A DNA stretch of 64,000 nt from Alphaproteobacteria bacterium (GTDB lineage Bacteria > Pseudomonadota > Alphaproteobacteria > Micropepsales > Micropepsaceae). Shown here piece by piece: positions 1 to 64,000 of the stretch. The notes below the pieces were generated by a model. It worked only from the letters and a program-made list of their open reading frames with translations, made no database searches and was not told the origin of the DNA. The DNA lies in contig JAGWJY010000003.1 in NCBI GenBank assembly GCA_028865545.1, positions 1-64,000 on the forward strand. The letters are read 5' to 3'. The first letter of the stretch is position 1, and each line of letters begins with the position of its first letter. A program made the position numbers and the translations under genes.

Positions 1-893
1 ATTGTGCCGATCTTAGGGGTTGCAACCTACACAGCGCTAATCTGAGCGGAGCGGATATGCGCGGTGCGTCTTTTAAAGGTGCCAAATTGGCGTATGCGAC
101 GCTCGACCGAGCGGACTTGCGTGCGGCCATGATGATGTACATCAGACCTGACCGCACTTCGATCCTCAATCGAGGCAGCCTGACCAGCGATGGAAATGGC
201 ATTCCTGGTGGAGTGGATTTCTCAAATTGCTCGATGAAGTGTGTTTCATTCGGAAATGCAAGATTAAACGGCGTGAATTTCAGTGGTGCGGTTCTTTCAG
301 GTGCAACGTTCACCGGCGCGAAATTGGTCAACGCGAGTTTTCGGGGTGCCGTATTAACCGGCGTGAATCTCAAGGATCTCGGGGTCTCGGCAGATGCGCT
401 GAACGACTGTGTGCTGGATATCTCGGCCACAGCAATGGCGAAGGCCGGCGAATTGCGGGCTCGTCTCGATGCCCATCGCGAATGGATTGCCTCTAGCGGA
501 AAGCAAGGCGCCTCGGCCGTCCTTGACGGCGAGGACTTGCGCCCATTGCAAGAGGATATTGCGGGCAAGAGTCTGATCGGACTTTCCGCCCGCAACGTCG
601 TCGCGATCGGCGTCAACTTCTCCGGTTGCCAACTTCAGGGCGCGAAATTCGACGGCGCTGATCTGCGGGATGCGAATTTTTCTGATGCCGACCTCAGCGG
701 AGCGTCACTGAAATCGGCAAAGCTTGCGCAAGCACAATTCGACAAGACAAATCTTCGTACCCTTCACCTGTTGAATGGCGATACCGTCGCGCCGGATTTG
801 ACGGAGGCTGAGGCCATTGAACAGCAATTCCAACGTGCGCATCTCGACAAACACGTGTCAGCGCTCGGCCTTCCTATCGCAATGGTGGTCTGA
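1..893 (+). CDS. Pentapeptide-repeat protein, 5' end cut by window
   Basis: The reading frame is open from base 3, so the true start lies before the window. Repeats of the A(D/N)LxG type run from the first visible codons (for example ANLSGADMRGASF) to about residue 125, then a charged segment of about 75 residues with the pattern LxxHxxWxxSxGxxGxxAxLxG, then a second repeat block (FSGCQLQGAKFDGADLRD). Such proteins fold as right-handed quadrilateral beta-helices. The molecular role cannot be read from the sequence; most family members are of unknown function. No signal peptide can be judged because the N-terminus is missing. The gene converges on the small leftward gene at 900-1088, leaving six bases between the stops. 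Confidence 0.88.
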   Translation, partial: CADLRGCNLHSANLSGADMRGASFKGAKLAYATLDRADLRAAMMMYIRPDRTSILNRGSLTSDGNGIPGGVDFSNCSMKCVSFGNARLNGVNFSGAVLSGATFTGAKLVNASFRGAVLTGVNLKDLGVSADALNDCVLDISATAMAKAGELRARLDAHREWIASSGKQGASAVLDGEDLRPLQEDIAGKSLIGLSARNVVAIGVNFSGCQLQGAKFDGADLRDANFSDADLSGASLKSAKLAQAQFDKTNLRTLHLLNGDTVAPDLTEAEAIEQQFQRAHLDKHVSALGLPIAMVV

Positions 894-899
894 GAAGCG

Positions 900-1088
900 T
901 CAGTCCGTCTCGACTGGACCGGGCGGAACGCAATCCTCGGGCGCAATGCCTTCAAGCACGTGGCAGAGATCTTCGGCGTCTTTATCCATTCCCGCCCAAC
1001 GCAGTTTGACGATGAGTCTCTTGAGTCCCTGTGGCGTTACAGGCTGCTTGGCAGGTTGATTTCCTTGCTTGCCAGCAATTTGTAACAT
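900..1088 (-). CDS. Small hypothetical protein, 62 aa
   Basis: A 62-codon frame begins ATG at 1088 and is preceded by a perfect AGGAGG five bases upstream, the main reason to accept it. The product is mixed basic/acidic with no signal peptide or membrane segment; a core of LKRLIVKLRWAGMDKDAEDL could be helical. I do not recognise a family. It stands alone: the next leftward-transcribed gene upstream ends at 1246 and the pentapeptide gene converges on it. The intervening 1089-1245 is AT-richer than its surroundings and probably contains its promoter. Confidence 0.6.
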   Translation of the reverse strand: MLQIAGKQGNQPAKQPVTPQGLKRLIVKLRWAGMDKDAEDLCHVLEGIAPEDCVPPGPVETD

Positions 1089-1245
1089 TTAGTCCTCCTA
1101 CAACTCACATTTGATTTTTTTATGTTCTTGCTGCCGAAGACTTCACCTTCTTGATAATTTCGCAAAGCACGACAGTGCTTGATTGTACTCGAAACAGACG
1201 TTGGCGGATATGAAATACTTTCCACGTTATCTATGTAGCGCAGCT

Positions 1246-2523
1246 TCACGCGTGCATTGCGTAGAGAAACGCCGCGATGAATCCGAGTGCGGCCAACGCA
1301 ACAAGTGAGATTGACGCACGACGCCCTGCCTCAAAACCGCCGAAGCTGATCGCATAAACCGCTTTGATGATGTTGTTCGACGACGCAGCGATTAAGATCG
1401 CGGCAGACAGCGTCCCCAGCGAAAGACCGTGCACACCACCCTGGGCAATGTTGATCACGTAAGGGTCAATGTCTGTCACGCCGACCACCAAGGCGATGGC
1501 AAAAAGACCAAGCGACCCGAATGTCGCCTTGGTCCAAGCCGACACAATAGATATGACGACAAATAGGACGGCGAAGACCGCGGCGGTCTGGAGTTGCAGT
1601 GGGTTGCGCGGTGCGACGTCGAGGTTTGAAACCGCCTTCTGCTTGTCTGCCCTGTCCCATTCATAGGTGGCGATTGCCACACCCAGCAGAAACAATCCTA
1701 CGAGTACGGGCGCCAATTCCATCGCGACGTCCCGGTTAAACAGCGCGATAACCACGCCAAGGCGCACATACATGATCGCCGTCGCAGCCACGATGCCAGC
1801 CGTCAGTTCTGGACGACCGGCGTGCGTATCACGCTGCTGCTTAGCGAGAACAATGGTTGTGGCCGTCGAGGAATAGACGCCGCCAAGTATTGCTGGGAAC
1901 AGCGCGGCATTTCGAAACGGTACGTATTTCTGAATTAAATAACCCAGATACGACAGCGCGCAGACCGCAACGACAGCAAGCCAGACCTGATACGGTGTCA
2001 ACGAAGCAAGAGGTGTCAGCGGCTGGTCGGGAACGAGCGGAAGTACGACGCCGACCAGGATGAGGAATTGGGATGCCGTGAAGACTTCGTCCGTCGGCAG
2101 AAGAGTGATCAACCCGTGCAACTTCTCGCGTGCGCCGAGCAGCAAAGCCGCCACCACCGACACGGCGACGACGACCCAATAGGGCTGGGTCAGCGCGATG
2201 GGGCCAAGTGTGTAGGCAAGCAGATTGCTAGCGGGAACCATAAGCGACGTGCCGGTTTCGCGTGGCGAAGGCACCTGCAACGCGGCGTAGAGCCACATCG
2301 CTACGGCGATGAGACCTGCCACAAAGGCCAACGCGTTGCGCGGTTCGATGAGGTAGAGCATGGCACCGCCGAGTGCGAGTATTGGGAAAGTTCGGATGCC
2401 GCCCGGGCTGGTACGATCGTTGCGTTTATAGGTTTCTTCAAATGCGAGACCCAAGAAGATGCTGAGTGCCGCAACGAGGCCCAACCGCCAGGCCAACTCC
2501 AGCAGAGGCGCGCTGGCGGTCAT
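1246..2523 (-). CDS. MgtC/SapB-like DUF4010 membrane protein
   Basis: The product (425 aa) is almost entirely hydrophobic, with roughly a dozen membrane helices. The N-terminal part has the MgtC/SapB-like pattern (GLVAALSIFLGLAFEETYKR, then GGIRTFPILALGGA), and the remainder matches the DUF4010 layout with the conserved YVINIAQG and ASSNNIIKAVYA segments near the end. Function is unknown; the family is only annotated by similarity. ATG at 2523 shares one base with the stop of the upstream MscS gene (TGATG), so translation is probably coupled; a GTG one codon earlier is an alternative. The coupling to a mechanosensitive channel suggests an ion or envelope-stress role, which is inference. Confidence 0.82.
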   Translation of the reverse strand: MTASAPLLELAWRLGLVAALSIFLGLAFEETYKRNDRTSPGGIRTFPILALGGAMLYLIEPRNALAFVAGLIAVAMWLYAALQVPSPRETGTSLMVPASNLLAYTLGPIALTQPYWVVVAVSVVAALLLGAREKLHGLITLLPTDEVFTASQFLILVGVVLPLVPDQPLTPLASLTPYQVWLAVVAVCALSYLGYLIQKYVPFRNAALFPAILGGVYSSTATTIVLAKQQRDTHAGRPELTAGIVAATAIMYVRLGVVIALFNRDVAMELAPVLVGLFLLGVAIATYEWDRADKQKAVSNLDVAPRNPLQLQTAAVFAVLFVVISIVSAWTKATFGSLGLFAIALVVGVTDIDPYVINIAQGGVHGLSLGTLSAAILIAASSNNIIKAVYAISFGGFEAGRRASISLVALAALGFIAAFLYAMHA

Positions 2524-3830
2524 CACAAATTAACTCCACCGCTCTGCGGTATCGAAACGATATGAACGTCACGCTGTGGGAAGGGGAATGTGATCCCCGA
2601 TTTGTGAAAGCTGTCCCAAACCTTGAGCATCACGTCACTTCTCACATTGGTCGTGCCGTTGCGCGGATCCTCGATCCAAAAACGAATCTCCAGGTTGACG
2701 GAGCTGTCGCCGAACTCCCTTAGCAAGCAGATCGGCTCGGGCCGCTTCAGCACGCGTTCTACACTCTTTGCCGCCTCCACGCAGAGGGCGATCGCTTTGT
2801 GGACGTCGGATTCATAGGCAATCCCTACAGGAACATGCAACCTGAGCCGAGCGTCTGAATACGACCAGTTCTCGACGCCATTCTCCAAGAAGTAGTCATT
2901 GGGGACGAGATGTTCGACACCGTCTCTGGTGCGCAGCGTGACATAGCGCGCGCCCATTGCCGTGACCCAGCCATAACTGTTCTTGTATTCGATGATGTCG
3001 CCGGGTTTGATCGTCTTGCCGATCAGCAGCGTCAGGCCGGCGACCAGGTTGCCGACCACGCGCTGCAAGCCAAGACCAACACCCAAGCCGACGGCGCCAA
3101 AGACAACAGTGAGCGCCGTCAGATTCACGCCAACGGCCTGTAAGGCGACGATCACCGCAGCAGAAGGCAGAATAATCCGCATAAGTTGGGTGAGCAGAAC
3201 CTGTACGGACGGAGTCAGTGCCTCCGACCCCATGATCCGTCGCTGCAGGAACCGTATGAGCAGCGTCGTCAACCAAAGCAGAGCGGCTAGAATGAAAATC
3301 GCGTGGATGACCGTCAGCGCTGTGATGGGATTCTTCGCCCGATAAAGCACGGTGGCGTCGAGGTACTGCATCAGAGGATCGAGGAGCCCCAGGATACTCA
3401 GCGAGGCGACCGACCAAGCGGCGACGGAAATCGTCGCCGATACCAATGGGCTATTGACGACGAAAGACAGCAGCCGGATGCAGATCCACGCCAGCAGGAG
3501 GGCAATCGCAGCATCGATGAGCGGCAATGTCATCCCCATCACGCTGGCGACCACGCTCGAAAGCCAAAGCGCCAAAAGCCAGAACAATGGCGGCGCAACC
3601 GACGCACAGACCCGGACGAAGGTCGGCGCCCAGTTGCGCGGCACGTGCTTGAGGGCAACCTTCGTCAATCCGGGCCGGATCAAAATCGCAAGCCAAAACG
3701 CACTTACACCGGCAATTACGATCAAACCCACCTGAATGAGGAAAATCGGCGCCTCGATCCGTGAGAGGAATTCATGGGGTGTGTCCGCAAACATGCGGTC
3801 GAGGTTCCAGCGCAGGGAAAAATCTTTCAT
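2523..3830 (-). CDS. MscS-family mechanosensitive ion channel
   Basis: The 435-residue protein has five or six N-terminal membrane helices followed by the MscS pore helix and beta domain. The signature stretch is VFGAVGLGVGLGLQRVVGNL, followed by IGKTIKPGDIIEY and the YVTLRTRDGVEHLVPNDYF beta-domain motif. Family members open under membrane tension and release osmolytes after hypo-osmotic shock. The protein is larger than E. coli MscS (286 aa) because of extra N-terminal helices, a common variant. It is the first gene of a two-gene unit with the DUF4010 gene. A second MscS-type gene lies at 9262-10347. Confidence 0.92.
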   Translation of the reverse strand: MKDFSLRWNLDRMFADTPHEFLSRIEAPIFLIQVGLIVIAGVSAFWLAILIRPGLTKVALKHVPRNWAPTFVRVCASVAPPLFWLLALWLSSVVASVMGMTLPLIDAAIALLLAWICIRLLSFVVNSPLVSATISVAAWSVASLSILGLLDPLMQYLDATVLYRAKNPITALTVIHAIFILAALLWLTTLLIRFLQRRIMGSEALTPSVQVLLTQLMRIILPSAAVIVALQAVGVNLTALTVVFGAVGLGVGLGLQRVVGNLVAGLTLLIGKTIKPGDIIEYKNSYGWVTAMGARYVTLRTRDGVEHLVPNDYFLENGVENWSYSDARLRLHVPVGIAYESDVHKAIALCVEAAKSVERVLKRPEPICLLREFGDSSVNLEIRFWIEDPRNGTTNVRSDVMLKVWDSFHKSGITFPFPQRDVHIVSIPQSGGVNL

Positions 3831-4072
3831 TGATGGTCACAAGGGAGTCGGCCCACCATCATTAGCCTGCGTGCAACGCGGTTCAAGCCGTTGTGGTGCA
3901 CAATTAACGCCTCGGACAGCGCCCCACTGCCCGGCCATGGACGCTCGCACCGGCAATATACCGTCGCCTCGACCAAGGTCAGCCCCCATCAGGTGAGCGG
4001 CACTACGTTGCGGCAGAGGGCCAGTGCCGATAGGTTCGGTCAAGCTCAGAAGGGCTGCTTTGGAGATCGCAG

Positions 4073-5095
4073 ATGAAAGTCGTTGTATTTGAAGCTGAAG
4101 AACGGGAACGTGCCGCGTTCGACCGTTTGATGCCCGCTAATCAGGTGGTCTTTGTGACGGATCCGTTGCGGGATACAAACGCAATGGACTATGCAGACGC
4201 AGATATCGTCTCGACTTTCATATATTCGGAGTTAGGCGCCGACGTCATTGCACAACTTCCGCAGTTGAAGTTGATCGCAACGCGCTCGACTGGTTACGAA
4301 CATATCGATTTGGCCGCCTGTAGCGAACGCAAGATTGCCGTCGGCAACGTGCCCACCTATGGGGCGAACACGGTGGCCGAGCATATCTTTGCGCTGTTGC
4401 TGGCCATCAGCCATCGCTTGCCGGAAGCCATCGAACGCGCCCAGCGCGGCCACTTTTCGCCGTTCGGTCTGCAAGGGTTCGATCTGGCCGGCAAGACCCT
4501 CGGTGTCGTGGGAACGGGCAGTATTGGGCGCCATGTCGTACAGATCGCCAAGGGCTTCGAGATGGATGTTGTGGCGTTCGACGTTCACCCAAATGCGGAG
4601 ATGGCCGCCGAGCTGGGCTTCCGTTATGTGACTTTCGACGAACTACTCGCCTGCGCCGACGTCATATCCTTGCATGTGCCGTCGCTGCCCGAGACGCACC
4701 ACCTGCTGCGCGCCGAGACCTTCGCGTGCATGAAAGACGGCGTGGTCATCATAAACACTTCGCGCGGCGATCTGATCGAAACCGGCTCGCTGATCCAGGC
4801 GCTGACCAGCGGCAAGGTCGCCGCGGCTGGTCTCGACGTGTTGCCGGACGAGCCGATGATCCGCGAAGAAGCGGAGTTGATCCACTCCATTTTCAGCAAG
4901 GAGCACGATCTGCGGAACCTCGTCGCGAATCATGTTCTCCTGCGCATGCGCAACGTGATCATCACCCCGCACAGCGCCTTCAACACGCGCGAGGCCGTCG
5001 GCCGCATCGTTGACATCTCAGCCGCCAACATTGCGGCGTTCCTGGATGGCCACCCGCAGAACGTCGTGACAGAAAAGTCGAATGAGCGGCGCTGA
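4073..5095 (+). CDS. D-2-hydroxyacid (D-lactate-type) dehydrogenase
   Basis: A 340-residue NAD-dependent D-2-hydroxyacid dehydrogenase, most like D-lactate dehydrogenase (LdhA-like), interconverting pyruvate and D-lactate or a similar pair. The nucleotide-binding GTGSIG is at 147-152, followed by an Asp at 170 typical of NAD preference. The catalytic triad is visible as R231 (NTSRGD), E260 (VLPDEP) and H300 (ITPHSAF). The length matches the family. Start ATG at 4073 agrees with the usual N-terminus, although the Shine-Dalgarno is weak. The gene appears monocistronic, divergent from the MscS gene and 230 bases ahead of otsB. The exact substrate cannot be settled from the sequence. Confidence 0.88.
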   Translation: MKVVVFEAEERERAAFDRLMPANQVVFVTDPLRDTNAMDYADADIVSTFIYSELGADVIAQLPQLKLIATRSTGYEHIDLAACSERKIAVGNVPTYGANTVAEHIFALLLAISHRLPEAIERAQRGHFSPFGLQGFDLAGKTLGVVGTGSIGRHVVQIAKGFEMDVVAFDVHPNAEMAAELGFRYVTFDELLACADVISLHVPSLPETHHLLRAETFACMKDGVVIINTSRGDLIETGSLIQALTSGKVAAAGLDVLPDEPMIREEAELIHSIFSKEHDLRNLVANHVLLRMRNVIITPHSAFNTREAVGRIVDISAANIAAFLDGHPQNVVTEKSNERR

Positions 5096-5326
5096 CACGA
5101 CGCGTCCGCGCCAATCTCATCGTGATCAAATTGTGGCAATATCATCGCCGCAAACATTTTCTTCGACGAGTCGACGATCATCGATAGGCAGTGCGAGCAT
5201 ACACGTTTGTGCATGATCCGGCATGTATTCTATAAGATTATATGCGGATTGACCGCTATTTTACGGTCTAATTTCGCTGGACATGGTTTTGGTTGAATAT
5301 TCGGCTCGATTGTGGAGACTGGCTCC

Positions 5327-6076
5327 ATGGATTGTATGGAGATGAAGCAATCGGGGATTCGAGCGCCGGAACCCCGGCTAGATTGGGCCTTGTTTCTCGA
5401 TATCGACGGGACCTTGATCGAAATTGCCGAAAGCCCGAACGCCGTCAAAGTCCCGGAGACGCTCGCGTCGACATTGGTGGCTGCCGGACAGTCGCTTGAC
5501 GGCGCGTTGGCGATCGTCAGTGGTCGCACACTCGACGTCATAGACATTTTGATGGCACCGCTCAAACCACCTGCTGCCGGCGAACACGGAGCGGTGATAC
5601 GCCTGCCAGACGGTTCGGTTTGGAACGCCGCATCGGAACTCGCAGTACCGGCCGAATGGAAACAACGCGTATGCCGAGCTGCCGAGACCTGGAACGGCAC
5701 TGTCATTGAATACAAGCCCTACAGTATCGCGGCGCATTTCCGCCAAGCGCCGTCATATGGCCCCGATGTCCAGCGACTTTTCGAGGCGATGGTGGCCGAG
5801 AACCCCAACGACTTCGAAGTCCTGCGGGCGTCCATGGCGTTTGAAGTTCGTCATCGCGACATCAACAAGGGCGCGGCCGTCCGTGAATTGATGAAGCACG
5901 CACCGTTTTCCGGCCGCGTGCCTGTTTTCGTCGGCGACGATGTGACGGACGAGGACGGCTTTCGCGTGGCAACGGAATTGGGCGGCCTGGGCCTTCATGT
6001 CGGGCGATCGTTCGGCGGAAAGCCGTCCGAAGTGCGCCGTTGGCTCGAAGCGTTCCGACCAAACGACGCGAGCTGA
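5327..6076 (+). CDS. otsB: Trehalose-6-phosphate phosphatase
   Basis: HAD-superfamily phosphatase (249 aa from ATG 5327) that dephosphorylates trehalose-6-phosphate to trehalose. Motif I is FLDIDGTL (D25, D27), motif II covers IVSGRTLD, and the magnesium-binding motif GDDVTDED lies at 203-210. Several starts are possible: GTG 5312 and ATGs at 5327, 5336 and 5342; 5327 has a GGAG nine bases upstream. It is the first gene of a four-gene run otsB, GH15, otsA, mscS with gaps or overlaps of under 20 bases, so it is probably co-transcribed with its partner synthase OtsA. Confidence 0.93.
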   Translation: MDCMEMKQSGIRAPEPRLDWALFLDIDGTLIEIAESPNAVKVPETLASTLVAAGQSLDGALAIVSGRTLDVIDILMAPLKPPAAGEHGAVIRLPDGSVWNAASELAVPAEWKQRVCRAAETWNGTVIEYKPYSIAAHFRQAPSYGPDVQRLFEAMVAENPNDFEVLRASMAFEVRHRDINKGAAVRELMKHAPFSGRVPVFVGDDVTDEDGFRVATELGGLGLHVGRSFGGKPSEVRRWLEAFRPNDAS

Positions 6077-6084
6077 GAGCTATC

Positions 6085-7875
6085 ATGCGCCAACTCGACC
6101 TCGCTCCCATTGGAAACTGCGCTGTCGCCAGCCTGATCGATGCGCAGGCCAGACACGTCTGGTTCTGTTTTCCGCGGCTCGACGCCGACCCGGTTTTCAA
6201 CGCACTGGTCAACGGCAACGATCCGGCAACCGGCTTCATGGATGTCTTGGTGGAAGGCTTCAAGACCTCAAGCCAATCCTATCTGCGCAACACTGCGATC
6301 CTCGAAACCATATTACGAACCGAGAACGGCGAAGCTCTCAGGGTCATCGACTTCGCGCCGCGCTTTCGCCAGTTCGGGAGGAGCTTCCGTCCGCCAATGC
6401 TTGTCCGCCGCCTGGAGCCGATCAGCGGACAACCGCGTATTACACTGCGCATGCGGCCTAGCTTCGGCTACGGCAAAACCGCTCCGCAAATCAGCATCGG
6501 CAGCAACCACGCGCGCTTTATCGGCAGCGACAATGTTTTGCGGGTTACGGCGGACATCGGTCCATCCTACATCCTGAACGAAACACCATTTTTGCTCGAC
6601 CAGCCCGTCAATTTGTTCATTGGCTCCGACGAAAGCGTGCAGGAAGACCCCGATGGTCTGGCAAAACGTTTCCTGCACGAGACCACGGGATACTGGACAG
6701 ATTGGGCGCGTCAGTTGGCGGTTCCGTTCGATTGGCAAGAGGCCGTCATCCGTGCGGCAATCACGCTGAAATTATGCAGCTACGAAGAAACCGGGGCGAT
6801 CGTCGCGGCCCTGACCACTTCGATACCGGAAGCGCCGAATACAGAGCGCAATTGGGACTATCGCTATTGCTGGCTGCGGGATTCCTACTTCACGGTCAAC
6901 GCGCTAAACCGTCTCGGGGTAACGCGGACCATGGAACACTATGTGCGGTTCCTGCTTGACACGGTTGTCAACGAGCAGGCTCGGGAGCTGCATCCGGTTT
7001 ACCCGATCAATTCGCGTACCAAATTAAAGGAATACGAAGCCGAGGCGCTTGCTGGCTTCCAGGGTATGGGACCCGTGCGCGTGGGTAATGCTGCTGCCGC
7101 GCAGCGGCAGAACGACGTCTACGGCTCCGTCGTGCTGTCGTCCGCCCAAATCTTCTGGGACTCCCGCATCCCGTCGATCGGGGGCGTCAACCTCTATCGC
7201 CGGCTGAGTCCGCTGGGAGAAACGGCACTGCAAAGCGCCCTGGTTCCGGACGCCGGCCTCTGGGAATACCGCAATCGCAGCGGCGTATTCACCTATTCGG
7301 CGACGATGTGCTGGGCGGCTTCCCATCGGTTGGCAATGATTGCTCATAAAGTCGGGGCGACCGACGAAGCGATACGCTGGGGCGAAAAATCCAAGACTCT
7401 GCAGCAGGAAATTCTGCAGCGTGCGGTCACGCGCGAAGGCTGGTTATCCGGAGCACTCGATACGGAGATCGCCGACGCTTCCGTTCTTCTGCTGCCGCAG
7501 CTGGGTATACTACCAGCCACCGATGAACGCTTCCTGCGAACGCTCAAGGTCATCGAAAAGCGCCTACTGAAGAACGGCTTCTTACTGCGCTATGACGAGG
7601 CCGATGATTTCGGCCGCCCCGAAACCGCATTCGTGGTTTGCACGTTCTGGTACATCGATGCCCTGGTGGCCGCTGGCCGCCAGGAAGAGGCGCGCGAGCT
7701 GTTCGACAACTTGCTGTCCCGCCGCAACAACGCCGGCCTTCTGTCTGAGGACGTCGATACGAAAAGCGGCGAACTCTGGGGCAACTTTCCGCAAACCTAT
7801 TCGCTTGTCGGTCTCACCCTTTCGGCACACCGACTCAGCCGTACTTGGGAGCAAGGGCTATGGCACGCGTCGTAA
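6085..7875 (+). CDS. Glycoside hydrolase family 15 protein
   Basis: A 596-residue GH15 enzyme of the bacterial glucoamylase/trehalase-like group. The N-terminal beta domain begins LAPIGNCAVASLID, and the (alpha/alpha)6 catalytic barrel carries NWDYRYCWLRDSYFT, PDAGLWEYR and LLSEDVD...GNFPQTYSLVG; the glutamates of the WEYR and LLSEDVD motifs are in the positions of the general acid and base. The start ATG at 6085 fits the family N-terminus; an upstream in-frame start at 6040 would overlap otsB. Its place between otsB and otsA suggests trehalose turnover or a linked alpha-glucan, but glucoamylase and trehalase activities cannot be separated from sequence. No signal peptide, so cytoplasmic. Confidence 0.9.
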   Translation: MRQLDLAPIGNCAVASLIDAQARHVWFCFPRLDADPVFNALVNGNDPATGFMDVLVEGFKTSSQSYLRNTAILETILRTENGEALRVIDFAPRFRQFGRSFRPPMLVRRLEPISGQPRITLRMRPSFGYGKTAPQISIGSNHARFIGSDNVLRVTADIGPSYILNETPFLLDQPVNLFIGSDESVQEDPDGLAKRFLHETTGYWTDWARQLAVPFDWQEAVIRAAITLKLCSYEETGAIVAALTTSIPEAPNTERNWDYRYCWLRDSYFTVNALNRLGVTRTMEHYVRFLLDTVVNEQARELHPVYPINSRTKLKEYEAEALAGFQGMGPVRVGNAAAAQRQNDVYGSVVLSSAQIFWDSRIPSIGGVNLYRRLSPLGETALQSALVPDAGLWEYRNRSGVFTYSATMCWAASHRLAMIAHKVGATDEAIRWGEKSKTLQQEILQRAVTREGWLSGALDTEIADASVLLLPQLGILPATDERFLRTLKVIEKRLLKNGFLLRYDEADDFGRPETAFVVCTFWYIDALVAAGRQEEARELFDNLLSRRNNAGLLSEDVDTKSGELWGNFPQTYSLVGLTLSAHRLSRTWEQGLWHAS

Positions 7876-9275
7876 TCGTCTCAAATCGTGTACCCATACC
7901 GAACAGTCGCGGTCCGCGGGCCGGCGGCCTCGCGGTCGCGCTCAAGGATGCGGTAAAAAAAGGTGGACTGTGGTTCGGGTGGAGCGGCCGCACCACCACC
8001 GAGACAAACGGTGACGCGCAAATCGTCCGGCACGACGGCGTCGACTACGCCACCATCGATCTGTCGGAGAGCGAATATAAGAAGTTCTACGTTGGATTCG
8101 CCAACGGAACGTTGTGGCCACTGTTGCATTTTCGCCTTGGTCTGATTGAGTTCCGGCGCGAGCACCTCGATGGCTATCGCGTCGTTAACGATCTATTTGC
8201 TCAGTCGCTCGCTAAGCTGTTGCGCCCTGACGATTTGATCTGGGTGCACGACTATCACCTCATTCCGCTGGCAGCCGCTCTCCGCAAGCTAGGCGTGACC
8301 AACCGGATAGGCTTCTTCCTTCACATTCCATTCGTGCCATCGAGCGTCTTTGCGGCACTGCCGCGCGGCGATGAATTGATGAACGACTTCTGCGCCTATG
8401 ACGTCATCGGATTCCAGACGGTTGAGCATCATCGTGATTTTCTCGACTCCTTGCGACGAATCTTGCGATACCCCGTCGATGCCAACGGCATGATCCTGGC
8501 GCCGGGACGCCACGTACAGTCGATCGTTGTCCCAATTGGAATCGACGGTGTGGAGTTTCACAAACAAGCGGAGCAATCCGTCAAAAGTAAGAATTCCCGC
8601 CGGCTGCTGGACAGTCTTGTCGGCCGCCATCTGATGATCGGCGTAGACCGCCTTGATTATTCCAAGGGATTGCCTAATCGCTTCGAGGCCTTTAACCGCT
8701 TGCTTACGCGCTTCCCAGAACACAAGATGAATGTCAGCTTCCTGCAGATTGCAGCGCCATCGCGCGAAGATGTTACGGAATACGCAGCGTTGCGCCCCGT
8801 CCTAAACCGCATGGCCGGTGACATCAACGGCAGACATGGCGCGTTCGACTGGGTACCGTTGCGGTACATGAGCCAAGGTTTGGCGCGATCGACCCTGGCC
8901 GGATTCTATCGGCTGGCGCGGGTCGGCGTGGTGACTCCGCTACGCGACGGCATGAATTTGGTAGCGCATGAGTACGTTGCCGCACAGGATCCCGATAACC
9001 CCGGCGTCCTTATTTTGTCGCGCTTCGCGGGCGCCGCGCAGTATTTCGAAGACGCACTTATTGTGAACCCCTACGACCCAGACGATATCGCAGAGGCCAT
9101 GCACGAGGCGCTGTTGATGCCTTTGGACGAGCGCACGCGACGATACCAGAGCATGTTCGAGCGCCTACGCGAACTGACGGCGGAATCGTACTGCGCGACA
9201 TTCCTTCACGCACTTGAGAACGAACGCGCAACGCCGGCACAAATCGCACCAAGTGAAGGTCATGTTCTTATCTGA
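7860..9275 (+). CDS. otsA: Trehalose-6-phosphate synthase
   Basis: GT20 glycosyltransferase (471 aa) joining UDP-glucose and glucose-6-phosphate to give trehalose-6-phosphate, the substrate of OtsB. The N-terminus MARVVIVSNRVP is the family standard and favours ATG 7860 over an upstream TTG; the start overlaps the end of the GH15 gene by 16 bases. Family motifs visible are WVHDYHLIPL, VPIGIDGVEF, GVDRLDYSKGLPNR (Arg and Lys that bind the donor) and TPLRDGMNLVAHEYVA. Length is typical. Together with otsB this gives a complete trehalose synthesis route for osmotic or desiccation protection. Confidence 0.96.
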   Translation: MARVVIVSNRVPIPNSRGPRAGGLAVALKDAVKKGGLWFGWSGRTTTETNGDAQIVRHDGVDYATIDLSESEYKKFYVGFANGTLWPLLHFRLGLIEFRREHLDGYRVVNDLFAQSLAKLLRPDDLIWVHDYHLIPLAAALRKLGVTNRIGFFLHIPFVPSSVFAALPRGDELMNDFCAYDVIGFQTVEHHRDFLDSLRRILRYPVDANGMILAPGRHVQSIVVPIGIDGVEFHKQAEQSVKSKNSRRLLDSLVGRHLMIGVDRLDYSKGLPNRFEAFNRLLTRFPEHKMNVSFLQIAAPSREDVTEYAALRPVLNRMAGDINGRHGAFDWVPLRYMSQGLARSTLAGFYRLARVGVVTPLRDGMNLVAHEYVAAQDPDNPGVLILSRFAGAAQYFEDALIVNPYDPDDIAEAMHEALLMPLDERTRRYQSMFERLRELTAESYCATFLHALENERATPAQIAPSEGHVLI

Positions 9276-10347
9276 CATTTTGAAAGTCATCGCTTGGCTA
9301 CCGGATTGGCTGGTCGCGGCGACAGCACTATTGGCCACCGCCGGCCTGGCCTTGCTCGCCTTCCGATTGGTTCGCGGCGCCCTTCATCGTGCCGTGAAAT
9401 TCGATCACCCTTTCCTCCACACCCTGCTGCAGCGCGCGAGCAGCCTCTTCCAATTCACTGTCATGCTGCTAGCAACCAACATCGTTGTTCCTGTGCTGCC
9501 GTTGGACAACGGTGTTGAGGGAACGCTGCACCGGCTCCTGACCGCCGCGTTTGTGGTTCTGTCGGGCTGGATTGCGGCACTCGCCAGCGATCTGGCGATT
9601 GACCGTTACATCGGCCGCTTCAAGATCAATGTCGAAGACAATCTTCTGGCGCGCAAAGCGGTCACGCAGATGCGCGTACTAAAGCGCACGGTCGAAGTCC
9701 TGATCGGAGTTATTACGCTCGGCTTTGCCCTGATGACCTTCGACACCGTGCGTCAGTACGGCATCAGTCTCTTTGCCTCCGCAGGCGTCGCCGGTCTGGC
9801 TGTCGGCCTTGCCGCCAAGCCACTGTTGAGCAACCTCATCGCCGGCGTGCAGATTGCCCTCACCCAGCCCATCCGTATTGAAGACGTCGTTATCGTCGAG
9901 GGAGAATGGGGTTGGATCGAGGAATTCACGTCGACCTATGTGGTCATCCGGATTTGGGACCTTCGACGACTGGTCGTGCCGCTCAGCTATTTCCTCGAGA
10001 AGCCTTTCCAAAATTGGACACGCGTCTCTTCGTCAATCCTCGGCAGCGCCTTCTTCTATCTTGACTATACCGCAGAGATAGATCGCGTGCGGACCAAGTT
10101 CGAAGAAATCGTCAAAGCGTCAAAATTATGGGACGGTAACGTCCTTAGCATGCAGGTGACCAATATCAGCGAGCGCACAGTGGAGATTCGAGCACTGATG
10201 AGCGCGCGTAATTCTTCGCTGTCCTGGGATTTGCGCTGTGAGGTCCGCGAAAAGCTGCTGGTTTTCCTGCAGCAAAACTATCCCGAGGCGCTGCCGCGTT
10301 GGCGCGCTGACATCAGCGAGATGCCGCAACGCTTCCAAGCCGGATGA
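9262..10347 (+). CDS. MscS-family mechanosensitive channel, trehalose operon
   Basis: A 361-residue MscS-type channel. An N-terminal set of four to five membrane helices precedes the pore-lining segment (SAGVAGLAVGLAAKPLLSNL), then the beta domain (EDVVIVEGEWGWIEEFTSTY and RLVVPLSYFLEKPFQNW). ATG 9262 is chosen because it starts directly at the first hydrophobic region; it overlaps the end of otsA by 14 bases. Being translated with trehalose synthesis genes suggests a release valve for accumulated osmolyte on down-shock, which is inference. Its last 35 bases overlap the convergent decarboxylase gene. Confidence 0.92.
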   Translation: MFLSDILKVIAWLPDWLVAATALLATAGLALLAFRLVRGALHRAVKFDHPFLHTLLQRASSLFQFTVMLLATNIVVPVLPLDNGVEGTLHRLLTAAFVVLSGWIAALASDLAIDRYIGRFKINVEDNLLARKAVTQMRVLKRTVEVLIGVITLGFALMTFDTVRQYGISLFASAGVAGLAVGLAAKPLLSNLIAGVQIALTQPIRIEDVVIVEGEWGWIEEFTSTYVVIRIWDLRRLVVPLSYFLEKPFQNWTRVSSSILGSAFFYLDYTAEIDRVRTKFEEIVKASKLWDGNVLSMQVTNISERTVEIRALMSARNSSLSWDLRCEVREKLLVFLQQNYPEALPRWRADISEMPQRFQAG

Positions 10348-11761
10348 CGGCATCGACCATCGCGTCGATATCGCAAATCTGTGTGCGGTGGTTGACGAAG
10401 GCAGCGCGTATGGCCATCTGACCGTTGATGATTGTGGTCGATGGCACCGCGACTCCGGATTCGTGCAGATCGGCAACGATCTTCGCATTGGCGGTATCGT
10501 CGGCACGGTAACGGAAGCAGACAATGTTCAACTGCGCCGGCGCCAGAAGCTCCAATTGGGGCTCCGTGCGGACGCGCTGTTCGAGATACCTGGCGAGATC
10601 GCAGGTTCGTGCAATTACCGCACCCAAGCGATCGGTGCCGTAGGTTTTCAACGTGAACCACGTTTTTAGCGCCCGGAAGCCGCGCGAAAGGTCCGGTCCA
10701 AATTCGCTGGGCCAAGGTGAGCCAGCCGCCAGACCGCGTGTCTCACGCCGCAGATAGGTGGCTGGCGAAGCGAACGTATCACGGTGGAGTTCACCATCGC
10801 GCACCAGTAGGAAGCCAGCGTCATAGGGCACCTGCCCCCATTTATGAAAATCGAAAGCAATGGAGTCCGCGCGTTCGATACCTCGCACCAACGGTGCAAG
10901 CTCCGGCGACCAAACCGCCAGCGCACCAAATGCACCGTCAATGTGAAAGCGCATCTTTTCCTGCCGGCAAATTTCACTCAGAGTCAGCAAATCGTCGATC
11001 GCGCCGGTATCGACCGTTCCGGCGGTGCCGATCACCAAGAATGGTTCCAATCCGGCGGCACGGTCCTCCGCAACCGCCTTGCGCAGTGCCGCGATGTCCA
11101 TTCGGAAGCGCTCATCGGTCGGGATTTTCTGCAGCGCGTCGGTACCCAGGCCGGCGATCTCCATCGCCTGGGCGACACAAATATGGGCCGACGTGGAGGT
11201 ATAGGCGCGAAGCTTTGCGCTCTGCGCGGCGATTCCGGACTGCCGTGTTGCGCGGCCCAAGGCAGCCGTGCGCGCAATCAAGATGGCAAGCAGATTGGCG
11301 ATGGATGTACCGGTGACGAACAACCCGCTGGCTCCATCGGGAAAGCCAAACATCTCTCGGGTCCAGGCAACGATCTGCCGTTCCACCTCTATCGGCATGT
11401 GATCGCGGCCGCCAAGATTAGCGTTCAAGCCGGCCGCCAGCATTTCGCCGAGCATACCCACGGCCGTACCGCCGCCGTGCACCCAGCCCATGAAACCAGG
11501 ATGAACATTGCCGGTGGCATAGGGGGCGACGAACCGAGAGAACTCTTCGTAGGCGTCTTCCAGACGGGCTGGTTGATGCGGTAACTTGGTGCGGAAATGC
11601 TCGCGCGCCTGCTGTGGGATGGGTTGCCACACCGGTCGTTCGCGGACATGCTCGATATAATCGATCATGTCGTCGAGCATACGGTGCCCTAATGCCCGCA
11701 ACTCGGTCCAATTTTCGGGGTCTAGGGTGATACCGTTCGAAACGCGATTGTCTTTGGTCAC
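10313..11761 (-). CDS. PLP-dependent group II amino-acid decarboxylase
   Basis: A 482-residue group II (aromatic-L-amino-acid/glutamate type) decarboxylase. Visible features: SAHICVAQA with the cofactor-stacking His193, GTAGTVDTGAIDDL at 245-258, HIDGAFGALA with Asp275 that contacts the PLP pyridine, and DFHKWG with the Schiff-base Lys307. The substrate is unknown. It starts with GTG at 11761, overlapping the stop of the ATP-grasp gene (GTGA), and is the last gene of a tightly overlapped three-gene operon. The 3' end overlaps the convergent mscS gene by 35 bases. Its company suggests that it decarboxylates an amino acid used by, or produced from, the ligase product. Confidence 0.88.
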   Translation of the reverse strand: MTKDNRVSNGITLDPENWTELRALGHRMLDDMIDYIEHVRERPVWQPIPQQAREHFRTKLPHQPARLEDAYEEFSRFVAPYATGNVHPGFMGWVHGGGTAVGMLGEMLAAGLNANLGGRDHMPIEVERQIVAWTREMFGFPDGASGLFVTGTSIANLLAILIARTAALGRATRQSGIAAQSAKLRAYTSTSAHICVAQAMEIAGLGTDALQKIPTDERFRMDIAALRKAVAEDRAAGLEPFLVIGTAGTVDTGAIDDLLTLSEICRQEKMRFHIDGAFGALAVWSPELAPLVRGIERADSIAFDFHKWGQVPYDAGFLLVRDGELHRDTFASPATYLRRETRGLAAGSPWPSEFGPDLSRGFRALKTWFTLKTYGTDRLGAVIARTCDLARYLEQRVRTEPQLELLAPAQLNIVCFRYRADDTANAKIVADLHESGVAVPSTTIINGQMAIRAAFVNHRTQICDIDAMVDAVIRLGSVAASR

Positions 11762-12981
11762 GCGGCGCAGGCCTGGGGCTTTCCAGCGTGATCGTATAGC
11801 ATTGCCACGAACGCGTCGAAAACCTTCTGCATCTGCGGCGCCTTGTACGGAAAGACCGCCGGAGGGTCCATGTTGTGGACAATCGCAGTATTGTCGGCCT
11901 CGAAAACCAGAAGATCACCGTTCCGTGTTTCCGCGCAGTCGATCTGGAAGTAGTCCAAACCGATCCGGTTTATGGCCTCGGAAAGGGCAACGGCATGGCG
12001 TGCTGCAAACTCGCCATCGAACGTTGCCATGAAATGCGCCTCCTCGGCGCGCTTCCCTTCGCTGAGAGTCATATCGGCATTCAGATACCAGATTTTCCAC
12101 TCGTCCGAAATCGCCATATGACACGCATAGGGTACGCCGTCGACGCAGACCAGACGGTATTTGCGGAACAAGCCGTCAGAGCTGGCATAGTCGACAAACC
12201 GGGAGATGAAGAACTCCGCTTCCGGGCGCTGCGCCAAGTATCCGGCGATGTCCGACACGTTCTCGAGCTTGGCGAGGCCGCGGCCAGCATGCGAACCGAT
12301 CGGACGTACGATCAGCGGGAACCCACCGTCATCTAGCCATCGTGGAAGGTCCATCTCGCTCAGCGCCGCCAAATCCGGTCTGGACAACCGGGCTGTCATG
12401 GGAATTTCCAGGCCAGAGACCGACCTCAAAAGGCGATAGAGGCGGTCTCGATCGAGCGCGCGGATTCGCATGGCTGGGTTGAGGACTTTGCGCGGCCATT
12501 CGGCGGTCAATCTCTCGATGTCGTCGAGCGTGGCCTGCGTCTTGTCATCGTCCGGGGCGACCACGATCGCCACATCGTGCGCAGGCAACGGGTCCGGCAG
12601 CGGCTTACCCGGAACGACATACAGCGTGGTCAGTTCGACATCGGAGCCTTCCAGCAGAAATTCGATTGGCGTGTTGCCGCCGATGTCCATTTCGGCCGCC
12701 AGTGCGAGAACCCTCAATTTGGGTGTCGGCGTGGCGCAGGGCGACCGATAGAGCCGCTGATAGTCGAGGACGTCCCTCTGGATCGCAAGTCCCGTCGCCT
12801 GGTCTCCCAACAATTGCGCGATGATCGACAAATCCATACCGATGCCCGAACCCTTGGCATCGTCTGTCACCTTCTCCATCATCTCGTGCCAGAGTGGGCG
12901 TAAGTTGACACCGTTGAAGGCCATTTTCGTCAACTGCGCTACACCCATGCGATCGACGCGAAACGCTTCGGCGGCACTCAT
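11758..12981 (-). CDS. ATP-grasp ligase of unknown specificity
   Basis: A 407-residue protein with a C-terminal ATP-grasp domain from about residue 170. Visible elements are the glycine-rich loop RPIGSHAGRG (226-235), the FRKYRLVCVDGVPYA strand pair, and the metal-binding DCAETRNG...FEADN (348-364, acidic residues and N364). The first 160 residues are not a family I can name. ATP-grasp enzymes of this group form carboxylate-amine bonds through an acyl-phosphate. From memory, similar domains occur fused to tetratricopeptide repeats in rhizobial proteins; no such repeats are evident here. ATG 12981 has a GAGG upstream and overlaps the preceding stop by four bases. Substrate is unknown. Confidence 0.8.
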   Translation of the reverse strand: MSAAEAFRVDRMGVAQLTKMAFNGVNLRPLWHEMMEKVTDDAKGSGIGMDLSIIAQLLGDQATGLAIQRDVLDYQRLYRSPCATPTPKLRVLALAAEMDIGGNTPIEFLLEGSDVELTTLYVVPGKPLPDPLPAHDVAIVVAPDDDKTQATLDDIERLTAEWPRKVLNPAMRIRALDRDRLYRLLRSVSGLEIPMTARLSRPDLAALSEMDLPRWLDDGGFPLIVRPIGSHAGRGLAKLENVSDIAGYLAQRPEAEFFISRFVDYASSDGLFRKYRLVCVDGVPYACHMAISDEWKIWYLNADMTLSEGKRAEEAHFMATFDGEFAARHAVALSEAINRIGLDYFQIDCAETRNGDLLVFEADNTAIVHNMDPPAVFPYKAPQMQKVFDAFVAMLYDHAGKPQACAA

Positions 12982-14558
12982 TTCGGCCTCGCAAGATCGG
13001 CGGCGACGATCAACTCTACCTTCCGCACAACCGTACCAATCTCGTCGATCACGGCGCAGATATTCCGTTCGGTCGCATCGTCATCGTTCGACCAAGCCTC
13101 AGACAACGTGCGTGCGCCAATGTTGATGCGCAAAACCGTACCACCCGGAAGCTTGACCGGTTGGCCGATATGACATTTCAGACCTGCGAGAGCACGGTCC
13201 TCTTCCTTCACCGTTTCCGGCAAGGCCGACGAGATATCGCGGTTGAGAAGGTGATATATCTTCGTCATCTCGTCGAGGCCAAGCATGCGGTCGCCGTTTC
13301 TGACGAAGAACGGAAAGATCGTCGCAGGCATGCCGTCGGTATCGGCGCCCTGTCCTGCGACCAATGCGAGATTCGGCGACGAGGCGATAGTTGCTTGTAC
13401 CGCTTCGGCTAGCCTTTCCAATGTCGACCGCCGAAAGGACTCCGGAAGAGCGTAATACGCTTCCATTTCTTCCAGCGACGCCTCCCAGCGCAACCATTGG
13501 CCGAAATTCGGCTCGGACGACAGCACGGCGCGCACGGATGACCATCGCAGTGGCAGATCGAAGCGTGTCGCGTAGTCGGCAATCCCTTGAGGCGGCATCT
13601 CCATTGCCGCAATGCGGTCCGACAACGCTTGTGGCCAGAGAGATGCACCGCTGAATGCCGGACCGGTAAAGAACTTGGAGCCGGTCAGCAGCACGACGTA
13701 GCCGCGATCCAGATAGCTCCGCAGCCGCGACCGATCGATACGCATCTGACACGCATCTATCACGACCTGCACGTCCTTCGGCCAACGCGCCACCACGTCG
13801 CGCAGGCACCTGTCGGACGGCGCGCGCCAGCCCAGCTTTGAAGAATGCATCGCCTGCAGGATAACTTTGTGGCCGGCACGGATTTGCGTCTTGACGGCCT
13901 CTAACACGGCAGCATCAACCTCCCGCTCCGAACGCGGCGTGCCGTCTTCGGAAATCAGGGGGATGTTGACGTTCGCCACATCTTCAGATGCGCCAACGAT
14001 GGGCTCACCTTTAACAACGGTCCGTCCTTGCGCCGTCCGGTCGGAAAAGTGGCGGCCGCGGCAGGTATGCACCGTGCCGCCGCCCGTCTGATCCGCGGCG
14101 ACAACGACGCTGGCGACGAAGCCACCCACCAATTGGCGGATGAAGAAGAGCGCGTGCAGCTGTGAGTCTGTGCCGGACGGCGAAAAAACGATCTCGGCGC
14201 CGCCAAGTCCAAGCAACGACCGCAGCGACTGGCGCATGGATTCGACACGCCAATCGAGTGCATTGCTTATGCCAAGAGATACCGAAGCTTCTATCAACTC
14301 GCCGCGCGCGCGGCGCGCGCGCTGATAGGCACGCTCAGATATCGACGTCGCCGTCGACGAGGAAAATGCCAGCGTTCCAGGACAAGGATGAGGACTGCAC
14401 TCATAGACATTGGCGGTGTTGACGGGGTCAACAGTCAGCCGGGCGTCTCCGCCTTCGACGAGGAGAAACGGCAAAGGTTTGAATAGAGCGCCGAGAGCAC
14501 TCGACGGAATAATCGGTGACAGTTCTGTGTCGGTCGCCAAAGCGCCAGATTTGCGCAT
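12978..14558 (-). CDS. Fold-type I PLP enzyme, aminotransferase/desulfurase-like
   Basis: A fold-type I PLP protein of about 526 residues. Numbered from the upstream ATG at 14597, the PLP-contacting Asp281 is in VVIDACQM and the probable Schiff-base Lys308 in LLTGSKFFTGPAFSG; FSPSGTDSQLHAL at 138-150 fits the phosphate-binding loop. It resembles class V aminotransferases and cysteine desulfurases only distantly, so the reaction is not assigned. ATG 14558 is preferred because AGAGGAG lies ten bases upstream, whereas ATG 14597 has no ribosome site. It is the first gene of the operon with the ATP-grasp ligase and decarboxylase, joined by four-base ATGA/GTGA overlaps, implying a common pathway. 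Confidence 0.75.
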   Translation of the reverse strand: MRKSGALATDTELSPIIPSSALGALFKPLPFLLVEGGDARLTVDPVNTANVYECSPHPCPGTLAFSSSTATSISERAYQRARRARGELIEASVSLGISNALDWRVESMRQSLRSLLGLGGAEIVFSPSGTDSQLHALFFIRQLVGGFVASVVVAADQTGGGTVHTCRGRHFSDRTAQGRTVVKGEPIVGASEDVANVNIPLISEDGTPRSEREVDAAVLEAVKTQIRAGHKVILQAMHSSKLGWRAPSDRCLRDVVARWPKDVQVVIDACQMRIDRSRLRSYLDRGYVVLLTGSKFFTGPAFSGASLWPQALSDRIAAMEMPPQGIADYATRFDLPLRWSSVRAVLSSEPNFGQWLRWEASLEEMEAYYALPESFRRSTLERLAEAVQATIASSPNLALVAGQGADTDGMPATIFPFFVRNGDRMLGLDEMTKIYHLLNRDISSALPETVKEEDRALAGLKCHIGQPVKLPGGTVLRINIGARTLSEAWSNDDDATERNICAVIDEIGTVVRKVELIVAADLARPK

Positions 14559-14847
14559 TCGCCCAGCACTCCTCTCAAACTGGCGCTCACGGCCCATACA
14601 CTCGGCGGATTTGGTTAAAATGTGGTTGCAAAGCGGGTTCCCTCGCCGTGATTGGCGCTACAAGCACGTGTCTCCGCGCCGGTGTCGGCCCTTGTCGGCA
14701 CCTCTGCGGTTTTTCGTGCAGACGACGGCAACATCCGCCTGCGGCATCTTCGTTGAAATCCACGTATGGCGCCTGTAAGCAGGGATGACCGCCGCGGCGG
14801 TGGGCAGGGCGCCCGGCGATATCAACAACTCGTAACTGGAGAATGCT

Positions 14848-15450
14848 ATGACCATCAAACTGCCTGATCTTCCCTATGGAAAAGATGCACTAGCCCCGCA
14901 CGTCAGCGCATCGACGCTGGAGTTCCATCACGACAAGCATCACCAGGCCTATGTCACGAACACCAACAAGCTGATTGCCGGCACCGAACTCGCCGATAAG
15001 AGCCTGGAAGAGCTGATCGCAATCGCTGCGAAAAGCCCCGACAAGAAAGCGTTGTTCAACAACGCGGCCCAGACCTGGAATCACACCTTCCTTTGGCACT
15101 CCATGGCTCCGAATGGTGGCGGCAAGCCGCACGGCGCGATCGCGGAACGCATCACGCAGGACTTTAAGGGCTACGACTCCTTCGTCGAAGCCTTCACCGC
15201 GGCGGCAACCGGCCAGTTTGGCAGCGGCTGGGCATGGCTGGTGCTGAACGGCAGCAAGCTCGAAGTGACGGCGACGACCAACGCAGACACGCCGTTGGTT
15301 CATGGAAAAGTTCCGCTGCTGACGATCGACGTCTGGGAACACGCCTATTATCTCGACTATCAGAACCGGCGACCAGACTACGTGAAGACCTTCTTGGACA
15401 AGCTGGTGAACTGGGATTTTGTCAACGCCAACCTGGCGCACGCGAAGTAG
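14848..15450 (+). CDS. sodB: Superoxide dismutase, iron type
   Basis: A 200-residue Fe/Mn superoxide dismutase. The metal ligands are seen in LEFHHDKHHQ (first His), AQTWNHTFLW (second His), and IDVWEHAYYLDY (Asp and His). The Gln in NNAAQTWNH, rather than the glycine found at that place in manganese enzymes, favours iron. No signal peptide, so cytoplasmic. GGAG six bases before the ATG sets the start. It converts superoxide to peroxide and oxygen. The gene is monocistronic, ending in the hairpin at 15481-15511. Confidence 0.96.
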   Translation: MTIKLPDLPYGKDALAPHVSASTLEFHHDKHHQAYVTNTNKLIAGTELADKSLEELIAIAAKSPDKKALFNNAAQTWNHTFLWHSMAPNGGGKPHGAIAERITQDFKGYDSFVEAFTAAATGQFGSGWAWLVLNGSKLEVTATTNADTPLVHGKVPLLTIDVWEHAYYLDYQNRRPDYVKTFLDKLVNWDFVNANLAHAK

Positions 15451-15480
15451 TTAGTCGGGCAACTTAAATTCCGTATAAAT

Positions 15481-15511
15481 AAGGGCGCGTGGATTATCTC
15501 CACGCGCCCTT
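15481..15511. terminator. Hairpin between convergent sodB and thiol reductase genes
   Basis: A perfect 13-bp inverted repeat (AAGGGCGCGTGGA, five-base loop TTATC, TCCACGCGCCCTT) lies 30 bases after the sodB stop. Neither side has a long T run, though the leftward direction continues into an AT-rich stretch, so it may act in both directions. Confidence 0.7.
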
Positions 15512-15584
15512 ACAGCGCGGCCCAACGAGGAGGGGGACTCGTCGTTTTGGGCCACGCAAAGCCAACAGATCAAACACTCTTCGC

Positions 15585-17627
15585 CTACCGAGCAGCCTCT
15601 ATCTGAGTCAGCGCACCGAGAACGGCTGCTGGCGTCAGAAGTTGTGGCAGCACCACGACGCGTCCCTGCGCTCCCGGCGGATACAGCAGATAGAGCGGCA
15701 CGCCGCTACGGCCAAACTGGTTCAGCTCGGCCGTGATGGCGGAGTTACGGTTGGTCCAGTCGCCCTTCAGGGTCACGACCCGGTCATGTCGTAAACGAGC
15801 TGCAACCGCCGCGTTGTCCAAGGCAACGCGCTCATTGACCAAGCAGGTCACGCACCATGCCGCGGAAAAATCGACCAATACGGGTTTTCCGGCCTGGCGC
15901 GCATCCGCCACGGCTTCGGCCGACCACGGCGCCCAACCGCTCGCGCTTTGCGCCGGGACCGTTCGGATTTGCAGACCCAAGGCGACCAAAGCGGCGACCC
16001 CGGCAAGGCCTGTGGCCCAGCGAAACCAGGGACGAAGCAACGGCAATAACCACAAAAGGAAAACGAGACCCAAACCTGCGGAAAATGCAACGGCTACTCC
16101 GGTGGAACCAACCTGCTGGCTCAACACCCACAACAACCATATGGCGGTCGCGAACATCGGGAAAGCCAGAAATTCTTTGAAGCGGATCATCCACGGACCA
16201 GGCTTCGGCACCAGACGGATAAGCGCCGGTGTGAACGCGAGCGCGCTGAACGGAAGCGCGAAGCCAATACCTAGGGTCACGAAGACGACGATTGCGGACG
16301 ACGCCGGTTGTGTCAGCGCAAAGCCCAAGGCTGTGCCCATAAAAGGTGCGGTGCACGGGCTTGCGACCAGCACGGCAAGCGCACCGGTGAAGAAGGCACC
16401 CTGCCCGCCTTCAGCACGGGTCAGATCATTACCCACACCCGCCAGGCTCAGCGGAACCTCAAACACACCCAAAAGATTCAGTCCGATCGCCGTCATGAGC
16501 AGAGCCAAAACGAATACAACCTGTGGAGATTGGAGCTGGAAGCCCCAGCCGAGCGCGGCGCCGCCCGCCTTCAATAACAGGAGCGCCCCGCCTATGGCTG
16601 TAAACGTGACCAGTACACCAGCAAAGTAGAATACGCCGTCCCGCCGCATCGCCTGCGAGCTTCCGCTGGACTGAGCCAGCGCCAAGGCCTTCATCGATAA
16701 GATCGGCAGGACGCACGGCATCAAATTCAGGATCAGACCGCCTAAGAAAGCCATGAGGGCAGCTTCAAGCAGTGTCATGCCATCGCCGTGCACCGGAAAT
16801 CCCGTCGCGACCGTGACCGCCGCTGTAGCGCCATCAAGCATTGGCAAAGCGGAGACATTGAACGCACCAACACCATGAATGTCCATCACACCAGCAAAGA
16901 TGCGGAACGGTTTCCCGTGCAACGGGCGAGCGGCATCCCAGGTCAATGTGTTACCGCGGATGCTCACCTTGGGCAGGACGTCATAATCTACAGCGCGTGT
17001 CGTTGACGGGTAGAAGTGCACGGCATCCGCCTTGACGCCTGACAGCGCAGGATCAGTGAGCGTCAACTTCACAGTTTTTTTATCGACGGCAACGCGCGCA
17101 GTGCCATCGAACCTGCGCGGCAACGCGGCTCTCGCCGCGGCAAAGACCGCCGGCGACGCTTCGTGCAAATTGAGATCAAGCGTCGCCTGCTCCGGAATAC
17201 ACATCTGCGCGCATTCGAGCAAAAACAGCTTTGCCTGTGCCGACCCGATGGCCGCATCGCGCGCAATTGTCAGCGGAACGAGCAATGTCGCCTCGCCGGT
17301 GTAGCCGTAATTGACGATAGGGCCGGTGGTGAAGCGTTCAGGCGTCGGCCATTGCGGCATTCCTGCCGTCACACCCTTCGGCAGATCCCAGGACACTGAC
17401 GTCGCAAGACCGGAGTCTCCCGGATTGAGCCAATAGGTATGCCATCCTGGTTCGATAACCTGGCGGATCGCCACCCATACCGTCGATCCCGGCCTGGCTG
17501 GCGATTCAAGCGCGATACTCAGCGCGACATGATCCACCCGAATATTGGATGCAGCATAAACCGGCATGGCCCAAAGAAATGCACCAGCTACCGCGGAAAT
17601 AATGATATGGAGATAGCCCTTGCGCAT
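15585..17627 (-). CDS. DsbD/ScsB-family membrane thiol-disulfide reductase
   Basis: A 680-residue three-part protein: signal peptide (about 1-25), periplasmic DsbD-alpha-like domain containing ECAQMCIP, a CcdA-type eight-helix membrane domain with the paired-cysteine segments LMPCVLPILSMKAL and ASPCTAPFMG, and a C-terminal periplasmic thioredoxin domain with C592-V-T-C595 (AAWCVTC). The family carries electrons from cytoplasmic thioredoxin across the inner membrane to periplasmic thiols. The long N-terminal domain is closer to ScsB-type proteins than to classical DsbD. It starts five bases after the apbE gene ends and is the last gene of the tlpA-DUF4266-DUF3570-apbE cluster, so it is likely to reduce the TlpA-like partner. 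Confidence 0.9.
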   Translation of the reverse strand: MRKGYLHIIISAVAGAFLWAMPVYAASNIRVDHVALSIALESPARPGSTVWVAIRQVIEPGWHTYWLNPGDSGLATSVSWDLPKGVTAGMPQWPTPERFTTGPIVNYGYTGEATLLVPLTIARDAAIGSAQAKLFLLECAQMCIPEQATLDLNLHEASPAVFAAARAALPRRFDGTARVAVDKKTVKLTLTDPALSGVKADAVHFYPSTTRAVDYDVLPKVSIRGNTLTWDAARPLHGKPFRIFAGVMDIHGVGAFNVSALPMLDGATAAVTVATGFPVHGDGMTLLEAALMAFLGGLILNLMPCVLPILSMKALALAQSSGSSQAMRRDGVFYFAGVLVTFTAIGGALLLLKAGGAALGWGFQLQSPQVVFVLALLMTAIGLNLLGVFEVPLSLAGVGNDLTRAEGGQGAFFTGALAVLVASPCTAPFMGTALGFALTQPASSAIVVFVTLGIGFALPFSALAFTPALIRLVPKPGPWMIRFKEFLAFPMFATAIWLLWVLSQQVGSTGVAVAFSAGLGLVFLLWLLPLLRPWFRWATGLAGVAALVALGLQIRTVPAQSASGWAPWSAEAVADARQAGKPVLVDFSAAWCVTCLVNERVALDNAAVAARLRHDRVVTLKGDWTNRNSAITAELNQFGRSGVPLYLLYPPGAQGRVVVLPQLLTPAAVLGALTQIEAAR

Positions 17628-17631
17628 TTTG

Positions 17632-18570
17632 TTACCGGATGCACCAAGCGCGCACGCCTTCGCGCTTGAGGAATGCTTCGGCGCGTTTGCCCTGCAGCAT
17701 TGCCAAGGTCGCGAACATTCCGGCCTCGATGCACGTGGCGGCGGCCACGGTTACGGACCGCGGTGTATGCTCGATTGGCCAACCCGTGCGTGGATTCAAT
17801 ATATGCCCGTAACGCACGCCGTCCTTTAGGAGAAACCGGCGCGCGTCGCCGCTCGTCGCAAGCGCGCCGTCCGCGAGTTCGAGCATTCCCGCCATTTCGC
17901 CGGTTTTCTCGACGGATTCGATCGCTACTTTCCAACGCGTTCCGTATTTCCGCGGTCCCGATACGCGCAGATCGCCGCCGAAATTCACCAATGCCGGCAC
18001 CGGCGTGATCTCACGGATCGCGCTAAGCGCCTTATCAACGGCGTATTCCTTGGCCAATCCGCCGAAATCTATTTCCATTCCGGCCGGTAAGATGATCGCG
18101 GGCGGTTTCCACGACACCTTTTGCCAGCCAATTAGCGAGCGCAATGCTTTGATCTGTGCTTCGGTGGGAACACGGTCGGACCCGTCGAACCGCCACAAAC
18201 GGCGCAGCACACCCGACGTGACGTCAAAGAGACCGTCACTGACCTGAAAGCATCGAGTCGCAAAATCCAGCAGATGCGAGGTCTCCGCATCGACGGCGAG
18301 TTCCTTGCCGCCGCTGGCATTGATGCGCCCCACCACGCTGTCGCCGCGATACCGGCTGAATTTCTGTTCGATGCGGCGCGCTTCCGCCTCGGCGACGCGC
18401 ACAACGGATTCCGCCAAGGCGGCATCCTCCGTTTCAAGCCTTACCTCGCATGGCGTCGCCATCGCGTGGAAAGTATAAAGAAAGTCAGAACCTGACCGCC
18501 CCAGTCGCGCTGCTGGCGCCGACTTCGTGCTCCCCCGCAAATCCGTCCTCGGTGTCGTTGCCGTCTCCAA
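17632..18570 (-). CDS. apbE: FAD:protein FMN transferase
   Basis: ApbE-family flavin transferase that attaches FMN to Thr/Ser in the motif Dxx(S/T)GA(S/T) of target proteins. The conserved opening FHAMATPCEVRL is at 34-45, followed by DVTSGVLRRLWRFDG, EIDFGGLAKEYAVDKA, NFGGDLRVSG, and NPRTGWPIEHTPRSVTV with AGMFATLAML near the end. The start is uncertain: TTG 18570 follows the DUF3570 stop directly; TTG 18540 has an AGGA five bases upstream. With either start no signal peptide or lipobox is visible, unusual for an enzyme acting on exported targets. The neighbouring DUF3570 protein is the obvious candidate substrate. Confidence 0.9.
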   Translation of the reverse strand: METATTPRTDLRGSTKSAPAARLGRSGSDFLYTFHAMATPCEVRLETEDAALAESVVRVAEAEARRIEQKFSRYRGDSVVGRINASGGKELAVDAETSHLLDFATRCFQVSDGLFDVTSGVLRRLWRFDGSDRVPTEAQIKALRSLIGWQKVSWKPPAIILPAGMEIDFGGLAKEYAVDKALSAIREITPVPALVNFGGDLRVSGPRKYGTRWKVAIESVEKTGEMAGMLELADGALATSGDARRFLLKDGVRYGHILNPRTGWPIEHTPRSVTVAAATCIEAGMFATLAMLQGKRAEAFLKREGVRAWCIR

Positions 18571-20013
18571 TTAATGAAAATCCCATGTATAGCCCAAAAG
18601 GACAAAGACAGCGCTGGTGCCGGCAAACAGGTTCTGCTGCTTAAGTTGCCCAATCGCGGCCGCAGGATGACCGTCACCGGTCTGCCGGTAATAATCGCCA
18701 GTCAGATAGAACTCGGTCCTTCCGGTCAGCTTGAACCCGACCTTCATCCCGACAGTCATCGAGGTGAATTTTCCAAGCCTTGTGTCCGATGACGCGTAAG
18801 CAGGAGTCGCTTGGTTATCGAGTAGGTAATAGTGAAAGAAATTCGCCGCAGACTGCTGATACCAGCGCGCGCTCGGTTCCAGGTAAATGGACGACGAGAG
18901 ATTTACGCGCTCGGACAGTTCAGCCGTCTTTGACGTGATGCCCCAGCTATCTTTGAAATAGCGCAGCGACAGCTCCGTCACGGTTGGGCCATAGTCGAAC
19001 TTATTGTCCCAAAAAATGCTCTGGCTCGTCCGTTTGTTCGGACGGTTTTCATAAAGATAACTCGTCGGCTCACCACTCACGGGATCGACGGTCGAGATGA
19101 CGCGGTAGGGATCGTTCTGATAGCCGCTTTGTGTATCGTAAGAATAGTTGAGCTGCATCAACCAGCGCCTCGTCATCACCTCCGTAAGGCCCGCGACAAA
19201 ACCGACTTGGGTTTTGCTACGGGAGGTTGGCGTCTTCAATTGCCCGTTCATCACCGTCATGGGCATCGGAACGCCGCCATAGGGAAACGAAGAATCGAGT
19301 TCGGTGTTCACCGCAAGGCTGATGGTCGTGTTGTCAGAATTGAAATTCTGCGAAATCCGCACATTTCCGGTGATGGCCCGGTAATCCTGCTCGACGGAGT
19401 AACCGCCACCAAATCCGACAAGCGAAATGCCACCAAGCGGCTGTGACCACCCGAAATTGGCGGCCATACGATGATCATGAAAGCCCTTATCGACGGGCAG
19501 CGTGTTCGGCGCAACTGTGTACTGGCGTGCTACGGTCGAGACTTGTCCGGGCGTAGACGGCAACCGAATGACGGTGCTGCCTCCGGAGGCGCTGGTCACC
19601 GTCGCCGTACCGCCGCTCTTTCCACCGGTTACGATCTTGACCGGCGTGACGAAAGTTTGCGTTTGGTCGGAAGGAACGGCACCATTCGGAGTCGCCCCGG
19701 AAACCGCATCGGCAACAAGACCGAGCGTCAACTCCTGCCCAGCGGCGCCATGCACCGACAAATCGGTTGCCGGCTCGATGGCCTGTACGCGGCCACCCGA
19801 CTCCTTATAGACTAGCAACGCGCTGTCGAGCTCCGAATAGGCGACGCCCGGACCAAAATTGTCGTTGTTGTAGCCATACGCGGGATCATAATATTGCTGC
19901 TGCGCCATCGCCTTGTCGGCATGGGTGGCGATTGTCGCGGCAAGCAGGCTTGCCGAGAAGGTGGCGAGGCTTTCGCGAACCTGTCCCTTATGCTTCTTCT
20001 TTTTCAATTGCAC
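18571..20013 (-). CDS. DUF3570 predicted outer-membrane beta-barrel protein
   Basis: A 480-residue exported protein: a basic N-terminus and hydrophobic stretch ending ADKAMAQ give a likely signal peptide of about 37 residues, and the rest is rich in alternating aromatic strands (LNYSYDTQSGY, FYLTGDYYRQTGDGH) and ends in TWDFH, consistent with a beta-barrel with an aromatic C-terminus. It matches the DUF3570 family. Residues 102-108 read DAVSGAT, an exact match to the ApbE flavinylation consensus. The start is GTG 20013, ten bases inside the end of the DUF4266 gene with GGAGG upstream. No function is established; next to apbE and thiol reductases it may carry covalent FMN. Confidence 0.85.
   Translation of the reverse strand: MQLKKKKHKGQVRESLATFSASLLAATIATHADKAMAQQQYYDPAYGYNNDNFGPGVAYSELDSALLVYKESGGRVQAIEPATDLSVHGAAGQELTLGLVADAVSGATPNGAVPSDQTQTFVTPVKIVTGGKSGGTATVTSASGGSTVIRLPSTPGQVSTVARQYTVAPNTLPVDKGFHDHRMAANFGWSQPLGGISLVGFGGGYSVEQDYRAITGNVRISQNFNSDNTTISLAVNTELDSSFPYGGVPMPMTVMNGQLKTPTSRSKTQVGFVAGLTEVMTRRWLMQLNYSYDTQSGYQNDPYRVISTVDPVSGEPTSYLYENRPNKRTSQSIFWDNKFDYGPTVTELSLRYFKDSWGITSKTAELSERVNLSSSIYLEPSARWYQQSAANFFHYYLLDNQATPAYASSDTRLGKFTSMTVGMKVGFKLTGRTEFYLTGDYYRQTGDGHPAAAIGQLKQQNLFAGTSAVFVLLGYTWDFH
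19690..19710 (-). other. Flavinylation-motif codons in the DUF3570 gene
   Basis: These 21 bases encode DAVSGAT (residues 102-108). ApbE enzymes are known to attach FMN to the last Thr/Ser of Dxx(S/T)GA(S/T), as in NqrC and RnfG; here that is Thr108, encoded at 19690-19692. The match is seen directly; modification is inferred from apbE being the next gene. Confidence 0.6.
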
Positions 20014-20249
20014 CCGCAGCCTCCACCGGCGAAGCCGCGGCCGCCGCTTGATGCTTCCTTGCTGAAATAAATATGTTCCTCAGCTGCAGTCTTCAGTGGA
20101 TACGGTTCTACCAGCATTTCCTTCCGCGCCATGAGATCCTTCTCCCACGGCTTAGGCCCGATGGAGCTGCAGGCGCCGCACAACAGCGCCAAGCCGGTAC
20201 ATGCTGTTACAACCGTAGCGATTTTTTTTAAGGGAAAACGGGTTGGCAT
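20004..20249 (-). CDS. DUF4266 small lipoprotein
   Basis: An 81-residue protein with a hydrophobic leader and a near-lipobox ending at Cys27 (LLCGAC), followed by PWEKDLMARKEML, EEHIYFSKEASSGG and a C-terminal GGGCGCN. This layout is that of the DUF4266 family. ATG 20249 begins at the leader; an upstream in-frame start would lie inside tlpA. The gene starts eight bases after tlpA and its end overlaps DUF3570. The Cys78/Cys80 pair at the extreme C-terminus could be redox active or bind metal, which is inference. Function is unknown. Confidence 0.82.
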   Translation of the reverse strand: MPTRFPLKKIATVVTACTGLALLCGACSSIGPKPWEKDLMARKEMLVEPYPLKTAAEEHIYFSKEASSGGRGFAGGGCGCN

Positions 20250-20256
20250 ATTCACG

Positions 20257-20724
20257 TTAGGGCGCCTTTTCGTTGAGCAACTTGTCGATGTCGGCGGCGT
20301 AGGACATTTCACGATTGGCATAAAATCCTGCGTGCACGTAGTGCACCTTTCCGTCGCGCCCGATCAGATACGACGTCGGCATATCCTTGAAATTATATTC
20401 GCCAGCGATCTTGCCCTCGGGGTCGTAGACGATCTTGAACTGTGCGCCAGTGGCTTGAAGAAATTCATTTGCAAGTTCGCGATCGTGATCGACATTGACG
20501 CCAATGACGACAAGCCCCTTGCTTCCATAGAGCTGCTGAAGTTGGTTCATCCACGGAAACGATGTCCGGCATGGGTTGCACCACGATGCCCAGAAATCGA
20601 GATAGACGACCTTTCCCTTGTAGGCGTTGAGATCGAGACCTTGAGCCTTGGCAGGAATTGTGGCGACCGAAAATAAAACGGTGAAGAGGGACAAAAAAAC
20701 TGCTGCGCTGAAGCGTAGGCCCAT
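20257..20724 (-). CDS. TlpA-like periplasmic thioredoxin
   Basis: A 155-residue TlpA/ResA-type thioredoxin-fold protein. A signal peptide of about 28 residues ends PAKA-Q; the active site is WASWCNPC (Cys49, Cys52), and a cis-proline is in MPTSYLIG. AAGGAA eight bases upstream supports ATG 20724. Such proteins reduce or isomerise disulfides, or hold thiols for cofactor insertion, in the periplasm. It is the first gene of the five-gene cluster whose last gene encodes the membrane reductase that could recharge it. Confidence 0.92.
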   Translation of the reverse strand: MGLRFSAAVFLSLFTVLFSVATIPAKAQGLDLNAYKGKVVYLDFWASWCNPCRTSFPWMNQLQQLYGSKGLVVIGVNVDHDRELANEFLQATGAQFKIVYDPEGKIAGEYNFKDMPTSYLIGRDGKVHYVHAGFYANREMSYAADIDKLLNEKAP

Positions 20725-20942
20725 AGACTGCGGTTCCTTTACCGTGCTGCTCGTCGGTGACTGTGTGAGTTACAAATACATTAGCCATGTGTGCCTGGCA
20801 TTACGGGAGTCCGTATTTTTTGTCGGGATTTGTTGTCGATGCGGCAAACTGCAATGAAAGCAGCGCCAAGCTCGGCTCATCGTCCACGCTTGCCAACTAT
20901 ACAGTTCGTCAATTATCCGCCTTCTGCGGCACCGATGCTTCG

Positions 20943-22310
20943 TTAAGCAATGGCGGGAAAGGCTATGTTGATCTTCAGCCCAGGTTGGTTGTCACTCGCG
21001 GAAATTTTGGCGCCGTGCAACTCCGCCACGGCAGCGACGATGCTGAGCCCGAGGCCATTGCCGGCCATCGTCCTGCTGCGCTCGAGTCGGTAGAACCTTT
21101 TGAAAATGCGCTCACGCTCCGCCTCTGGGACGCCGCAGCCGTTGTCGGCGACGCTGAGATTAACGCCGTCGCGACCTCGCTTGAGGGCAACCGTTACCGC
21201 CGCGTCAGCCGGCGTGTGCGCGATTGCATTCTCTAGTAGATTGGCTAGAGCCTGCACCAGCAATTCACGGTCACCGTGTATCCAGAGGTCGTGCTGGACC
21301 TCAGTGTGTAACTTCTTTCCAGCGTCCTCCATTGACGGCGCGAAGGTCTCACATACGTCCATCGCCAAGTCACTTAACAATAAATCCTGAAAGCCCGTGC
21401 GCCGGCTTCCGCTTTCGATTTGGGCGATGCGCAGAATCGCGCCGAATGTATCGAGAATGCTGTCGACCTCAGATACGGCTTTGTCTATGGCCGTACGATA
21501 TTCCTCTGGCGACAAGGCGTTTCGCCTCGCCTCTTCCAATGAATGACGGAGCCGGCCCAAAGGCGTCCGCAGGTCATGTGCGACGTCGTTTGAGACGTGC
21601 CGTAGACTTTCCATCAGCGTGGTCGTGCGATCGAGCATGCGGTTAAGCGTCGCTGCCAACCTGTCGAGATCGTCAGGCGCTTCACGACGCGGGATGCGTC
21701 GACTGATATCTCCTTCGATGATCGCCTCGGCAGTCCGGCTTATCGCCTCGATGCGCCGAAGCACCCTCGAACTGAGGAAGAAACCTCCCGCTACGGCCAT
21801 GGTCACGGTTAGTAGGAACACCCAACCGAAGCTATCGAGGATGAGAGAGCCAAATTTCCCAATCTTGCCGATGTCATCCCCGACAAGCAGACAGTAACCG
21901 CCTGTCAGTGGCGTTACCAAAACGCCCAATTTTTCCATCTCTCCGCTTGGTTCGTCGCCATCCGGAGGGCCAGTGAAAGTTACCCAGCCTCTCTTGCAGG
22001 GGACCGCCGGCAGCGTCCCGAACAAGTGTTTTCCCTTGGCGTCATAGAGCGTGTAATCGAGCCCGCCAATTAGCCGGCCGCGCTGCCGCTCGCTGATGGC
22101 CTGCAATAGCTGATCCGTTCCTCCGTGCACATATTCCGCGCGAAGGGCATTCGAATCCGCGACGATTCGAGTCCGGATTGTCTGCTGCAGCTGGGACGTT
22201 GACGAGAAATAGACGAGCCCCGCCAAGATACCGACGGAAACGCTGAAAAGGCCTACATAAGCCGCCGTGAGCTTAAAGCTTGCTGACTTAAGAAGCTGTC
22301 CGAGCCGCAC
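20943..22310 (-). CDS. HAMP-domain sensor histidine kinase
   Basis: A 455-residue membrane kinase. Helices at about 15-36 and 160-181 flank a periplasmic sensor of about 120 residues, with a cysteine at 105 (AVPCKRGW) and another at 140. HAMP follows (about 182-235), then the dimerisation domain with phospho-accepting His245 (DVAHDLRTPLGRLRH), and an ATPase domain with NLLENAIAHTP, DNGCGVP and GNGLGLSIV. The stimulus is unknown. It overlaps the upstream response regulator gene by 23 bases, so the two form one two-component system. Confidence 0.94.
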   Translation of the reverse strand: MRLGQLLKSASFKLTAAYVGLFSVSVGILAGLVYFSSTSQLQQTIRTRIVADSNALRAEYVHGGTDQLLQAISERQRGRLIGGLDYTLYDAKGKHLFGTLPAVPCKRGWVTFTGPPDGDEPSGEMEKLGVLVTPLTGGYCLLVGDDIGKIGKFGSLILDSFGWVFLLTVTMAVAGGFFLSSRVLRRIEAISRTAEAIIEGDISRRIPRREAPDDLDRLAATLNRMLDRTTTLMESLRHVSNDVAHDLRTPLGRLRHSLEEARRNALSPEEYRTAIDKAVSEVDSILDTFGAILRIAQIESGSRRTGFQDLLLSDLAMDVCETFAPSMEDAGKKLHTEVQHDLWIHGDRELLVQALANLLENAIAHTPADAAVTVALKRGRDGVNLSVADNGCGVPEAERERIFKRFYRLERSRTMAGNGLGLSIVAAVAELHGAKISASDNQPGLKINIAFPAIA

Positions 22311-22962
22311 GAATCAAATATCCCGAGCCACGTATCGTCTGGATGATGTCTCCGCCGATCTTCGAACGAAGACGGCTGATATGCGTTTCGACAATATTCG
22401 TCTTCGGATCGAAGTGATAGTCCCAGACGCCTTCGAGCAGCATGGTCCGCGTCGCGATCTGGTCCGGGCGCCGCATCAGATATTCGAGCAAAGCGAACTC
22501 TCGCGGCTGCAAATCGATTTCCCGCCCGGCCCGCGTCACGCGCCGTTTGATGAGGTCCATCTCCAACTCACCGACGTGAATCGTCGTCGGCTGCCCTGCC
22601 AGATGCGGTCGGCGCAACAGAGCGTTGACGCGTGCGAGAAGCTCCGTGAAAGCGAAGGGCTTGGAAAGATAGTCGTCTCCACCGGAGTTCAACCCTTCAA
22701 CGCGATCGTCAAGGCCACCAAGATTGCTGAGAAACAAAACGGGCAATCTCGATTCCTTCTCGCGCAATGCTTTTACAAGAGACAGACCGTCCATGCCCGG
22801 AAGCATGCGGTCAACAATCAGCAGATCGTAATGCCCTTTGCTGGCGAGTTCGAAACCGCCATCTCCGCGCGCAGCATGATCGACGTTATGGCCGCTCTCC
22901 GCGAGCCCACGAAGTATATAAGCGGCCAGATCGGAATCGTCTTCGACCAGAAGTATATTCAT
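22288..22962 (-). CDS. OmpR-family response regulator
   Basis: A 224-residue regulator: receiver domain with acidic pocket ED (7-8), phospho-accepting Asp51 (LLIVDRMLPGMDG) and the conserved Lys in YLSKPF, followed by an OmpR/PhoB winged helix (LQPREFALLEYLMRRP, THISRLRSKI, RGSGYLI). ATG 22962 starts at the usual MNILLVEDD; in-frame starts further upstream would only add a tail. It is the partner of the overlapping histidine kinase. Targets are unknown; the small DHDGD gene directly upstream and the tlpA cluster downstream are candidates by position only. Confidence 0.94.
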   Translation of the reverse strand: MNILLVEDDSDLAAYILRGLAESGHNVDHAARGDGGFELASKGHYDLLIVDRMLPGMDGLSLVKALREKESRLPVLFLSNLGGLDDRVEGLNSGGDDYLSKPFAFTELLARVNALLRRPHLAGQPTTIHVGELEMDLIKRRVTRAGREIDLQPREFALLEYLMRRPDQIATRTMLLEGVWDYHFDPKTNIVETHISRLRSKIGGDIIQTIRGSGYLIRAARTAS

Positions 22963-22998
22963 GATGCTTCCACGTTTGACAAACACCACGTCGTCGAA

Positions 22999-23027
22999 CG
23001 GGTGCGTCCCTTTAGGGGACGCACCCG
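22999..23027 (-). terminator. Hairpin after the small DHDGD gene
   Basis: A perfect 12-bp inverted repeat (CGGGTGCGTCCC, loop TTTAG, GGGACGCACCCG) lies 14 bases past the stop of the small gene and 37 bases before the response regulator start. There is no T run, so it may be a weak terminator or attenuator giving the small gene more transcript than the kinase pair. Confidence 0.6.
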
Positions 23028-23040
23028 CCGAAGGTATAGG

Positions 23041-23223
23041 CTAGGCCTTGGTGTCCACCGATACGCCCATACCCTTGGGCGGAGCGGCAGAAGCACCGGC
23101 CGTGCTGGAAACGCCTTTGTCGTCTGCGTCACCGTCATGATCCGGTCCAGGACCTTCCGAAGCCTCCGGTGTCCGCGCAGTGTGCATTGCGGCCATCGCT
23201 GACGGAAGTGCTGCGATATTCAT
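23041..23223 (-). CDS. Small DHDGD-containing protein, 60 aa
   Basis: A 60-codon gene with a strong AGAGGAGA about six bases before ATG 23223. The product begins MNIAALPSAMAAM and has the acidic run GPDHDGDADDKGVSS in its centre, then an Ala/Pro-rich tail. From memory, similar short proteins with DHDGDxDD occur in several proteobacteria without known function. The D-x-D-x-D-x-D spacing recalls a calcium-binding loop, but no EF-hand helices are present. No signal peptide or membrane helix. It lies just upstream of the two-component genes, separated by a hairpin. Confidence 0.68.
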   Translation of the reverse strand: MNIAALPSAMAAMHTARTPEASEGPGPDHDGDADDKGVSSTAGASAAPPKGMGVSVDTKA

Positions 23224-23349
23224 CGAGTTCTCCTCTTATCATATACAGCAAGATCGACGGTACGGTGGGCGACTCAAGGTCGCGTAAACCCAATATTGGG
23301 CATTTGTATAGTAGCACCTAGTCTGTGGTGGGGTGTGCCCCAAAACGCT

Positions 23350-23374
23350 ACGGGCCGGCGACAAGCCGGCCCGT
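23350..23374 (-). terminator. Terminator of the M3 peptidase gene
   Basis: A perfect 10-bp inverted repeat (ACGGGCCGGC, five-base loop, GCCGGCCCGT) begins 24 bases after the peptidase stop. Read leftward it is followed by AGCGTTTTGGGG, a short T tract, as expected for a Rho-independent terminator. Confidence 0.78.
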
Positions 23375-23398
23375 TTCGCTTATGCGATGCGCCTGCGA

Positions 23399-25552
23399 TC
23401 AATTCAGGCCGCGGTTCACGAGCATCGGACCGATCTCAGGATCCTTGCCGTAGAAGGACCGGAACATCGGACCGTAATCCTCGGTATGGCCGCGCGATAA
23501 GATCAGATCGCGGAAGCGCTGCCCGTTCTCACGGGTCATGCCGCCATGCTTCAGGAACCACTGATAGGAATCGTCGTCCAGCATCTCGGTCCACAGATAG
23601 GCGTAATAGCCAGCCGCATAGCCGTTGGCCCAGATGTGCAGGAAGTAACTGGAACGGTAGCGCGGCGGGACATCCGTCAAATCCAGATGCGTGTTCTTCA
23701 ATGCCTCGGTCTCGAACTTGTCGACATCCTGCTTGGGAGCGCTGGCCGGCAGTGTATGCCACTGCATATCGAGCTGTGCCGCCGCCAAAAGCTCGGTCAG
23801 GGCATAGCCCTGATTGAACTTGGCGGCCTTCATGATCTTGTTCACAAGCTCTTTCGGCATCGGCTTGCCGGTCTTGTAGTCAACCGCATAGTGCTTGAAC
23901 ACCTGCGGATACAACGCCCAATGCTCGTTGAACTGCGACGGAAACTCGACGAAGTCACGGGCCACGTTGGTGCCAGAAAGCGTCGGATATTCCTCGTCGG
24001 CGAAAAACCCGTGCAAGGCATGGCCGAATTCGTGGAACATCGTGGTTACGTCATCAAAGGTCAGTAGCGCCGGTTGGCCGGGTGCCGGCTTGGTAAAGTT
24101 GGCGACGTTGTAGATCACCGGCTTGGTCCCCAGCAGCTTGGACTGACCCACGAAGTTGTCCATCCAGGCACCACCGGACTTGTTGTCGCGCTTGAAGTAA
24201 TCGAAGTACATCAGGCCCAATTCCGAGCCGTCCTTGTCGAAGACTTCGAACACACGCACGTCGGGCTGATAGACCGGGATGTCCTTGCGCTCCTTGAACG
24301 TCAGTCCATAGAGTTGGTTGGCCGCATAGAACACACCATTCTCAAGTACGTTGTTGAGTTCGAAATAGGGTTTGATCTGGCTTTCGTCGAGGTCGTATCT
24401 CGCCTTGCGCACCTGCTCGGCGTAATGATCCCAGTCCCACGGCTCCAGTTTGAATTTCTGACCGTCCTTATAGATCACCGCCTGGATGGCTTTGGCTTCG
24501 GCGCGAGCCTTTGCGGTGGCCGCGGGCACCAGCTTGCCGAGGAAGTTCTCTACGGCATCGGGCGTCTTGGCCATCTGGTCGTAAAGGACATACGCGGCGT
24601 AGTTCGGATAGCCCATCAGCGCAGCCTTCTCGGCGCGCAGCTTTGCGATGGTCGAGATGGTATCGCGCGTATCGTTGGCGTCGCCCTTTTCCGTGCGTGT
24701 CCACGAGTCCTCAAACAACTCCTTGCGCACATCGCGATTGTCCAGCGACTGCAGCGCCGGCTGCTGGGTCGTGTTCTGCAACGAAACCAGCCATTTGCCC
24801 TTCAGGCCGCGGCCTTCCGCTGCCTGCGCCGCCGCGTCGATGGCGCCTGCGCTCATACCCGCCAGCTTGGACTTGTCGTCGACGACGAGCGCGCCAGCCT
24901 TAGTTCCGGCCAGCAGCTTGTTCATGAACGACGTTTCAAGCGTAGAGAGTTGCTCGTTGATAGTGCGAAGCTTGGCTTTGTCGGCATCCGACAACTGGGC
25001 ACCGGCATGTACGAAGTCCAGGTAGTACACCTTCACCAGCTGTAGCGCCTCGGGATCCAGGTTCAGTTTGTCGCGCTGTTCATAGACCGCCTTGACGCGC
25101 TCAAACAGTTTTGGGTTGAGATAAATGGCGTCGTGGTGGGCGGCCAGCTTCGGCGCCTCGATCTCTTGGACTTTCTGCAGCGCGTCGTCGGTATTGGCGC
25201 TCGTAAGCGCGTTAAACACCATCTCGACGCGGTCGAGCATCTGACCTGACTTCTCCATCGCAACGATCGTGTTCTCGAACGTCGCGGGCGCCGGGTTGTT
25301 GGCAATCGCCTCGATGTCGGCGAGTTCGCGTTTCATGCCCTCTTCCATGGCCGGCTGGAAGTCGCTGTCCTTAATTTTGTCGAACGGCGGTGCCTGAAAC
25401 GGCAGCGTGCTCGCTTGGTCGAACGGATTAGGCGGTACAGGTTGCGCAACCGGCGCCGGGGGGACTGGCTTGGTCTCCATGGCGGGCGACGCGGAACAGG
25501 CTGCCAGCGCGAAGGTCGCGGCGGCCATACTAAGGGTACGAAACCGATGCAT
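23399..25552 (-). CDS. M3-family peptidyl-dipeptidase lipoprotein
   Basis: A 717-residue zinc metallopeptidase of the M3 family (Dcp-like, removing dipeptides from C-termini, or oligopeptidase-like). The zinc site HEFGH is at 507-511 with the third ligand Glu536 in FVEFPSQ. ATG 25552 opens a lipoprotein signal with LAAC (Cys19) and has GAGGA upstream; the frame remains open for 58 codons further but that part looks non-coding. A proline-rich linker (about 29-43) follows the lipidated Cys. It is longer than cytoplasmic Dcp only through the leader. Predicted to act on the periplasmic side, recycling peptides. Confidence 0.93.
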   Translation of the reverse strand: MHRFRTLSMAAATFALAACSASPAMETKPVPPAPVAQPVPPNPFDQASTLPFQAPPFDKIKDSDFQPAMEEGMKRELADIEAIANNPAPATFENTIVAMEKSGQMLDRVEMVFNALTSANTDDALQKVQEIEAPKLAAHHDAIYLNPKLFERVKAVYEQRDKLNLDPEALQLVKVYYLDFVHAGAQLSDADKAKLRTINEQLSTLETSFMNKLLAGTKAGALVVDDKSKLAGMSAGAIDAAAQAAEGRGLKGKWLVSLQNTTQQPALQSLDNRDVRKELFEDSWTRTEKGDANDTRDTISTIAKLRAEKAALMGYPNYAAYVLYDQMAKTPDAVENFLGKLVPAATAKARAEAKAIQAVIYKDGQKFKLEPWDWDHYAEQVRKARYDLDESQIKPYFELNNVLENGVFYAANQLYGLTFKERKDIPVYQPDVRVFEVFDKDGSELGLMYFDYFKRDNKSGGAWMDNFVGQSKLLGTKPVIYNVANFTKPAPGQPALLTFDDVTTMFHEFGHALHGFFADEEYPTLSGTNVARDFVEFPSQFNEHWALYPQVFKHYAVDYKTGKPMPKELVNKIMKAAKFNQGYALTELLAAAQLDMQWHTLPASAPKQDVDKFETEALKNTHLDLTDVPPRYRSSYFLHIWANGYAAGYYAYLWTEMLDDDSYQWFLKHGGMTRENGQRFRDLILSRGHTEDYGPMFRSFYGKDPEIGPMLVNRGLN

Positions 25553-25750
25553 CGAGGGGTTCCTCAAGTTTGTGAGGGCGGCCAAGTCGGCCTGCCGAGT
25601 GGAGTTGGCGGGGACCTTAGCCGGCGCCGAGTGGCCGGCCAAATAGGCGGCAATCACTTTTCTTTTATCGGCTGCGACAGATGAGCCCCATCTAAACAAA
25701 TAATCGAGAAGTGCGCCGTATTGCACTGATATTGCTTGATAAAATGACTC

Positions 25751-27511
25751 TCAAAGGAGTGCCGCGTCATGCATGCGGGAGCGTACAAGGTCGATGATCG
25801 GTATGCGGCCGGTCTCGCAGGGCGCCAGGAAAAGGCCTCGGCGCATGGCCCATTGCCCGATTGAACGGCTGCTGGTGATTCCGGCGAAGGGTATCGCCAA
25901 CACCGGCCCTACCAGCAGCAGGGAGAACCACCAGAAGCTTCCGGGCACATAGGTGTAGATCAGGACGCCCGCCGTGATTGCCACGAACGTGTGCATCCCA
26001 AACGTCCGCACAATGATGCTCCATGCCGGCCCATGCTCGGTACGCTGCTGGGTGCCCCAGCCGGTTGCCTCGCCCAGCAGGATGTTGATGACGAACATGC
26101 TTTGCGAAAGCATGGCGATGGGCGCTAGCAAGGTCGAAAACACGCTTTCCAGCAGAACACTGAAGGCCGCGTTCCAGCCGCCGCCATGTGCCCGGCAGGC
26201 CTCCCGATCGCGCAGAATCAGTAGCAGCGCGATCAGCTTTGGGCCGTAGAGCAGGACAACCATCGCTGAAATCAGCGCCACGAATTCGATTGTGTGCGAT
26301 TCAGGCCAAGACAGGATGGGATACCGCCCGAGATAAGTCACCGGAGCAATATGCCGCTGTACCAGCATCATCGCGGCCGAGGCGACGAGCATTGCCACCC
26401 ACAGGGGAGAAGACAGATAGGACATCACCCCGGTTGCCAGATGCCCACGGCTCTCTATTCGAAATCCCTGAGCGAAGATAAGCCTTAAATGCTGCAGGTT
26501 GCCCTGGCACCAACGGCGATCACGTTTCATGTAGTCGACGAGCGTCGGCGGAGGCTCTTCGTAGCTGCCACCGAGGTCTGTGGCGAGGTGCAGCTCCCAG
26601 CCTGCGCGACGCAACAACGCCGCTTCCACGAAGTCGTGGCTCATGATTTCACCGCCCAGTGGTGCTCGCCCCGGCAGCTCAGGTAACCCGCAATTTTGCA
26701 TGAATGGTTGTATGCGGATAATAGCGTTGTGCCCCCAATAGTTTCCATCGGGGCCCTGCAATAGTGCCAAGCCTGCCGAATATATCGGTCCGTAGACGCT
26801 GGATGAGAACTGCTGAATGCGAGCGAAAAGTGAATCGCGGCCGACCAGTTGCGGTGACACCTGGATCAAGGCGGTACGCGGATTGTTGTCCATCAGGCGC
26901 ACCAGCGCGACCAGCGTCTCCGCCGTCATCAGGCTGTCAGCGTCGAGAACGACCATATAATCGTACAGGGAACCCCAGTTTCGACAGAAGTCTGCGATGT
27001 TGCCGCTCTTGCGGCCTGTGTTTTCCAGACGGCATCGATAATAGATGGTTGCGCCGGACGTCTCGTGAAGGCGACGATATCCTTCTCCTTCGGCGCTGCA
27101 ATTCGATGGCGCGGTGCTGTCGCTCAGAATATAGAAATCGAAGCGATCGAGCACGCCGTTGTTGCGGATGGACGCGATGACCGCGCTGATACCGGCAAAG
27201 AAACGCCCAGGCTCCTCGTTGCGTACTGGAAATACCAGCGCGGTCCGCGATAACGACGCGCGCAGCTGCGGATCGCTATCACGTGGCCGCGTTAGCGTGT
27301 TTCCCGAAATGCCTCGCCATCTCGCATAGGCCCCTATGCAGAAAATCCAAAATGAGACGCTGATCCAGCAGAATAAGATTGCCACAAGCGCAAGGAACAG
27401 CATTTCCGACGTGTCGAGACCATCGACTCTCAGGATCTCCCAAAGGCGGGACATCGCCGAGGCTGTCGTGGCGAGAACCAGTCCGAAGAAAAGCCAGCGC
27501 AAGGCGACCAT
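25751..27511 (-). CDS. opgH: Glucans biosynthesis glucosyltransferase H
   Basis: A 586-residue GT2 membrane glucosyltransferase that polymerises beta-1,2 glucan backbones of osmoregulated periplasmic glucans from UDP-glucose. Two N-terminal helices precede the catalytic domain (FPVRNEEP, VVLDADSLM, GGEIMSHDFVEAALLRRAGW, DRRWCQGNLQHL), followed by about five helices. It is much shorter than E. coli OpgH (847 aa), lacking most of the cytoplasmic N-terminal extension and having a short C-terminus, as in many alphaproteobacteria. It is divergent from opgG/D with 445 bases between them. Confidence 0.92.
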   Translation of the reverse strand: MVALRWLFFGLVLATTASAMSRLWEILRVDGLDTSEMLFLALVAILFCWISVSFWIFCIGAYARWRGISGNTLTRPRDSDPQLRASLSRTALVFPVRNEEPGRFFAGISAVIASIRNNGVLDRFDFYILSDSTAPSNCSAEGEGYRRLHETSGATIYYRCRLENTGRKSGNIADFCRNWGSLYDYMVVLDADSLMTAETLVALVRLMDNNPRTALIQVSPQLVGRDSLFARIQQFSSSVYGPIYSAGLALLQGPDGNYWGHNAIIRIQPFMQNCGLPELPGRAPLGGEIMSHDFVEAALLRRAGWELHLATDLGGSYEEPPPTLVDYMKRDRRWCQGNLQHLRLIFAQGFRIESRGHLATGVMSYLSSPLWVAMLVASAAMMLVQRHIAPVTYLGRYPILSWPESHTIEFVALISAMVVLLYGPKLIALLLILRDREACRAHGGGWNAAFSVLLESVFSTLLAPIAMLSQSMFVINILLGEATGWGTQQRTEHGPAWSIIVRTFGMHTFVAITAGVLIYTYVPGSFWWFSLLLVGPVLAIPFAGITSSRSIGQWAMRRGLFLAPCETGRIPIIDLVRSRMHDAALL

Positions 27512-27956
27512 GGAATGCCCTACGGCGATGACCTATCGAGCGAATCCAGGCGGCGGCGCGGTGACCACACAAATACCCACCGTGCGAAGGCCCCTGCAAG
27601 GCGCGCCAGCGTCCAAATTTCGATCTGCTGCGTCGGCATTGGCGCCGATCTGGGCAACGGGGTCATAGCGTGTTCGAAGGACTTCGGTACCGGGACCAAA
27701 CTCTCTGTACGCATAATGTCTCACTCTTGACACTGCTTAATCACAGCCAACCGGGCCGCCCGGATGCGGATAGAGTCGAAGAACCGTTTGGCGGTTCTAG
27801 GCTTCTACTACGCACAGATGTTTGGCGACATTGGGTCCGGAATAAGGAAATGCACCTACGAAGCACGGTTTTCCGGATATGACGCAGCCATCTGCAATAC
27901 AACTCGACTCAATTGGCTGCGTTGGTTACTTAACGGCGAGCATAGGAAGCTAACCG
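27512..27956. other. Divergent opgH/opgG-D intergenic region
   Basis: No gene is supported in these 445 bases. The region must hold the promoters of both glucan genes. A TTGACA sequence at 27727-27732 matches a -35 box for the rightward gene but has no good -10 at normal spacing. An inverted repeat AGAACCG-N5-CGGTTCT at 27780-27798 could be an operator or a leader hairpin. Neither is more than a candidate. Confidence 0.35.
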
Positions 27957-29525
27957 TTGCCGATCAACCGCCGACATTTCCTCGCCAATGGCATCCCGTG
28001 GAGCATTGCGGCCTATGCTGGATCACGGCGTGCGCTGGCGACGGCGCCGCAGCCTGGCGTCATTTTCGACCGCCCCCGCCCCTTCAGCTTCGATTGGCTG
28101 CGTGCGAGGGCTAGGTCGCTGGCGCGGTCCGCCTATGTGCCAGACAAGCCACCCGTGCCAGATCTGGTCCAGACGATCAATTTCGACGTCAGCCAGAAGA
28201 TCAAGTTCCGGCCCGAAGATGCGCTGTGGAGAGACGGACCTGGCCAGCTTCCCGTGCGCTTCTTCCACCTGAACCAGTTCGTTGGCGTTCCGGCGACAAT
28301 CAACGTCGTTAACGGGCGGACGGCGCAGCGCGTCATCTACCGCCCCCGTTATTTCGACTACGACGGCACCGGACTTGGCGACAAATTGCCGCTGAACCTC
28401 GGATTCGCGGGCTTTCGCGTAATGAACGGGCGAACGAGCGAGACGGACTGGTTGGCGTTCCAGGGCGCGAGCTATTTTCGCAGTTCCGGCGAGGACAATC
28501 AGTACGGCGCCTCGGCGCGTGGCATAGCGGTCGACACCGCCCTTTCGACGCAGGAAGAATTTCCGCGCTTCACCGAATTCTGGATTGCGGAAAATCCCGA
28601 TATCGCCAACACAGTGACGATCTATGCCCTACTGGAAGGACCGAGCATCACCGGCGCCTACAAGTTCGTGGCCAATCGCGGCAAAGGCGTGGTGATGGAC
28701 GTGCATGCGGAGTTGTATGCACGTGAGGATATCGAGCGGCTGGGAATTGCGCCGCTTACCAGCATGTACTGGTACAGCGACAGCAATTACTGGCAGCGCG
28801 AAGACTGGCGCCCTGCAATCCATGACAGCGACGGGCTCGCCATGTGGACAGGAAAAGGTGAACGTATCTGGAGGCCGCTAAACGATCCGCCGAGCTTACA
28901 GGTCAACTCGTTCATGGACGTGAACCCCAAAGGCTTCGGCCTGATGCAGCGCGACCGGAACTTCGATCATTATCAGGATGACGGCGCGTTCTACAACCGC
29001 CGACCGAGCATCTGGGTCGAGCCGCGCGGCAATTGGGGTGAAGGCGCGGTACAACTTGTCGAGATACCCACCGATGATGAGGTTCATGACAACATCGTGG
29101 CCTACTGGCTACCCAAAGCTCCGGTAAAAAGCGGCACCGCGCTGTCGCTCGACTATCGTCTGTATTGGCAGAATAACGAGCCGCATCTGCCCGCCAGCGT
29201 CGGGCATGTTGTTGCGACACGCATCGGTCGTGGGGGCATTCCCGGCAGTCCAGGTCAAAAGAACCGGCGGAAGTTCGTCATCGATTTTGAAGGTGGACCG
29301 CTGGCCAATATACCGACACGGTATGACATGACCCCGGTCATTTCGATGTCGCGCGGCAAAGCTGATCATGCCTATGTCATCAAAGTCGTCGGTACAGAGA
29401 TCTGGCGTGCCTTCTTTGACGTCGGCGTGGACGGGAAGGCACCGGTCGACATGCGCTGCTATCTGCGATTGGACAACAAAACACTGACGGAAACCTGGCT
29501 GTACCAGTACTTCCCCACAATGTGA
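27957..29525 (+). CDS. Periplasmic glucan biosynthesis protein OpgG/OpgD
   Basis: A 522-residue MdoG-family protein that processes or branches glucan backbones in the periplasm. The N-terminus INRRHFLANG followed by a mild hydrophobic run is a Tat signal, as in OpgD, while OpgG uses Sec. Family stretches include FDVSQKIKFR, RFFHLNQFVGVP, GASYFRSSGEDNQYGASARG and SMYWYSDSNY; the beta-sandwich domain at the end contains RKFVIDFEGGPL. The start is TTG 27957 with AGGAAG seven bases upstream; no ATG fits. Its last base is seven before the convergent dnaE2 stop. Whether OpgG or OpgD is the better name is unresolved. Confidence 0.9.
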   Translation: MPINRRHFLANGIPWSIAAYAGSRRALATAPQPGVIFDRPRPFSFDWLRARARSLARSAYVPDKPPVPDLVQTINFDVSQKIKFRPEDALWRDGPGQLPVRFFHLNQFVGVPATINVVNGRTAQRVIYRPRYFDYDGTGLGDKLPLNLGFAGFRVMNGRTSETDWLAFQGASYFRSSGEDNQYGASARGIAVDTALSTQEEFPRFTEFWIAENPDIANTVTIYALLEGPSITGAYKFVANRGKGVVMDVHAELYAREDIERLGIAPLTSMYWYSDSNYWQREDWRPAIHDSDGLAMWTGKGERIWRPLNDPPSLQVNSFMDVNPKGFGLMQRDRNFDHYQDDGAFYNRRPSIWVEPRGNWGEGAVQLVEIPTDDEVHDNIVAYWLPKAPVKSGTALSLDYRLYWQNNEPHLPASVGHVVATRIGRGGIPGSPGQKNRRKFVIDFEGGPLANIPTRYDMTPVISMSRGKADHAYVIKVVGTEIWRAFFDVGVDGKAPVDMRCYLRLDNKTLTETWLYQYFPTM

Positions 29526-29532
29526 GGGAAGA

Positions 29533-32500
29533 TCAGCGGAAATCTCTGCTTTTCGGGATCAAGTGTGCCGGCACATTGCGTGGGTGGCGGTTCATACCCA
29601 CACGGGAATCGCCGCGCGTTGGTTGTTTGGTTTCGTCGGCGTTGTCGGGCGCAAGCGTGAATGCCGAGTCCGACAGGCGATAAAGTTTATTGGACAGATC
29701 TTCGATTTTCTCCGCCACCACATGAACGACAAGACCTTCGCGCTGCAATCGTCCACTCACCATCATCAAGCGGCTGGCAAGGAATGGCCGGCGGAAGGCC
29801 TCAAACGTCTTCGCCCACACGACGATGTTGGCGATGCCGGTTTCATCTTCTAGCGTCGCAAAAGTCACGCCCTTGGCTGTCCCCGGGCGTTGGCGAACCA
29901 GTACGAGACCGGCCACGCGGATACGCGTATTGTTCGCAGCCGTTACCAACTCAACATTGCGGGAAACGCCACGCTCGGATAAGCACTGGCGCAGCAGCGC
30001 GACGGGGTGCTCCTTCAACGACAAGCGCAGGGTGGCGTAGTCCTGGATGATATGCTCGCCCAGACCGAGCGTCGGTAACTCTACTTTGTCCTCGGTGCGC
30101 AGTGTTTCCGGATCGGCCCTAGCAAAAAGCGGTAACTCCGAAATAGCGACACGTGATGCCTCCGCGCCGCCGTCGAGCCCTTTCACCGCCCACAAGGCCT
30201 GCCGGCGATCGAGACCGACGGAGCGGAATGCATCGGCATCGGCCAGCTTCGTCAGCGTGTCGCTGGGGAGAGCGGCCGCCCCGGCTAGGTGGCGGATGCC
30301 GTCATAGCCTCGCCCGCGCGCGGCGACGATAGCGTCGGCATCTGTTTCCCGAAAACCATTGATCTGGCGAAACCCGAGCCGCACCGCGCACCGATCTCCT
30401 GCACCTTTCTCCAATGTGTAGTCCCAATGGCTGTGGTTGATGTCCGGTGGGCGAACCTCAACGCCATGGTCCCTTGCGTCGCGGACGAGTTGCGCCGGCG
30501 CATAGAAACCCATGGGCTGGGCGTTCAGGATCGCGACACAGAAGACCTCCGGATAATAGCATTTCAACCAGGCAGAAACGTAGACCAGCAAGGCGAAGCT
30601 GGCCGCATGGCTCATCGGAAAGCCGTAATCGCCGAAACCTTCGATCTGCTGGAAGCAGCGTACCGCGTATTCCGGGTCATAACCGTTCGTCACCATTCCG
30701 GTGATGAATTTTTCGCGAAAAGTGTTGATGGTCCCCATACGTCGGAAGGTCGCCATGGCACGACGCAAGTGATCAGCCTCGGGCGGACTGAATCCAGCTG
30801 CCACGATAGCGATCTTCATCGCCTGCTCCTGAAACAGCGGCACGCCCAGCGTAGGCCGTAGGACAGCTTCTAATTCTTTGGTGGGGAAGCTGACTTTCTC
30901 CAGGCCGTCGCGGCGGCGCAGATAGGGATGCACCATGTCGCCCTGGATGGGACCGGGACGGACGATCGCGACTTCGATCACCAGATCGAAGAAATCCCTC
31001 GGCTTCAGGCGCGGCAGCATGGACATCTGAGCGCGGGATTCCACCTGAAACACGCCGATGGAATCGCCCTTCTGCAGCATCCCATAAACGACTTTGTCCA
31101 CGGGCTGCAGCGAGGCGATATCGCTTGTCTTGCCGTAGTGCTCCTTGAGCAGTGCAAAGGCTTTAGCGAGGCAGGTAAGCATGCCGAGTCCCAGCACATC
31201 GATCTTGAGGATACGGAGGGCATCGAGATCGTCTTTGTTCCACTCGACGAATGTGCGGTCCTTCATGGCGCCGTTTCCGATCGGAACGAGTTCCTCAAGC
31301 GGCCCGCGCGTAATCACGAAGCCGCCAACATGCTGTGAGAGATGACGCGGAAAACCAACCAGTTCACGTGCCAATGTCAACGCAGCGCGCAGCATATGGT
31401 CCGAGGCATCGAGGCCGATCTCGCGAAGATGCGCATCTGACAGGCTCTCGCGGCCCCAACCGATCAGATTGCTCGACAGCAACCCCACCATGTCCTGCGA
31501 AAGGCCGAGCGCTTTACCCACATCGCGGATTGCGCTCTTGGAACGGTAGCAGATGACCGTAGCAGCAATGCCGGCACGGTCACGGCCATATTTTTTATAG
31601 AGGTACTGAATGACCTCCTCGCGCCGCTCGTGCTCGAAATCCACGTCGATGTCCGGCGGCTCGTTGCGTTCGGCCGAAACGAAACGCTCGAACAACAGGT
31701 CCATCTTCGTCGGATCGACCGCGGTGATGCCCAGTACGAAGCAGACGGCGGAATTGGCGGCGCTGCCGCGCCCTTGGCAGAGGATACCCTGCCCGCACGC
31801 ATATTGGATGATGTCCCAGACAGTAAGAAAATAGGCCGCGTAGTTAAGCTCCGCGATAAGCTTGAGTTCATGGACGATCTGGTCGCGCACTTTGGAAGGA
31901 ACCCCAGCAGGATAACGCCGCGTGGCGCCTTCCCATGATAAACGTTCAAGTACTTCCTGTGCGGTTTCCCCTGGTTGTGCGCCAACGATTTCATCCGGAT
32001 AGTCATAATGCAATTCGTCGAGTGAAAACGTGACGCGCCCGACGATTTCTAGCGTGCGCTTGATCGCCTCAGGATAGGCCGCGAAGAGTCGCGTTATCTC
32101 CTCGGGCGGCTTCAGGTAACGCTCGGCATTAGCCGCCAGCAACCTTCCTGCTTCGGCGATGGTGGTCTTCTCGCGGACGCAGGCGAGCACGTCGGCCAGT
32201 ATCTGTCGCTCTGGAACGTGGTAATGCACATCGTTGACGACCACGAGAGGAATGCCTGTCTCTCGCGCCAACTCCGCCAACAAGGCCAGGCGGCGTTCGT
32301 TACGCGCGCCGCAAAGCCAGGCGGCGGCAAGATAGATACGACCGGAAGTGTGCGCTGCAAGCGCAGAGAAATTTGCGCGGAAGGTCGGAGACAAATTCTC
32401 TGGCGGCATGACGATGAAAATCTGCCCTTCGTTCTCGGCCAGTATGTCGTCCAGTTCCAGATGGCACTCGCCTTTCTTGGCGCGGCGGTTGCCATGCGTC

Positions 32501-32775
32501 AGCAGGCGACAAAGTCGTCCGTAAGCCGCACGATCTATTGGATAGCAGATCGCCTCGAAGCCGTCGGTGGTGACCAGTCGCGCACCGACCAATAGATGCA
32601 AGTTCTTTTCTTTCGCCATGGTGTGAGCGCGAACGACGCCCGCCAGCGTGTTGCGATCCGCGACGCCAATAGCAGCCAACCCGAGCTCTGCAGCACGCTC
32701 CACCATTTCCTCCGCATGGCTCGCGCCACGCAGAAAGGAGAAATTCGTTGCCACCGACAGTTCCGCATAGCTCAT
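29533..32775 (-). CDS. dnaE2: Error-prone DNA polymerase DnaE2
   Basis: A 1080-residue C-family polymerase of the DnaE2/ImuC type. It opens with the PHP domain (ATNFSFLRGASHAEEMVERA), then the polymerase core with PPDIDVDFEHERREEVIQYL carrying the catalytic aspartates, YGFPMSHAASFALLVY, and a C-terminal OB-fold (VRQRPGTAKGVTFATLEDE). DnaE2 with ImuB performs damage-induced mutagenic translesion synthesis in many bacteria that lack UmuDC. It overlaps imuB by four bases (ATGA) and is the last gene of the imuA-imuB-dnaE2 operon under the LexA box at 34925. Confidence 0.96.
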   Translation of the reverse strand: MSYAELSVATNFSFLRGASHAEEMVERAAELGLAAIGVADRNTLAGVVRAHTMAKEKNLHLLVGARLVTTDGFEAICYPIDRAAYGRLCRLLTHGNRRAKKGECHLELDDILAENEGQIFIVMPPENLSPTFRANFSALAAHTSGRIYLAAAWLCGARNERRLALLAELARETGIPLVVVNDVHYHVPERQILADVLACVREKTTIAEAGRLLAANAERYLKPPEEITRLFAAYPEAIKRTLEIVGRVTFSLDELHYDYPDEIVGAQPGETAQEVLERLSWEGATRRYPAGVPSKVRDQIVHELKLIAELNYAAYFLTVWDIIQYACGQGILCQGRGSAANSAVCFVLGITAVDPTKMDLLFERFVSAERNEPPDIDVDFEHERREEVIQYLYKKYGRDRAGIAATVICYRSKSAIRDVGKALGLSQDMVGLLSSNLIGWGRESLSDAHLREIGLDASDHMLRAALTLARELVGFPRHLSQHVGGFVITRGPLEELVPIGNGAMKDRTFVEWNKDDLDALRILKIDVLGLGMLTCLAKAFALLKEHYGKTSDIASLQPVDKVVYGMLQKGDSIGVFQVESRAQMSMLPRLKPRDFFDLVIEVAIVRPGPIQGDMVHPYLRRRDGLEKVSFPTKELEAVLRPTLGVPLFQEQAMKIAIVAAGFSPPEADHLRRAMATFRRMGTINTFREKFITGMVTNGYDPEYAVRCFQQIEGFGDYGFPMSHAASFALLVYVSAWLKCYYPEVFCVAILNAQPMGFYAPAQLVRDARDHGVEVRPPDINHSHWDYTLEKGAGDRCAVRLGFRQINGFRETDADAIVAARGRGYDGIRHLAGAAALPSDTLTKLADADAFRSVGLDRRQALWAVKGLDGGAEASRVAISELPLFARADPETLRTEDKVELPTLGLGEHIIQDYATLRLSLKEHPVALLRQCLSERGVSRNVELVTAANNTRIRVAGLVLVRQRPGTAKGVTFATLEDETGIANIVVWAKTFEAFRRPFLASRLMMVSGRLQREGLVVHVVAEKIEDLSNKLYRLSDSAFTLAPDNADETKQPTRGDSRVGMNRHPRNVPAHLIPKSRDFR

Positions 32776-34271
32776 GCGAATACCCCGTGCATAAACCAGC
32801 GGGGATGGTCATCACCCTCCTCCATCATTTCGCGATAGAGCCAGAAGCGATGCCCCGCTTCGTCCTCCACCGTGTAGTAGTCACGGGTACGTGGACGCTG
32901 TTGTCTGCGCCACCATTCAGGGCGTATGCGTTCGGGTCCTTCGGACAGCGCCACGCCATAAGAAACGCCACGCCAGCGGAAACGTCGTGGCGGGCCGTCG
33001 GGCATCAGGGCCGTAACTTCGGCCGGTTCGGCGCAAGGCAAAATCAGGAGCGGACGCAACAGATCATCTTGGCCGCTCCAATCGGATCTATCCAGTGCAG
33101 GTGCGTAAGCCACTGCATGCTCGGGAATGTGTGTGTCATTCAGCTTGAGGCGCACGATGTTTTCGAGCCCCAGCCGGCTGCCGAGCCGATCAATCAGGAA
33201 CGGAAGATTGTCTGCCTGCCGTTCCACCGCCAGCGTCGCTTGTCCAACCGGCAGTGTCTCGCATTCCAGAGCATCAAGACGCGCCGCTTCAAAGCCAAAG
33301 CCCGCGTCATATTCCTCGGCCAACGCATCGAGCTTCAATGAGAAGAGATTGACGATGTGCACCACATCACGGCTTGCCGCCGCCAGATTGACAACCGTTT
33401 CTTTGATCTCACCATCCACACGATATAGTGTCAGCCGGAGCGTGCGCGCGCCTTTTCCGTTACGCATGAGCGTGGGCATGAGATCCTGGGCCAACCGCCG
33501 TGTCAGATCGAGGACATGGTCTTGTGCCATGATCGGTTCGGCAAGCATGGCCAGCGCACGATAAGCGACCGGCGCGACCAGCGGCGAGAACGGTTCCGGC
33601 AGGCGACCAAACGCTTGGTCCAACCGTTCGACAAAATCCGCGCCGAAACGTTGCGCCAGAGGTGCACGTGGGAGATGAGCGACATCGGCGATGCGTTTGA
33701 GGCCCAGGCGGATAAGACTTGCCGCTTGCCGTTCTGAAATCCGTAGCGCCGCCACCGGCAGGCGCGACAGCGCCTCCGCTTCTTTTCCAGCGGCAACGAC
33801 GCTCTCTCTTGTTCCAAAACGGCAGAGCGCCTGCGCTGCTCCGATGGTGCTTGCGATGGCGATGCGGGCCGTCAGACCGAAGCGGGAGAGCCGCTCATCC
33901 ATATGCCTCACCATGCGTTCTTCACCACCGAACAGATGTGCACAGCCTTCGATATCAAAGGTCAGACCATGCACCGGACCAGCCCATGGCGCGACATGCG
34001 GCGAGAAGCATGCCGCCCAGGTTGCGAGTTTCTCGAGTGCTTGCCGGTCTGCATCCGGCTCGGCTTCGCGCACATCGAGCACACCCAGCCGTGCGCGAAC
34101 GTCGGCCAGCAATTCGCCGGACATGACGCCAAGCATCTCCGCACGCCGATTAGCCGCTGCAATCCGCCACCCTCCCGACGCGGATGTCACAATAACGACA
34201 GGGCGGTCAGGCCGCGTGGCGTTCCGTTCGATCGGCCAATACGGAAGAAAGACGCAAGCGTAGCGTCTCAT
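32772..34271 (-). CDS. imuB: ImuB, Y-family polymerase-like mutasome protein
   Basis: A 499-residue Y-family-like protein. The N-terminus MRRYACVFLPYWPIER supports ATG 34271, which has GGAG upstream; it overlaps imuA by 65 bases. The palm contains GLTFDIEGCAHLFGG in place of the acidic active site of true Pol IV, consistent with ImuB being catalytically inactive and acting as a beta-clamp-binding bridge. Thumb motifs (RIADVAHLPRAPLAQRFG) and a little-finger region follow. It recruits DnaE2 to the clamp with ImuA. The reading frame continues upstream of 34271 inside imuA, but that part has no support. Confidence 0.93.
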   Translation of the reverse strand: MRRYACVFLPYWPIERNATRPDRPVVIVTSASGGWRIAAANRRAEMLGVMSGELLADVRARLGVLDVREAEPDADRQALEKLATWAACFSPHVAPWAGPVHGLTFDIEGCAHLFGGEERMVRHMDERLSRFGLTARIAIASTIGAAQALCRFGTRESVVAAGKEAEALSRLPVAALRISERQAASLIRLGLKRIADVAHLPRAPLAQRFGADFVERLDQAFGRLPEPFSPLVAPVAYRALAMLAEPIMAQDHVLDLTRRLAQDLMPTLMRNGKGARTLRLTLYRVDGEIKETVVNLAAASRDVVHIVNLFSLKLDALAEEYDAGFGFEAARLDALECETLPVGQATLAVERQADNLPFLIDRLGSRLGLENIVRLKLNDTHIPEHAVAYAPALDRSDWSGQDDLLRPLLILPCAEPAEVTALMPDGPPRRFRWRGVSYGVALSEGPERIRPEWWRRQQRPRTRDYYTVEDEAGHRFWLYREMMEEGDDHPRWFMHGVFA

Positions 34272-34920
34272 GATCCCACTCCACCACCCATTCGTTACAA
34301 CGCCCTCCCTGCGCGTATTCCAGCGCCACATGCCAGCGCGGTTTGCCGAACAGGCCGAAGCGGTCGCGTGCACTTGGGAGGACAGCAACCCGCCACCGGC
34401 TCACCGCTGCGCTTGGTTGACGGTCATTGTGTCCACGCAGCAAGAAGATCGGCGTGCCAGACTGTTGTGCGGCAAGTTGAAGGCGGCGGCTTGCCGTCAA
34501 GTCCATGTCGCGGGTGCGCGCTCCAATAACGGGGCCGGCGCCGATGCGCAGCGCCTCTTCCATTGCCCAAGCTGCATCGTGCTCGCGGCGGCAACGCACC
34601 ACCAGGAAATCGCCTGGATCGAAGCCAAAGGATTTGAGGCCTTGTCCATAAGGAAGGCCAAAGGCTCCGCCAAGAAGCAGCGGCCACACCACAGCGCCTT
34701 TGTGTTCGACGCGTGCCATCAGTGCGAGCAGAAAGCCCCACGCGCCCGGAATGGCGCGGAAGTCGGCAGCGGCAATCTCATGCAGCGCGCCAAGCGCCAA
34801 TCCGCCACGAAGATAGGTATCCATCTCCGCGATACCGGTGCTCACGCAGGAGGGCGTCCGAACCATCTCTCGACGCAACGCGTCGATAAGTTTGTGCCGA
34901 TCTTTGGTAGCCGTCACCAT
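34207..34920 (-). CDS. imuA: ImuA, SOS mutasome RecA-like protein
   Basis: A 237-residue ImuA homologue (RecA/SulA-related fold) with the family pattern TGIAEMDTYLRGGLALGALHEI, then WGFLLALMARV, GQGLKSFGFDPGDFLVVR and AMEEALRIGAGPVIG. ImuA is needed with ImuB and DnaE2 for induced mutagenesis. A clear Walker A is not seen, as in other ImuA. The LexA box lies only 5-19 bases before ATG 34920, leaving no room for a normal ribosome site, so the transcript may be nearly leaderless or the real start may be a little downstream (for example M19). Confidence 0.92.
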   Translation of the reverse strand: MVTATKDRHKLIDALRREMVRTPSCVSTGIAEMDTYLRGGLALGALHEIAAADFRAIPGAWGFLLALMARVEHKGAVVWPLLLGGAFGLPYGQGLKSFGFDPGDFLVVRCRREHDAAWAMEEALRIGAGPVIGARTRDMDLTASRRLQLAAQQSGTPIFLLRGHNDRQPSAAVSRWRVAVLPSARDRFGLFGKPRWHVALEYAQGGRCNEWVVEWDHETLRLRLSSVLADRTERHAA

Positions 34921-34924
34921 TAAT

Positions 34925-34939
34925 GTTCTCTATTTGTTC
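34925..34939 (-). promoter_or_regulatory. LexA (SOS) box of the imuA-imuB-dnaE2 operon
   Basis: GTTCTCTATTTGTTC is an exact GTTC-N7-GTTC direct repeat, the LexA operator consensus of alphaproteobacteria. Its place immediately before imuA predicts LexA repression relieved by DNA damage. On the coding strand an AT-rich TATATA sits just upstream and could be the -10 element. Confidence 0.9.
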
Positions 34940-35058
34940 TATATAAACACCGAGACCTTCGGCGAGTCAACCGGGCTTGAAAACGCCACGATCGACCATC
35001 AATAGCCATTTGTTATTATAGAATAATTTTCCAGAATGCGGGCGAAACCCTGCGCCCG

Positions 35059-35427
35059 TCATACTTCCGGTACCACCTGAGTAAGCATTTCTTTCACCAA
35101 CTCGCTCGGGCGGCACAGCCGCACGGCCTTTTCCGTCACCACGATAGGACGATTGATAAGGATTGGGTTCTCGATCATGGCGTCGAGAAGTTCGTTTTCA
35201 CCGACATCCCGCTCGTCAAGGCGAAGTTCGCGGTACAAGGGCTCCCTCTTCCTGACAACGTCCCGGACATTCACCTTCATGCGGACGATGAGTTCTTTCA
35301 ATTCCTCACGCGTCGGGGGCGTTTTCAAATATTCCACGACACGCGGCTCATAACCGGCGGCGCGGATGGCTGCGAGCGTATTGCGCGACGTCCCACAATT
35401 CGGATTGTGATAAATGGTGATCTGCAT
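35059..35427 (-). CDS. arsC: Arsenate reductase, glutaredoxin type
   Basis: A 122-residue ArsC/Spx-superfamily protein. Catalytic Cys11 lies in YHNPNCGTSR, and LKTPPTREEL follows, as in glutaredoxin-coupled arsenate reductases; INRPIVVTEKAVRLCRP near the end is the family tail. AGGAGA precedes ATG 35427. It reduces arsenate to arsenite in the cytoplasm. No arsB, acr3 or arsR is adjacent, so it is an isolated copy and may have another reductase role. It is followed by imuA but separated from it by 138 bases with the SOS box. Confidence 0.9.
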   Translation of the reverse strand: MQITIYHNPNCGTSRNTLAAIRAAGYEPRVVEYLKTPPTREELKELIVRMKVNVRDVVRKREPLYRELRLDERDVGENELLDAMIENPILINRPIVVTEKAVRLCRPSELVKEMLTQVVPEV

Positions 35428-35449
35428 CGTATTTCTCCTAACGTCATCT

Positions 35450-35782
35450 TCAGCGCAGCTGAAATGCCTTCATCGTATCTCGCGCTCTCCTGTGCCGAGA
35501 CTTCGGCGATGTAGAAGACGGCGCAGACAAATCGGGTTGTGCCCCGTCACGCATCAGCGCTTCGTGCAATTCGTCGGGATCGACCGGTACATATTCCGTC
35601 GCAACGTCCCGCGCGAATTGCATCATAGTCGCGACACGCTTCCATACGGGGAACGAAAGCGCCTCGATCAGTTCTTCTTCGGTGTCGACCGTGTAAGCAC
35701 CGGCCGCCTGCAGCGCGTCGAAGCCGCTGAGCAGAAATGGACGGCGGAAGACCACCTGTTGGCTATTCGTGCGCGTCACCAT
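35450..35782 (-). CDS. Conserved hypothetical protein, 110 aa
   Basis: A 110-residue soluble protein. The core VVFRRPFLLSGFDALQAAGAYTVDTEEELIEALSF resembles a small alphaproteobacterial family in which a phenylalanine-rich strand pair is followed by an acidic helix. A basic, Ser-rich tail (SPKSRHRRARD) ends it. No signal or membrane helix. It sits 22 bases upstream of arsC in the same direction and may be co-transcribed. Function unknown. Confidence 0.65.
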   Translation of the reverse strand: MVTRTNSQQVVFRRPFLLSGFDALQAAGAYTVDTEEELIEALSFPVWKRVATMMQFARDVATEYVPVDPDELHEALMRDGAQPDLSAPSSTSPKSRHRRARDTMKAFQLR

Positions 35783-35868
35783 ATCCTGTCTCCCATCGAC
35801 TTTTCCGGCGCGACGCCACCACCGTCAGGCTTATGCAGCCTTGCGGATCAGCCAAATCTTCCCGTCGA

Positions 35869-36108
35869 TTAAACGATACGCAGCGTCGGCTTGGGTGCCG
35901 GGTCAATCGGCGCAAAAAGCGAGCCGATAAGAAAATCCAGCGTTTCCGCGCCGTGCTTGTTGCCCAGGTTCTCGGCGGCGTCGCGTGCAGCAGTCAAACG
36001 TTCGCGAAGAACTTTTGCGTCCGCGCCAAGATCCATAACAACCGTTGCCAGCACGCGCACGGCGTCGAACAACGCGCCTTCGTGTTCGGAGACTGGTCTA
36101 TTTGTCAT
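35869..36108 (-). CDS. Hypothetical protein, 79 aa
   Basis: The 79-codon frame from ATG 36108 has GGAG seven bases upstream; an in-frame start at 36207 lacks support and would overlap the next gene. The product is largely helical (HEGALFDAVRVLATVVMDLG, AKVLRERLTAARDAAENLG) with a hydrophobic C-terminus, no signal peptide. I do not recognise the family. It is the middle of three small leftward genes between the cold-shock gene and arsC. Confidence 0.62.
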   Translation of the reverse strand: MTNRPVSEHEGALFDAVRVLATVVMDLGADAKVLRERLTAARDAAENLGNKHGAETLDFLIGSLFAPIDPAPKPTLRIV

Positions 36109-36143
36109 AGCATGTCTCCACCACGAACGCCTGTCGATTGATG

Positions 36144-36524
36144 TCAGTTGACCTCGACAGACTCGGAGTCGAGCCAAGCTTTCGCACGATCGGGAAAGAT
36201 GGCCCACACTTCACCGGCCCGTTCACGCGGCCTATAAAAGAGCGCGTCGCTTGCGGCGCGCGGCTTCCCGTCGTCCGCATCCGCACAAAACTGACGAAAG
36301 GTGCGCTCGACTTCGTCTTCGAATTTCTGAGGAATCTCCCGCGCGGCGTTTTCACGCTCCCTACGGATCGCCCGCATCACCGACCAGCGCCTGAGGCCGC
36401 TGGGATTGGCCGCGAGAACCTTGATGAGTTCCATCAACATAGATTGATCAGCACGCGGTCGCCGCGCCCCCACGCCGGCTCTGTGCTCTTGTTCGAACAT
36501 TTCGCTGTGTTCGTCATACGTCAT
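36144..36524 (-). CDS. Hypothetical protein, 126 aa
   Basis: A 126-residue protein starting at ATG 36524 with GAGGA upstream. It is acidic, with no signal or membrane segment: an N-terminal helix region (DQSMLMELIKVLAANPSGLR), then RTFRQFCADADDGKP and a C-terminal part rich in aromatic residues (ALFYRPRERAGEVWAIFPDR). The pattern of helices then a short beta end resembles a winged-helix fold, but this is a weak impression. No family assigned. It precedes the 79-residue gene by 35 bases. Confidence 0.62.
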   Translation of the reverse strand: MTYDEHSEMFEQEHRAGVGARRPRADQSMLMELIKVLAANPSGLRRWSVMRAIRRERENAAREIPQKFEDEVERTFRQFCADADDGKPRAASDALFYRPRERAGEVWAIFPDRAKAWLDSESVEVN

Positions 36525-36593
36525 TAGATGTCCTCGTTGCGGCAGCGGCCTGATGTCGGCGCGCGCCCCGCTCACGATTGTCAGGCAGGAGCC

Positions 36594-36616
36594 GGCGGAG
36601 GGTTTTCGCCTCCGCC
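36594..36616 (-). terminator. Hairpin downstream of the cold-shock gene
   Basis: An 8-bp stem (GGCGGAGG / CCTCCGCC) with a seven-base loop begins 15 bases after the cold-shock stop. There is no T run, so it could be a weak terminator or an RNA-stabilising hairpin. Confidence 0.5.
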
Positions 36617-36631
36617 GTTCCCATTTGACTC

Positions 36632-36835
36632 TTACACGGCCTGAAGATTAACGGCCTTCGAGCCCTTGGCATCCGGCTGGATGTCGAACGATACGCGCTG
36701 GCCTTCGGCCAGGGTGCGCATGCCGGCCATTTCAACGGCAGTCGCATGAACGAACACGTCCTTGCCGCCGCCTTCCGGCGAAATGAAACCAAAGCCCTTG
36801 GCGGTATTGAAAAACTTCACTGTTCCGATAGGCAT
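36632..36835 (-). CDS. Cold-shock protein, CspA family
   Basis: A 67-residue cold-shock domain protein: KGFGFI (RNP1, 13-18) and DVFVH (RNP2, 26-30) are the single-strand nucleic acid binding motifs. AGGAG precedes ATG 36835. It probably acts as an RNA chaperone. It stands alone, with a 245-base gap upstream before the rhlE gene that may carry a long leader, as cold-shock genes often do. The RhlE helicase just upstream in the same direction is a functionally related partner in cold RNA unwinding. Confidence 0.95.
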   Translation of the reverse strand: MPIGTVKFFNTAKGFGFISPEGGGKDVFVHATAVEMAGMRTLAEGQRVSFDIQPDAKGSKAVNLQAV

Positions 36836-37079
36836 GAATGCTCCTAAGTGCATCAAGTTTCGCCCATACACATGCATAGGCGGTACGAACGGAGACAATC
36901 AGGCTGGAAGTTCGGCTGTCTCGGCCAGGCGCGCACAATGCGAGTCGGGAGTACAACAGTGCGCTTCATCTGACGGAACGCCGTCGCCTCTCCCATATAC
37001 GTGTTATGCGCGCAAATAGCAAACTGCCGCCTGGAAATGCGGCAATTGCCTGAAATCATACGCCCTTCCCAAGCGTCCA

Positions 37080-38318
37080 CTAAGCGGCGCGGCGTGCACC
37101 ATTGTTGCCTCGTCCGCGCTTTCCACGCTTCCCACGAAATGGCGCCTTGCGCGCATAGTCGCGTTCCGGCTTGGCCTGATCGGCCCCCGCCTCGCCTTGC
37201 ATGACAGTGAGAGGCAGTCTGGTTAACCTCTCGATGTCCCGTAAATAGCCATTCTCGGCGGGATCGCAGAACGCGATCGCAATGCCCGCCGCGCCAGCAC
37301 GGGCCGTACGGCCAATACGATGCACATAGTTTTCCGGCTCGTTCGGCAGCTCGAAATTGACGACATGCGTAACATTATCGACATCGATGCCGCGCGCCGC
37401 GATATCGGTCGCCACAAGAACCCGTGCATCACCCGAACGGAACCGTTCCAACGCCCGCTGACGGGCACCTTGCGATTTATTGCCGTGAATCGCATCGGCG
37501 GCGAACCCGCTTTTTCCGAGATGCTCGGCCACGCGATTTGCGACGTGCTTGGTACGCGTGAACACGAGAACACGCTCGAAAGCGGAATCTTTGAGAAGCG
37601 CAGACAGCAGTGCACGTTTCTCGCCCGCCGGCACGAAATAAACTCGCTGATCGATGTTTTCAGCGGTGCGCTTCGGCGGCGAAACATCAATGCGAGCCGG
37701 CTGATGCAGGATCGCCTGCGCCAGAAGCTCGACGTCGGCCGGCATGGTCGCCGAGAACAGCATCGAATGCCTCTTCTTCGGCATGGCGGCGACGATCTTG
37801 CGGATGTCACGGATGAACCCCATGTCGAACATCCGGTCGGCTTCGTCGAGCACAAGACTCGTCACGGCATCGAGCCGTATATGCCCCTGGGTCACCAGAT
37901 CAAGAAGCCGCCCAGGCGTCGCGACCAGAATGTCGACACCGCCTGAGACCGCCTTGATCTGAGGCTGCTGGCCCACGCCACCAACGATGACGGTGGTACG
38001 CAGATGGAGATGGCGCCCGTAGGTTCTAAGGCTGTCGTGGATCTGGATTGCAAGTTCCCGCGTCGGCGCCAAAATCAGGCCGCGGACGGACCGCGGGCGT
38101 CGTTGTTCATGGCCGGTAGAGAGCCGCTGCAGCAGAGGCAGCGAAAAGGCGGCAGTCTTGCCGGTTCCGGTCTGCGCCAAACCGAGTAGATCCTGCCCTG
38201 CCAGAAGAACTGGGATGGCTTGGACCTGAATGGGGGTCGGTTGCGTATAACCTTCGGCTTCGAGAGCGCGCCGAAGGGGCTCGGCAACGCCGAGTTCGGT
38301 GAAAGATGGATTCGTCAC
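37080..38318 (-). CDS. rhlE: DEAD-box RNA helicase, RhlE type
   Basis: A 412-residue ATP-dependent RNA helicase with the Q motif (TQPTPIQVQAIP), motif I AQTGTGKT (48-55), motif Ia PTRELA, DEAD in LVLDEADRMFDMGF, SAT, and in the second domain VLVATDIAARGID and HRIGRTARAG. The C-terminal tail is short and basic with RGKRGKRGRG repeats that bind RNA. This length and tail fit RhlE. RhlE proteins remodel ribosome assembly intermediates and mRNA, especially in the cold. It is transcribed leftward from the 637-base gap shared with the LamG gene. Confidence 0.92.
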   Translation of the reverse strand: MTNPSFTELGVAEPLRRALEAEGYTQPTPIQVQAIPVLLAGQDLLGLAQTGTGKTAAFSLPLLQRLSTGHEQRRPRSVRGLILAPTRELAIQIHDSLRTYGRHLHLRTTVIVGGVGQQPQIKAVSGGVDILVATPGRLLDLVTQGHIRLDAVTSLVLDEADRMFDMGFIRDIRKIVAAMPKKRHSMLFSATMPADVELLAQAILHQPARIDVSPPKRTAENIDQRVYFVPAGEKRALLSALLKDSAFERVLVFTRTKHVANRVAEHLGKSGFAADAIHGNKSQGARQRALERFRSGDARVLVATDIAARGIDVDNVTHVVNFELPNEPENYVHRIGRTARAGAAGIAIAFCDPAENGYLRDIERLTRLPLTVMQGEAGADQAKPERDYARKAPFRGKRGKRGRGNNGARRAA

Positions 38319-38955
38319 TTAAGTATCCTCAATTACGCCAAGAAATCGGGCGTCCGTTTTGGGCGCGCGGGTACGGCGTGTTGCCGTTTCCCGTGCACGT
38401 GAGGAAAAAACGGATTGTTTCGATAACTCCCGCGATGACAGGCACTGGGTGCGCGTCGTGCAAATCGCGAGGATGGCAGCGTGTACCCGTGTTCTTAATA
38501 TAATGTCAAGAGCGCTGTCCCTCCCGATCTGCACCGTCATCGCGCATGCGGCGCCAACAGTGGCACCTGCACCATCGCAATCAATGCGCCCATAATCATC
38601 GCGATTGCCGCTTCTATCGTAGCAATATTCATCGTGACGATTGACCGGCGCGACTTCGTCGCGGCGTCCAACTTCCAAAGCAGCCTGATATGTTTGTCTT
38701 GGGCACGCCCATTAGCTTCTGGATGTGCTGTGCCAACGCTTACCCATTCTTGCCTTTTCAAATCACGCGATCGTGCTTGTGCAACACAGTGTTTCCGGAA
38801 CCATCAGCCGATTTTTATCTGGCAATTTTCGATGAGCTTGTGAATTTAGGTAACCGGTGTCATTATTCACCGGTCAGAATGGGTGGGAACCTTCGTTTGG
38901 GGCGAGATCCTGCTGCCGGACCGCAAACAACAAAAAATGCAGGAGGAAACATAAA
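38319..38955. other. Long divergent gap between rhlE and the LamG gene
   Basis: No gene in these 637 bases can be supported. A 31-codon leftward frame at 38537-38632 starting MNIATIEAAI has no ribosome site. The region before 38500 is probably the rhlE leader. Towards the LamG gene the sequence becomes AT-richer and holds the inverted repeat at 38853-38874. Confidence 0.5.
38853..38874. promoter_or_regulatory. Inverted repeat, possible operator of the LamG gene
   Basis: ACCGGTG-N8-CACCGGT is a perfect 7-bp inverted repeat 82 bases before the GTG start of the secreted LamG protein. The spacing and position suit a dimeric repressor site near the promoter, but a hairpin in the leader is equally possible. 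Confidence 0.4.
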
Positions 38956-41900
38956 GTGCGCAGGTTTTCAGGAATATTGAGCCTCGGGCTGTGCCTCGTT
39001 GCGCTCTTTGCCGGAGCGAAGGCCGAGACGCCTCAACGCGATTCCGGTCTGCTTTTCTATCTGTCGGCGGACAAGGGCCTCACGGCGGATTTTGCCAAAG
39101 GCAATCCCGTCCCCAACTTCGCATTCGACACCAAGATTGTTCCCAACGGCGTCCACGGCGGCGCGCTTTCCACCCAGGACGACAACGTCCTCAGTTGGCA
39201 CGCGCCGAGCAACATCTATGCCCAGCGTGGCACGTTGTCCTTTTTCTGGCGTTCGCGCTTTCCGGTGGGGCGCGCGCCCTTCGTGCTGTTCCGCGTCGGT
39301 TATGCCGATCACTCCAGCTGGGACATGTGCTGGCTGCGCATTGATTATAACGGCCACGGCTTCGACGCCTTCGTCACCGATGACAACCTCGCCCGCACGC
39401 GTATCTCCTACAAATTCGACACCCTGCCCTCACCTGACGCATGGATGCACATCGCCTTTTCGTGGGACGAAAACAAAGGCGTGAAGCTCTACGTCGACGG
39501 CAAGGAAGTCGCGTCGAAGAAGGTCGTTGCGGTCTACGATACCGGCCTTGACCAGTTCGGCATGGCCTCGCGCGTTGTATCTCCCTATCAGGTGATGAGC
39601 CGCTACAATTTCATGCGCGGTAGCGATTACGACGAACTACGCATCTACGATCACATGCTGGATGACGCACAGATCGCGGCGCTCGCCAAGGGCGAAGTGC
39701 CCAACGTGGCTGCCGATCCCGCTGGTAATCTCGCCAATGCCGCGACGAAGGCCGAATGGGATCTGCGTTATGGCTGGAACCGCAAAGGCGATATCCCTGT
39801 TGCCCTGACGGCACCTGTCACCACCATCCGCAAAGTCGAATTCGCCAACGCCGTCGACATCAAGGAGTGGATGTACAAAGCGACGGACGGCATAGCGGAA
39901 ACCACCTGGCCAGGTGTCTACAACCGCTCGCGCTTGCCGGGACGAACGGACTATTTCCCGCTGCCCGACTGGAACACCTATGTCGACGGCGGCAAGACGC
40001 TGACACTCACGCTGCCGAACGAGCCGTGGAACCACCTCGAGATCCAGGGCGCGGCTTACGGCACGTTGACCTATGCGCCGGACGATAAGGCGAAGCCTGA
40101 GCGCATCGCCACCCGCGCCAAAGATCAGGAACGCACCTTCAACCAGTTCAGGAAGGCGCTGCAGGGCGGCGTGCTGCGCTTCAACAATATCGCGCAGGAA
40201 ACACCGATCCAGGAGATCGCCGCTTACGACGTCCACGCCGGCGAAGTGCCAAAGGACGCATTGACGCAAACCTATTTTGTTAACAGCGATGCGGCACCGG
40301 ATTCACCGGATCTCGACAAGCTGAATGCTTTCATCAGCGGGCGCTATGCCCCGGACGAGCGCGCAACCGTCGTGGCTCTGCCGAAGGGAGCGCCTTTCCG
40401 CCCCCGTGTAGCCGACAACAGCCGCAAGCTGCCGCTGATCCACATTCTGATCCCATACGAATACGGCGCCTCGCCGCCAGCACTACCGCTCTATCGCTCC
40501 TGGAACTACGGCTGGGAGAACATGTATGACGGGCTGGATGGCATCGCCATCGATATCCCGGCACTTAACGTGAAGCCGACGGCCAACGGACTATTCCAGC
40601 TCAACATCCAGGTGAAGGACCCGCTCTGGCCGTTACGCGACATGCTTGATGTCACCGTCTCGGTGAAGCCGCATGAAGCCCGCACCGTCTGGCTCGACCT
40701 GCGCGACCGCATCCTGCCCAATAAGAGTTTCTACATCACCATGGCAGGTTCCGGTCAGGACTTTGACGCCGCCGCACTCAACGGGACACGGATTCGCTTG
40801 GTGTTCAAGGACCGCCAGGAGGCGCTTAAGGAGCACGTCGCGGACCGTCTCGCCGAGATCAAGGACAATTGGGGCTTCATGGTCGAGGAACACACAGCCT
40901 CGAAGCGCGAGTCCCTGTATCGGCACCTGGTCGCCGACGTGACTGATCTGCTGCGCGTTGATCCTGATAACAGAATCGCGCGCGAGTACTGGATCGACAT
41001 CATGTACGGCAGCCAAGGCCACCTGCCCTTCACGCAGCCGACGCCGCCCGCAGGCGAGCCACTTTGGGCCTTCCGTCAGCTCGAAGACCTCAAGGGCGTA
41101 CGCCATTTCGTCAACTGGTGGATCGACAACCGCCAGGATGACTTTGGCGACTTTGGCGGCGGTATCTCCGACGACACCGATCTTCTGGAACAATGGCCGG
41201 GCCTTGCCCTGATGGGCGTGGACTCGGAGAAGATACGCATCTCCCAGATGCGTCTTGCCGATGCTGCCTACAAGAACGGCATGTTCACCAACGGCCTGGC
41301 GACGCTAATGCTCGACGAGCTGCACTCGTACGAGGACGGCATCAATTCGAATGGCGAAGCGATGTACCTCAACTGGGGCGATCCTAAGGTCGTGGAACGT
41401 CTGATGACCACAGTCGCCGCCTATCACCGCATCATCTCGGTGAATCCGGCTGGGCATCTGCACTTCAACACCAACTGGTACAGCGGCACCGACTCTTATC
41501 GGGAAGGTCCGTGGGAATGGGGCAAGTACTACTCCTATCTCGTGCTGCATCCCGGCATTCTGATGGGCGTTTACAACAACGACCCGACGGGCAAGAAGTT
41601 CGTCGTCGGGCTGGCTGACGGCTTGCTCGCACATGGCAAACAGGCAGCAGACGGCACCTGGACATTCCCAGACGAGATCAACTGGCGCACCGACGCGACG
41701 CGGGGGACTTTGCCTCCCGACTCGCCGCCGATGCAGCTCTTCTGGGCTTCCTATCGTTGGACTGGCGACAAGAAGTACCTGACGCCGATCCTTGCATCTG
41801 TCCAGAAAAGTGGCCTGCACGCCATCAACAGCCTCAATGAGAATGTGATGGAACTGCTTGGCAAGCAGGACAGCTGGGGCGCCGAAGCGGTGAAGAAAGC

Positions 41901-42765
41901 GTCAGGCGATGATGCCGACAATCTGGACCGCTACCTCGCCTGGGAGGTCTCGGGGGACAAGAAGTATCTCGACGACCTCTACGGCGCCGAATTGCAGCGT
42001 CAGGCTGACACCATGTACTCGCGGACCGAGGGCCATTGGTGGATCGACCGCGTGGAAGAGGACAGTCAGTATCTCCAACGTACTCGCATGGGTGGCATCG
42101 CACTCGAGCGTAACTGGCTCTACCCCGGCAATACGGTGAGCTGGAGCTTCCCCGATCCGGAAGGTGCGGTCAGCGTCGCCATTCTGATGCCCGGTGCTAC
42201 CCCGACTCATTTCAAGGTCGTCGCCTATAACATCACCGATCATGACGTGAAGGCGAAGATGACGGGTTGGGACATCGCGCCTGGTCAATGGGAGATGAAG
42301 TCGGGCACGGTTGCCGGCGACAAGGACGAACTCGGGTCGGATGCGAAGACGACCTCGCTCGAGTTCGAGAAGACCCGTTCTGTCGACGTCTCCTTCGCGC
42401 CGCACCAGACCACTGTGTACGAGTTCACGCTGCAAACTCCGGGGACCGCGGTTAACATCCGCCCAGATCTCGGCATTGGCGTGGATGATGTGGTTCGCAA
42501 GGGCAGCACGGTGGAAGTGACGGTGCACAGCCTCGGGGCGCAGGATGCCCCGGTCGGAACAGTCGAGCTTGTCGACGCAAGCGGCAAGGTCGTGGCCCAG
42601 GCCACTACACCGGCGCTGCCTGCACCGGTCGACCTCAAGCCGCATACAGCCGTGGTCAAGCTGTCCCTGCCCTCCGGGTTCAATCCCAAGGGTACGGTGG
42701 TCCGCGTGGCGTTAAATGGGGTGAAGGAAATCACCCTGATCAACAACACGGTGCCGCTACACTGA
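38956..42765 (+). CDS. Large secreted LamG-domain protein, 1269 aa
   Basis: The start is GTG 38956 with AGGAGG nine bases upstream; the frame is open further back without support. A signal peptide ends GAKA-E at residue 23. Residues about 29-240 are a LamG/concanavalin-like jelly roll ending in YDELRIYDHML, a carbohydrate or protein binding fold. The middle (about 250-650) is beta-rich; the 700-1080 part, with GGISDDTDLLEQWPGLALMG and NSNGEAMYLNWGD, is helical and suggests an (alpha/alpha) toroid as in polysaccharide lyases and some hydrolases. A beta-sandwich tail closes it. No catalytic family can be assigned; it is predicted to act on an extracellular glycan. It is monocistronic with its own terminator. 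Confidence 0.75.
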   Translation: MRRFSGILSLGLCLVALFAGAKAETPQRDSGLLFYLSADKGLTADFAKGNPVPNFAFDTKIVPNGVHGGALSTQDDNVLSWHAPSNIYAQRGTLSFFWRSRFPVGRAPFVLFRVGYADHSSWDMCWLRIDYNGHGFDAFVTDDNLARTRISYKFDTLPSPDAWMHIAFSWDENKGVKLYVDGKEVASKKVVAVYDTGLDQFGMASRVVSPYQVMSRYNFMRGSDYDELRIYDHMLDDAQIAALAKGEVPNVAADPAGNLANAATKAEWDLRYGWNRKGDIPVALTAPVTTIRKVEFANAVDIKEWMYKATDGIAETTWPGVYNRSRLPGRTDYFPLPDWNTYVDGGKTLTLTLPNEPWNHLEIQGAAYGTLTYAPDDKAKPERIATRAKDQERTFNQFRKALQGGVLRFNNIAQETPIQEIAAYDVHAGEVPKDALTQTYFVNSDAAPDSPDLDKLNAFISGRYAPDERATVVALPKGAPFRPRVADNSRKLPLIHILIPYEYGASPPALPLYRSWNYGWENMYDGLDGIAIDIPALNVKPTANGLFQLNIQVKDPLWPLRDMLDVTVSVKPHEARTVWLDLRDRILPNKSFYITMAGSGQDFDAAALNGTRIRLVFKDRQEALKEHVADRLAEIKDNWGFMVEEHTASKRESLYRHLVADVTDLLRVDPDNRIAREYWIDIMYGSQGHLPFTQPTPPAGEPLWAFRQLEDLKGVRHFVNWWIDNRQDDFGDFGGGISDDTDLLEQWPGLALMGVDSEKIRISQMRLADAAYKNGMFTNGLATLMLDELHSYEDGINSNGEAMYLNWGDPKVVERLMTTVAAYHRIISVNPAGHLHFNTNWYSGTDSYREGPWEWGKYYSYLVLHPGILMGVYNNDPTGKKFVVGLADGLLAHGKQAADGTWTFPDEINWRTDATRGTLPPDSPPMQLFWASYRWTGDKKYLTPILASVQKSGLHAINSLNENVMELLGKQDSWGAEAVKKASGDDADNLDRYLAWEVSGDKKYLDDLYGAELQRQADTMYSRTEGHWWIDRVEEDSQYLQRTRMGGIALERNWLYPGNTVSWSFPDPEGAVSVAILMPGATPTHFKVVAYNITDHDVKAKMTGWDIAPGQWEMKSGTVAGDKDELGSDAKTTSLEFEKTRSVDVSFAPHQTTVYEFTLQTPGTAVNIRPDLGIGVDDVVRKGSTVEVTVHSLGAQDAPVGTVELVDASGKVVAQATTPALPAPVDLKPHTAVVKLSLPSGFNPKGTVVRVALNGVKEITLINNTVPLH

Positions 42766-42773
42766 CGACACGA

Positions 42774-42808
42774 AACCGGCCGGGCGATCAGCCCGGCCGG
42801 TTTTATTT
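42774..42808 (+). terminator. Rho-independent terminator of the LamG gene
   Basis: A perfect 12-bp inverted repeat (AACCGGCCGGGC, loop GATCA, GCCCGGCCGGTT) eight bases after the stop is followed by TTATTT. Confidence 0.9.
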
Positions 42809-42875
42809 CCGCCCCCAAGCACAAACGCCAAGCGGCGCGGCGGAGCTGTGATTTCTTTTTTTTCTCAGGAAATTT

Positions 42876-42953
42876 TGGTCGGAGCGAGAGGATTTGAACC
42901 TCCGACCCCCTGTCCCCCAGACAGGTGCGCTAACCAGGCTGCGCCACGCTCCG
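42876..42953 (-). tRNA. tRNA-Pro (GGG anticodon)
   Basis: On the minus strand the acceptor CGGAGCG pairs with CGCTCCG, the D arm contains AGCCTGGTTAGCGCA, the anticodon stem CTGTC/GACAG encloses the loop TGGGGGA with anticodon GGG, and the T arm reads TCGGAGGTTCAAATCCTCTCG in two overlapping halves with the invariant GTTCAAAT. The 3' CCA is encoded. GGG reads CCC and CCU proline codons. Confidence 0.96.
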
Positions 42954-43031
42954 ACACTTCAGGCGGCCAGGCCGCCGGGGATGTTTGCCCAAGGCTCAGC
43001 CAAGGGCGGCGGACTATAGAGGGCGACTTGC

Positions 43032-43529
43032 CTAACGGCAACCGAGCTGGATCGTCTCATTTTTGCGGAAAACAAGGTGCACGGCGTCCTTGGATTGGAA
43101 GCCCGTAGTGCACTCGTAGATGATACTGAACCGCCCGTGCTGGCGCGGCGCCGGGTCGCGCTGCAGGAACTTCGCGTCGCCGACGAAGCTGCAGGTCTCT
43201 TTGCCCTCGCACAGGTCACGCACAGAAAAAACAACGTCCTCGCCCGTGCTGTCGACGTTATAGGCCGCGGTCATTATGTGCAGGAGGTAAGGCGCTGCAG
43301 GTGCCGCGGCCGGCGTCTCCTTGGACGGCGCTTTGGTTTCCGCCGTGCACACCTTTTGCATCGGTATCCATCGTCCGGCCGAACACTGGGCGATTACGCC
43401 AGCTTGGCAAATCAACGCGCCTTCGCTCGAAGGCACACCCATGTAAAGGCAATCGGCGGCGGCGGCCGGCGCTGCGCTTGTCAACATCAAGGCTATGGCA
43501 AACAGAACTGTGTAGACCGGGCGGTGCAT
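43032..43529 (-). CDS. Secreted cysteine-rich protein, lectin-like C-terminus
   Basis: A 165-residue exported protein with a signal peptide ending about PAAAA-D (25). A short cysteine module follows (CLYMGVPSSEGALICQAG, then CSAGRW), an Ala/Pro linker, and a C-terminal domain with ITAAYN-like strand (MTAAYNVDSTG), DLCEGKETCSFVG and IIYECTTGF, which resembles the galactose-binding SUEL lectin fold. The lectin assignment is weak. It lies between tRNA-Pro and merR, reading leftward, five bases after the merR stop. Confidence 0.72.
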   Translation of the reverse strand: MHRPVYTVLFAIALMLTSAAPAAAADCLYMGVPSSEGALICQAGVIAQCSAGRWIPMQKVCTAETKAPSKETPAAAPAAPYLLHIMTAAYNVDSTGEDVVFSVRDLCEGKETCSFVGDAKFLQRDPAPRQHGRFSIIYECTTGFQSKDAVHLVFRKNETIQLGCR

Positions 43530-43533
43530 GCCC

Positions 43534-44034
43534 TCAGGCCCGACGTTGGGCGGCGCGCAGGCGGCCTTTCAGACGCAGCAGTTCGGCTAGCAGAATCTCC
43601 AGCCGCACGCGCTCTTCTTCTTCCAGCGACTGCGGCTTGCGCCCGAGATGCACCACCTCCGCCGAAACCTCTCCCAATCCCGCCTCCGAAAAATCCGGCT
43701 CCGGCACCGACAGATCCGGCTCGGCGACGGTATTTCCGCGCCCGACCTCGGCCACATATCGCAGGCCGCGATCACGGAGCACTTTCTGCACGCCTTTGAT
43801 CGTGTAACCTTCGGAGTAAAGCAACGTGCGGATGCCGCGCAGCAAATCGACGTCTTCGGGTCGGTAGTAACGGCGGCCACCGGCGCGCTTGATTGGGCGC
43901 ACCTGGGCAAAACGGCTTTCCCAAAAACGCAACACATGCTGCGGCACATCCAGATCGCAAGCCACTTCGCTGATCGTGCGAAAGGCTTCAGGCGATTTGC
44001 TGCGGACGGCAAGCTGCGCGGTTGCCACGAGCAT
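43534..44034 (-). CDS. MerR-family transcriptional regulator
   Basis: A 166-residue MerR-type protein. The winged helix-turn-helix reads [20 protein letters not shown] and [20 protein letters not shown], followed by [11 protein letters not shown]; the C-terminal part is acidic, then a coiled segment ([20 protein letters not shown]) for dimerisation. No metal-binding cysteines, so it is not a metal sensor. This gene sits right behind ihfA in most alphaproteobacteria; its targets are unknown. The stop of ihfA is six bases upstream. Confidence 0.92.
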
Positions 44035-44040
44035 CGATAA

Positions 44041-44361
44041 CTAGTCCAGGTCAGCGCCGACCGGCGGCGTCTGTCCGTTGATGACGGCCTTCAACACATG
44101 GCTGGGGCGGAACACCAGCACACGCCGCGGCGCGATCGGCACTTCATCGCCAGTCTTGGGATTGCGGCCCATGCGCTGTGATTTCTGGCGCACGGCAAAG
44201 GTACCGAAGGACGAGAGCTTCACGGTTTCGCCGCGGACGAGTGCCGAACACAGCTCCTCCAGAATATCCTCGACCATTTGCGCGGATTCGTTGCGCGATA
44301 GACCGACCGCCTGGAATACGGATTCAGTCAGGTCGGCGCGGGTCAGCGTGGAACTGGTCAT
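44041..44361 (-). CDS. ihfA: Integration host factor subunit alpha
   Basis: A 106-residue HU/IHF-family DNA-bending protein. Visible are the helical N-terminus ([20 protein letters not shown]), [20 protein letters not shown] and the arm [19 protein letters not shown] with the DNA-intercalating proline, and [19 protein letters not shown] alpha pairs with beta to bend DNA in replication, recombination and transcription. The place next to a MerR gene and downstream of fabH is the standard alphaproteobacterial arrangement. Confidence 0.96.
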
Positions 44362-44455
44362 GGCCGTCGAGCGACTCCCTATTAATTGCTCAAGCCTATG
44401 CGTAAGGGGGATTTGCCGTCAACATCAAAGGGATAGGCTGGTCTGCTGAGATCGG

Positions 44456-45427
44456 CTACCAACGCAGGAGTGCCGCACCCCAGGTAAAACCGCCCCCCAT
44501 CGCCTCCATGAGCACCAGATCGCCATGCTTTATGCGGCCGTCGGCGACCGCTGTGGCCAGGGCCAGCGGCACAGAGGCCGCGGAGGTATTGCCGTGAAGG
44601 GCCACCGTGGAGACCACTCTTTCGTGGGGAATCCCCAGCTTTTTTGCCGTTCCGTCCAGGATTCGCTGGTTTGCCTGATGCGGAACAAACCAGTCGATAT
44701 CGGCAACTTTCAGCCCAGCGGCCGATAGCGAGGCTTCGATCGCCGCCGAGATATTGGTGACGGCATGACGGAACACTTCCTTGCCCTGCATGCGCAGATG
44801 GCCAGTCGTCTGGGTCGAGGAGGGCCCACCGTCCACATAAAGATAGTCGTGCAAACGCCCGTCCGAAAAGAGATTCGTGTTGAGGACGCCTCTGTCGGCA
44901 TTGCCGCCGGAACCCTCACCCGCCCGGAGGACCACGGCGCCCGCGCCGTCGCCGAACAGCACGCAGGTCGTGCGATCATTCCAGTCGAGCAGCCGCGTCA
45001 TGCTTTCCGCGCCGATTAACAGGACAGTCTTGGCCTGCCCCGCGCGAACGAAATTGTCGGCGACCGCGAGGCCAAAGATGAAACCCGAACACACCGCCTG
45101 GACGTCGAAGGCTGCGCCGCGCGTCATGCCCAGCCGCGCCTGGATATTGGTGGCGACCGACGGAAAGGTCTCATCCGGCGTCGTCGTAGCGCAAACGATC
45201 AGGTCGAGGTCGCTCGCCGCGATCCCGGCATCCGCCAGCGCGGCATGCGCCGCTTCTAGCGCCAGATCGGACGTCTTCTCGCCAGCACCGACGACATGGC
45301 GTTGCTGGATACCGGTGCGGGCGCGAATCCACTCGTCGCTGGTGTCCACGCGCTTGGCTATTTCATGGTTGGTCACAACGGTCTTGGGCAGATATGCGCC
45401 GCAGCCGATGATGTGCGAACGGATCAC
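44456..45427 (-). CDS. fabH: 3-oxoacyl-ACP synthase III
   Basis: A 323-residue beta-ketoacyl-ACP synthase III that condenses acetyl-CoA with malonyl-ACP to start fatty-acid synthesis. The catalytic triad is Cys113 ([11 protein letters not shown]), His250 (VPHQANQRI) and Asn280 ([11 protein letters not shown]). GTG 45427 overlaps the plsX stop (GTGA) and gives the normal N-terminus [14 protein letters not shown] longer in-frame extension back into plsX is not real. Confidence 0.97.
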
Positions 45428-46467
45428 GAGGCTATCGCCTCCCGACCCGGCGTTCCCACACCCGCCCGGTCTGCAATGATGCACTTGTTGATCCCGGCCT
45501 CGGCCATGTCGACCGCCATGTCTATGGCGCTGGCAAAGCCAAGGGCGTCGGTTCCACCGTGGCTTTTCACCACGACACCGTTCAGGCCCAGGAACATGCC
45601 GCCATTGGAGGCGCGCGGATCGAGCTTGCGGCGCAAGGCATTCAGCGCACCGCTGGCCAGCACCGCACCGAGCCGCGAAATGAGGGACCGCTTGAGGGCG
45701 CTGCGCAGATAACTCACCACCAGCTTGGCCGTGCCTTCCGCCGTCTTGAGTGCGATATTGCCGGTGAAGCCGTCGGTCACGACCACGTCCACAGTGCCCT
45801 CGGCGATGTCGTCGCCTTCGATGAAGCCGAAGAACTCCATCGGCAGCGAAACGTCGCGCAGCATCTGCGCCGCAGCCTTCACGGCGTCGTGACCCTTCAT
45901 CTCTTCGGAACCGACATTGAGCAGCCCGACGGTCGGCCGCTCGATCCCCAGTACCGCGCGCGCGAAGGCCTCGCCCATCACGGCGAAATCGACCAGTTGG
46001 TCGGCGTCGCATTCGACATTGGCGCCAATGTCGAGGACCACGCACTGCCCGCGCTTGGTCGGCCAGATGCCGGCGATGGCCGGACGGGAGATGCCTTCGA
46101 TGACGCGCAACTGCACCATGGACATCGCCATCAGTGCGCCGGTGTTGCCGGCAGAAACGACAACTTCCGCTTCGCCACTCTTCACCGACTCGATGGCCTG
46201 CCACATGCTCGTGTTGCGGCCGCGGCGTACAGCCACACTCGGCTTCTCGTCCATGCGCACATACGCGTCGGCATGACGCACTGTGATGTGCGACGTGAGT
46301 GTGGCGCGCCGCTTCTCCAGAAGCGTGTTCAGCGCATTCTGGTCTCCATGGAGGATGAATTTTACCTTGGGGTGGCGCTGCAGAGCCCGGGTGAGCGCAG
46401 ACACGACAATGGATGGACCGGCATCACCGCCCATCGCATCAATCGAAACCGTCAATTCTCGGGACAC
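45424..46467 (-). CDS. plsX: Phosphate acyltransferase
   Basis: A 347-residue PlsX that makes acyl-phosphate from acyl-ACP for phospholipid synthesis. It opens [16 protein letters not shown] and has [52 protein letters not shown] and [14 protein letters not shown]. It is between rpmF and fabH, as in most proteobacteria, and its stop overlaps the fabH start. Confidence 0.97.
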
Positions 46468-46507
46468 GATAGCAACTGCCCCTCAGAGTGGCCGCCGGAC
46501 CCGACTA

Positions 46508-46687
46508 TCAGGATTTGGCCTTTGCCACTTCGCGGCCGTCGTAGTGGCCGCAAGCGCCGCAGACGTGGTGGGGCAACTTCTGCTCGCCACAATTCGGACA
46601 TTCAGCGTGGGACGTTGACGCCAGCCGATGATGCGACCTGCGCATATTGCGCCGTGACGGCGACGTTTTTCTCTTAGGGACCGCCAT
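46508..46687 (-). CDS. rpmF: 50S ribosomal protein L32
   Basis: A 59-residue L32: [20 protein letters not shown] is the usual start, and [20 protein letters not shown] is the four-cysteine zinc ribbon. ATG 46687 is preferred to an in-frame start six codons earlier. The preceding gene is yceD, a common neighbour. Confidence 0.97.
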
Positions 46688-46835
46688 GGCGGAACATCTC
46701 TCCATATGGCCCGTAGGGCCGGAAAAAGCACGCGAATAGGCACGTAATCGTCCGGACCGGCAGGCAAAGCAAGGGGCGGAGTGAACAGGAAACCGTCTCT
46801 GGATTCAAGCGCGAAAAATGGCTGTTTTCCGCGAT

Positions 46836-47363
46836 TCAGCCGCCTTGCTTAAGGCTTTTCAGCACGGCAAACGGGCTTTGCGGTGTCTCGGCCTGCTCTT
46901 TGGGCGGCTCGAAGGCGACCCCTTCTTTGCGGGGATACAGGTCGATGGCGAGGACGAATTCCTCCAGCAGTGGGCCTGCGAGATCGTAATCGAGGCTGGA
47001 AATCTCCTCGGGCACCTCGTCGTCGCCGGCCGCTAGCGTGAGCTCGCCATCGTCGGCATGGGGCCGCGGCACATAGTGCAGCTCGCGCGCGATATGCCTG
47101 GTGATATGCGTCTCCAGCGGCTCAAGCGTCACGATGCAGCTCTGCAAGATGTCGGCATTCAACTCGGCCTCGAACGCGAAGCGGTTCTGAGAGACCCGGC
47201 GCAGCTCCACATCGGCCGTGAACGCCCGCACGGCATCGACATTAGCCCAGCGCGCCAGCGGCCCCAGCTCGTCATCGTGCGCGGCGACAGCCACCTGGCT
47301 GCCAGCCTGCGACAGATCGCCGAGATCGAAAACATGGCTCATGGGCGGAGCTTGTTCGTTCAT
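46836..47363 (-). CDS. YceD/DUF177 family protein
   Basis: A 175-residue DUF177 protein linked in many bacteria to rpmF; plant and bacterial homologues are implicated in 23S rRNA accumulation. The region ELNADILQSCIVTLEPLETHI with a single cysteine instead of the CxnC pair, and DLAGPLLEEFVLAIDLYPRKEG, are diagnostic. AGGAGGAG eight bases upstream fixes ATG 47363; this site overlaps the end of the preceding chaperone gene, so the two are probably coupled. Confidence 0.9.
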   Translation of the reverse strand: MNEQAPPMSHVFDLGDLSQAGSQVAVAAHDDELGPLARWANVDAVRAFTADVELRRVSQNRFAFEAELNADILQSCIVTLEPLETHITRHIARELHYVPRPHADDGELTLAAGDDEVPEEISSLDYDLAGPLLEEFVLAIDLYPRKEGVAFEPPKEQAETPQSPFAVLKSLKQGG

Positions 47364-47367
47364 CGCT

Positions 47368-47880
47368 CTACTCCTCCTCCGGCAATGGACCAAAGTCGAG
47401 ATTGCCGGTTTCCAGATCGCTGGCTGCAAGCCGCGCCTTCGCCGCCAGCACGTAACGCGCCAGCGCCTTTGCGCCCGGCTCGTTCGCCCCCCGATAGAGG
47501 TTGCGGATCAACGCAGCTTCCATGGCGGCCGCGTCCTTCGCATCTCCATAGGCCTGCATTCGTCCATAAAACGCCTTCGCGAGCTTCTTAACCCGTTTTC
47601 CGATACCGATGTCGCCGGCTCCAAGTTCCCGCAAAGCCTCGTCGAACGTAATGAAGATGGTATCGACAAAAGCCTGCGACAAGGCGGTCTCGCCTGCCGC
47701 TGCCAGCCGGTCCAGGACCAGCCATGCGTGCACGACGACGAGGTCGAACCGCCCGTCGAGTGTGTCCTGAACGCCCAGCCTTAAGAAAAAGACAGGTTCG
47801 CGGGCCCGCGTAACCAAAGCCTGGTTAAGGCGTGAAGCGGTGAGCTGGCGCTCCTTGCTCCTGCGCAGCGCGTTCAGCAT
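47368..47880 (-). CDS. Ubiquinol-cytochrome c chaperone family protein
   Basis: A 170-residue homologue of mitochondrial Cbp3 (ubiquinol-cytochrome c chaperone domain). The region FDLVVVHAWLVLDRL, then QAFVDTIFITFDEALRELG, KRVKKLAKAFYGRMQAYGDA and AALIRNLYRG is characteristic. In mitochondria it assists cytochrome b assembly; the bacterial role is inferred. It starts the leftward run to fabH, divergent from bamE. Confidence 0.92.
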   Translation of the reverse strand: MLNALRRSKERQLTASRLNQALVTRAREPVFFLRLGVQDTLDGRFDLVVVHAWLVLDRLAAAGETALSQAFVDTIFITFDEALRELGAGDIGIGKRVKKLAKAFYGRMQAYGDAKDAAAMEAALIRNLYRGANEPGAKALARYVLAAKARLAASDLETGNLDFGPLPEEE

Positions 47881-47973
47881 TATCGGGTTCTCCGGACGGG
47901 AATGTCTTGCATGTCAGCCGCCCCAAGGTTAGCACATCCGGGCGGGAGAAAACGGATCAAGGTCCACAGAGGC

Positions 47974-48450
47974 ATGAAAAAGCTCGTACTTTCCACCCTC
48001 TGCCTGGTGCTTCTTACCGGCTGCACGCCGGTCATCAGCCAGCGCGGCTATCTGCCCGATCCTGACGCCGAAGCCGGCATCAATGTCGGCAAGGACAACA
48101 AGACAACGATTGAGGAGAAGCTCGGCGACCCTTCGCTGCAGGCGACCTTCAACAATGACACTTGGTACTACGTCTCCAGTGTCGAGAAGCAAGTGGCTTT
48201 TTTCACGCCGACGATCGAGTCCCGCCATATCCTCGCGATTTACTTCAACAAGGATGGCAAGGTCGTCGACATGAAGCATTACGGCCTCGAAGACGGTCAT
48301 GTGGTTGCGTTCGAGTCGCGTACGACGCCGACACGCGGACGTGAACTCACCTTCCTTCAGCAGCTGTTCAACGCCACGCCGGGCGTCGCTGGCGCTACCG
48401 ATCAGCGGGAACAGAATCCTGGCGGCGGCGGCGGACCTCCCGGCGGCTGA
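47974..48450 (+). CDS. bamE: Outer membrane assembly lipoprotein BamE
   Basis: A 158-residue lipoprotein with signal MKKLVLSTLCLVLLTGC (lipidated Cys17). The BamE/SmpA fold shows NVGKDNKTTIEEKLGDPS, DTWYYVSSVEKQVAFF and LAIYFNKDGKVVDMKHYGLED. BamE stabilises the BAM complex that inserts outer-membrane beta-barrels. A glycine/proline-rich tail ends the protein. ATG 47974 is chosen over upstream starts because it opens the leader. It converges on hppA with a shared terminator. Confidence 0.94.
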   Translation: MKKLVLSTLCLVLLTGCTPVISQRGYLPDPDAEAGINVGKDNKTTIEEKLGDPSLQATFNNDTWYYVSSVEKQVAFFTPTIESRHILAIYFNKDGKVVDMKHYGLEDGHVVAFESRTTPTRGRELTFLQQLFNATPGVAGATDQREQNPGGGGGPPGG

Positions 48451-48480
48451 CGCGACGGACGGTTCATTCATCGATCGGAC

Positions 48481-48517
48481 AAAAAAAGAGCGCCGAGATT
48501 TCTCCCGGCGCTTTTTT
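48481..48517. terminator. Bidirectional terminator between bamE and hppA
   Basis: A stem AGCGCCG(AGA)/(TCT)..CGGCGCT is flanked by seven A on the left and TTTTTT on the right, so it can terminate transcripts of both convergent genes. Confidence 0.92.
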
Positions 48518-48530
48518 CTCGTGCAATGCC

Positions 48531-50675
48531 TCAGGACATCGAGGCCAGCGTTGCCAGAAGCAGCAAGGCCACAATGTTCGTGATCTTGATCATCGGGTTG
48601 ACGGCCGGACCCGCCGTGTCCTTGTACGGATCGCCGACGGTGTCGCCGGTCACCGCCGCTTTGTGCGCGTCGGAACCCTTGCCGCCGTAGTTGCCATCCT
48701 CGATGTACTTCTTGGCATTATCCCAGGCGCCGCCGCCCGAGGTCATCGAAATGGCGACGAAGAGACCGGTTACGATCACGCCCAGGAGCATCGCGCCCAG
48801 TGCGTTGAAGGCCTGCATCTTACCTGCGACGAAGTCGACGATGAAGAACAGCACGATCGGCGACAGCACCGGCAGCAGAGACGGCACCACCATCTCGCTG
48901 ATAGCGGCCTTGGTCAGCATGTCCACGGCGCGGCCGTAGTCGGGCTTCTGTGTGCCGGCCATGATGCCCGGCATTTCCTTGAACTGCCTGCGTACCTCTT
49001 CCACCACCGCACCGGCGGCCCGGCCGACGGCCGTCATGGTGATGCCGCCGAACAGATAAGGCAGCAACCCGCCCAGGAAGAGACCGACCACTACCCATGG
49101 ATCGGCCAGACTGAACGTCGGCAGATCCAACCCGCTGAAGTACGTATAGGTCGTGGAATGCGCCACGAAGTATTTGAGATCTTCCGTGTAGGCGGCAAAC
49201 AGGACCAACGCGCCAAGGCCGGCAGAACCGATGGCATAACCCTTGGTCACCGCTTTCGTGGTGTTGCCCACTGCGTCAAGCGCGTCGGTCGTCTTGCGGA
49301 CATCGCCTTCGAGGCCGGCCATTTCGGCAATGCCGCCGGCATTGTCGGTGACCGGACCGAAAGCATCGAGCGCCACGATCATGCCCGCCAGCGACAACAT
49401 GGTCGACACCGCAATGGCAATGCCGAACAGGCCCGCCAGCGAATAGGCCAGGATAATGCCGACACAGATGACCAACGCCGGCATGGCCGTCGATTCCATC
49501 GAGACGGCGAGACCCTGGATAACGTTGGTGCCGTGACCAGTGACCGATGCCTTGGCGATCGCCTGCACCGGGCGGAAATTCGTGCCCGTATAGTACTCGG
49601 TGATCCAGATCAGCGCACCGGTGACGGCCAGCCCCACCACGCCGCAGACGAACAACTCGTTGCCGCTGAAGGAGACACCCGTCGAGGTCGTGAGCACAGC
49701 ATCCATGCCGCCCGGCAGGAGCTTGTTCATCAGCGGCCACAGGCCGATCAGCGACAGAACACCGGTCGTGATCACGCCCTTGTAAAGCGCGCCCATGATG
49801 TTTTTGCTCGAGCCCAGGCGCACGGCGAACGTGCCGATGATCGAGGTCACGATGCAGAGCGCCGAGATGGCCAGCGGCAGGAGCATCAGGATCGATTTCG
49901 TGTCGCCGGTGAAATAAATCGACGCCAGGACCATGGTCGCGACCGTGGTTACCGCATAGGTTTCGAACAGGTCGGCGGCCATGCCGGCGCAATCGCCGAC
50001 ATTGTCCCCCACGTTGTCGGCAATAGTCGCCGGGTTACGCGGGTCGTCTTCCGGAATACCGGCTTCAACCTTGCCGACCATGTCGCCGCCGACGTCCGCA
50101 CCCTTGGTGAAGATGCCGCCGCCGAGACGCGCGAAGATGGAAATCAGCGAGGCGCCGAAGCCCAGTGCCACCAGCGAATTCTCGATGATGCGGCCCTGCA
50201 CTTCGTCGTTGATGTCGAGGCCAAGGCCGTTGCGCAGGAAGAGGTAGTAACCGGCGACGCCGATCAGGCCGAGGCCGACGACGAGGAGGCCCGTCACCGC
50301 GCCCGAGCGGAAAGCGATCTGCAGTCCGGCGGCCAGGCCCTGGCGGGATGCTTCGGCCGTCCGCACATTGGCGCGCACCGAGACATTCATGCCGATATAG
50401 CCGGCGAGGCCAGAGAGCGTCGCACCGATCAGATAACCGACGCCTTCCTGCCAACCGAGAAACACCCATGCCAGCACGAAGATGACCACGCCGACGATGG
50501 CGATCGTCCTGTATTGGCGGTTGAGATAGGCGCGCGCGCCCTCCTGAATCGCAGCCGCAATTTCCTGCATCCGGGCGTTGCCTGGGCTCTTCGCCAACAC
50601 CCAGCGGACCGTCCATCCGCCGTAAAGCAGCGCTAAACCGCCGCAAGCCAATACAAGTAAAAGCTCCACGCTCAT
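48531..50675 (-). CDS. hppA: H+-translocating membrane pyrophosphatase, K+-insensitive
   Basis: A 714-residue protein with about 16 membrane helices. The pyrophosphate site is seen in [38 protein letters not shown] and, near the end, [18 protein letters not shown]. The K-T pair in [10 protein letters not shown] marks the potassium-independent subclass; K+-dependent enzymes have Ala there. It pumps protons with the energy of pyrophosphate and clears PPi from biosynthesis. ATG 50675 has GAGGGGA upstream; a frame ten codons longer is open. Confidence 0.96.
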
Positions 50676-50799
50676 GGTGTCCCCTCGTCCCGATCCTTGG
50701 ACCAAATTGAACGGCGCTCAGCGCCGAATTCCATAGCGGGCAGGAATCCCGCCGCTTTGAAGGCGGCGGAACATGCCAAATGAGACTGCGGGAAGCAAC

Positions 50800-51366
50800 T
50801 TAGTGATTTGACCCGGCGGGGGGGTTAGATGTCGCGGCGGGAGAACCGGCGGCGGCGGTCGCCGCAGTCCCATTAGCGGGCAACGGGAGCGTAGGCGTGG
50901 CCTTTTGGGGCAGATCGGGTGCCCGGTCGCTGGGAGGGACCATATCCAAGGTCGTGTCGCCTGGATGCAGCGGCGCAAATTTGATGTCCACAAAGACCAT
51001 ATTCACAACTTTTTCGGCACCGACGATTCGGCCGGCGTCGGCGACCAGCCGGCTATTGAGGAGCACGCGATCGACGGTTCTCGGGTCGTTGCTCTGACCG
51101 ATCGGCCGCGCGTTCACATCGCGTACGAAGGCATCCTGGATGAAGGCCAGCTTATCGCGAATCGCGATCGCGGCAGATTGTGACGATGCCACCAGTTTGC
51201 TCGAAATATAGGAATAGCCGAGCAGCCGCCCGTCCTGGCTCATCGGTGCGATGAGGAAGGGCATCTCCACATTGGTGCCCGGAGCACCGTCCGCCGTCGG
51301 CGCAGCGACAGCCGCCTGGCTGGCGACAACGGCAAAAAGCAGGAGAGAGAGGAAGACGCGGCGCAT
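50800..51366 (-). CDS. Exported hypothetical protein, 188 aa
   Basis: Start ATG 51366 has GAGG upstream and opens a signal peptide cleaved near VAA-AP. The mature part has EMPFLIAPMSQDGRLLGYSY, ARPIGQSNDPRTVDRVLL and EKVVNMVFVDIKFAPLHPG, a pattern reminiscent of FliL-type periplasmic domains, followed by a low-complexity Pro/Ala/Thr tail. No function is known. It lies 22 bases after thiL in the same direction and is probably co-transcribed. Confidence 0.75.
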   Translation of the reverse strand: MRRVFLSLLLFAVVASQAAVAAPTADGAPGTNVEMPFLIAPMSQDGRLLGYSYISSKLVASSQSAAIAIRDKLAFIQDAFVRDVNARPIGQSNDPRTVDRVLLNSRLVADAGRIVGAEKVVNMVFVDIKFAPLHPGDTTLDMVPPSDRAPDLPQKATPTLPLPANGTAATAAAGSPAATSNPPAGSNH

Positions 51367-51388
51367 GTCCGAGCCTCGCAAATCATAG

Positions 51389-52363
51389 CTAAAAATGTGT
51401 AAACCCGGCGTGAGACAGCGGGATTTCACGCCCGTCGGCATCCAGAAGCGCGACGCCGGAGCCGGCCTCCACCCAGCCAATGCGCGTCACGGGAACACCG
51501 GAACGCCTTGCCGCCGCCAGAACCGCCGCCTCGGAGCGCGCGGTAAAAGCGATTTCATAATCGTCGCCCGAAGTGACCGCCCGGATTCGGCCTTCCCTTG
51601 TATCGCCCCACAAGGCACGCAGAGCCTGCGAATATGGAACCTGCTCCACTTCGACGACGATCCGCACACCGGATACCTCCGTGATGTGTGCCAGATCGGC
51701 AATGAGACCGTCGGAAACATCGAGGGCCGCACTGGCGACGCCCCGCAATGCCTGCCCCAGTGCCAGCCGCGGCGGCGGCGTGCGATAGCGGGCGACCAGT
51801 TCCTCGCGCTCGCGAGCGTCGAGGCGCTCTCCGTCGCCTTTGAGGACCGCTAATCCACCGCCGCCATCGCCGATGGTGCCGCTGATGAACACTGCGTCTC
51901 CGGCCACCGCACCGGCCCGGCGTATCATTCCGCCCGTCGGGACGTGTCCCATCGCCGTGATTGCAAGTGTCAAGGGGCCGGGGGTCGCGGTTGTGTCGCC
52001 ACCCAGCAGCGAAACATTGAACTCCGCCTGATCGTCACCGAGCCCTTGCGCAAAGCTCTCGAGCCACGCCTCATCGACACGCTCGGGCAGCGACAGCGCC
52101 AGCAGGTATCCCACAGGCTCGGCCCCCTTCGCCGCAAGGTCCGACAGGTTCACGCGCAACGCTTTCTTCGCGACAGTGCCAGGGGGATCGCTGGCAAGGA
52201 AATGCACGCCTTCCACCAGCGCATCCGTTGTCACAACAAGATCACATCCCTCTCGCGCCGGCAGAACCGCCGCATCGTCGCGGAGATCGAAGGCGCCCGG
52301 CGAAGTCGCCAGTGGTGCGAAGACCTTGGCAATAAGGGCAAATTCAGACGGTCGCTTGGCCAT
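51389..52363 (-). CDS. thiL: Thiamine-monophosphate kinase
   Basis: A 324-residue ThiL that phosphorylates thiamine phosphate to thiamine diphosphate. Visible: RDDAAVL, TTDALVEGVHFL, NLSDLAAKGAEPVGYLLALS, LLGGDTTATPGPLTL, DVSDGLIADLAHI and SGDDYEIAFT. It belongs to the PurM-like ATPase fold with a magnesium-binding aspartate cluster. ATG 52363 gives the usual N-terminus MAKRPSEFALIAKVF; a GTG nine codons upstream is the alternative. It is separated from nusB by an opposite-strand small gene. Confidence 0.94.
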   Translation of the reverse strand: MAKRPSEFALIAKVFAPLATSPGAFDLRDDAAVLPAREGCDLVVTTDALVEGVHFLASDPPGTVAKKALRVNLSDLAAKGAEPVGYLLALSLPERVDEAWLESFAQGLGDDQAEFNVSLLGGDTTATPGPLTLAITAMGHVPTGGMIRRAGAVAGDAVFISGTIGDGGGGLAVLKGDGERLDAREREELVARYRTPPPRLALGQALRGVASAALDVSDGLIADLAHITEVSGVRIVVEVEQVPYSQALRALWGDTREGRIRAVTSGDDYEIAFTARSEAAVLAAARRSGVPVTRIGWVEAGSGVALLDADGREIPLSHAGFTHF

Positions 52364-52522
52364 CGGGGGTGCGGTCTCCGGTTCCGGCACTATAGCGCAT
52401 ACCGGATATTTACACTCCTGAACCCAAGATGAACTGCCGTTTCAAGGCGGGTTCAAGGCAAGTTCGCCAAATTGTTGCCCATCGCAACCGGCATCCTTGT
52501 GAAGGTGAAATCAGAGGTCGTC

Positions 52523-52684
52523 ATGAGCAACCCAGTCTGCACCGCCGACCAGCCGTCTTCCCCAAGAAAGATCACGGTCGAAGAAATCGGACTTTTCCTC
52601 GTCGTCGCCATTTTCGGGCTACTGCCGCTTGGCCTCGCATCAGGCTTGATGCTGTTGCAGATTCTTGGCCTCTGGTCGTACTAG
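52523..52684 (+). CDS. Small single-pass membrane protein, 53 aa
   Basis: A 53-codon gene from ATG 52523 with AGAGG five bases upstream; an in-frame start at 52472 is less likely. The N-terminal half is polar with one cysteine (SNPVCTADQPSSPRK), the second half is a strong hydrophobic helix pair (EEIGLFLVVAIFGLLPLGLASGLMLLQILG). It lies on the opposite strand between nusB and thiL, ending one base before nusB ends. Unknown function. Confidence 0.62.
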   Translation: MSNPVCTADQPSSPRKITVEEIGLFLVVAIFGLLPLGLASGLMLLQILGLWSY

Positions 52685-52685
52685 C

Positions 52686-53177
52686 TCAGAACTCGTCGTC
52701 CGGCGGCGCTTCACCGAATTCCGCGGCGCGTTTGCGATGTGCCAGTTTGTCCAGCGCCGCATTCACAAAGCCAGGCTCGTCGCCCGAAAAGAAGGCATGT
52801 GACAGCTCCACATATTCGTCGATTACCACTTTCGCCGGGACATCGGTCCGGCCAATCAATTCGAACGCGCCACACCGCAAGATGGCGCGCAGGATCGAAT
52901 CCACCCGCGACAGGCGCCAGTTGCTGGCCAGACATTTCGTGATGGCGCCGTCGATTTCTTCCTGACGATGTGGCACACCGCGCACGAGCTCGCGGAAAAA
53001 ATCTTCGTCGGGCTCGCCCAGCGCCAGCATCTCCGCCTCGCGGCCGAAACGAAACCTCGCGAACTCCTCCGATACCGTCTCGGCGTCCTCACCGGTCAAT
53101 TCCATCTGATACAGCGCTTGGATCGAGGCCAACCGTGCCGCGCGCCGCGCCGATGCGGTCGATGTCGGTGTGCTCAC
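52686..53177 (-). CDS. nusB: Transcription antitermination factor NusB
   Basis: A 163-residue all-helical NusB that, with NusE, binds boxA RNA in rRNA transcription. Features: RRAARLASIQALYQMELTG, FFRELVRGV, LSRVDSILRAILRCGAFEL and VVIDEYVELSHAFF. GTG 53177 overlaps the ribH stop (GTGA). The frame is open further upstream inside ribH without meaning. It follows ribH as in most proteobacteria. Confidence 0.96.
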   Translation of the reverse strand: MSTPTSTASARRAARLASIQALYQMELTGEDAETVSEEFARFRFGREAEMLALGEPDEDFFRELVRGVPHRQEEIDGAITKCLASNWRLSRVDSILRAILRCGAFELIGRTDVPAKVVIDEYVELSHAFFSGDEPGFVNAALDKLAHRKRAAEFGEAPPDDEF

Positions 53178-53623
53178 CGGTTGACGCCTAGGCGATGCCG
53201 CAGATCGATCAGCGATAGACAGGCGCGTGCGGCGTCGCCGCCCTTGTCGCGCTGCCCGCGATCGGCGCGCTCGACCGCCTGCTGCTCGTTCTCGACAGTC
53301 AGGATGCCGTTGCCGACACACAGCCGGTAATTGATGCCGAGATCCATGAGTGCCCGCGCCGATTCGCCGGCGACAATCTCAAAATGGTAAGTGTCGCCGC
53401 GGATGACACAGCCCAACGCCACAAAACCTTCATAGGTTTTGCCGCCGTGTTCGCCGCCCTTCACGGCAAACTGGATGGCTGGCGCGATTTCCAGCGCACC
53501 GGTCACGGTCACGCGGTCGAAATGAGCCCCGCCCTTCTCCAGCGCCGCCGTCGCGCCGTCGAGCAGCATGCGCGAGATGTGCGGATAGAACGGCGCCTCG
53601 ACGATGAGGATGTTGGGCGTCAT
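53174..53623 (-). CDS. ribH: 6,7-dimethyl-8-ribityllumazine synthase
   Basis: A 149-residue lumazine synthase. Substrate-binding motifs include ILIVEAPFYPHIS, VTGALEIAPAIQFAV, GFVALGCVIRGDTYHFEIVA (with the catalytic His) and GNGILTVENEQQAVERAD. It forms 6,7-dimethyl-8-ribityllumazine, the substrate of riboflavin synthase. ATG 53623 overlaps the ribB stop by four bases. Confidence 0.97.
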   Translation of the reverse strand: MTPNILIVEAPFYPHISRMLLDGATAALEKGGAHFDRVTVTGALEIAPAIQFAVKGGEHGGKTYEGFVALGCVIRGDTYHFEIVAGESARALMDLGINYRLCVGNGILTVENEQQAVERADRGQRDKGGDAARACLSLIDLRHRLGVNR

Positions 53624-54738
53624 GATTGCGGGTCCTTTCTCGTGATGCCGTGTGTGCCGACGATATTGAGCCCGTAGCCGTCTAGCGCCACGACCTTTTT
53701 CTCTGGCGTGTCGGTCAGCAAGATCATGTCCTTGATACCGAGATCGAGAAGGATCTGGGCGCCGACGCCGTACTCCTTCACCCGCCTCCTGTCGATGTCG
53801 TCCTCCGCGTGCCGGAGCACCAGATCGGAGACGAAGGTCGGTCGGGCCTGTCGCAATGCGACCACGACGCCGCGCCCCGCTTTGGCGATGATGCGCATGG
53901 ATTCGGCCAGCGTGTCGTGCGGATAATGGATACTGCCCAGCATGTCGTTGACGATATTGATGGCATGCATGCGCACCAGCACCGGCTCCGGCGTCGTGAC
54001 GTCGCCCTTCACCAGCGCAATGTGCTCGGCATATTCGACCGTGTTGATGTAGAGCATCATCCGCCAGTCGCCGCCGTTGTGGCTCTGGAAGGTGGTATCC
54101 ACGGCACGCTTGACGAAATGGTCGTAGCGCCGGCGATAAGCGATCAGATCGGCGATGGTGCCGACCTTCAGGCCGTGCAGTTGCGCGAACTGCACGAGAT
54201 CCGGCAGCCGCGCCATCGTGCCGTCGTCGTTCATGATCTCGCAGATCACGCCCGAAGGATTGAGGCCCGCAAGGCGCGCGATATCGACCGCGGCTTCGGT
54301 ATGGCCTGCCCGCACCAGCGCGCCGCCGTGCCGGGCGACTAGCGGAAAGACATGGCCGGGCATCACGATGTCGGTTGGTCCCTTGGCAGGGTCAATGGCA
54401 ACGGCGACGGTATGTGCGCGATCGGCTGCCGAAATCCCGGTTGTGATGCCTTCGCGAGCTTCTATCGAGACAGTGAATGCGGTGCGGTTTGGCGTGCCGT
54501 TGACCTGCGTCATCATCGGAATCTGCAGCTCGTTGGCCCGCTCTTGCGTGAGCGCGAGGCAGATCAGCCCGCGGCCGTGCTTGGCCATGAAATTGATCGC
54601 CTGCGGCGTGCACATTTGCGCCGGCATTACAAGATCGCCCTCGTTCTCGCGGTCCTCCGCGTCGACAAGGATGAACATCTTCCCCTTGCGCGCGTCTTCG
54701 ATCAGCTCATCGATCGAAGAAATATAATCGCGGAACAT
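53620..54738 (-). CDS. ribB: 3,4-DHBP synthase fused to degenerate GTP cyclohydrolase II domain
   Basis: A 372-residue bifunctional-looking protein. The N-terminal RibB domain (1-205) is intact: DAEDRENEGDL, TQVNGTPNRTAFTVSIEARE and RAGHTEAAVDIARLAGL. The C-terminal RibA-like domain (210-372) keeps parts of the fold (KEYGVGAQILLDLGIKDMIL) but the zinc-binding Cys-x10-Cys-x-Cys is replaced by HAINIVNDMLGSIHYPHD, with no cysteine. This is the alphaproteobacterial RibBX type and should not make GTP cyclohydrolase II, so the first step of the pathway must come from another locus. It lies between ribE and ribH. Confidence 0.93.
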   Translation of the reverse strand: MFRDYISSIDELIEDARKGKMFILVDAEDRENEGDLVMPAQMCTPQAINFMAKHGRGLICLALTQERANELQIPMMTQVNGTPNRTAFTVSIEAREGITTGISAADRAHTVAVAIDPAKGPTDIVMPGHVFPLVARHGGALVRAGHTEAAVDIARLAGLNPSGVICEIMNDDGTMARLPDLVQFAQLHGLKVGTIADLIAYRRRYDHFVKRAVDTTFQSHNGGDWRMMLYINTVEYAEHIALVKGDVTTPEPVLVRMHAINIVNDMLGSIHYPHDTLAESMRIIAKAGRGVVVALRQARPTFVSDLVLRHAEDDIDRRRVKEYGVGAQILLDLGIKDMILLTDTPEKKVVALDGYGLNIVGTHGITRKDPQS

Positions 54739-54741
54739 CGC

Positions 54742-55335
54742 TTACCCCTTCGCCAGCCGGGCGACGTAGCGCGCCAGCAGGTCGATTTCCAGATTGACCT
54801 TGGCGCCGGGTTTCAGCCGGCCGAAGGTGGTCACGGCGGCGGTGTGCGGTATGATGTTGACGCCGAAACGTGTGCCGTCGACCTCATTCACGGTCAGCGA
54901 TACGCCGTCAAGCGCCACGGAACCTTTCGCGGCAATGAACCGCGCCAGTGCCGCCGGCGCCTGAAATGTGATGCGGATGGACTCGCCGTCGGGCGTCACA
55001 CGTGCAACCTCCGCCGTCCCGTCGACATGCCCACTGACGATGTGGCCGCCGAATTCGTCGCCCACCCGCAGCGGCCTTTCGAGATTGACGGGATCGCCGA
55101 CCTTCCAACTCCCGACCGTCGTCTTGGACAGAGTCTCACCGGAGGCGGTGACCGCAAACCAGCGGTCCTTCTCGGTGCCCTTGTCGACGACCGTCAGGCA
55201 GACCCCGGAACAGGCGATCGAAGCGCCGATGTCGATGGCGCTTACATCGTAATGGGTGGCGATGACGAGATGCGTATCGCCACGCTTTTCCACGTGGCGC
55301 ACTTGGCCGACATCGCTGACGAGTCCGGTGAACAT
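54742..55335 (-). CDS. ribE: Riboflavin synthase alpha chain
   Basis: A 197-residue riboflavin synthase made of two similar lumazine-binding barrels: MFTGLVSDVGQVRHV with IACSGVCLTVVD first, then GHIVSGHVDGTAEV and SVALDGVSLTVNEVDG. It dismutates two lumazines to riboflavin. It ends three bases before ribB begins and follows ribD by nine bases. Confidence 0.96.
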   Translation of the reverse strand: MFTGLVSDVGQVRHVEKRGDTHLVIATHYDVSAIDIGASIACSGVCLTVVDKGTEKDRWFAVTASGETLSKTTVGSWKVGDPVNLERPLRVGDEFGGHIVSGHVDGTAEVARVTPDGESIRITFQAPAALARFIAAKGSVALDGVSLTVNEVDGTRFGVNIIPHTAAVTTFGRLKPGAKVNLEIDLLARYVARLAKG

Positions 55336-55344
55336 AGGTCTCTT

Positions 55345-56445
55345 CTAATCCTCGGCCGCAAAGCTTTCCAGAAGGTCCGGACCCAGCATGCGTGAGCCGG
55401 TCAATCTGAACCGAGGCGCCTCCCCCAGCGTCATCGCAGCAAGCGACTCGATGCCGTTGTGCCCGGCCGCGCCCAAAACCGTGGGACTGCAGAAGATTTC
55501 CAGCCGGTCGGCCAATCTGCGATCCAGGAAGGTTGCGTGCACGCTGGCGCCACCTTCGACCAGCAGCCGCGTTATGCCGCGCCTGCCCAGCTCCGCTAGC
55601 ACGGCCGGCGCATCGGGCCGACCGCGAAAATCACGCGCCACTTTGACGACCTCGACGCCGCAGGAGATCAGGTTGCCGCCACCGTCGGCGGTTGTGAAAA
55701 TCAGGGTCGGCGTTTCATTGGCGCTCTGCGCCAGCTTCGACCATTCGTTCAGCCTGAGCCGCGTGTCCAGCACGACGCGCAGCGGCGAGCGGTCTCCCAG
55801 TCCTGGCAGGCGGCAGGTCAGTTCGGGATCGTCGGCCAAGGCAGTTCCGACGCCGATCAGGATCGCATCGTTGCGGGCACGCAGCAGATGGCCATAGGCG
55901 CGCGCAGCCTCGCCTGTAATCCACCTGCTCTCGCCTGACGATGTCGCCGTCTTGCCGTCGAGGCTCTGTGCGATTTTCAACGTGACCAGCGGACGGCCGT
56001 CGCGCACGCGCTTGAAAAATCCGGCGTTCTGTTCACTGGCCTCCTTGACGCAGGCGCCAACGACAACCTCGACGCCCGCTTCGCGCAGCATGGCGAAACC
56101 CTTACCATGAACGCGTGGATCTGGATCTTCAACCGCCGCGACGACCCGGGCCACGCCAGCGCCGATCAACGATGCCGCACAAGGTGGCGTTTGGCCATGG
56201 TGCGAACAGGGTTCCAGTGTGACATAGGCCGTAGCGCCGCGCGCCGTCTCGCCCGCCTGCGCCAGCGCAACCGTCTCGGCATGCGGGCGCCCGCCACGCC
56301 CCGTCCAGCCACGCCCAACGACAAGCCCGTCGCTTGAAACGATCACGCATCCAACCGCCGGATTGGGTGCAACCTCCCCAACCGCGCGATTCGCAAGGCG
56401 CAACGCGTGGCGCATCTGATGAAGGTCTGCGGCGACCACGCTCAT
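55345..56445 (-). CDS. ribD: Riboflavin biosynthesis deaminase/reductase
   Basis: A 366-residue two-domain RibD. The N-terminal deaminase has zinc ligands His55 (HAE, 55-57), Cys80 and Cys89 (LEPCSHHGQTPPC); the C-terminal reductase has SLDGKTATSSGESRWITG, ILIGVGTALADDPEL and LLVEGGASVHATFL. It performs two successive steps in riboflavin synthesis. ATG 56445 begins at the usual MRHALRLANRAVGEVAPNP region. Confidence 0.96.
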   Translation of the reverse strand: MSVVAADLHQMRHALRLANRAVGEVAPNPAVGCVIVSSDGLVVGRGWTGRGGRPHAETVALAQAGETARGATAYVTLEPCSHHGQTPPCAASLIGAGVARVVAAVEDPDPRVHGKGFAMLREAGVEVVVGACVKEASEQNAGFFKRVRDGRPLVTLKIAQSLDGKTATSSGESRWITGEAARAYGHLLRARNDAILIGVGTALADDPELTCRLPGLGDRSPLRVVLDTRLRLNEWSKLAQSANETPTLIFTTADGGGNLISCGVEVVKVARDFRGRPDAPAVLAELGRRGITRLLVEGGASVHATFLDRRLADRLEIFCSPTVLGAAGHNGIESLAAMTLGEAPRFRLTGSRMLGPDLLESFAAED

Positions 56446-56484
56446 ATGCTGTCCCTTACCCCCTCATGCGGAGGCAGACAAAAA

Positions 56485-56946
56485 TCAATCCTTCTCGTCG
56501 CCTTCCAACTCACCGATGAGATTCTCAAAATCCTTCGTCTCGCGGAAGTTTTTGTAGACCGAGGCGAAGCGCACATAGGCGACCTTGTCCAGGCTCGACA
56601 ACGCCTGCATCACCAGTTCGCCGATCACTGTCGAGGGGATTTCATTCTCGCCCATGCTTTCCAGCCGGCGCACGATACCGGTGATCATGCGATCGATACG
56701 GTCGCGTTCCACCGGACGCTTGCGCAGCGCGTGGTTGATCGAGCGCTCCAGCTTGTCGCGATCAAAGGGCTCCCGCCGGCTGTTCTTCTTCACCACGATG
56801 AGCTCGCGCAGCTGCACGCGCTCGAAGGTGGTGAAACGCCCGCCGCATTCGGGGCAATGGCGCCGCCGGCGAATGGCTGAATTGTCCTCGCTAGGACGGC
56901 TGTCTTTAACCTGGGTGTCGTCGTGACCGCAAAACGGGCAGCGCAT
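56485..56946 (-). CDS. nrdR: Ribonucleotide reductase repressor NrdR
   Basis: A 153-residue NrdR: zinc ribbon Cys3, Cys6, Cys31, Cys34 ([24 protein letters not shown]) and an ATP-cone domain ([29 protein letters not shown]). It senses ATP/dATP and represses ribonucleotide reductase genes. No nrd gene is in the window. The preceding gene glyA ends nine bases upstream and ribD follows after 39 bases, the typical alphaproteobacterial layout. Confidence 0.97.
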
Positions 56947-56955
56947 GGGTGTCTC

Positions 56956-58254
56956 TTATCGATAGATGGGAAAACGGCTGCAGAGGGAAAGCACGCGTTC
57001 GCGCACGCTGGCTTCAACGTCCGGGTCGCCGGCATCGCCTTTCTTGCCCAGCGCGTCGACCACTTCGACGATCAGCTTGCCGATCTCGCGGAACTCCGCA
57101 GTGCCGAAGCCGCGTGTCGTCCCGGCCGGCGAACCGAGCCTTATGCCTGACGTGATCGCTGGTTTTTCGGTGTCGAAGGGAACAGCATTCTTGTTGCAGG
57201 TGATGAAGGCGCGGTCGAGCGCATGCTCCGCCGCGCGCCCGGTCGTGCCCTTGGGGCGCAGATCGACCAGCATCAGATGCGTGTCGGTGCCGCCTGAAAC
57301 AATATCGAGCCCCTGTGCGTGCAGCGTCTCGGCCAGCACCTTGGCGTTTTCCACCACGGCCCGCGCGTATTGTTTGAACTCCGGCTTCAGCGCCTCGCCG
57401 AACGCCACCGCTTTGGCGGCGATCACATGCATGAGCGGGCCGCCCTGCAGGCCGGGGAACACTGCCGAGTTGATCTTCTTGCCGAGATCGGAATCGCGCG
57501 AAAGGATCATGCCGCCGCGCGGACCGCGCAGCGTCTTGTGCGTCGTGGTCGTCACGACATGGGCATGGTCGAGCGGATTGGGATGCGCGCCGCCCGCCAC
57601 CAATCCGGCGAAATGCGCCATGTCGACCATGAAATAGGCGCCCACATCGTCGGCGATCTTGCGGAAGCGCGCGAAGTCGATGAAACGCGGATAGGCCGAA
57701 CCGCCGGCGATGATGAGCTTGGGTTTACTGGCCTTGGCGATCGCCTCGACCTCATCCATGTCGATGCGGTGATCCTGGCGGCGCACCGTGTAGGGGACCG
57801 GCTTGAACCATTTGCCGGACTGGTTAACCGGCGAGCCATGTGTCAGATGGCCGCCTGCCGCCAGCGACAGCCCGACGAAGGTGTCGCCCGGCTGCAGCAG
57901 GGCGAAGAACACCGCCTGGTTGGCTTGGGCGCCCGAATGGGGCTGCACATTGGCGAAGCTGCAATCGAACAGTTTGCACGCCCGCTCGATGGCGAGTTGC
58001 TCGGCGACATCGACATATTCGCAGCCGCCATAGTAGCGGCGGCCCGGATAACCTTCGGCATATTTGTTGGTGAGGACGGAGCCCTGGGCCTCCAGCACGG
58101 CCCGACTGACGATGTTCTCCGAAGCGATCAACTCGATCTTCTCTTGCTGGCGCCTCAATTCGTGGGCGATGGCCTCGGCAACCTCTGAGTCGGCCCCGGC
58201 CAACCCAAGATTGAAAAATCCGGAATTTCCGCCATTTCCCGCCTTTACGTCCAT
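56956..58254 (-). CDS. glyA: Serine hydroxymethyltransferase
   Basis: A 432-residue PLP enzyme interconverting serine and glycine with tetrahydrofolate. Motifs: [58 protein letters not shown] and [14 protein letters not shown] with the Schiff-base Lys. It opens the leftward run glyA-nrdR-ribD-ribE-ribB-ribH-nusB. Glycine it produces is also the substrate of HemA coded nearby, an incidental link. Confidence 0.97.
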
Positions 58255-58650
58255 GTCCTACCTCGCTCGCAACGCCACACCGTCCCCGCCGCTAGTCATG
58301 GTTGGCCGTCACAGCGTTCGGGGGTGGTACCCCTACCCCTTTACCAAATCTAGCGCCAGTGACACGAGATGGCTTTGCTGCAGACGGCACGGCGCACCTG
58401 CCCCGCAGAACGCAAATGCGTTTTTCGGATGAGGCACATTTTCCTATACACAATTGAGTTGCAACGACGGTTCGAACATCTCCAAAGCGAAAACAAAGTC
58501 TGTCCAAATGACCACCAAATTGATTATTTGTGATCTCTCGATTTTTTCGTAAATCGGACCTCAAGAACAGGTTGCAATCCATCTCGAGACAGGCAATACC
58601 GCGATCACTATTTTATGGAATGGAGCGCCATAATTCTGAGGCAATACAAC
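58255..58650. other. Divergent glyA/mucR promoter region
   Basis: These 396 bases hold no supportable gene. From about 58425 to 58620 the sequence is clearly AT-richer than the rest of the window, with short A/T runs such as CCTATACACAATTGAG. MucR proteins bind AT-rich DNA and repress their own genes, so autoregulation here is plausible. Confidence 0.45.
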
Positions 58651-59094
58651 ATGGGTACTCACAACATGGAAAATACCGGTGTAGACGATTTACTCAAGCT
58701 GACAAGCGATATTGTCGCCGCCTATGTCAGCAATAACCCGCTTCCCGTTGGCGAACTGCCGGCGATCATCAAGAGCGTCTACGCGACGATGGGTGGCCTT
58801 GTTGGAACAACGTCCGGCGAAGTCGCGACCTCGCAGAAACCAGCCGTTCCGCTGAAGAAATCGATTACACCGGAATATCTGATCTGCCTGGAAGACGGCA
58901 AAAAGCTGAAGATGCTCAAGCGCTATCTACGCTCGCGCTACGGCCTGTCGCCGGACCAATACCGCGCCAAATGGAACCTGCCGGCGGATTACCCAATGGT
59001 GGCCTCAAATTACGCCGCACAGCGCTCCGAATTCGCCAAGAAGATTGGTCTCGGCCGCAGCGCGCCAGCCACCAAGGGCCGCCGCAGGGGCTGA
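58651..59094 (+). CDS. MucR/Ros-family regulator lacking finger histidines
   Basis: A MucR-type protein of about 147 residues (ATG 58651, or ATG 58666; an upstream start at 58615 is open). The N-terminal oligomerisation part is LLKLTSDIVAAYVSNN, and the DNA-binding core is ITPEYLICLEDGKKLKMLKR, ...YGLSPDQYRAKWNLPADYPM. The Cys and Asp of the Ros-type zinc site remain, but the two histidines of the usual LKRH and THY are Tyr and Arg (LKRYLRSRYG). This fits zinc-independent MucR-like proteins known in Mesorhizobium. It probably acts as a global H-NS-like repressor. Confidence 0.9.
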   Translation: MGTHNMENTGVDDLLKLTSDIVAAYVSNNPLPVGELPAIIKSVYATMGGLVGTTSGEVATSQKPAVPLKKSITPEYLICLEDGKKLKMLKRYLRSRYGLSPDQYRAKWNLPADYPMVASNYAAQRSEFAKKIGLGRSAPATKGRRRG

Positions 59095-59121
59095 GAAGGC
59101 TTCAAAAGCCGGCCACGCAAG

Positions 59122-59146
59122 GGCGGGATTCAACTCCCGCCTTTTT
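59122..59146 (+). terminator. Rho-independent terminator of the mucR gene
   Basis: GGCGGGA, loop TTCAAC, TCCCGCC is followed by TTTTTGCTTTTT. The hairpin covers the stop codon of the convergent small DUF6898 gene (59130-59132). Confidence 0.9.
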
Positions 59147-59330
59147 GCTTTTTCAGGACGTAAGCTAGCTTGGCGACGGCGTTGCGGCTGAGGGCTTCAC
59201 GCGGCGCCGTGGCCGGACCGAAGACGCTCGCCTCCGTTCCGGTCGCCGCATCGATGGCGGTTGCCTTGACCAAGCCGCCTTGCACGACAAATTCGATGTA
59301 GATCTCGGGCTTGTCGCCGCCCGTTGCCAC
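59130..59330 (-). CDS. DUF6898-like small protein, 66 aa
   Basis: A 66-codon frame starting GTG 59330, three bases after hemA ends. The core EIYIEFVVQGGLVKATAIDA and TGTEASVFGPA, then a helical tail, is like the DUF6898 family of small proteins found after hemA in alphaproteobacteria; this is from memory of the pattern. The frame continues back into hemA, but the homology starts only here. A link to heme synthesis is positional. Its end overlaps the mucR terminator. Confidence 0.72.
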   Translation of the reverse strand: MATGGDKPEIYIEFVVQGGLVKATAIDAATGTEASVFGPATAPREALSRNAVAKLAYVLKKQKGGS

Positions 59331-59332
59331 TG

Positions 59333-60550
59333 TCAGGCCGCGCGTTGCAGCTGATGGGCCGTCCACACCGCGTCGAGCGACTGCACCAGATTCTCCATCA
59401 TCTCGACGGTATGCAGAGGCGACGGCGTAAAGCGCAGTCTTTCCTTGCCGCGTGGCACGGTCGGATAGTTGATCGGCTGCACATAGATCGCGTGGTCGCG
59501 CAGCAGCGCGTCCGCAACGCTCTTGCACAACGCAGCATCGCCGACCATCACCGGCACGATATGGCTCGGCGAATTCATCACCGGCAGGCCGGCATTGCGC
59601 AGCATCGACTTCAGGCGCGCGGCGTTTTCGTGGATCTTCCGGCGTTCCTCGTCGCTGCTCTTGAGGTGACGGATGCTGGCAAGAGCGCCCGCGGCGACGA
59701 CCGGCGCCAGCGAGGTCGAGAAGATGAAGCCCGGCGCGAAAGAGCGCACGCAGTCGATCAATTCGGTCTTGCCGGTGATATAGCCGCCCATCACGCCGAA
59801 CGCCTTGGCCAACGTTCCCTCGACGATGTCGATGCGCGACATGGAACCGTCGCGCGCCGCGACGCCCGCGCCGCGCGGCCCATAGAGGCCGACGCCGTGC
59901 ACTTCGTCGAGATAGGTCAGCGCGCCGTATTTTTCCGCCAGATCGCAGACGGCGGAGGTCGGGCCGAAATCGCCGTCCATCGAATAGACGGATTCGAAGG
60001 CGATCACCTTCGGCCGACCCGCATCGACCGAGCGCAGCAACTCTTCGAGGTGCGCCAGATCGTTGTGGCGGAAAATCTTCTTTTCCGCGCCGCCGTGGCG
60101 GATGCCTTCGATCATTGAGGCATGGTTGAGTTCGTCGGAGAACAGCGCCAGTCCCGGCAGCAGCTTCGCCAGCGTCGAAAGCGTCGTCTCGTTGGAAACA
60201 TAGCCGGAGGTAAACAGCAGCGCCGCTTCCTTGCCGTGCAGGTCGGCCAGCTCACGTTCCAACTCGACATGGTAGTGAGTCGTACCGGAAATATTGCGCG
60301 TACCGCCCGCCCCGGCACCGGCGCAATCGATCGCCTCGTGCATGGCCGCCAGAACCTTCGGATTCTGCCCCATGCCCAGGTAGTCGTTGCTGCACCAGAC
60401 CGTGATCGGCCGCTTGGAACTGTCGGTATAGAGATCCGCCGCCGGATAGCTGCCGCGCTTGCGCAGGAGGTCGGCAAATACCCGATACCGCCCCTCGCGT
60501 TTCAGCCCGGCCAGAACATCTTGGAACCGAGAAAGATAAGCAAACGCCAT
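59333..60550 (-). CDS. hemA: 5-aminolevulinate synthase
   Basis: A 405-residue PLP enzyme that condenses glycine and succinyl-CoA to 5-aminolevulinate, the alphaproteobacterial (Shemin) entry to heme. Visible are [62 protein letters not shown] and [13 protein letters not shown] with the Schiff-base Lys. AGAGAGA precedes ATG 60550; an in-frame start 22 codons earlier is unlikely. Confidence 0.97.
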
Positions 60551-60722
60551 GACTTCTCTCTTTTCCCTGCAGACGGTAACTATAGCACCGTCGCCTGTTT
60601 TCCTAGAATAGTTCAAATTTACCGTCCCGCCCCACGCGATTTGTCACAGCAGTGTGATCTCAAAGGTGGCGCGGCGTCAGTGTTTAAGGCGTTTGTGTGG
60701 GCAAGGCTATCAGTAGAATTGC

Positions 60723-61355
60723 CTAGCTGGCGCTGGCAACCGCTGCGTTAACTGCCAACGCAATCAACACTGTATTGAAGAAAAACGACACGATCGAATG
60801 GCCGATAACCGCTCGGCGCATGGCTGATGTGCACACCGGTACGTCGGAGACCTGGGCCGTCATGCCGATGACGAACGAAAAATAGAAAAAATCCCATAGG
60901 TCCGGTTCGTCCGTACCCGGAAAATCAAGCGCCTCGCCGGCTGAGGAATAATGCAGATCGGCGTAGTGGAATGCCGAAATCGTGTGCAGCATAAACCAGC
61001 CAAGCGGCGCCGCGGCCAGCCCTAGCGTCAGCGACAGGCTGTCGGGCCGTTGGTGCTGATTAAGCATGACGAAGATGTTCGCCATGTTGATCGCCACCGC
61101 CAGCAGCGTGATGGCGATGACGATGGTGATACCCTCGTCTTCCGTGATGGCGCAGGCCTTCACATCGGCCGCCGTCGAATTCAACAGCAGATAGGCGCTC
61201 GCGGCGAGGTATGCCGCGAAGAAGGCGTCGCCGCCCGCCGCCGCGGCCATCGGCACACGCGCCAGAAGCATCGCCGCGGTGACGGCAATGCCCAGCGCGG
61301 CGGCGCCGTAGAAGCGCCGGTGACGACGAAGGTGCCTGATAGGTTCCAAGGTCAT
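60723..61355 (-). CDS. DUF1345 membrane protein
   Basis: A 210-residue protein with about five membrane helices. The signature FHYADLHYSSAGEALDFPGT, then EPDLWDFFYFSFVIGMTAQV and SDVPV, is that of DUF1345, a family of unknown function in the inner membrane. It is transcribed leftward, 44 bases after the MarR gene, so the two may be co-transcribed. Confidence 0.9.
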   Translation of the reverse strand: MTLEPIRHLRRHRRFYGAAALGIAVTAAMLLARVPMAAAAGGDAFFAAYLAASAYLLLNSTAADVKACAITEDEGITIVIAITLLAVAINMANIFVMLNQHQRPDSLSLTLGLAAAPLGWFMLHTISAFHYADLHYSSAGEALDFPGTDEPDLWDFFYFSFVIGMTAQVSDVPVCTSAMRRAVIGHSIVSFFFNTVLIALAVNAAVASAS

Positions 61356-61399
61356 ACGACGGGGTACGGGTTACGCCGCAACCATCGCATGAGTCGGCC

Positions 61400-61909
61400 C
61401 TACAGTCGGAAGCGAACCTGGTCGATCCAGAAACGTTCCAGCCGTTTCAGGCTGGCGTTCAGGGCATCCAGATCGCCGGTGTTGACGTTGCCCACCGGTT
61501 CCAGAGAGCCCAGATGACGCTCGAACAGCTCGCGCAACATGTCGCGCACGAACTCGCCCTTTCGCGTCAGGCGTACCAGAACCGAACGGCGGTCGACTTC
61601 CGAACGTTCGTGATGGATGTACCCGAGATCGACAAGCTTTTTCAGATTGTATGAGACGTTCGACCCCAGATAATGCCCGCGCGTGCGTAGTTCGCCGGCA
61701 CTGAGTTCCTGGTCACCGACGTTGAACAGGAGCAGCGCTTGCACGCTGTTGATCTCGCGTTCCTCGCGACGGTCGAGCTCGTCCTTGATCACATCCAGAA
61801 GCTGACGATGCAGCCGCTCGACGAGATTGAGCGTGTCGAGATAGTACTTCCCTTGTGTGCGTGCGCCGTCAAGCGCCGCAGCTTCTTGCGGTCTTGCCAA
61901 TGCTGTCAT
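61400..61909 (-). CDS. MarR-family regulator, LdtR-like
   Basis: A 169-residue winged-helix regulator. REINSVQALLLFNVGDQELS, AGELRTRGHYLGSNVSYNLK and KLVDLGYIHHERSEVDRRSV form the DNA-binding domain with a beta wing. The sequence around LGSNVSYNLKKLV resembles LdtR of Liberibacter and rhizobia, which controls an L,D-transpeptidase gene and stress genes; here no such gene is adjacent. GGGGGG lies seven to eight bases before ATG 61909. Confidence 0.88.
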   Translation of the reverse strand: MTALARPQEAAALDGARTQGKYYLDTLNLVERLHRQLLDVIKDELDRREEREINSVQALLLFNVGDQELSAGELRTRGHYLGSNVSYNLKKLVDLGYIHHERSEVDRRSVLVRLTRKGEFVRDMLRELFERHLGSLEPVGNVNTGDLDALNASLKRLERFWIDQVRFRL

Positions 61910-62107
61910 TTTTTTTCCCCCTTTTCCGGGGGCCCACCTGTTATATGCAGGAAGCCTAGGCGGCGGCCGTTAAAGCTGTGTAAAAATTGTCGGCAAACAC
62001 CGCGCAAAGGCAGGACAAATGCGCGCGGTCCGCGGCTCTTCCAGATTTGCGGCTAACAAAACGTAAATCTGTGTCGCAACGGCACTGATCGGTGTGTCCG
62101 CGCACCG

Positions 62108-63139
62108 TCAGAGCGGGAGTTCCTTGTCGCCCAGAAACTCGAAATAGGCGCCGACGGCCTCGTCGGTGACATCGCCGAGCGTCGCTGGCCGCCACTTCGG
62201 CGATTGATCTTTATCGATAACCACGGCGCGTACGCCTTCGTAGAAATCTTGCCCGGCGAGGATGCGGCTGGCCATGCGGAATTCCATGCGCAGGCAGTCG
62301 TCCAGCGGAATGCCTTTGCCGGCGCGTATTTCGCGCAGCACGATCTTCAGTGACGTCGGGGATTTGGTACGGATCACCGCCGCGGTCTCGCGCGACCAGT
62401 CGTCGGTTTCCGCATCGAGCGCCGTAAGAATCCGGTCCACGGCATTCAGGCAGAACACCCTGTCGATCTTCTCGCGATGCGCGGCGAGCGGCGCGTCGCC
62501 GGGATGTTGCGCCAGAGCGGCAATGGCATGCGCCGGCGTTTCGCCGTTCGCGATCCTGTCGAGCAACGCGCTGGTCGATTGCGCCGGCACGAAATGCGTG
62601 GCCAATCCGGTGTAAAGCGCGTCGGTCGATTTCAGCCGTGCGCCGGTCAGCGCCAGATACAGGCCGCATTCGCCCGGACAGCGCGGCAGGAAGAAGCTGC
62701 CGCCGACGTCGGGGAAAAACCCGATACCGGTTTCCGGCATGGCGAACAGTGCAGTCTCGTCCACCACGCGAAATGTTCCGTGTACAGACACTCCAAGGCC
62801 GCCGCCCATGGCGATGCCGGAAATCAGCGCCAAATAAGGCTTTTTGTAGTGTTTGATGGCGGCGTTGAGGATGTATTCGTCTCGCCAGAAGTCCAGCGCA
62901 TAGGAGGTTCCCGCCTTGCCGGACTCCGCTACGGCGCGGATGTCGCCGCCGGCACAGAAGGCCCGCTCGCCGGCGCCGCGGATCACGACGCAGCCGACCG
63001 CGGAATCTTCCGCCCATTCGTCGAGTTTGACCTTCATCGCCACGACCATGGCGTGGGTCAGCGCATTGAGCGCCTTCGGCCGGTTCATGGTGATGAGACC
63101 GACGGCGCCACGCTGCTCGAAAAGAACTTCGCCGGTCAT
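62108..63139 (-). CDS. 3-hydroxyisobutyryl-CoA hydrolase
   Basis: A 343-residue enoyl-CoA hydratase/isomerase-fold enzyme. [52 protein letters not shown] and [20 protein letters not shown] with the catalytic Glu are typical of HibCH, which hydrolyses 3-hydroxyisobutyryl-CoA in valine breakdown. ATG 63139 overlaps the stop of the acyl-CoA dehydrogenase gene by four bases, so both work together. Confidence 0.92.
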
Positions 63140-64000
63140 TGTCTGAACATCTCGCGCGACACGATCACCCGCATGATCTCGTTGGTGCCTTCCAGGATCT
63201 GATGCACGCGCAGATCTCGCACATGCCGCTCGGCCGGGAAATCCTTCAGATAGCCATAGCCGCCATGCAACTGCAGTGCGTCGTTGGCGATCTCGAAACA
63301 GGAATCCGTCGCGAAGCGCTTGGCCATGGCGCACAGCATGGTGGTGCGCGGATCGCGTCGGTCGAGCGCCGCCGCGGCGCTGCGGATCATCAGCCGTGAG
63401 GCTTCCAGCTTGGTCGCCATGTCGGCCAGCTTGAAGGCATTGGCCTGGAACTCGGCGATCGCCCTGCCGAACTGCTGGCGCTCGGCGGCATAGGTCTTGG
63501 CCTCTTCCAGCGCCGCACGCGCCGTTCCTACCGAACAGGCGCCGATATTGATGCGCCCGCCGTCCAGCCCGCTCATGGCGATGCGGAAGCCCTCGCCCTC
63601 GCTGCCCAGCCGGTTGGCCGCGGGCACGCGGACATCGTCGAACATCACGGTTGCCGTCGGCTGCGAGTTCCAGCCCAGCTTGCGTTCCGGCTTGCCGAAG
63701 GACAGCCCCGGCGTGCCCTTCTCCACCACCAGACAGGAGATGCCCTTGGGCCCGTCCTCGCCCGTCCGCACCATGACGACGTAAACATCAGAAACGCCCG
63801 CGCCGGAGATGAATGCCTTGCTGCCGTTCAGCACATAGTGATCGCCTTCCTTCACCGCGCGTGTCTTCAGGCTGCCGGCGTCCGATCCCGAATCCGGTTC
63901 GGTCAGGCAATAGCTCGCGATTTTGGCCATCTGGGTGAGCGCGGGAAGGAAGCGATGCCGCAATTCCTCGTTGCCGAAGCGGTCGATCATCCACGACGCC
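63136..64000 (-). CDS. Acyl-CoA dehydrogenase (isobutyryl-CoA type), 5' end outside window
   Basis: The C-terminal 288 codons of a short-chain acyl-CoA dehydrogenase; the frame is open to base 64000 ([14 protein letters not shown]), so the start lies beyond. Visible are [38 protein letters not shown]-like [16 protein letters not shown], and the end [20 protein letters not shown] with the catalytic Glu. Its coupling to HibCH points to isobutyryl-CoA dehydrogenase of valine degradation, though the chain preference is inferred from context. Confidence 0.93.

Follow-up and report, generated by a model that had tools for sequence, protein, structure and literature searches.

The analyzed window is a stretch of 64,000 nucleotides from an alphaproteobacterium of the family Micropepsaceae, and it carries a near-contiguous minus-strand run of the genes tlpA, DUF4266, DUF3570, apbE and dsbD (15585-20724) that may form an inside-to-outside electron route from DsbD through TlpA and DUF4266 to FMN on the DUF3570 protein, with the FMN loaded before export and the operon under two-component control; we give this reading an even chance. 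The five-gene system is already described: the main text of Meheust et al. 2021 (PMC8238504) presents a DsbD-type system with the same cluster of DsbD, thioredoxin-like protein, DUF4266, DUF3570 and ApbE, the same CXC tail, and the same proposed flow from DsbD to flavin. The sequences suggest two unreported twists, namely that the barrel receives its flavin while still inside the cell and that a haem motif occupies the same spot in some bacteria. New here are the topology of the barrel and the position of its site, a leaderless ApbE clade, the type S proteins and the CXXCH motif of five of them, the invariance of the CGCN tail together with a gene fusion, and the two-component pair. Within the text of the 2021 paper, figures and supplements aside, neither a leaderless ApbE nor the barrel topology and extracellular site was found.

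The operon and its thiol carriers

Family profile comparison identified all five products: DsbD (DsbD_N, 2e-18; DsbD_TM, 5e-18; Thioredoxin_7, 2e-21), ApbE (4.6e-70, over the curated cut-off), DUF3570 (7e-94), DUF4266 (3e-20) and a TlpA/ResA-type thioredoxin (Redoxin, 6e-22). Their positions are given in Table 1. An earlier note on this DNA had described five co-directional genes with gaps or overlaps of under ten bases; the shared direction stands, and the overlap of DUF4266 with DUF3570 is in fact 10 bases. The order TlpA-DUF4266-DUF3570(-ApbE) was found in nearly all of 111 loci from relatives, a set without Bacteroidota and Chlorobium loci.

Table 1. Features of the operon and its upstream region in the window.
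Feature	Coordinates	Strand	Remarks
DsbD/ScsB-like transmembrane thiol reductase	15585..17627	-	three Cys pairs, C139/C143, C305/C425, C592/C595
Leaderless ApbE, FAD:protein FMN transferase	17632..18570	-	single ApbE detected in genome
DUF3570, predicted 16-strand outer-membrane beta-barrel	18571..20013	-	without Cys
Flavinylation motif codons, D102-A-V-S-G-A-T108	19690..19710	-	predicted extracellular end of strand 3
DUF4266 lipoprotein	20004..20249	-	ATG 20249 likely start; lipid Cys invariant
DUF4266 C-terminal CGCN tail codons	20007..20018	-	CXC dithiol on Gly-rich flexible arm
TlpA/ResA-type periplasmic thioredoxin	20257..20724	-	signal peptide; C49/C52 (WCNPC)
Intergenic conserved block 5' of tlpA	20800..20838		short CRACAAA direct repeat
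Sensor histidine kinase	20943..22310	-	
OmpR-type response regulator	22288..22989	-	

The cysteine pairs to which the earlier note had drawn attention, C49/C52 of TlpA and C592/C595 of DsbD (WCVTC), are both present, and DsbD has two more that it did not list, one in the membrane part (C305/C425) and one N-terminal (C139/C143), so that the protein shows the DsbD_N, DsbD_TM and thioredoxin domains and the three Cys pairs of its family. Assignment to the NCBIfam subfamily PRK00293 was rejected at 100 of 330 bits, under the curated cut-off, and we call the protein DsbD/ScsB-like. Another DsbD_TM protein is encoded elsewhere in the genome. The DUF4266 protein ends in CGCN, in agreement with the Cys-Gly-Cys terminus claimed for it, and 108 of 109 relatives end likewise; the tail is predicted to be flexible (pLDDT about 34). 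A DUF4266 start at 20321 was considered and set aside: since the lipid Cys is conserved, translation most likely begins at the ATG at 20249, 7 nt past the tlpA stop. In one genome (locus L140) TlpA and DUF4266 are naturally fused, which links the two proteins, and in DUF3570 loci the leader threshold was passed by 88% of TlpA and 98% of DUF4266 proteins.

In the proposed route, DsbD would be reduced by cytosolic thioredoxin and would pass electrons to TlpA through dithiol exchange; TlpA would reduce the C-terminal CGC dithiol of DUF4266, a putative outer-membrane lipoprotein with a Gly-rich flexible tail; and this dithiol would reduce FMN held by a phosphoester bond on Thr108 of DUF3570, from which, in the extracellular vestibule of the barrel, electrons may pass to an outside acceptor. 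The cytosolic, leaderless ApbE would load the FMN onto DUF3570 precursor that is still unfolded and has yet to pass through Sec and assemble into a barrel, and the neighboring two-component pair would control the operon. We infer the sequence of the carriers and the direction of flow, the reach of DUF4266 to the FMN (by way of the barrel or alongside it), the modification before export, the regulation and the acceptor. The idea of an outer-membrane flavoprotein reduced via the DUF4266 cysteines, which the earlier note had put forward, fits the evidence and lies near the published proposal (PMC8238504); its further suggestion of extracellular or metal redox work is conjectural, as no neighboring gene names an acceptor. 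A scan of 117 flanking proteins for an acceptor or metabolic partner found no family in more than three.

The DUF3570 barrel and its flavinylation site

The exact DxxSGAT match that had been reported for this protein is D102-A-V-S-G-A-T108, corresponding to D65-T71 of the mature form. A rough composition estimate puts its probability at about 0.003 per protein of such length, so chance does not account for the match; alignment indicated that the site is conserved across the DUF3570 family. Covalent flavin was demonstrated on a Chlorobium DUF3570 protein in E. coli in 2021 (PMC8238504, main text), which puts out of date the statement that the family has no established function; that test used truncated proteins in an E. 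coli host and thus does not show where flavinylation takes place in vivo. According to the same text, the Chlorobium luteolum protein has two [ST]GA[ST] sites and a second motif is reported for ApbE-associated DUF3570s, although the cluster is not defined by it. The window protein differs from the tested one in having a single site, SGAT at 105-108, with the second motif not present, and its clade relatives likewise have one motif at the same place.

The expectation that the motif would be conserved only beside apbE was borne out in part. [ST]Gx[ST] is present in 91 of 91 proteins with an adjacent apbE and in 7 of 13 without, where L041, whose apbE lies beyond an exceptionally long DUF3570 gene, counts as adjacent and L046 is scored by its second site; Gly-less motifs are also found next to secreted ApbEs in a different DUF3570 type (type S, below). 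A general rule that the motif Gly disappears along with apbE was accordingly discarded; in type S, loci with an adjacent ApbE lack the Gly too.

An AlphaFold (AF2) model of the window protein is a 16-strand, porin-like barrel (pLDDT 91) in which the turns are predicted to be short at one end and the loops long at the opposite end, with a C-terminal final strand, as in outer-membrane barrels. The model places the flavinylation site at that end of strand 3 which faces the outside of the cell, some 35-40 Å from the periplasmic face by our estimate, a distance that DUF4266 would have to bridge. Side-chain orientation was taken from hydropathy parity. Of the 60 residues with the strongest conservation, 49 map to loops on the extracellular side or to the upper halves of strands (Fisher p 0.003).

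A leaderless ApbE clade

The window ApbE resembles solved FMN transferases (5mgy, 2.5e-33), and neither signal peptide nor lipobox was found in it, as judged by hydropathy and not SignalP. The leader threshold was reached by 1 of 91 ApbEs of DUF3570 loci versus 24 of 29 ApbE-locus rows in the same genomes, two of these 29 (L168 and L169) being themselves adjacent copies. The leaderless proteins form one branch (100/98 and 100/99) spread over at least four phyla. A second ApbE was not found in the window genome, and three genomes of its genus have one each. Because the ApbE is without a signal peptide and the genome without another ApbE, it seems probable from these sequences that in this clade FMN is attached in the cytosol before export; the missing signal peptide also makes flavinylation in the envelope, if that is what the earlier note meant, probably wrong here.

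An ApbE exported by an unrecognized route and acting in the periplasm, or one inactive on DUF3570, would agree with the finding that most characterized ApbEs are secreted lipoproteins serving secreted targets (PMC12052999), and type S loci do have secreted ApbEs. We consider this improbable for the leaderless clade: almost no adjacent ApbE shows a hydrophobic segment anywhere in the open frame that precedes its conserved core, the window frame is closed just upstream by the DUF3570 stop, the genome has no other ApbE, and the model puts the site on the outer side of a folded barrel. ApbE can modify tags as short as seven residues, termini being best (PMC12052999). A Klebsiella ApbE that likewise lacks a signal peptide is cytosolic (cited in PMC12052999), although its target is a soluble, non-exported fumarate reductase and that of the window enzyme is exported to the outer membrane.

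The broader rule that an ApbE beside DUF3570 is always leaderless failed on the type S loci and was restricted to the one clade; cytosolic attachment is thus not universal, since type S DUF3570s pair with secreted ApbEs. Directly after the site, five acidobacterial type S proteins carry a CXXCH c-haem motif, which was seen nowhere else among 152. Our tentative overall picture, rated just short of even, is that enzymes of the leaderless clade load FMN onto an outer-membrane barrel while it is still in the cytosol and has not passed Sec, so that the cofactor arrives preloaded on the extracellular side, and that some Acidobacteriota have a c-haem motif at the same position, which would make this a barrel whose surface cofactor can be exchanged and is fed through a relay of thiols.

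Regulation, other readings and related systems

The two-component pair accompanies the operon in 6 of 6 close relatives, and the response regulator lies immediately upstream of it in L062-L066 and is present but divergent in L067; the transcription unit probably includes the pair (20943-22989). The conserved block with its CRACAAA repeat is a candidate regulator site or promoter. For the regulator the best NCBIfam model is CztR/SilR/CopR, and both proteins match named two-component models, nearest among them heavy-metal families, only below cut-off, so we claim no ligand. A GPPDGDE motif is conserved in the periplasmic sensor of the kinase, which also has two Cys in 6 of 7 sequences, that of the window among them. 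Two-component genes, the only neighbors to recur, are present in 55 of 111 loci, a single-linkage count within 20 kb that is partly background.

The electron direction could be reversed. The CXC dithiols of known enzymes exchange electrons with flavins both ways, and DsbD is a neighbor of the operon in no more than about a third of the 111 loci, so an outer flavin might oxidize the DUF4266 CGC in the manner of Ero1. Electrons drawn from thiols in the periplasm would then end up on oxygen or metal outside the cell, and DsbD would do no more than balance TlpA. We think this unlikely, given that DsbD lies within the operon in most relatives of the window clade, that reduction is the usual role of DsbD and TlpA/ResA proteins, and that no disulfide-forming partner family recurs among the scanned neighbors. 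It is unlikely, too, that TlpA and DUF4266 handle metal, such as Cu(I) on the CXC, or aid barrel assembly instead of carrying electrons to flavin: CXC can bind copper and the closest matches of the two-component pair, though below cut-off, are heavy-metal families, yet the pairing of TlpA with DsbD suggests dithiol redox chemistry, the window DUF3570 has no Cys needing reduction, and the CGCN tail is kept almost without exception. The porin-like 16-strand fold would also suit a channel or receptor with a structural or sensing role for its flavin, an explanation made very improbable by the dedicated thiol-reducing chain in the same operon and by the c-haem motif that relatives carry at the same place.

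The preferred outward route would resemble the MtrCAB porin-cytochrome conduit in combining an outer-membrane barrel with a periplasmic redox partner and in moving electrons outward. It is not a member of that system, which uses multihaem cytochromes in contrast to the flavin, dithiols and 16 strands proposed here; no cytochromes are encoded among the window genes from DsbD to the response regulator. Listeria extracellular electron transfer through PplA/FmnB, which has covalent FMN outside the cell and an ApbE-type enzyme, would be similar in these two respects; it differs in its Gram-positive lipoprotein, its secreted transferase and its lack of a thiol chain.

If the proposal is true, many Gram-negative bacteria would have a haem-free wire to the cell surface built from dithiols and one fixed flavin, and part of extracytosolic flavinylation would move into the cytosol. 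Bound FMN would then be tolerated by Sec and by barrel assembly, and the role of the barrel could be tested directly through the exchange of flavin and haem at a single site.

A member of a published system

The five genes described in the earlier note, which run TlpA, DUF4266, DUF3570, ApbE, DsbD on the - strand, were all found where it had placed them, with strong family matches and separated by 0-7 nt gaps and one overlap of 10 bases. The lipid-bearing cysteine of DUF4266 is invariant in 48 aligned sequences, which makes the ATG at 20249 the probable start of this protein. The cysteines named beforehand also match, and DsbD has further pairs in the membrane (C305/C425) and N-terminal (C139/C143) parts. 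The DAVSGAT motif of DUF3570, the candidate FMN attachment site, was likewise present in the window, in one copy.

Such clusters are already published. Meheust et al. 2021 (PMC8238504), the one paper that full-text searching brought up for DUF3570 as for DUF4266, describes 285 DsbD clusters, typically also with ApbE, and with DUF3570 in 227, DUF4266 in 221 and a thioredoxin-like protein in 183; it points out the CXC at the C-terminus, proposes electron flow starting at DsbD, and demonstrates covalent flavin at two sites of the Chlorobium luteolum DUF3570. The window operon is therefore a member of this system. A 2024 paper (PMC11334425) names the outer membrane among the sites of flavinylated domains; its text deals with neither DUF3570 nor DsbD.

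Across 111 loci, obtained by profile searches and one scan of public genomes, the TlpA-DUF4266-DUF3570 order is nearly invariant, ApbE adjoins DUF3570 in about 90, and DsbD is in or beside about a third. DUF3570 was found in 7/33 sampled genomes of the window's own genus and 0/27 from the rest of its family, so the operon is an accessory, patchily spread module. A response regulator and kinase accompany all six close alphaproteobacterial loci (directly upstream in five, divergent in L067), the stretch separating kinase from tlpA contains a conserved block, and no other neighbour family recurs around DUF3570 loci.

Features in the window and in relatives' loci (L handles: loci with DUF3570 or ApbE)
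Feature	Location	Remarks
TlpA	20257..20724 (-)	
DUF4266	20004..20249 (-)	
DUF3570	18571..20013 (-)	site D102-T108 (precursor), D65-T71 (mature)
ApbE	17632..18570 (-)	
DsbD	15585..17627 (-)	
Histidine kinase	20943-22310	sensor domain with invariant GPPDGDE and two Cys, both lost together in L067; metal or thiol sensing possible
Response regulator	22288..22989	
Fe/Mn superoxide dismutase	14848-15450	transcribed convergently to dsbD; close relatives showed none near the operon
PLP decarboxylase adjoining two proteins without Pfam match	10313-14597	by eye, one ATP-grasp-like, one PLP-enzyme-like; possible small biosynthetic cluster
Tandem duplicate of TlpA-DUF4266-DUF3570	L067:9179-17006	a single ApbE and a single DsbD come after it
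TlpA-DUF4266 fusion	L140:9264-9944	no lipobox
DUF3570 of 912 aa	L041:9266-12001	long His/Met-rich insert
Another DUF3570 type	L049, L050, L054, L056-L061	large cluster with SH3, TPR, ExbD-like proteins; apbE not adjacent, one ~6-18 kb away in several genomes
Second DUF3570 type	L273, L275-L281, L285, L290, L292, L295-L298	signal-peptide-bearing ApbE; motif mostly without Gly
CXXCH c-haem motif directly after degenerate flavin site	L274, L276, L278, L279, L280	Acidobacteriota DUF3570

Leaderless ApbE and the place of flavin attachment

The TTG start codon of the window ApbE comes immediately behind the stop codon of DUF3570 and shares its reading frame, and the stretch ahead of the conserved core is hydrophilic and only about 35 residues long. 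A 12-residue hydropathy of 2.0, taken as the mark of a leader, was reached by 1/91 ApbEs of DUF3570 loci versus 24/29 rows from ApbE loci of the same genomes; the five rows below it include two adjacent copies (L168, L169) and two about 6 kb from a DUF3570 (L166, L167). At the same loci 88% of TlpA, 98% of DUF4266 and 1% of ApbE proteins pass, DUF3570 leaders are weaker (median 1.83), and a second genome set agrees with the ApbE contrast. In two trees the leaderless ApbEs fall into one strongly supported branch, whose members come from Pseudomonadota, Acidobacteriota, Nitrospirota and Krumholzibacteriota.

Just one ApbE is encoded in the window genome (96% complete), and the same holds for three genomes of its genus. 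Flavinylation of DUF3570, if it occurs in these organisms, would therefore most simply take place in the cytosol before export, and we infer that Sec would pass a polypeptide with bound FMN. Cytosolic ApbEs are listed in an ApbE review (PMC12052999) for a bacterial fumarate reductase that is soluble and for eukaryotic fusions; the review also notes that a seven-residue tag is enough for the enzyme.

The predicted DUF3570 barrel and its site

The AlphaFold2 model of DUF3570 (75 aligned sequences, pLDDT 91) has 16 long strands and matched porins and other outer-membrane barrels in a PDB comparison (Z up to 21.7); Foldseek alone also returned barrels, with modest TM-scores. Long loops all lie on one side, and short turns and both termini on the other, which fixes the orientation. 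The site would sit at the upper end of strand 3, where hydropathy alternation suggests that D65, G69 and T71 face the lumen. Loops are normally the most variable part of surface barrels, yet 49 of the 60 most conserved residues lie in extracellular loops or upper strand halves versus 11 below (Fisher p 0.003), which in the model points to an outward-facing functional site.

Sampling of Acidobacteriota and Nitrospirota yielded some loci of a second DUF3570 type, whose signal-peptide-bearing ApbEs group in the tree with ordinary secreted ApbEs and whose site mostly reads DxxS/T-[SA]-A-[ST]. Five acidobacterial proteins, alone among 152 DUF3570 sequences, have CXXCH (DAISAASDSCARCH and variants) immediately after the site, always at the same position; the two X residues differ among them, C, C and H are constant, and the five may stem from a single event. 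The placement of this motif would support a redox role for this position and fits the flavin/cytochrome exchange idea in PMC8238504.

A possible electron route

Electrons would pass along a dithiol chain from DsbD to TlpA to DUF4266, as supported by intact cysteine pairs, constant gene order and the one natural TlpA-DUF4266 fusion, from a single metagenome-assembled genome (Candidatus Polarisedimenticola svalbardensis). DUF4266 alone is predicted, with low overall confidence, to form two short helices with a disordered tail. Its all but invariant CGCN terminus, carried on a Gly-rich arm, has the look of a redox arm that swings, an idea that recalls the tail of thioredoxin reductase. Our guess is that this arm would reach a flavin at the barrel's outer mouth via the lumen. 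The direction of electron flow, the acceptor and the regulation are what we infer.

In the literature searched on DUF3570 and DUF4266, neither the leaderless ApbE with its probable pre-export attachment of flavin nor the haem motif at the site was found reported, and with these two apparently new family features the mechanism of a known system becomes testable.
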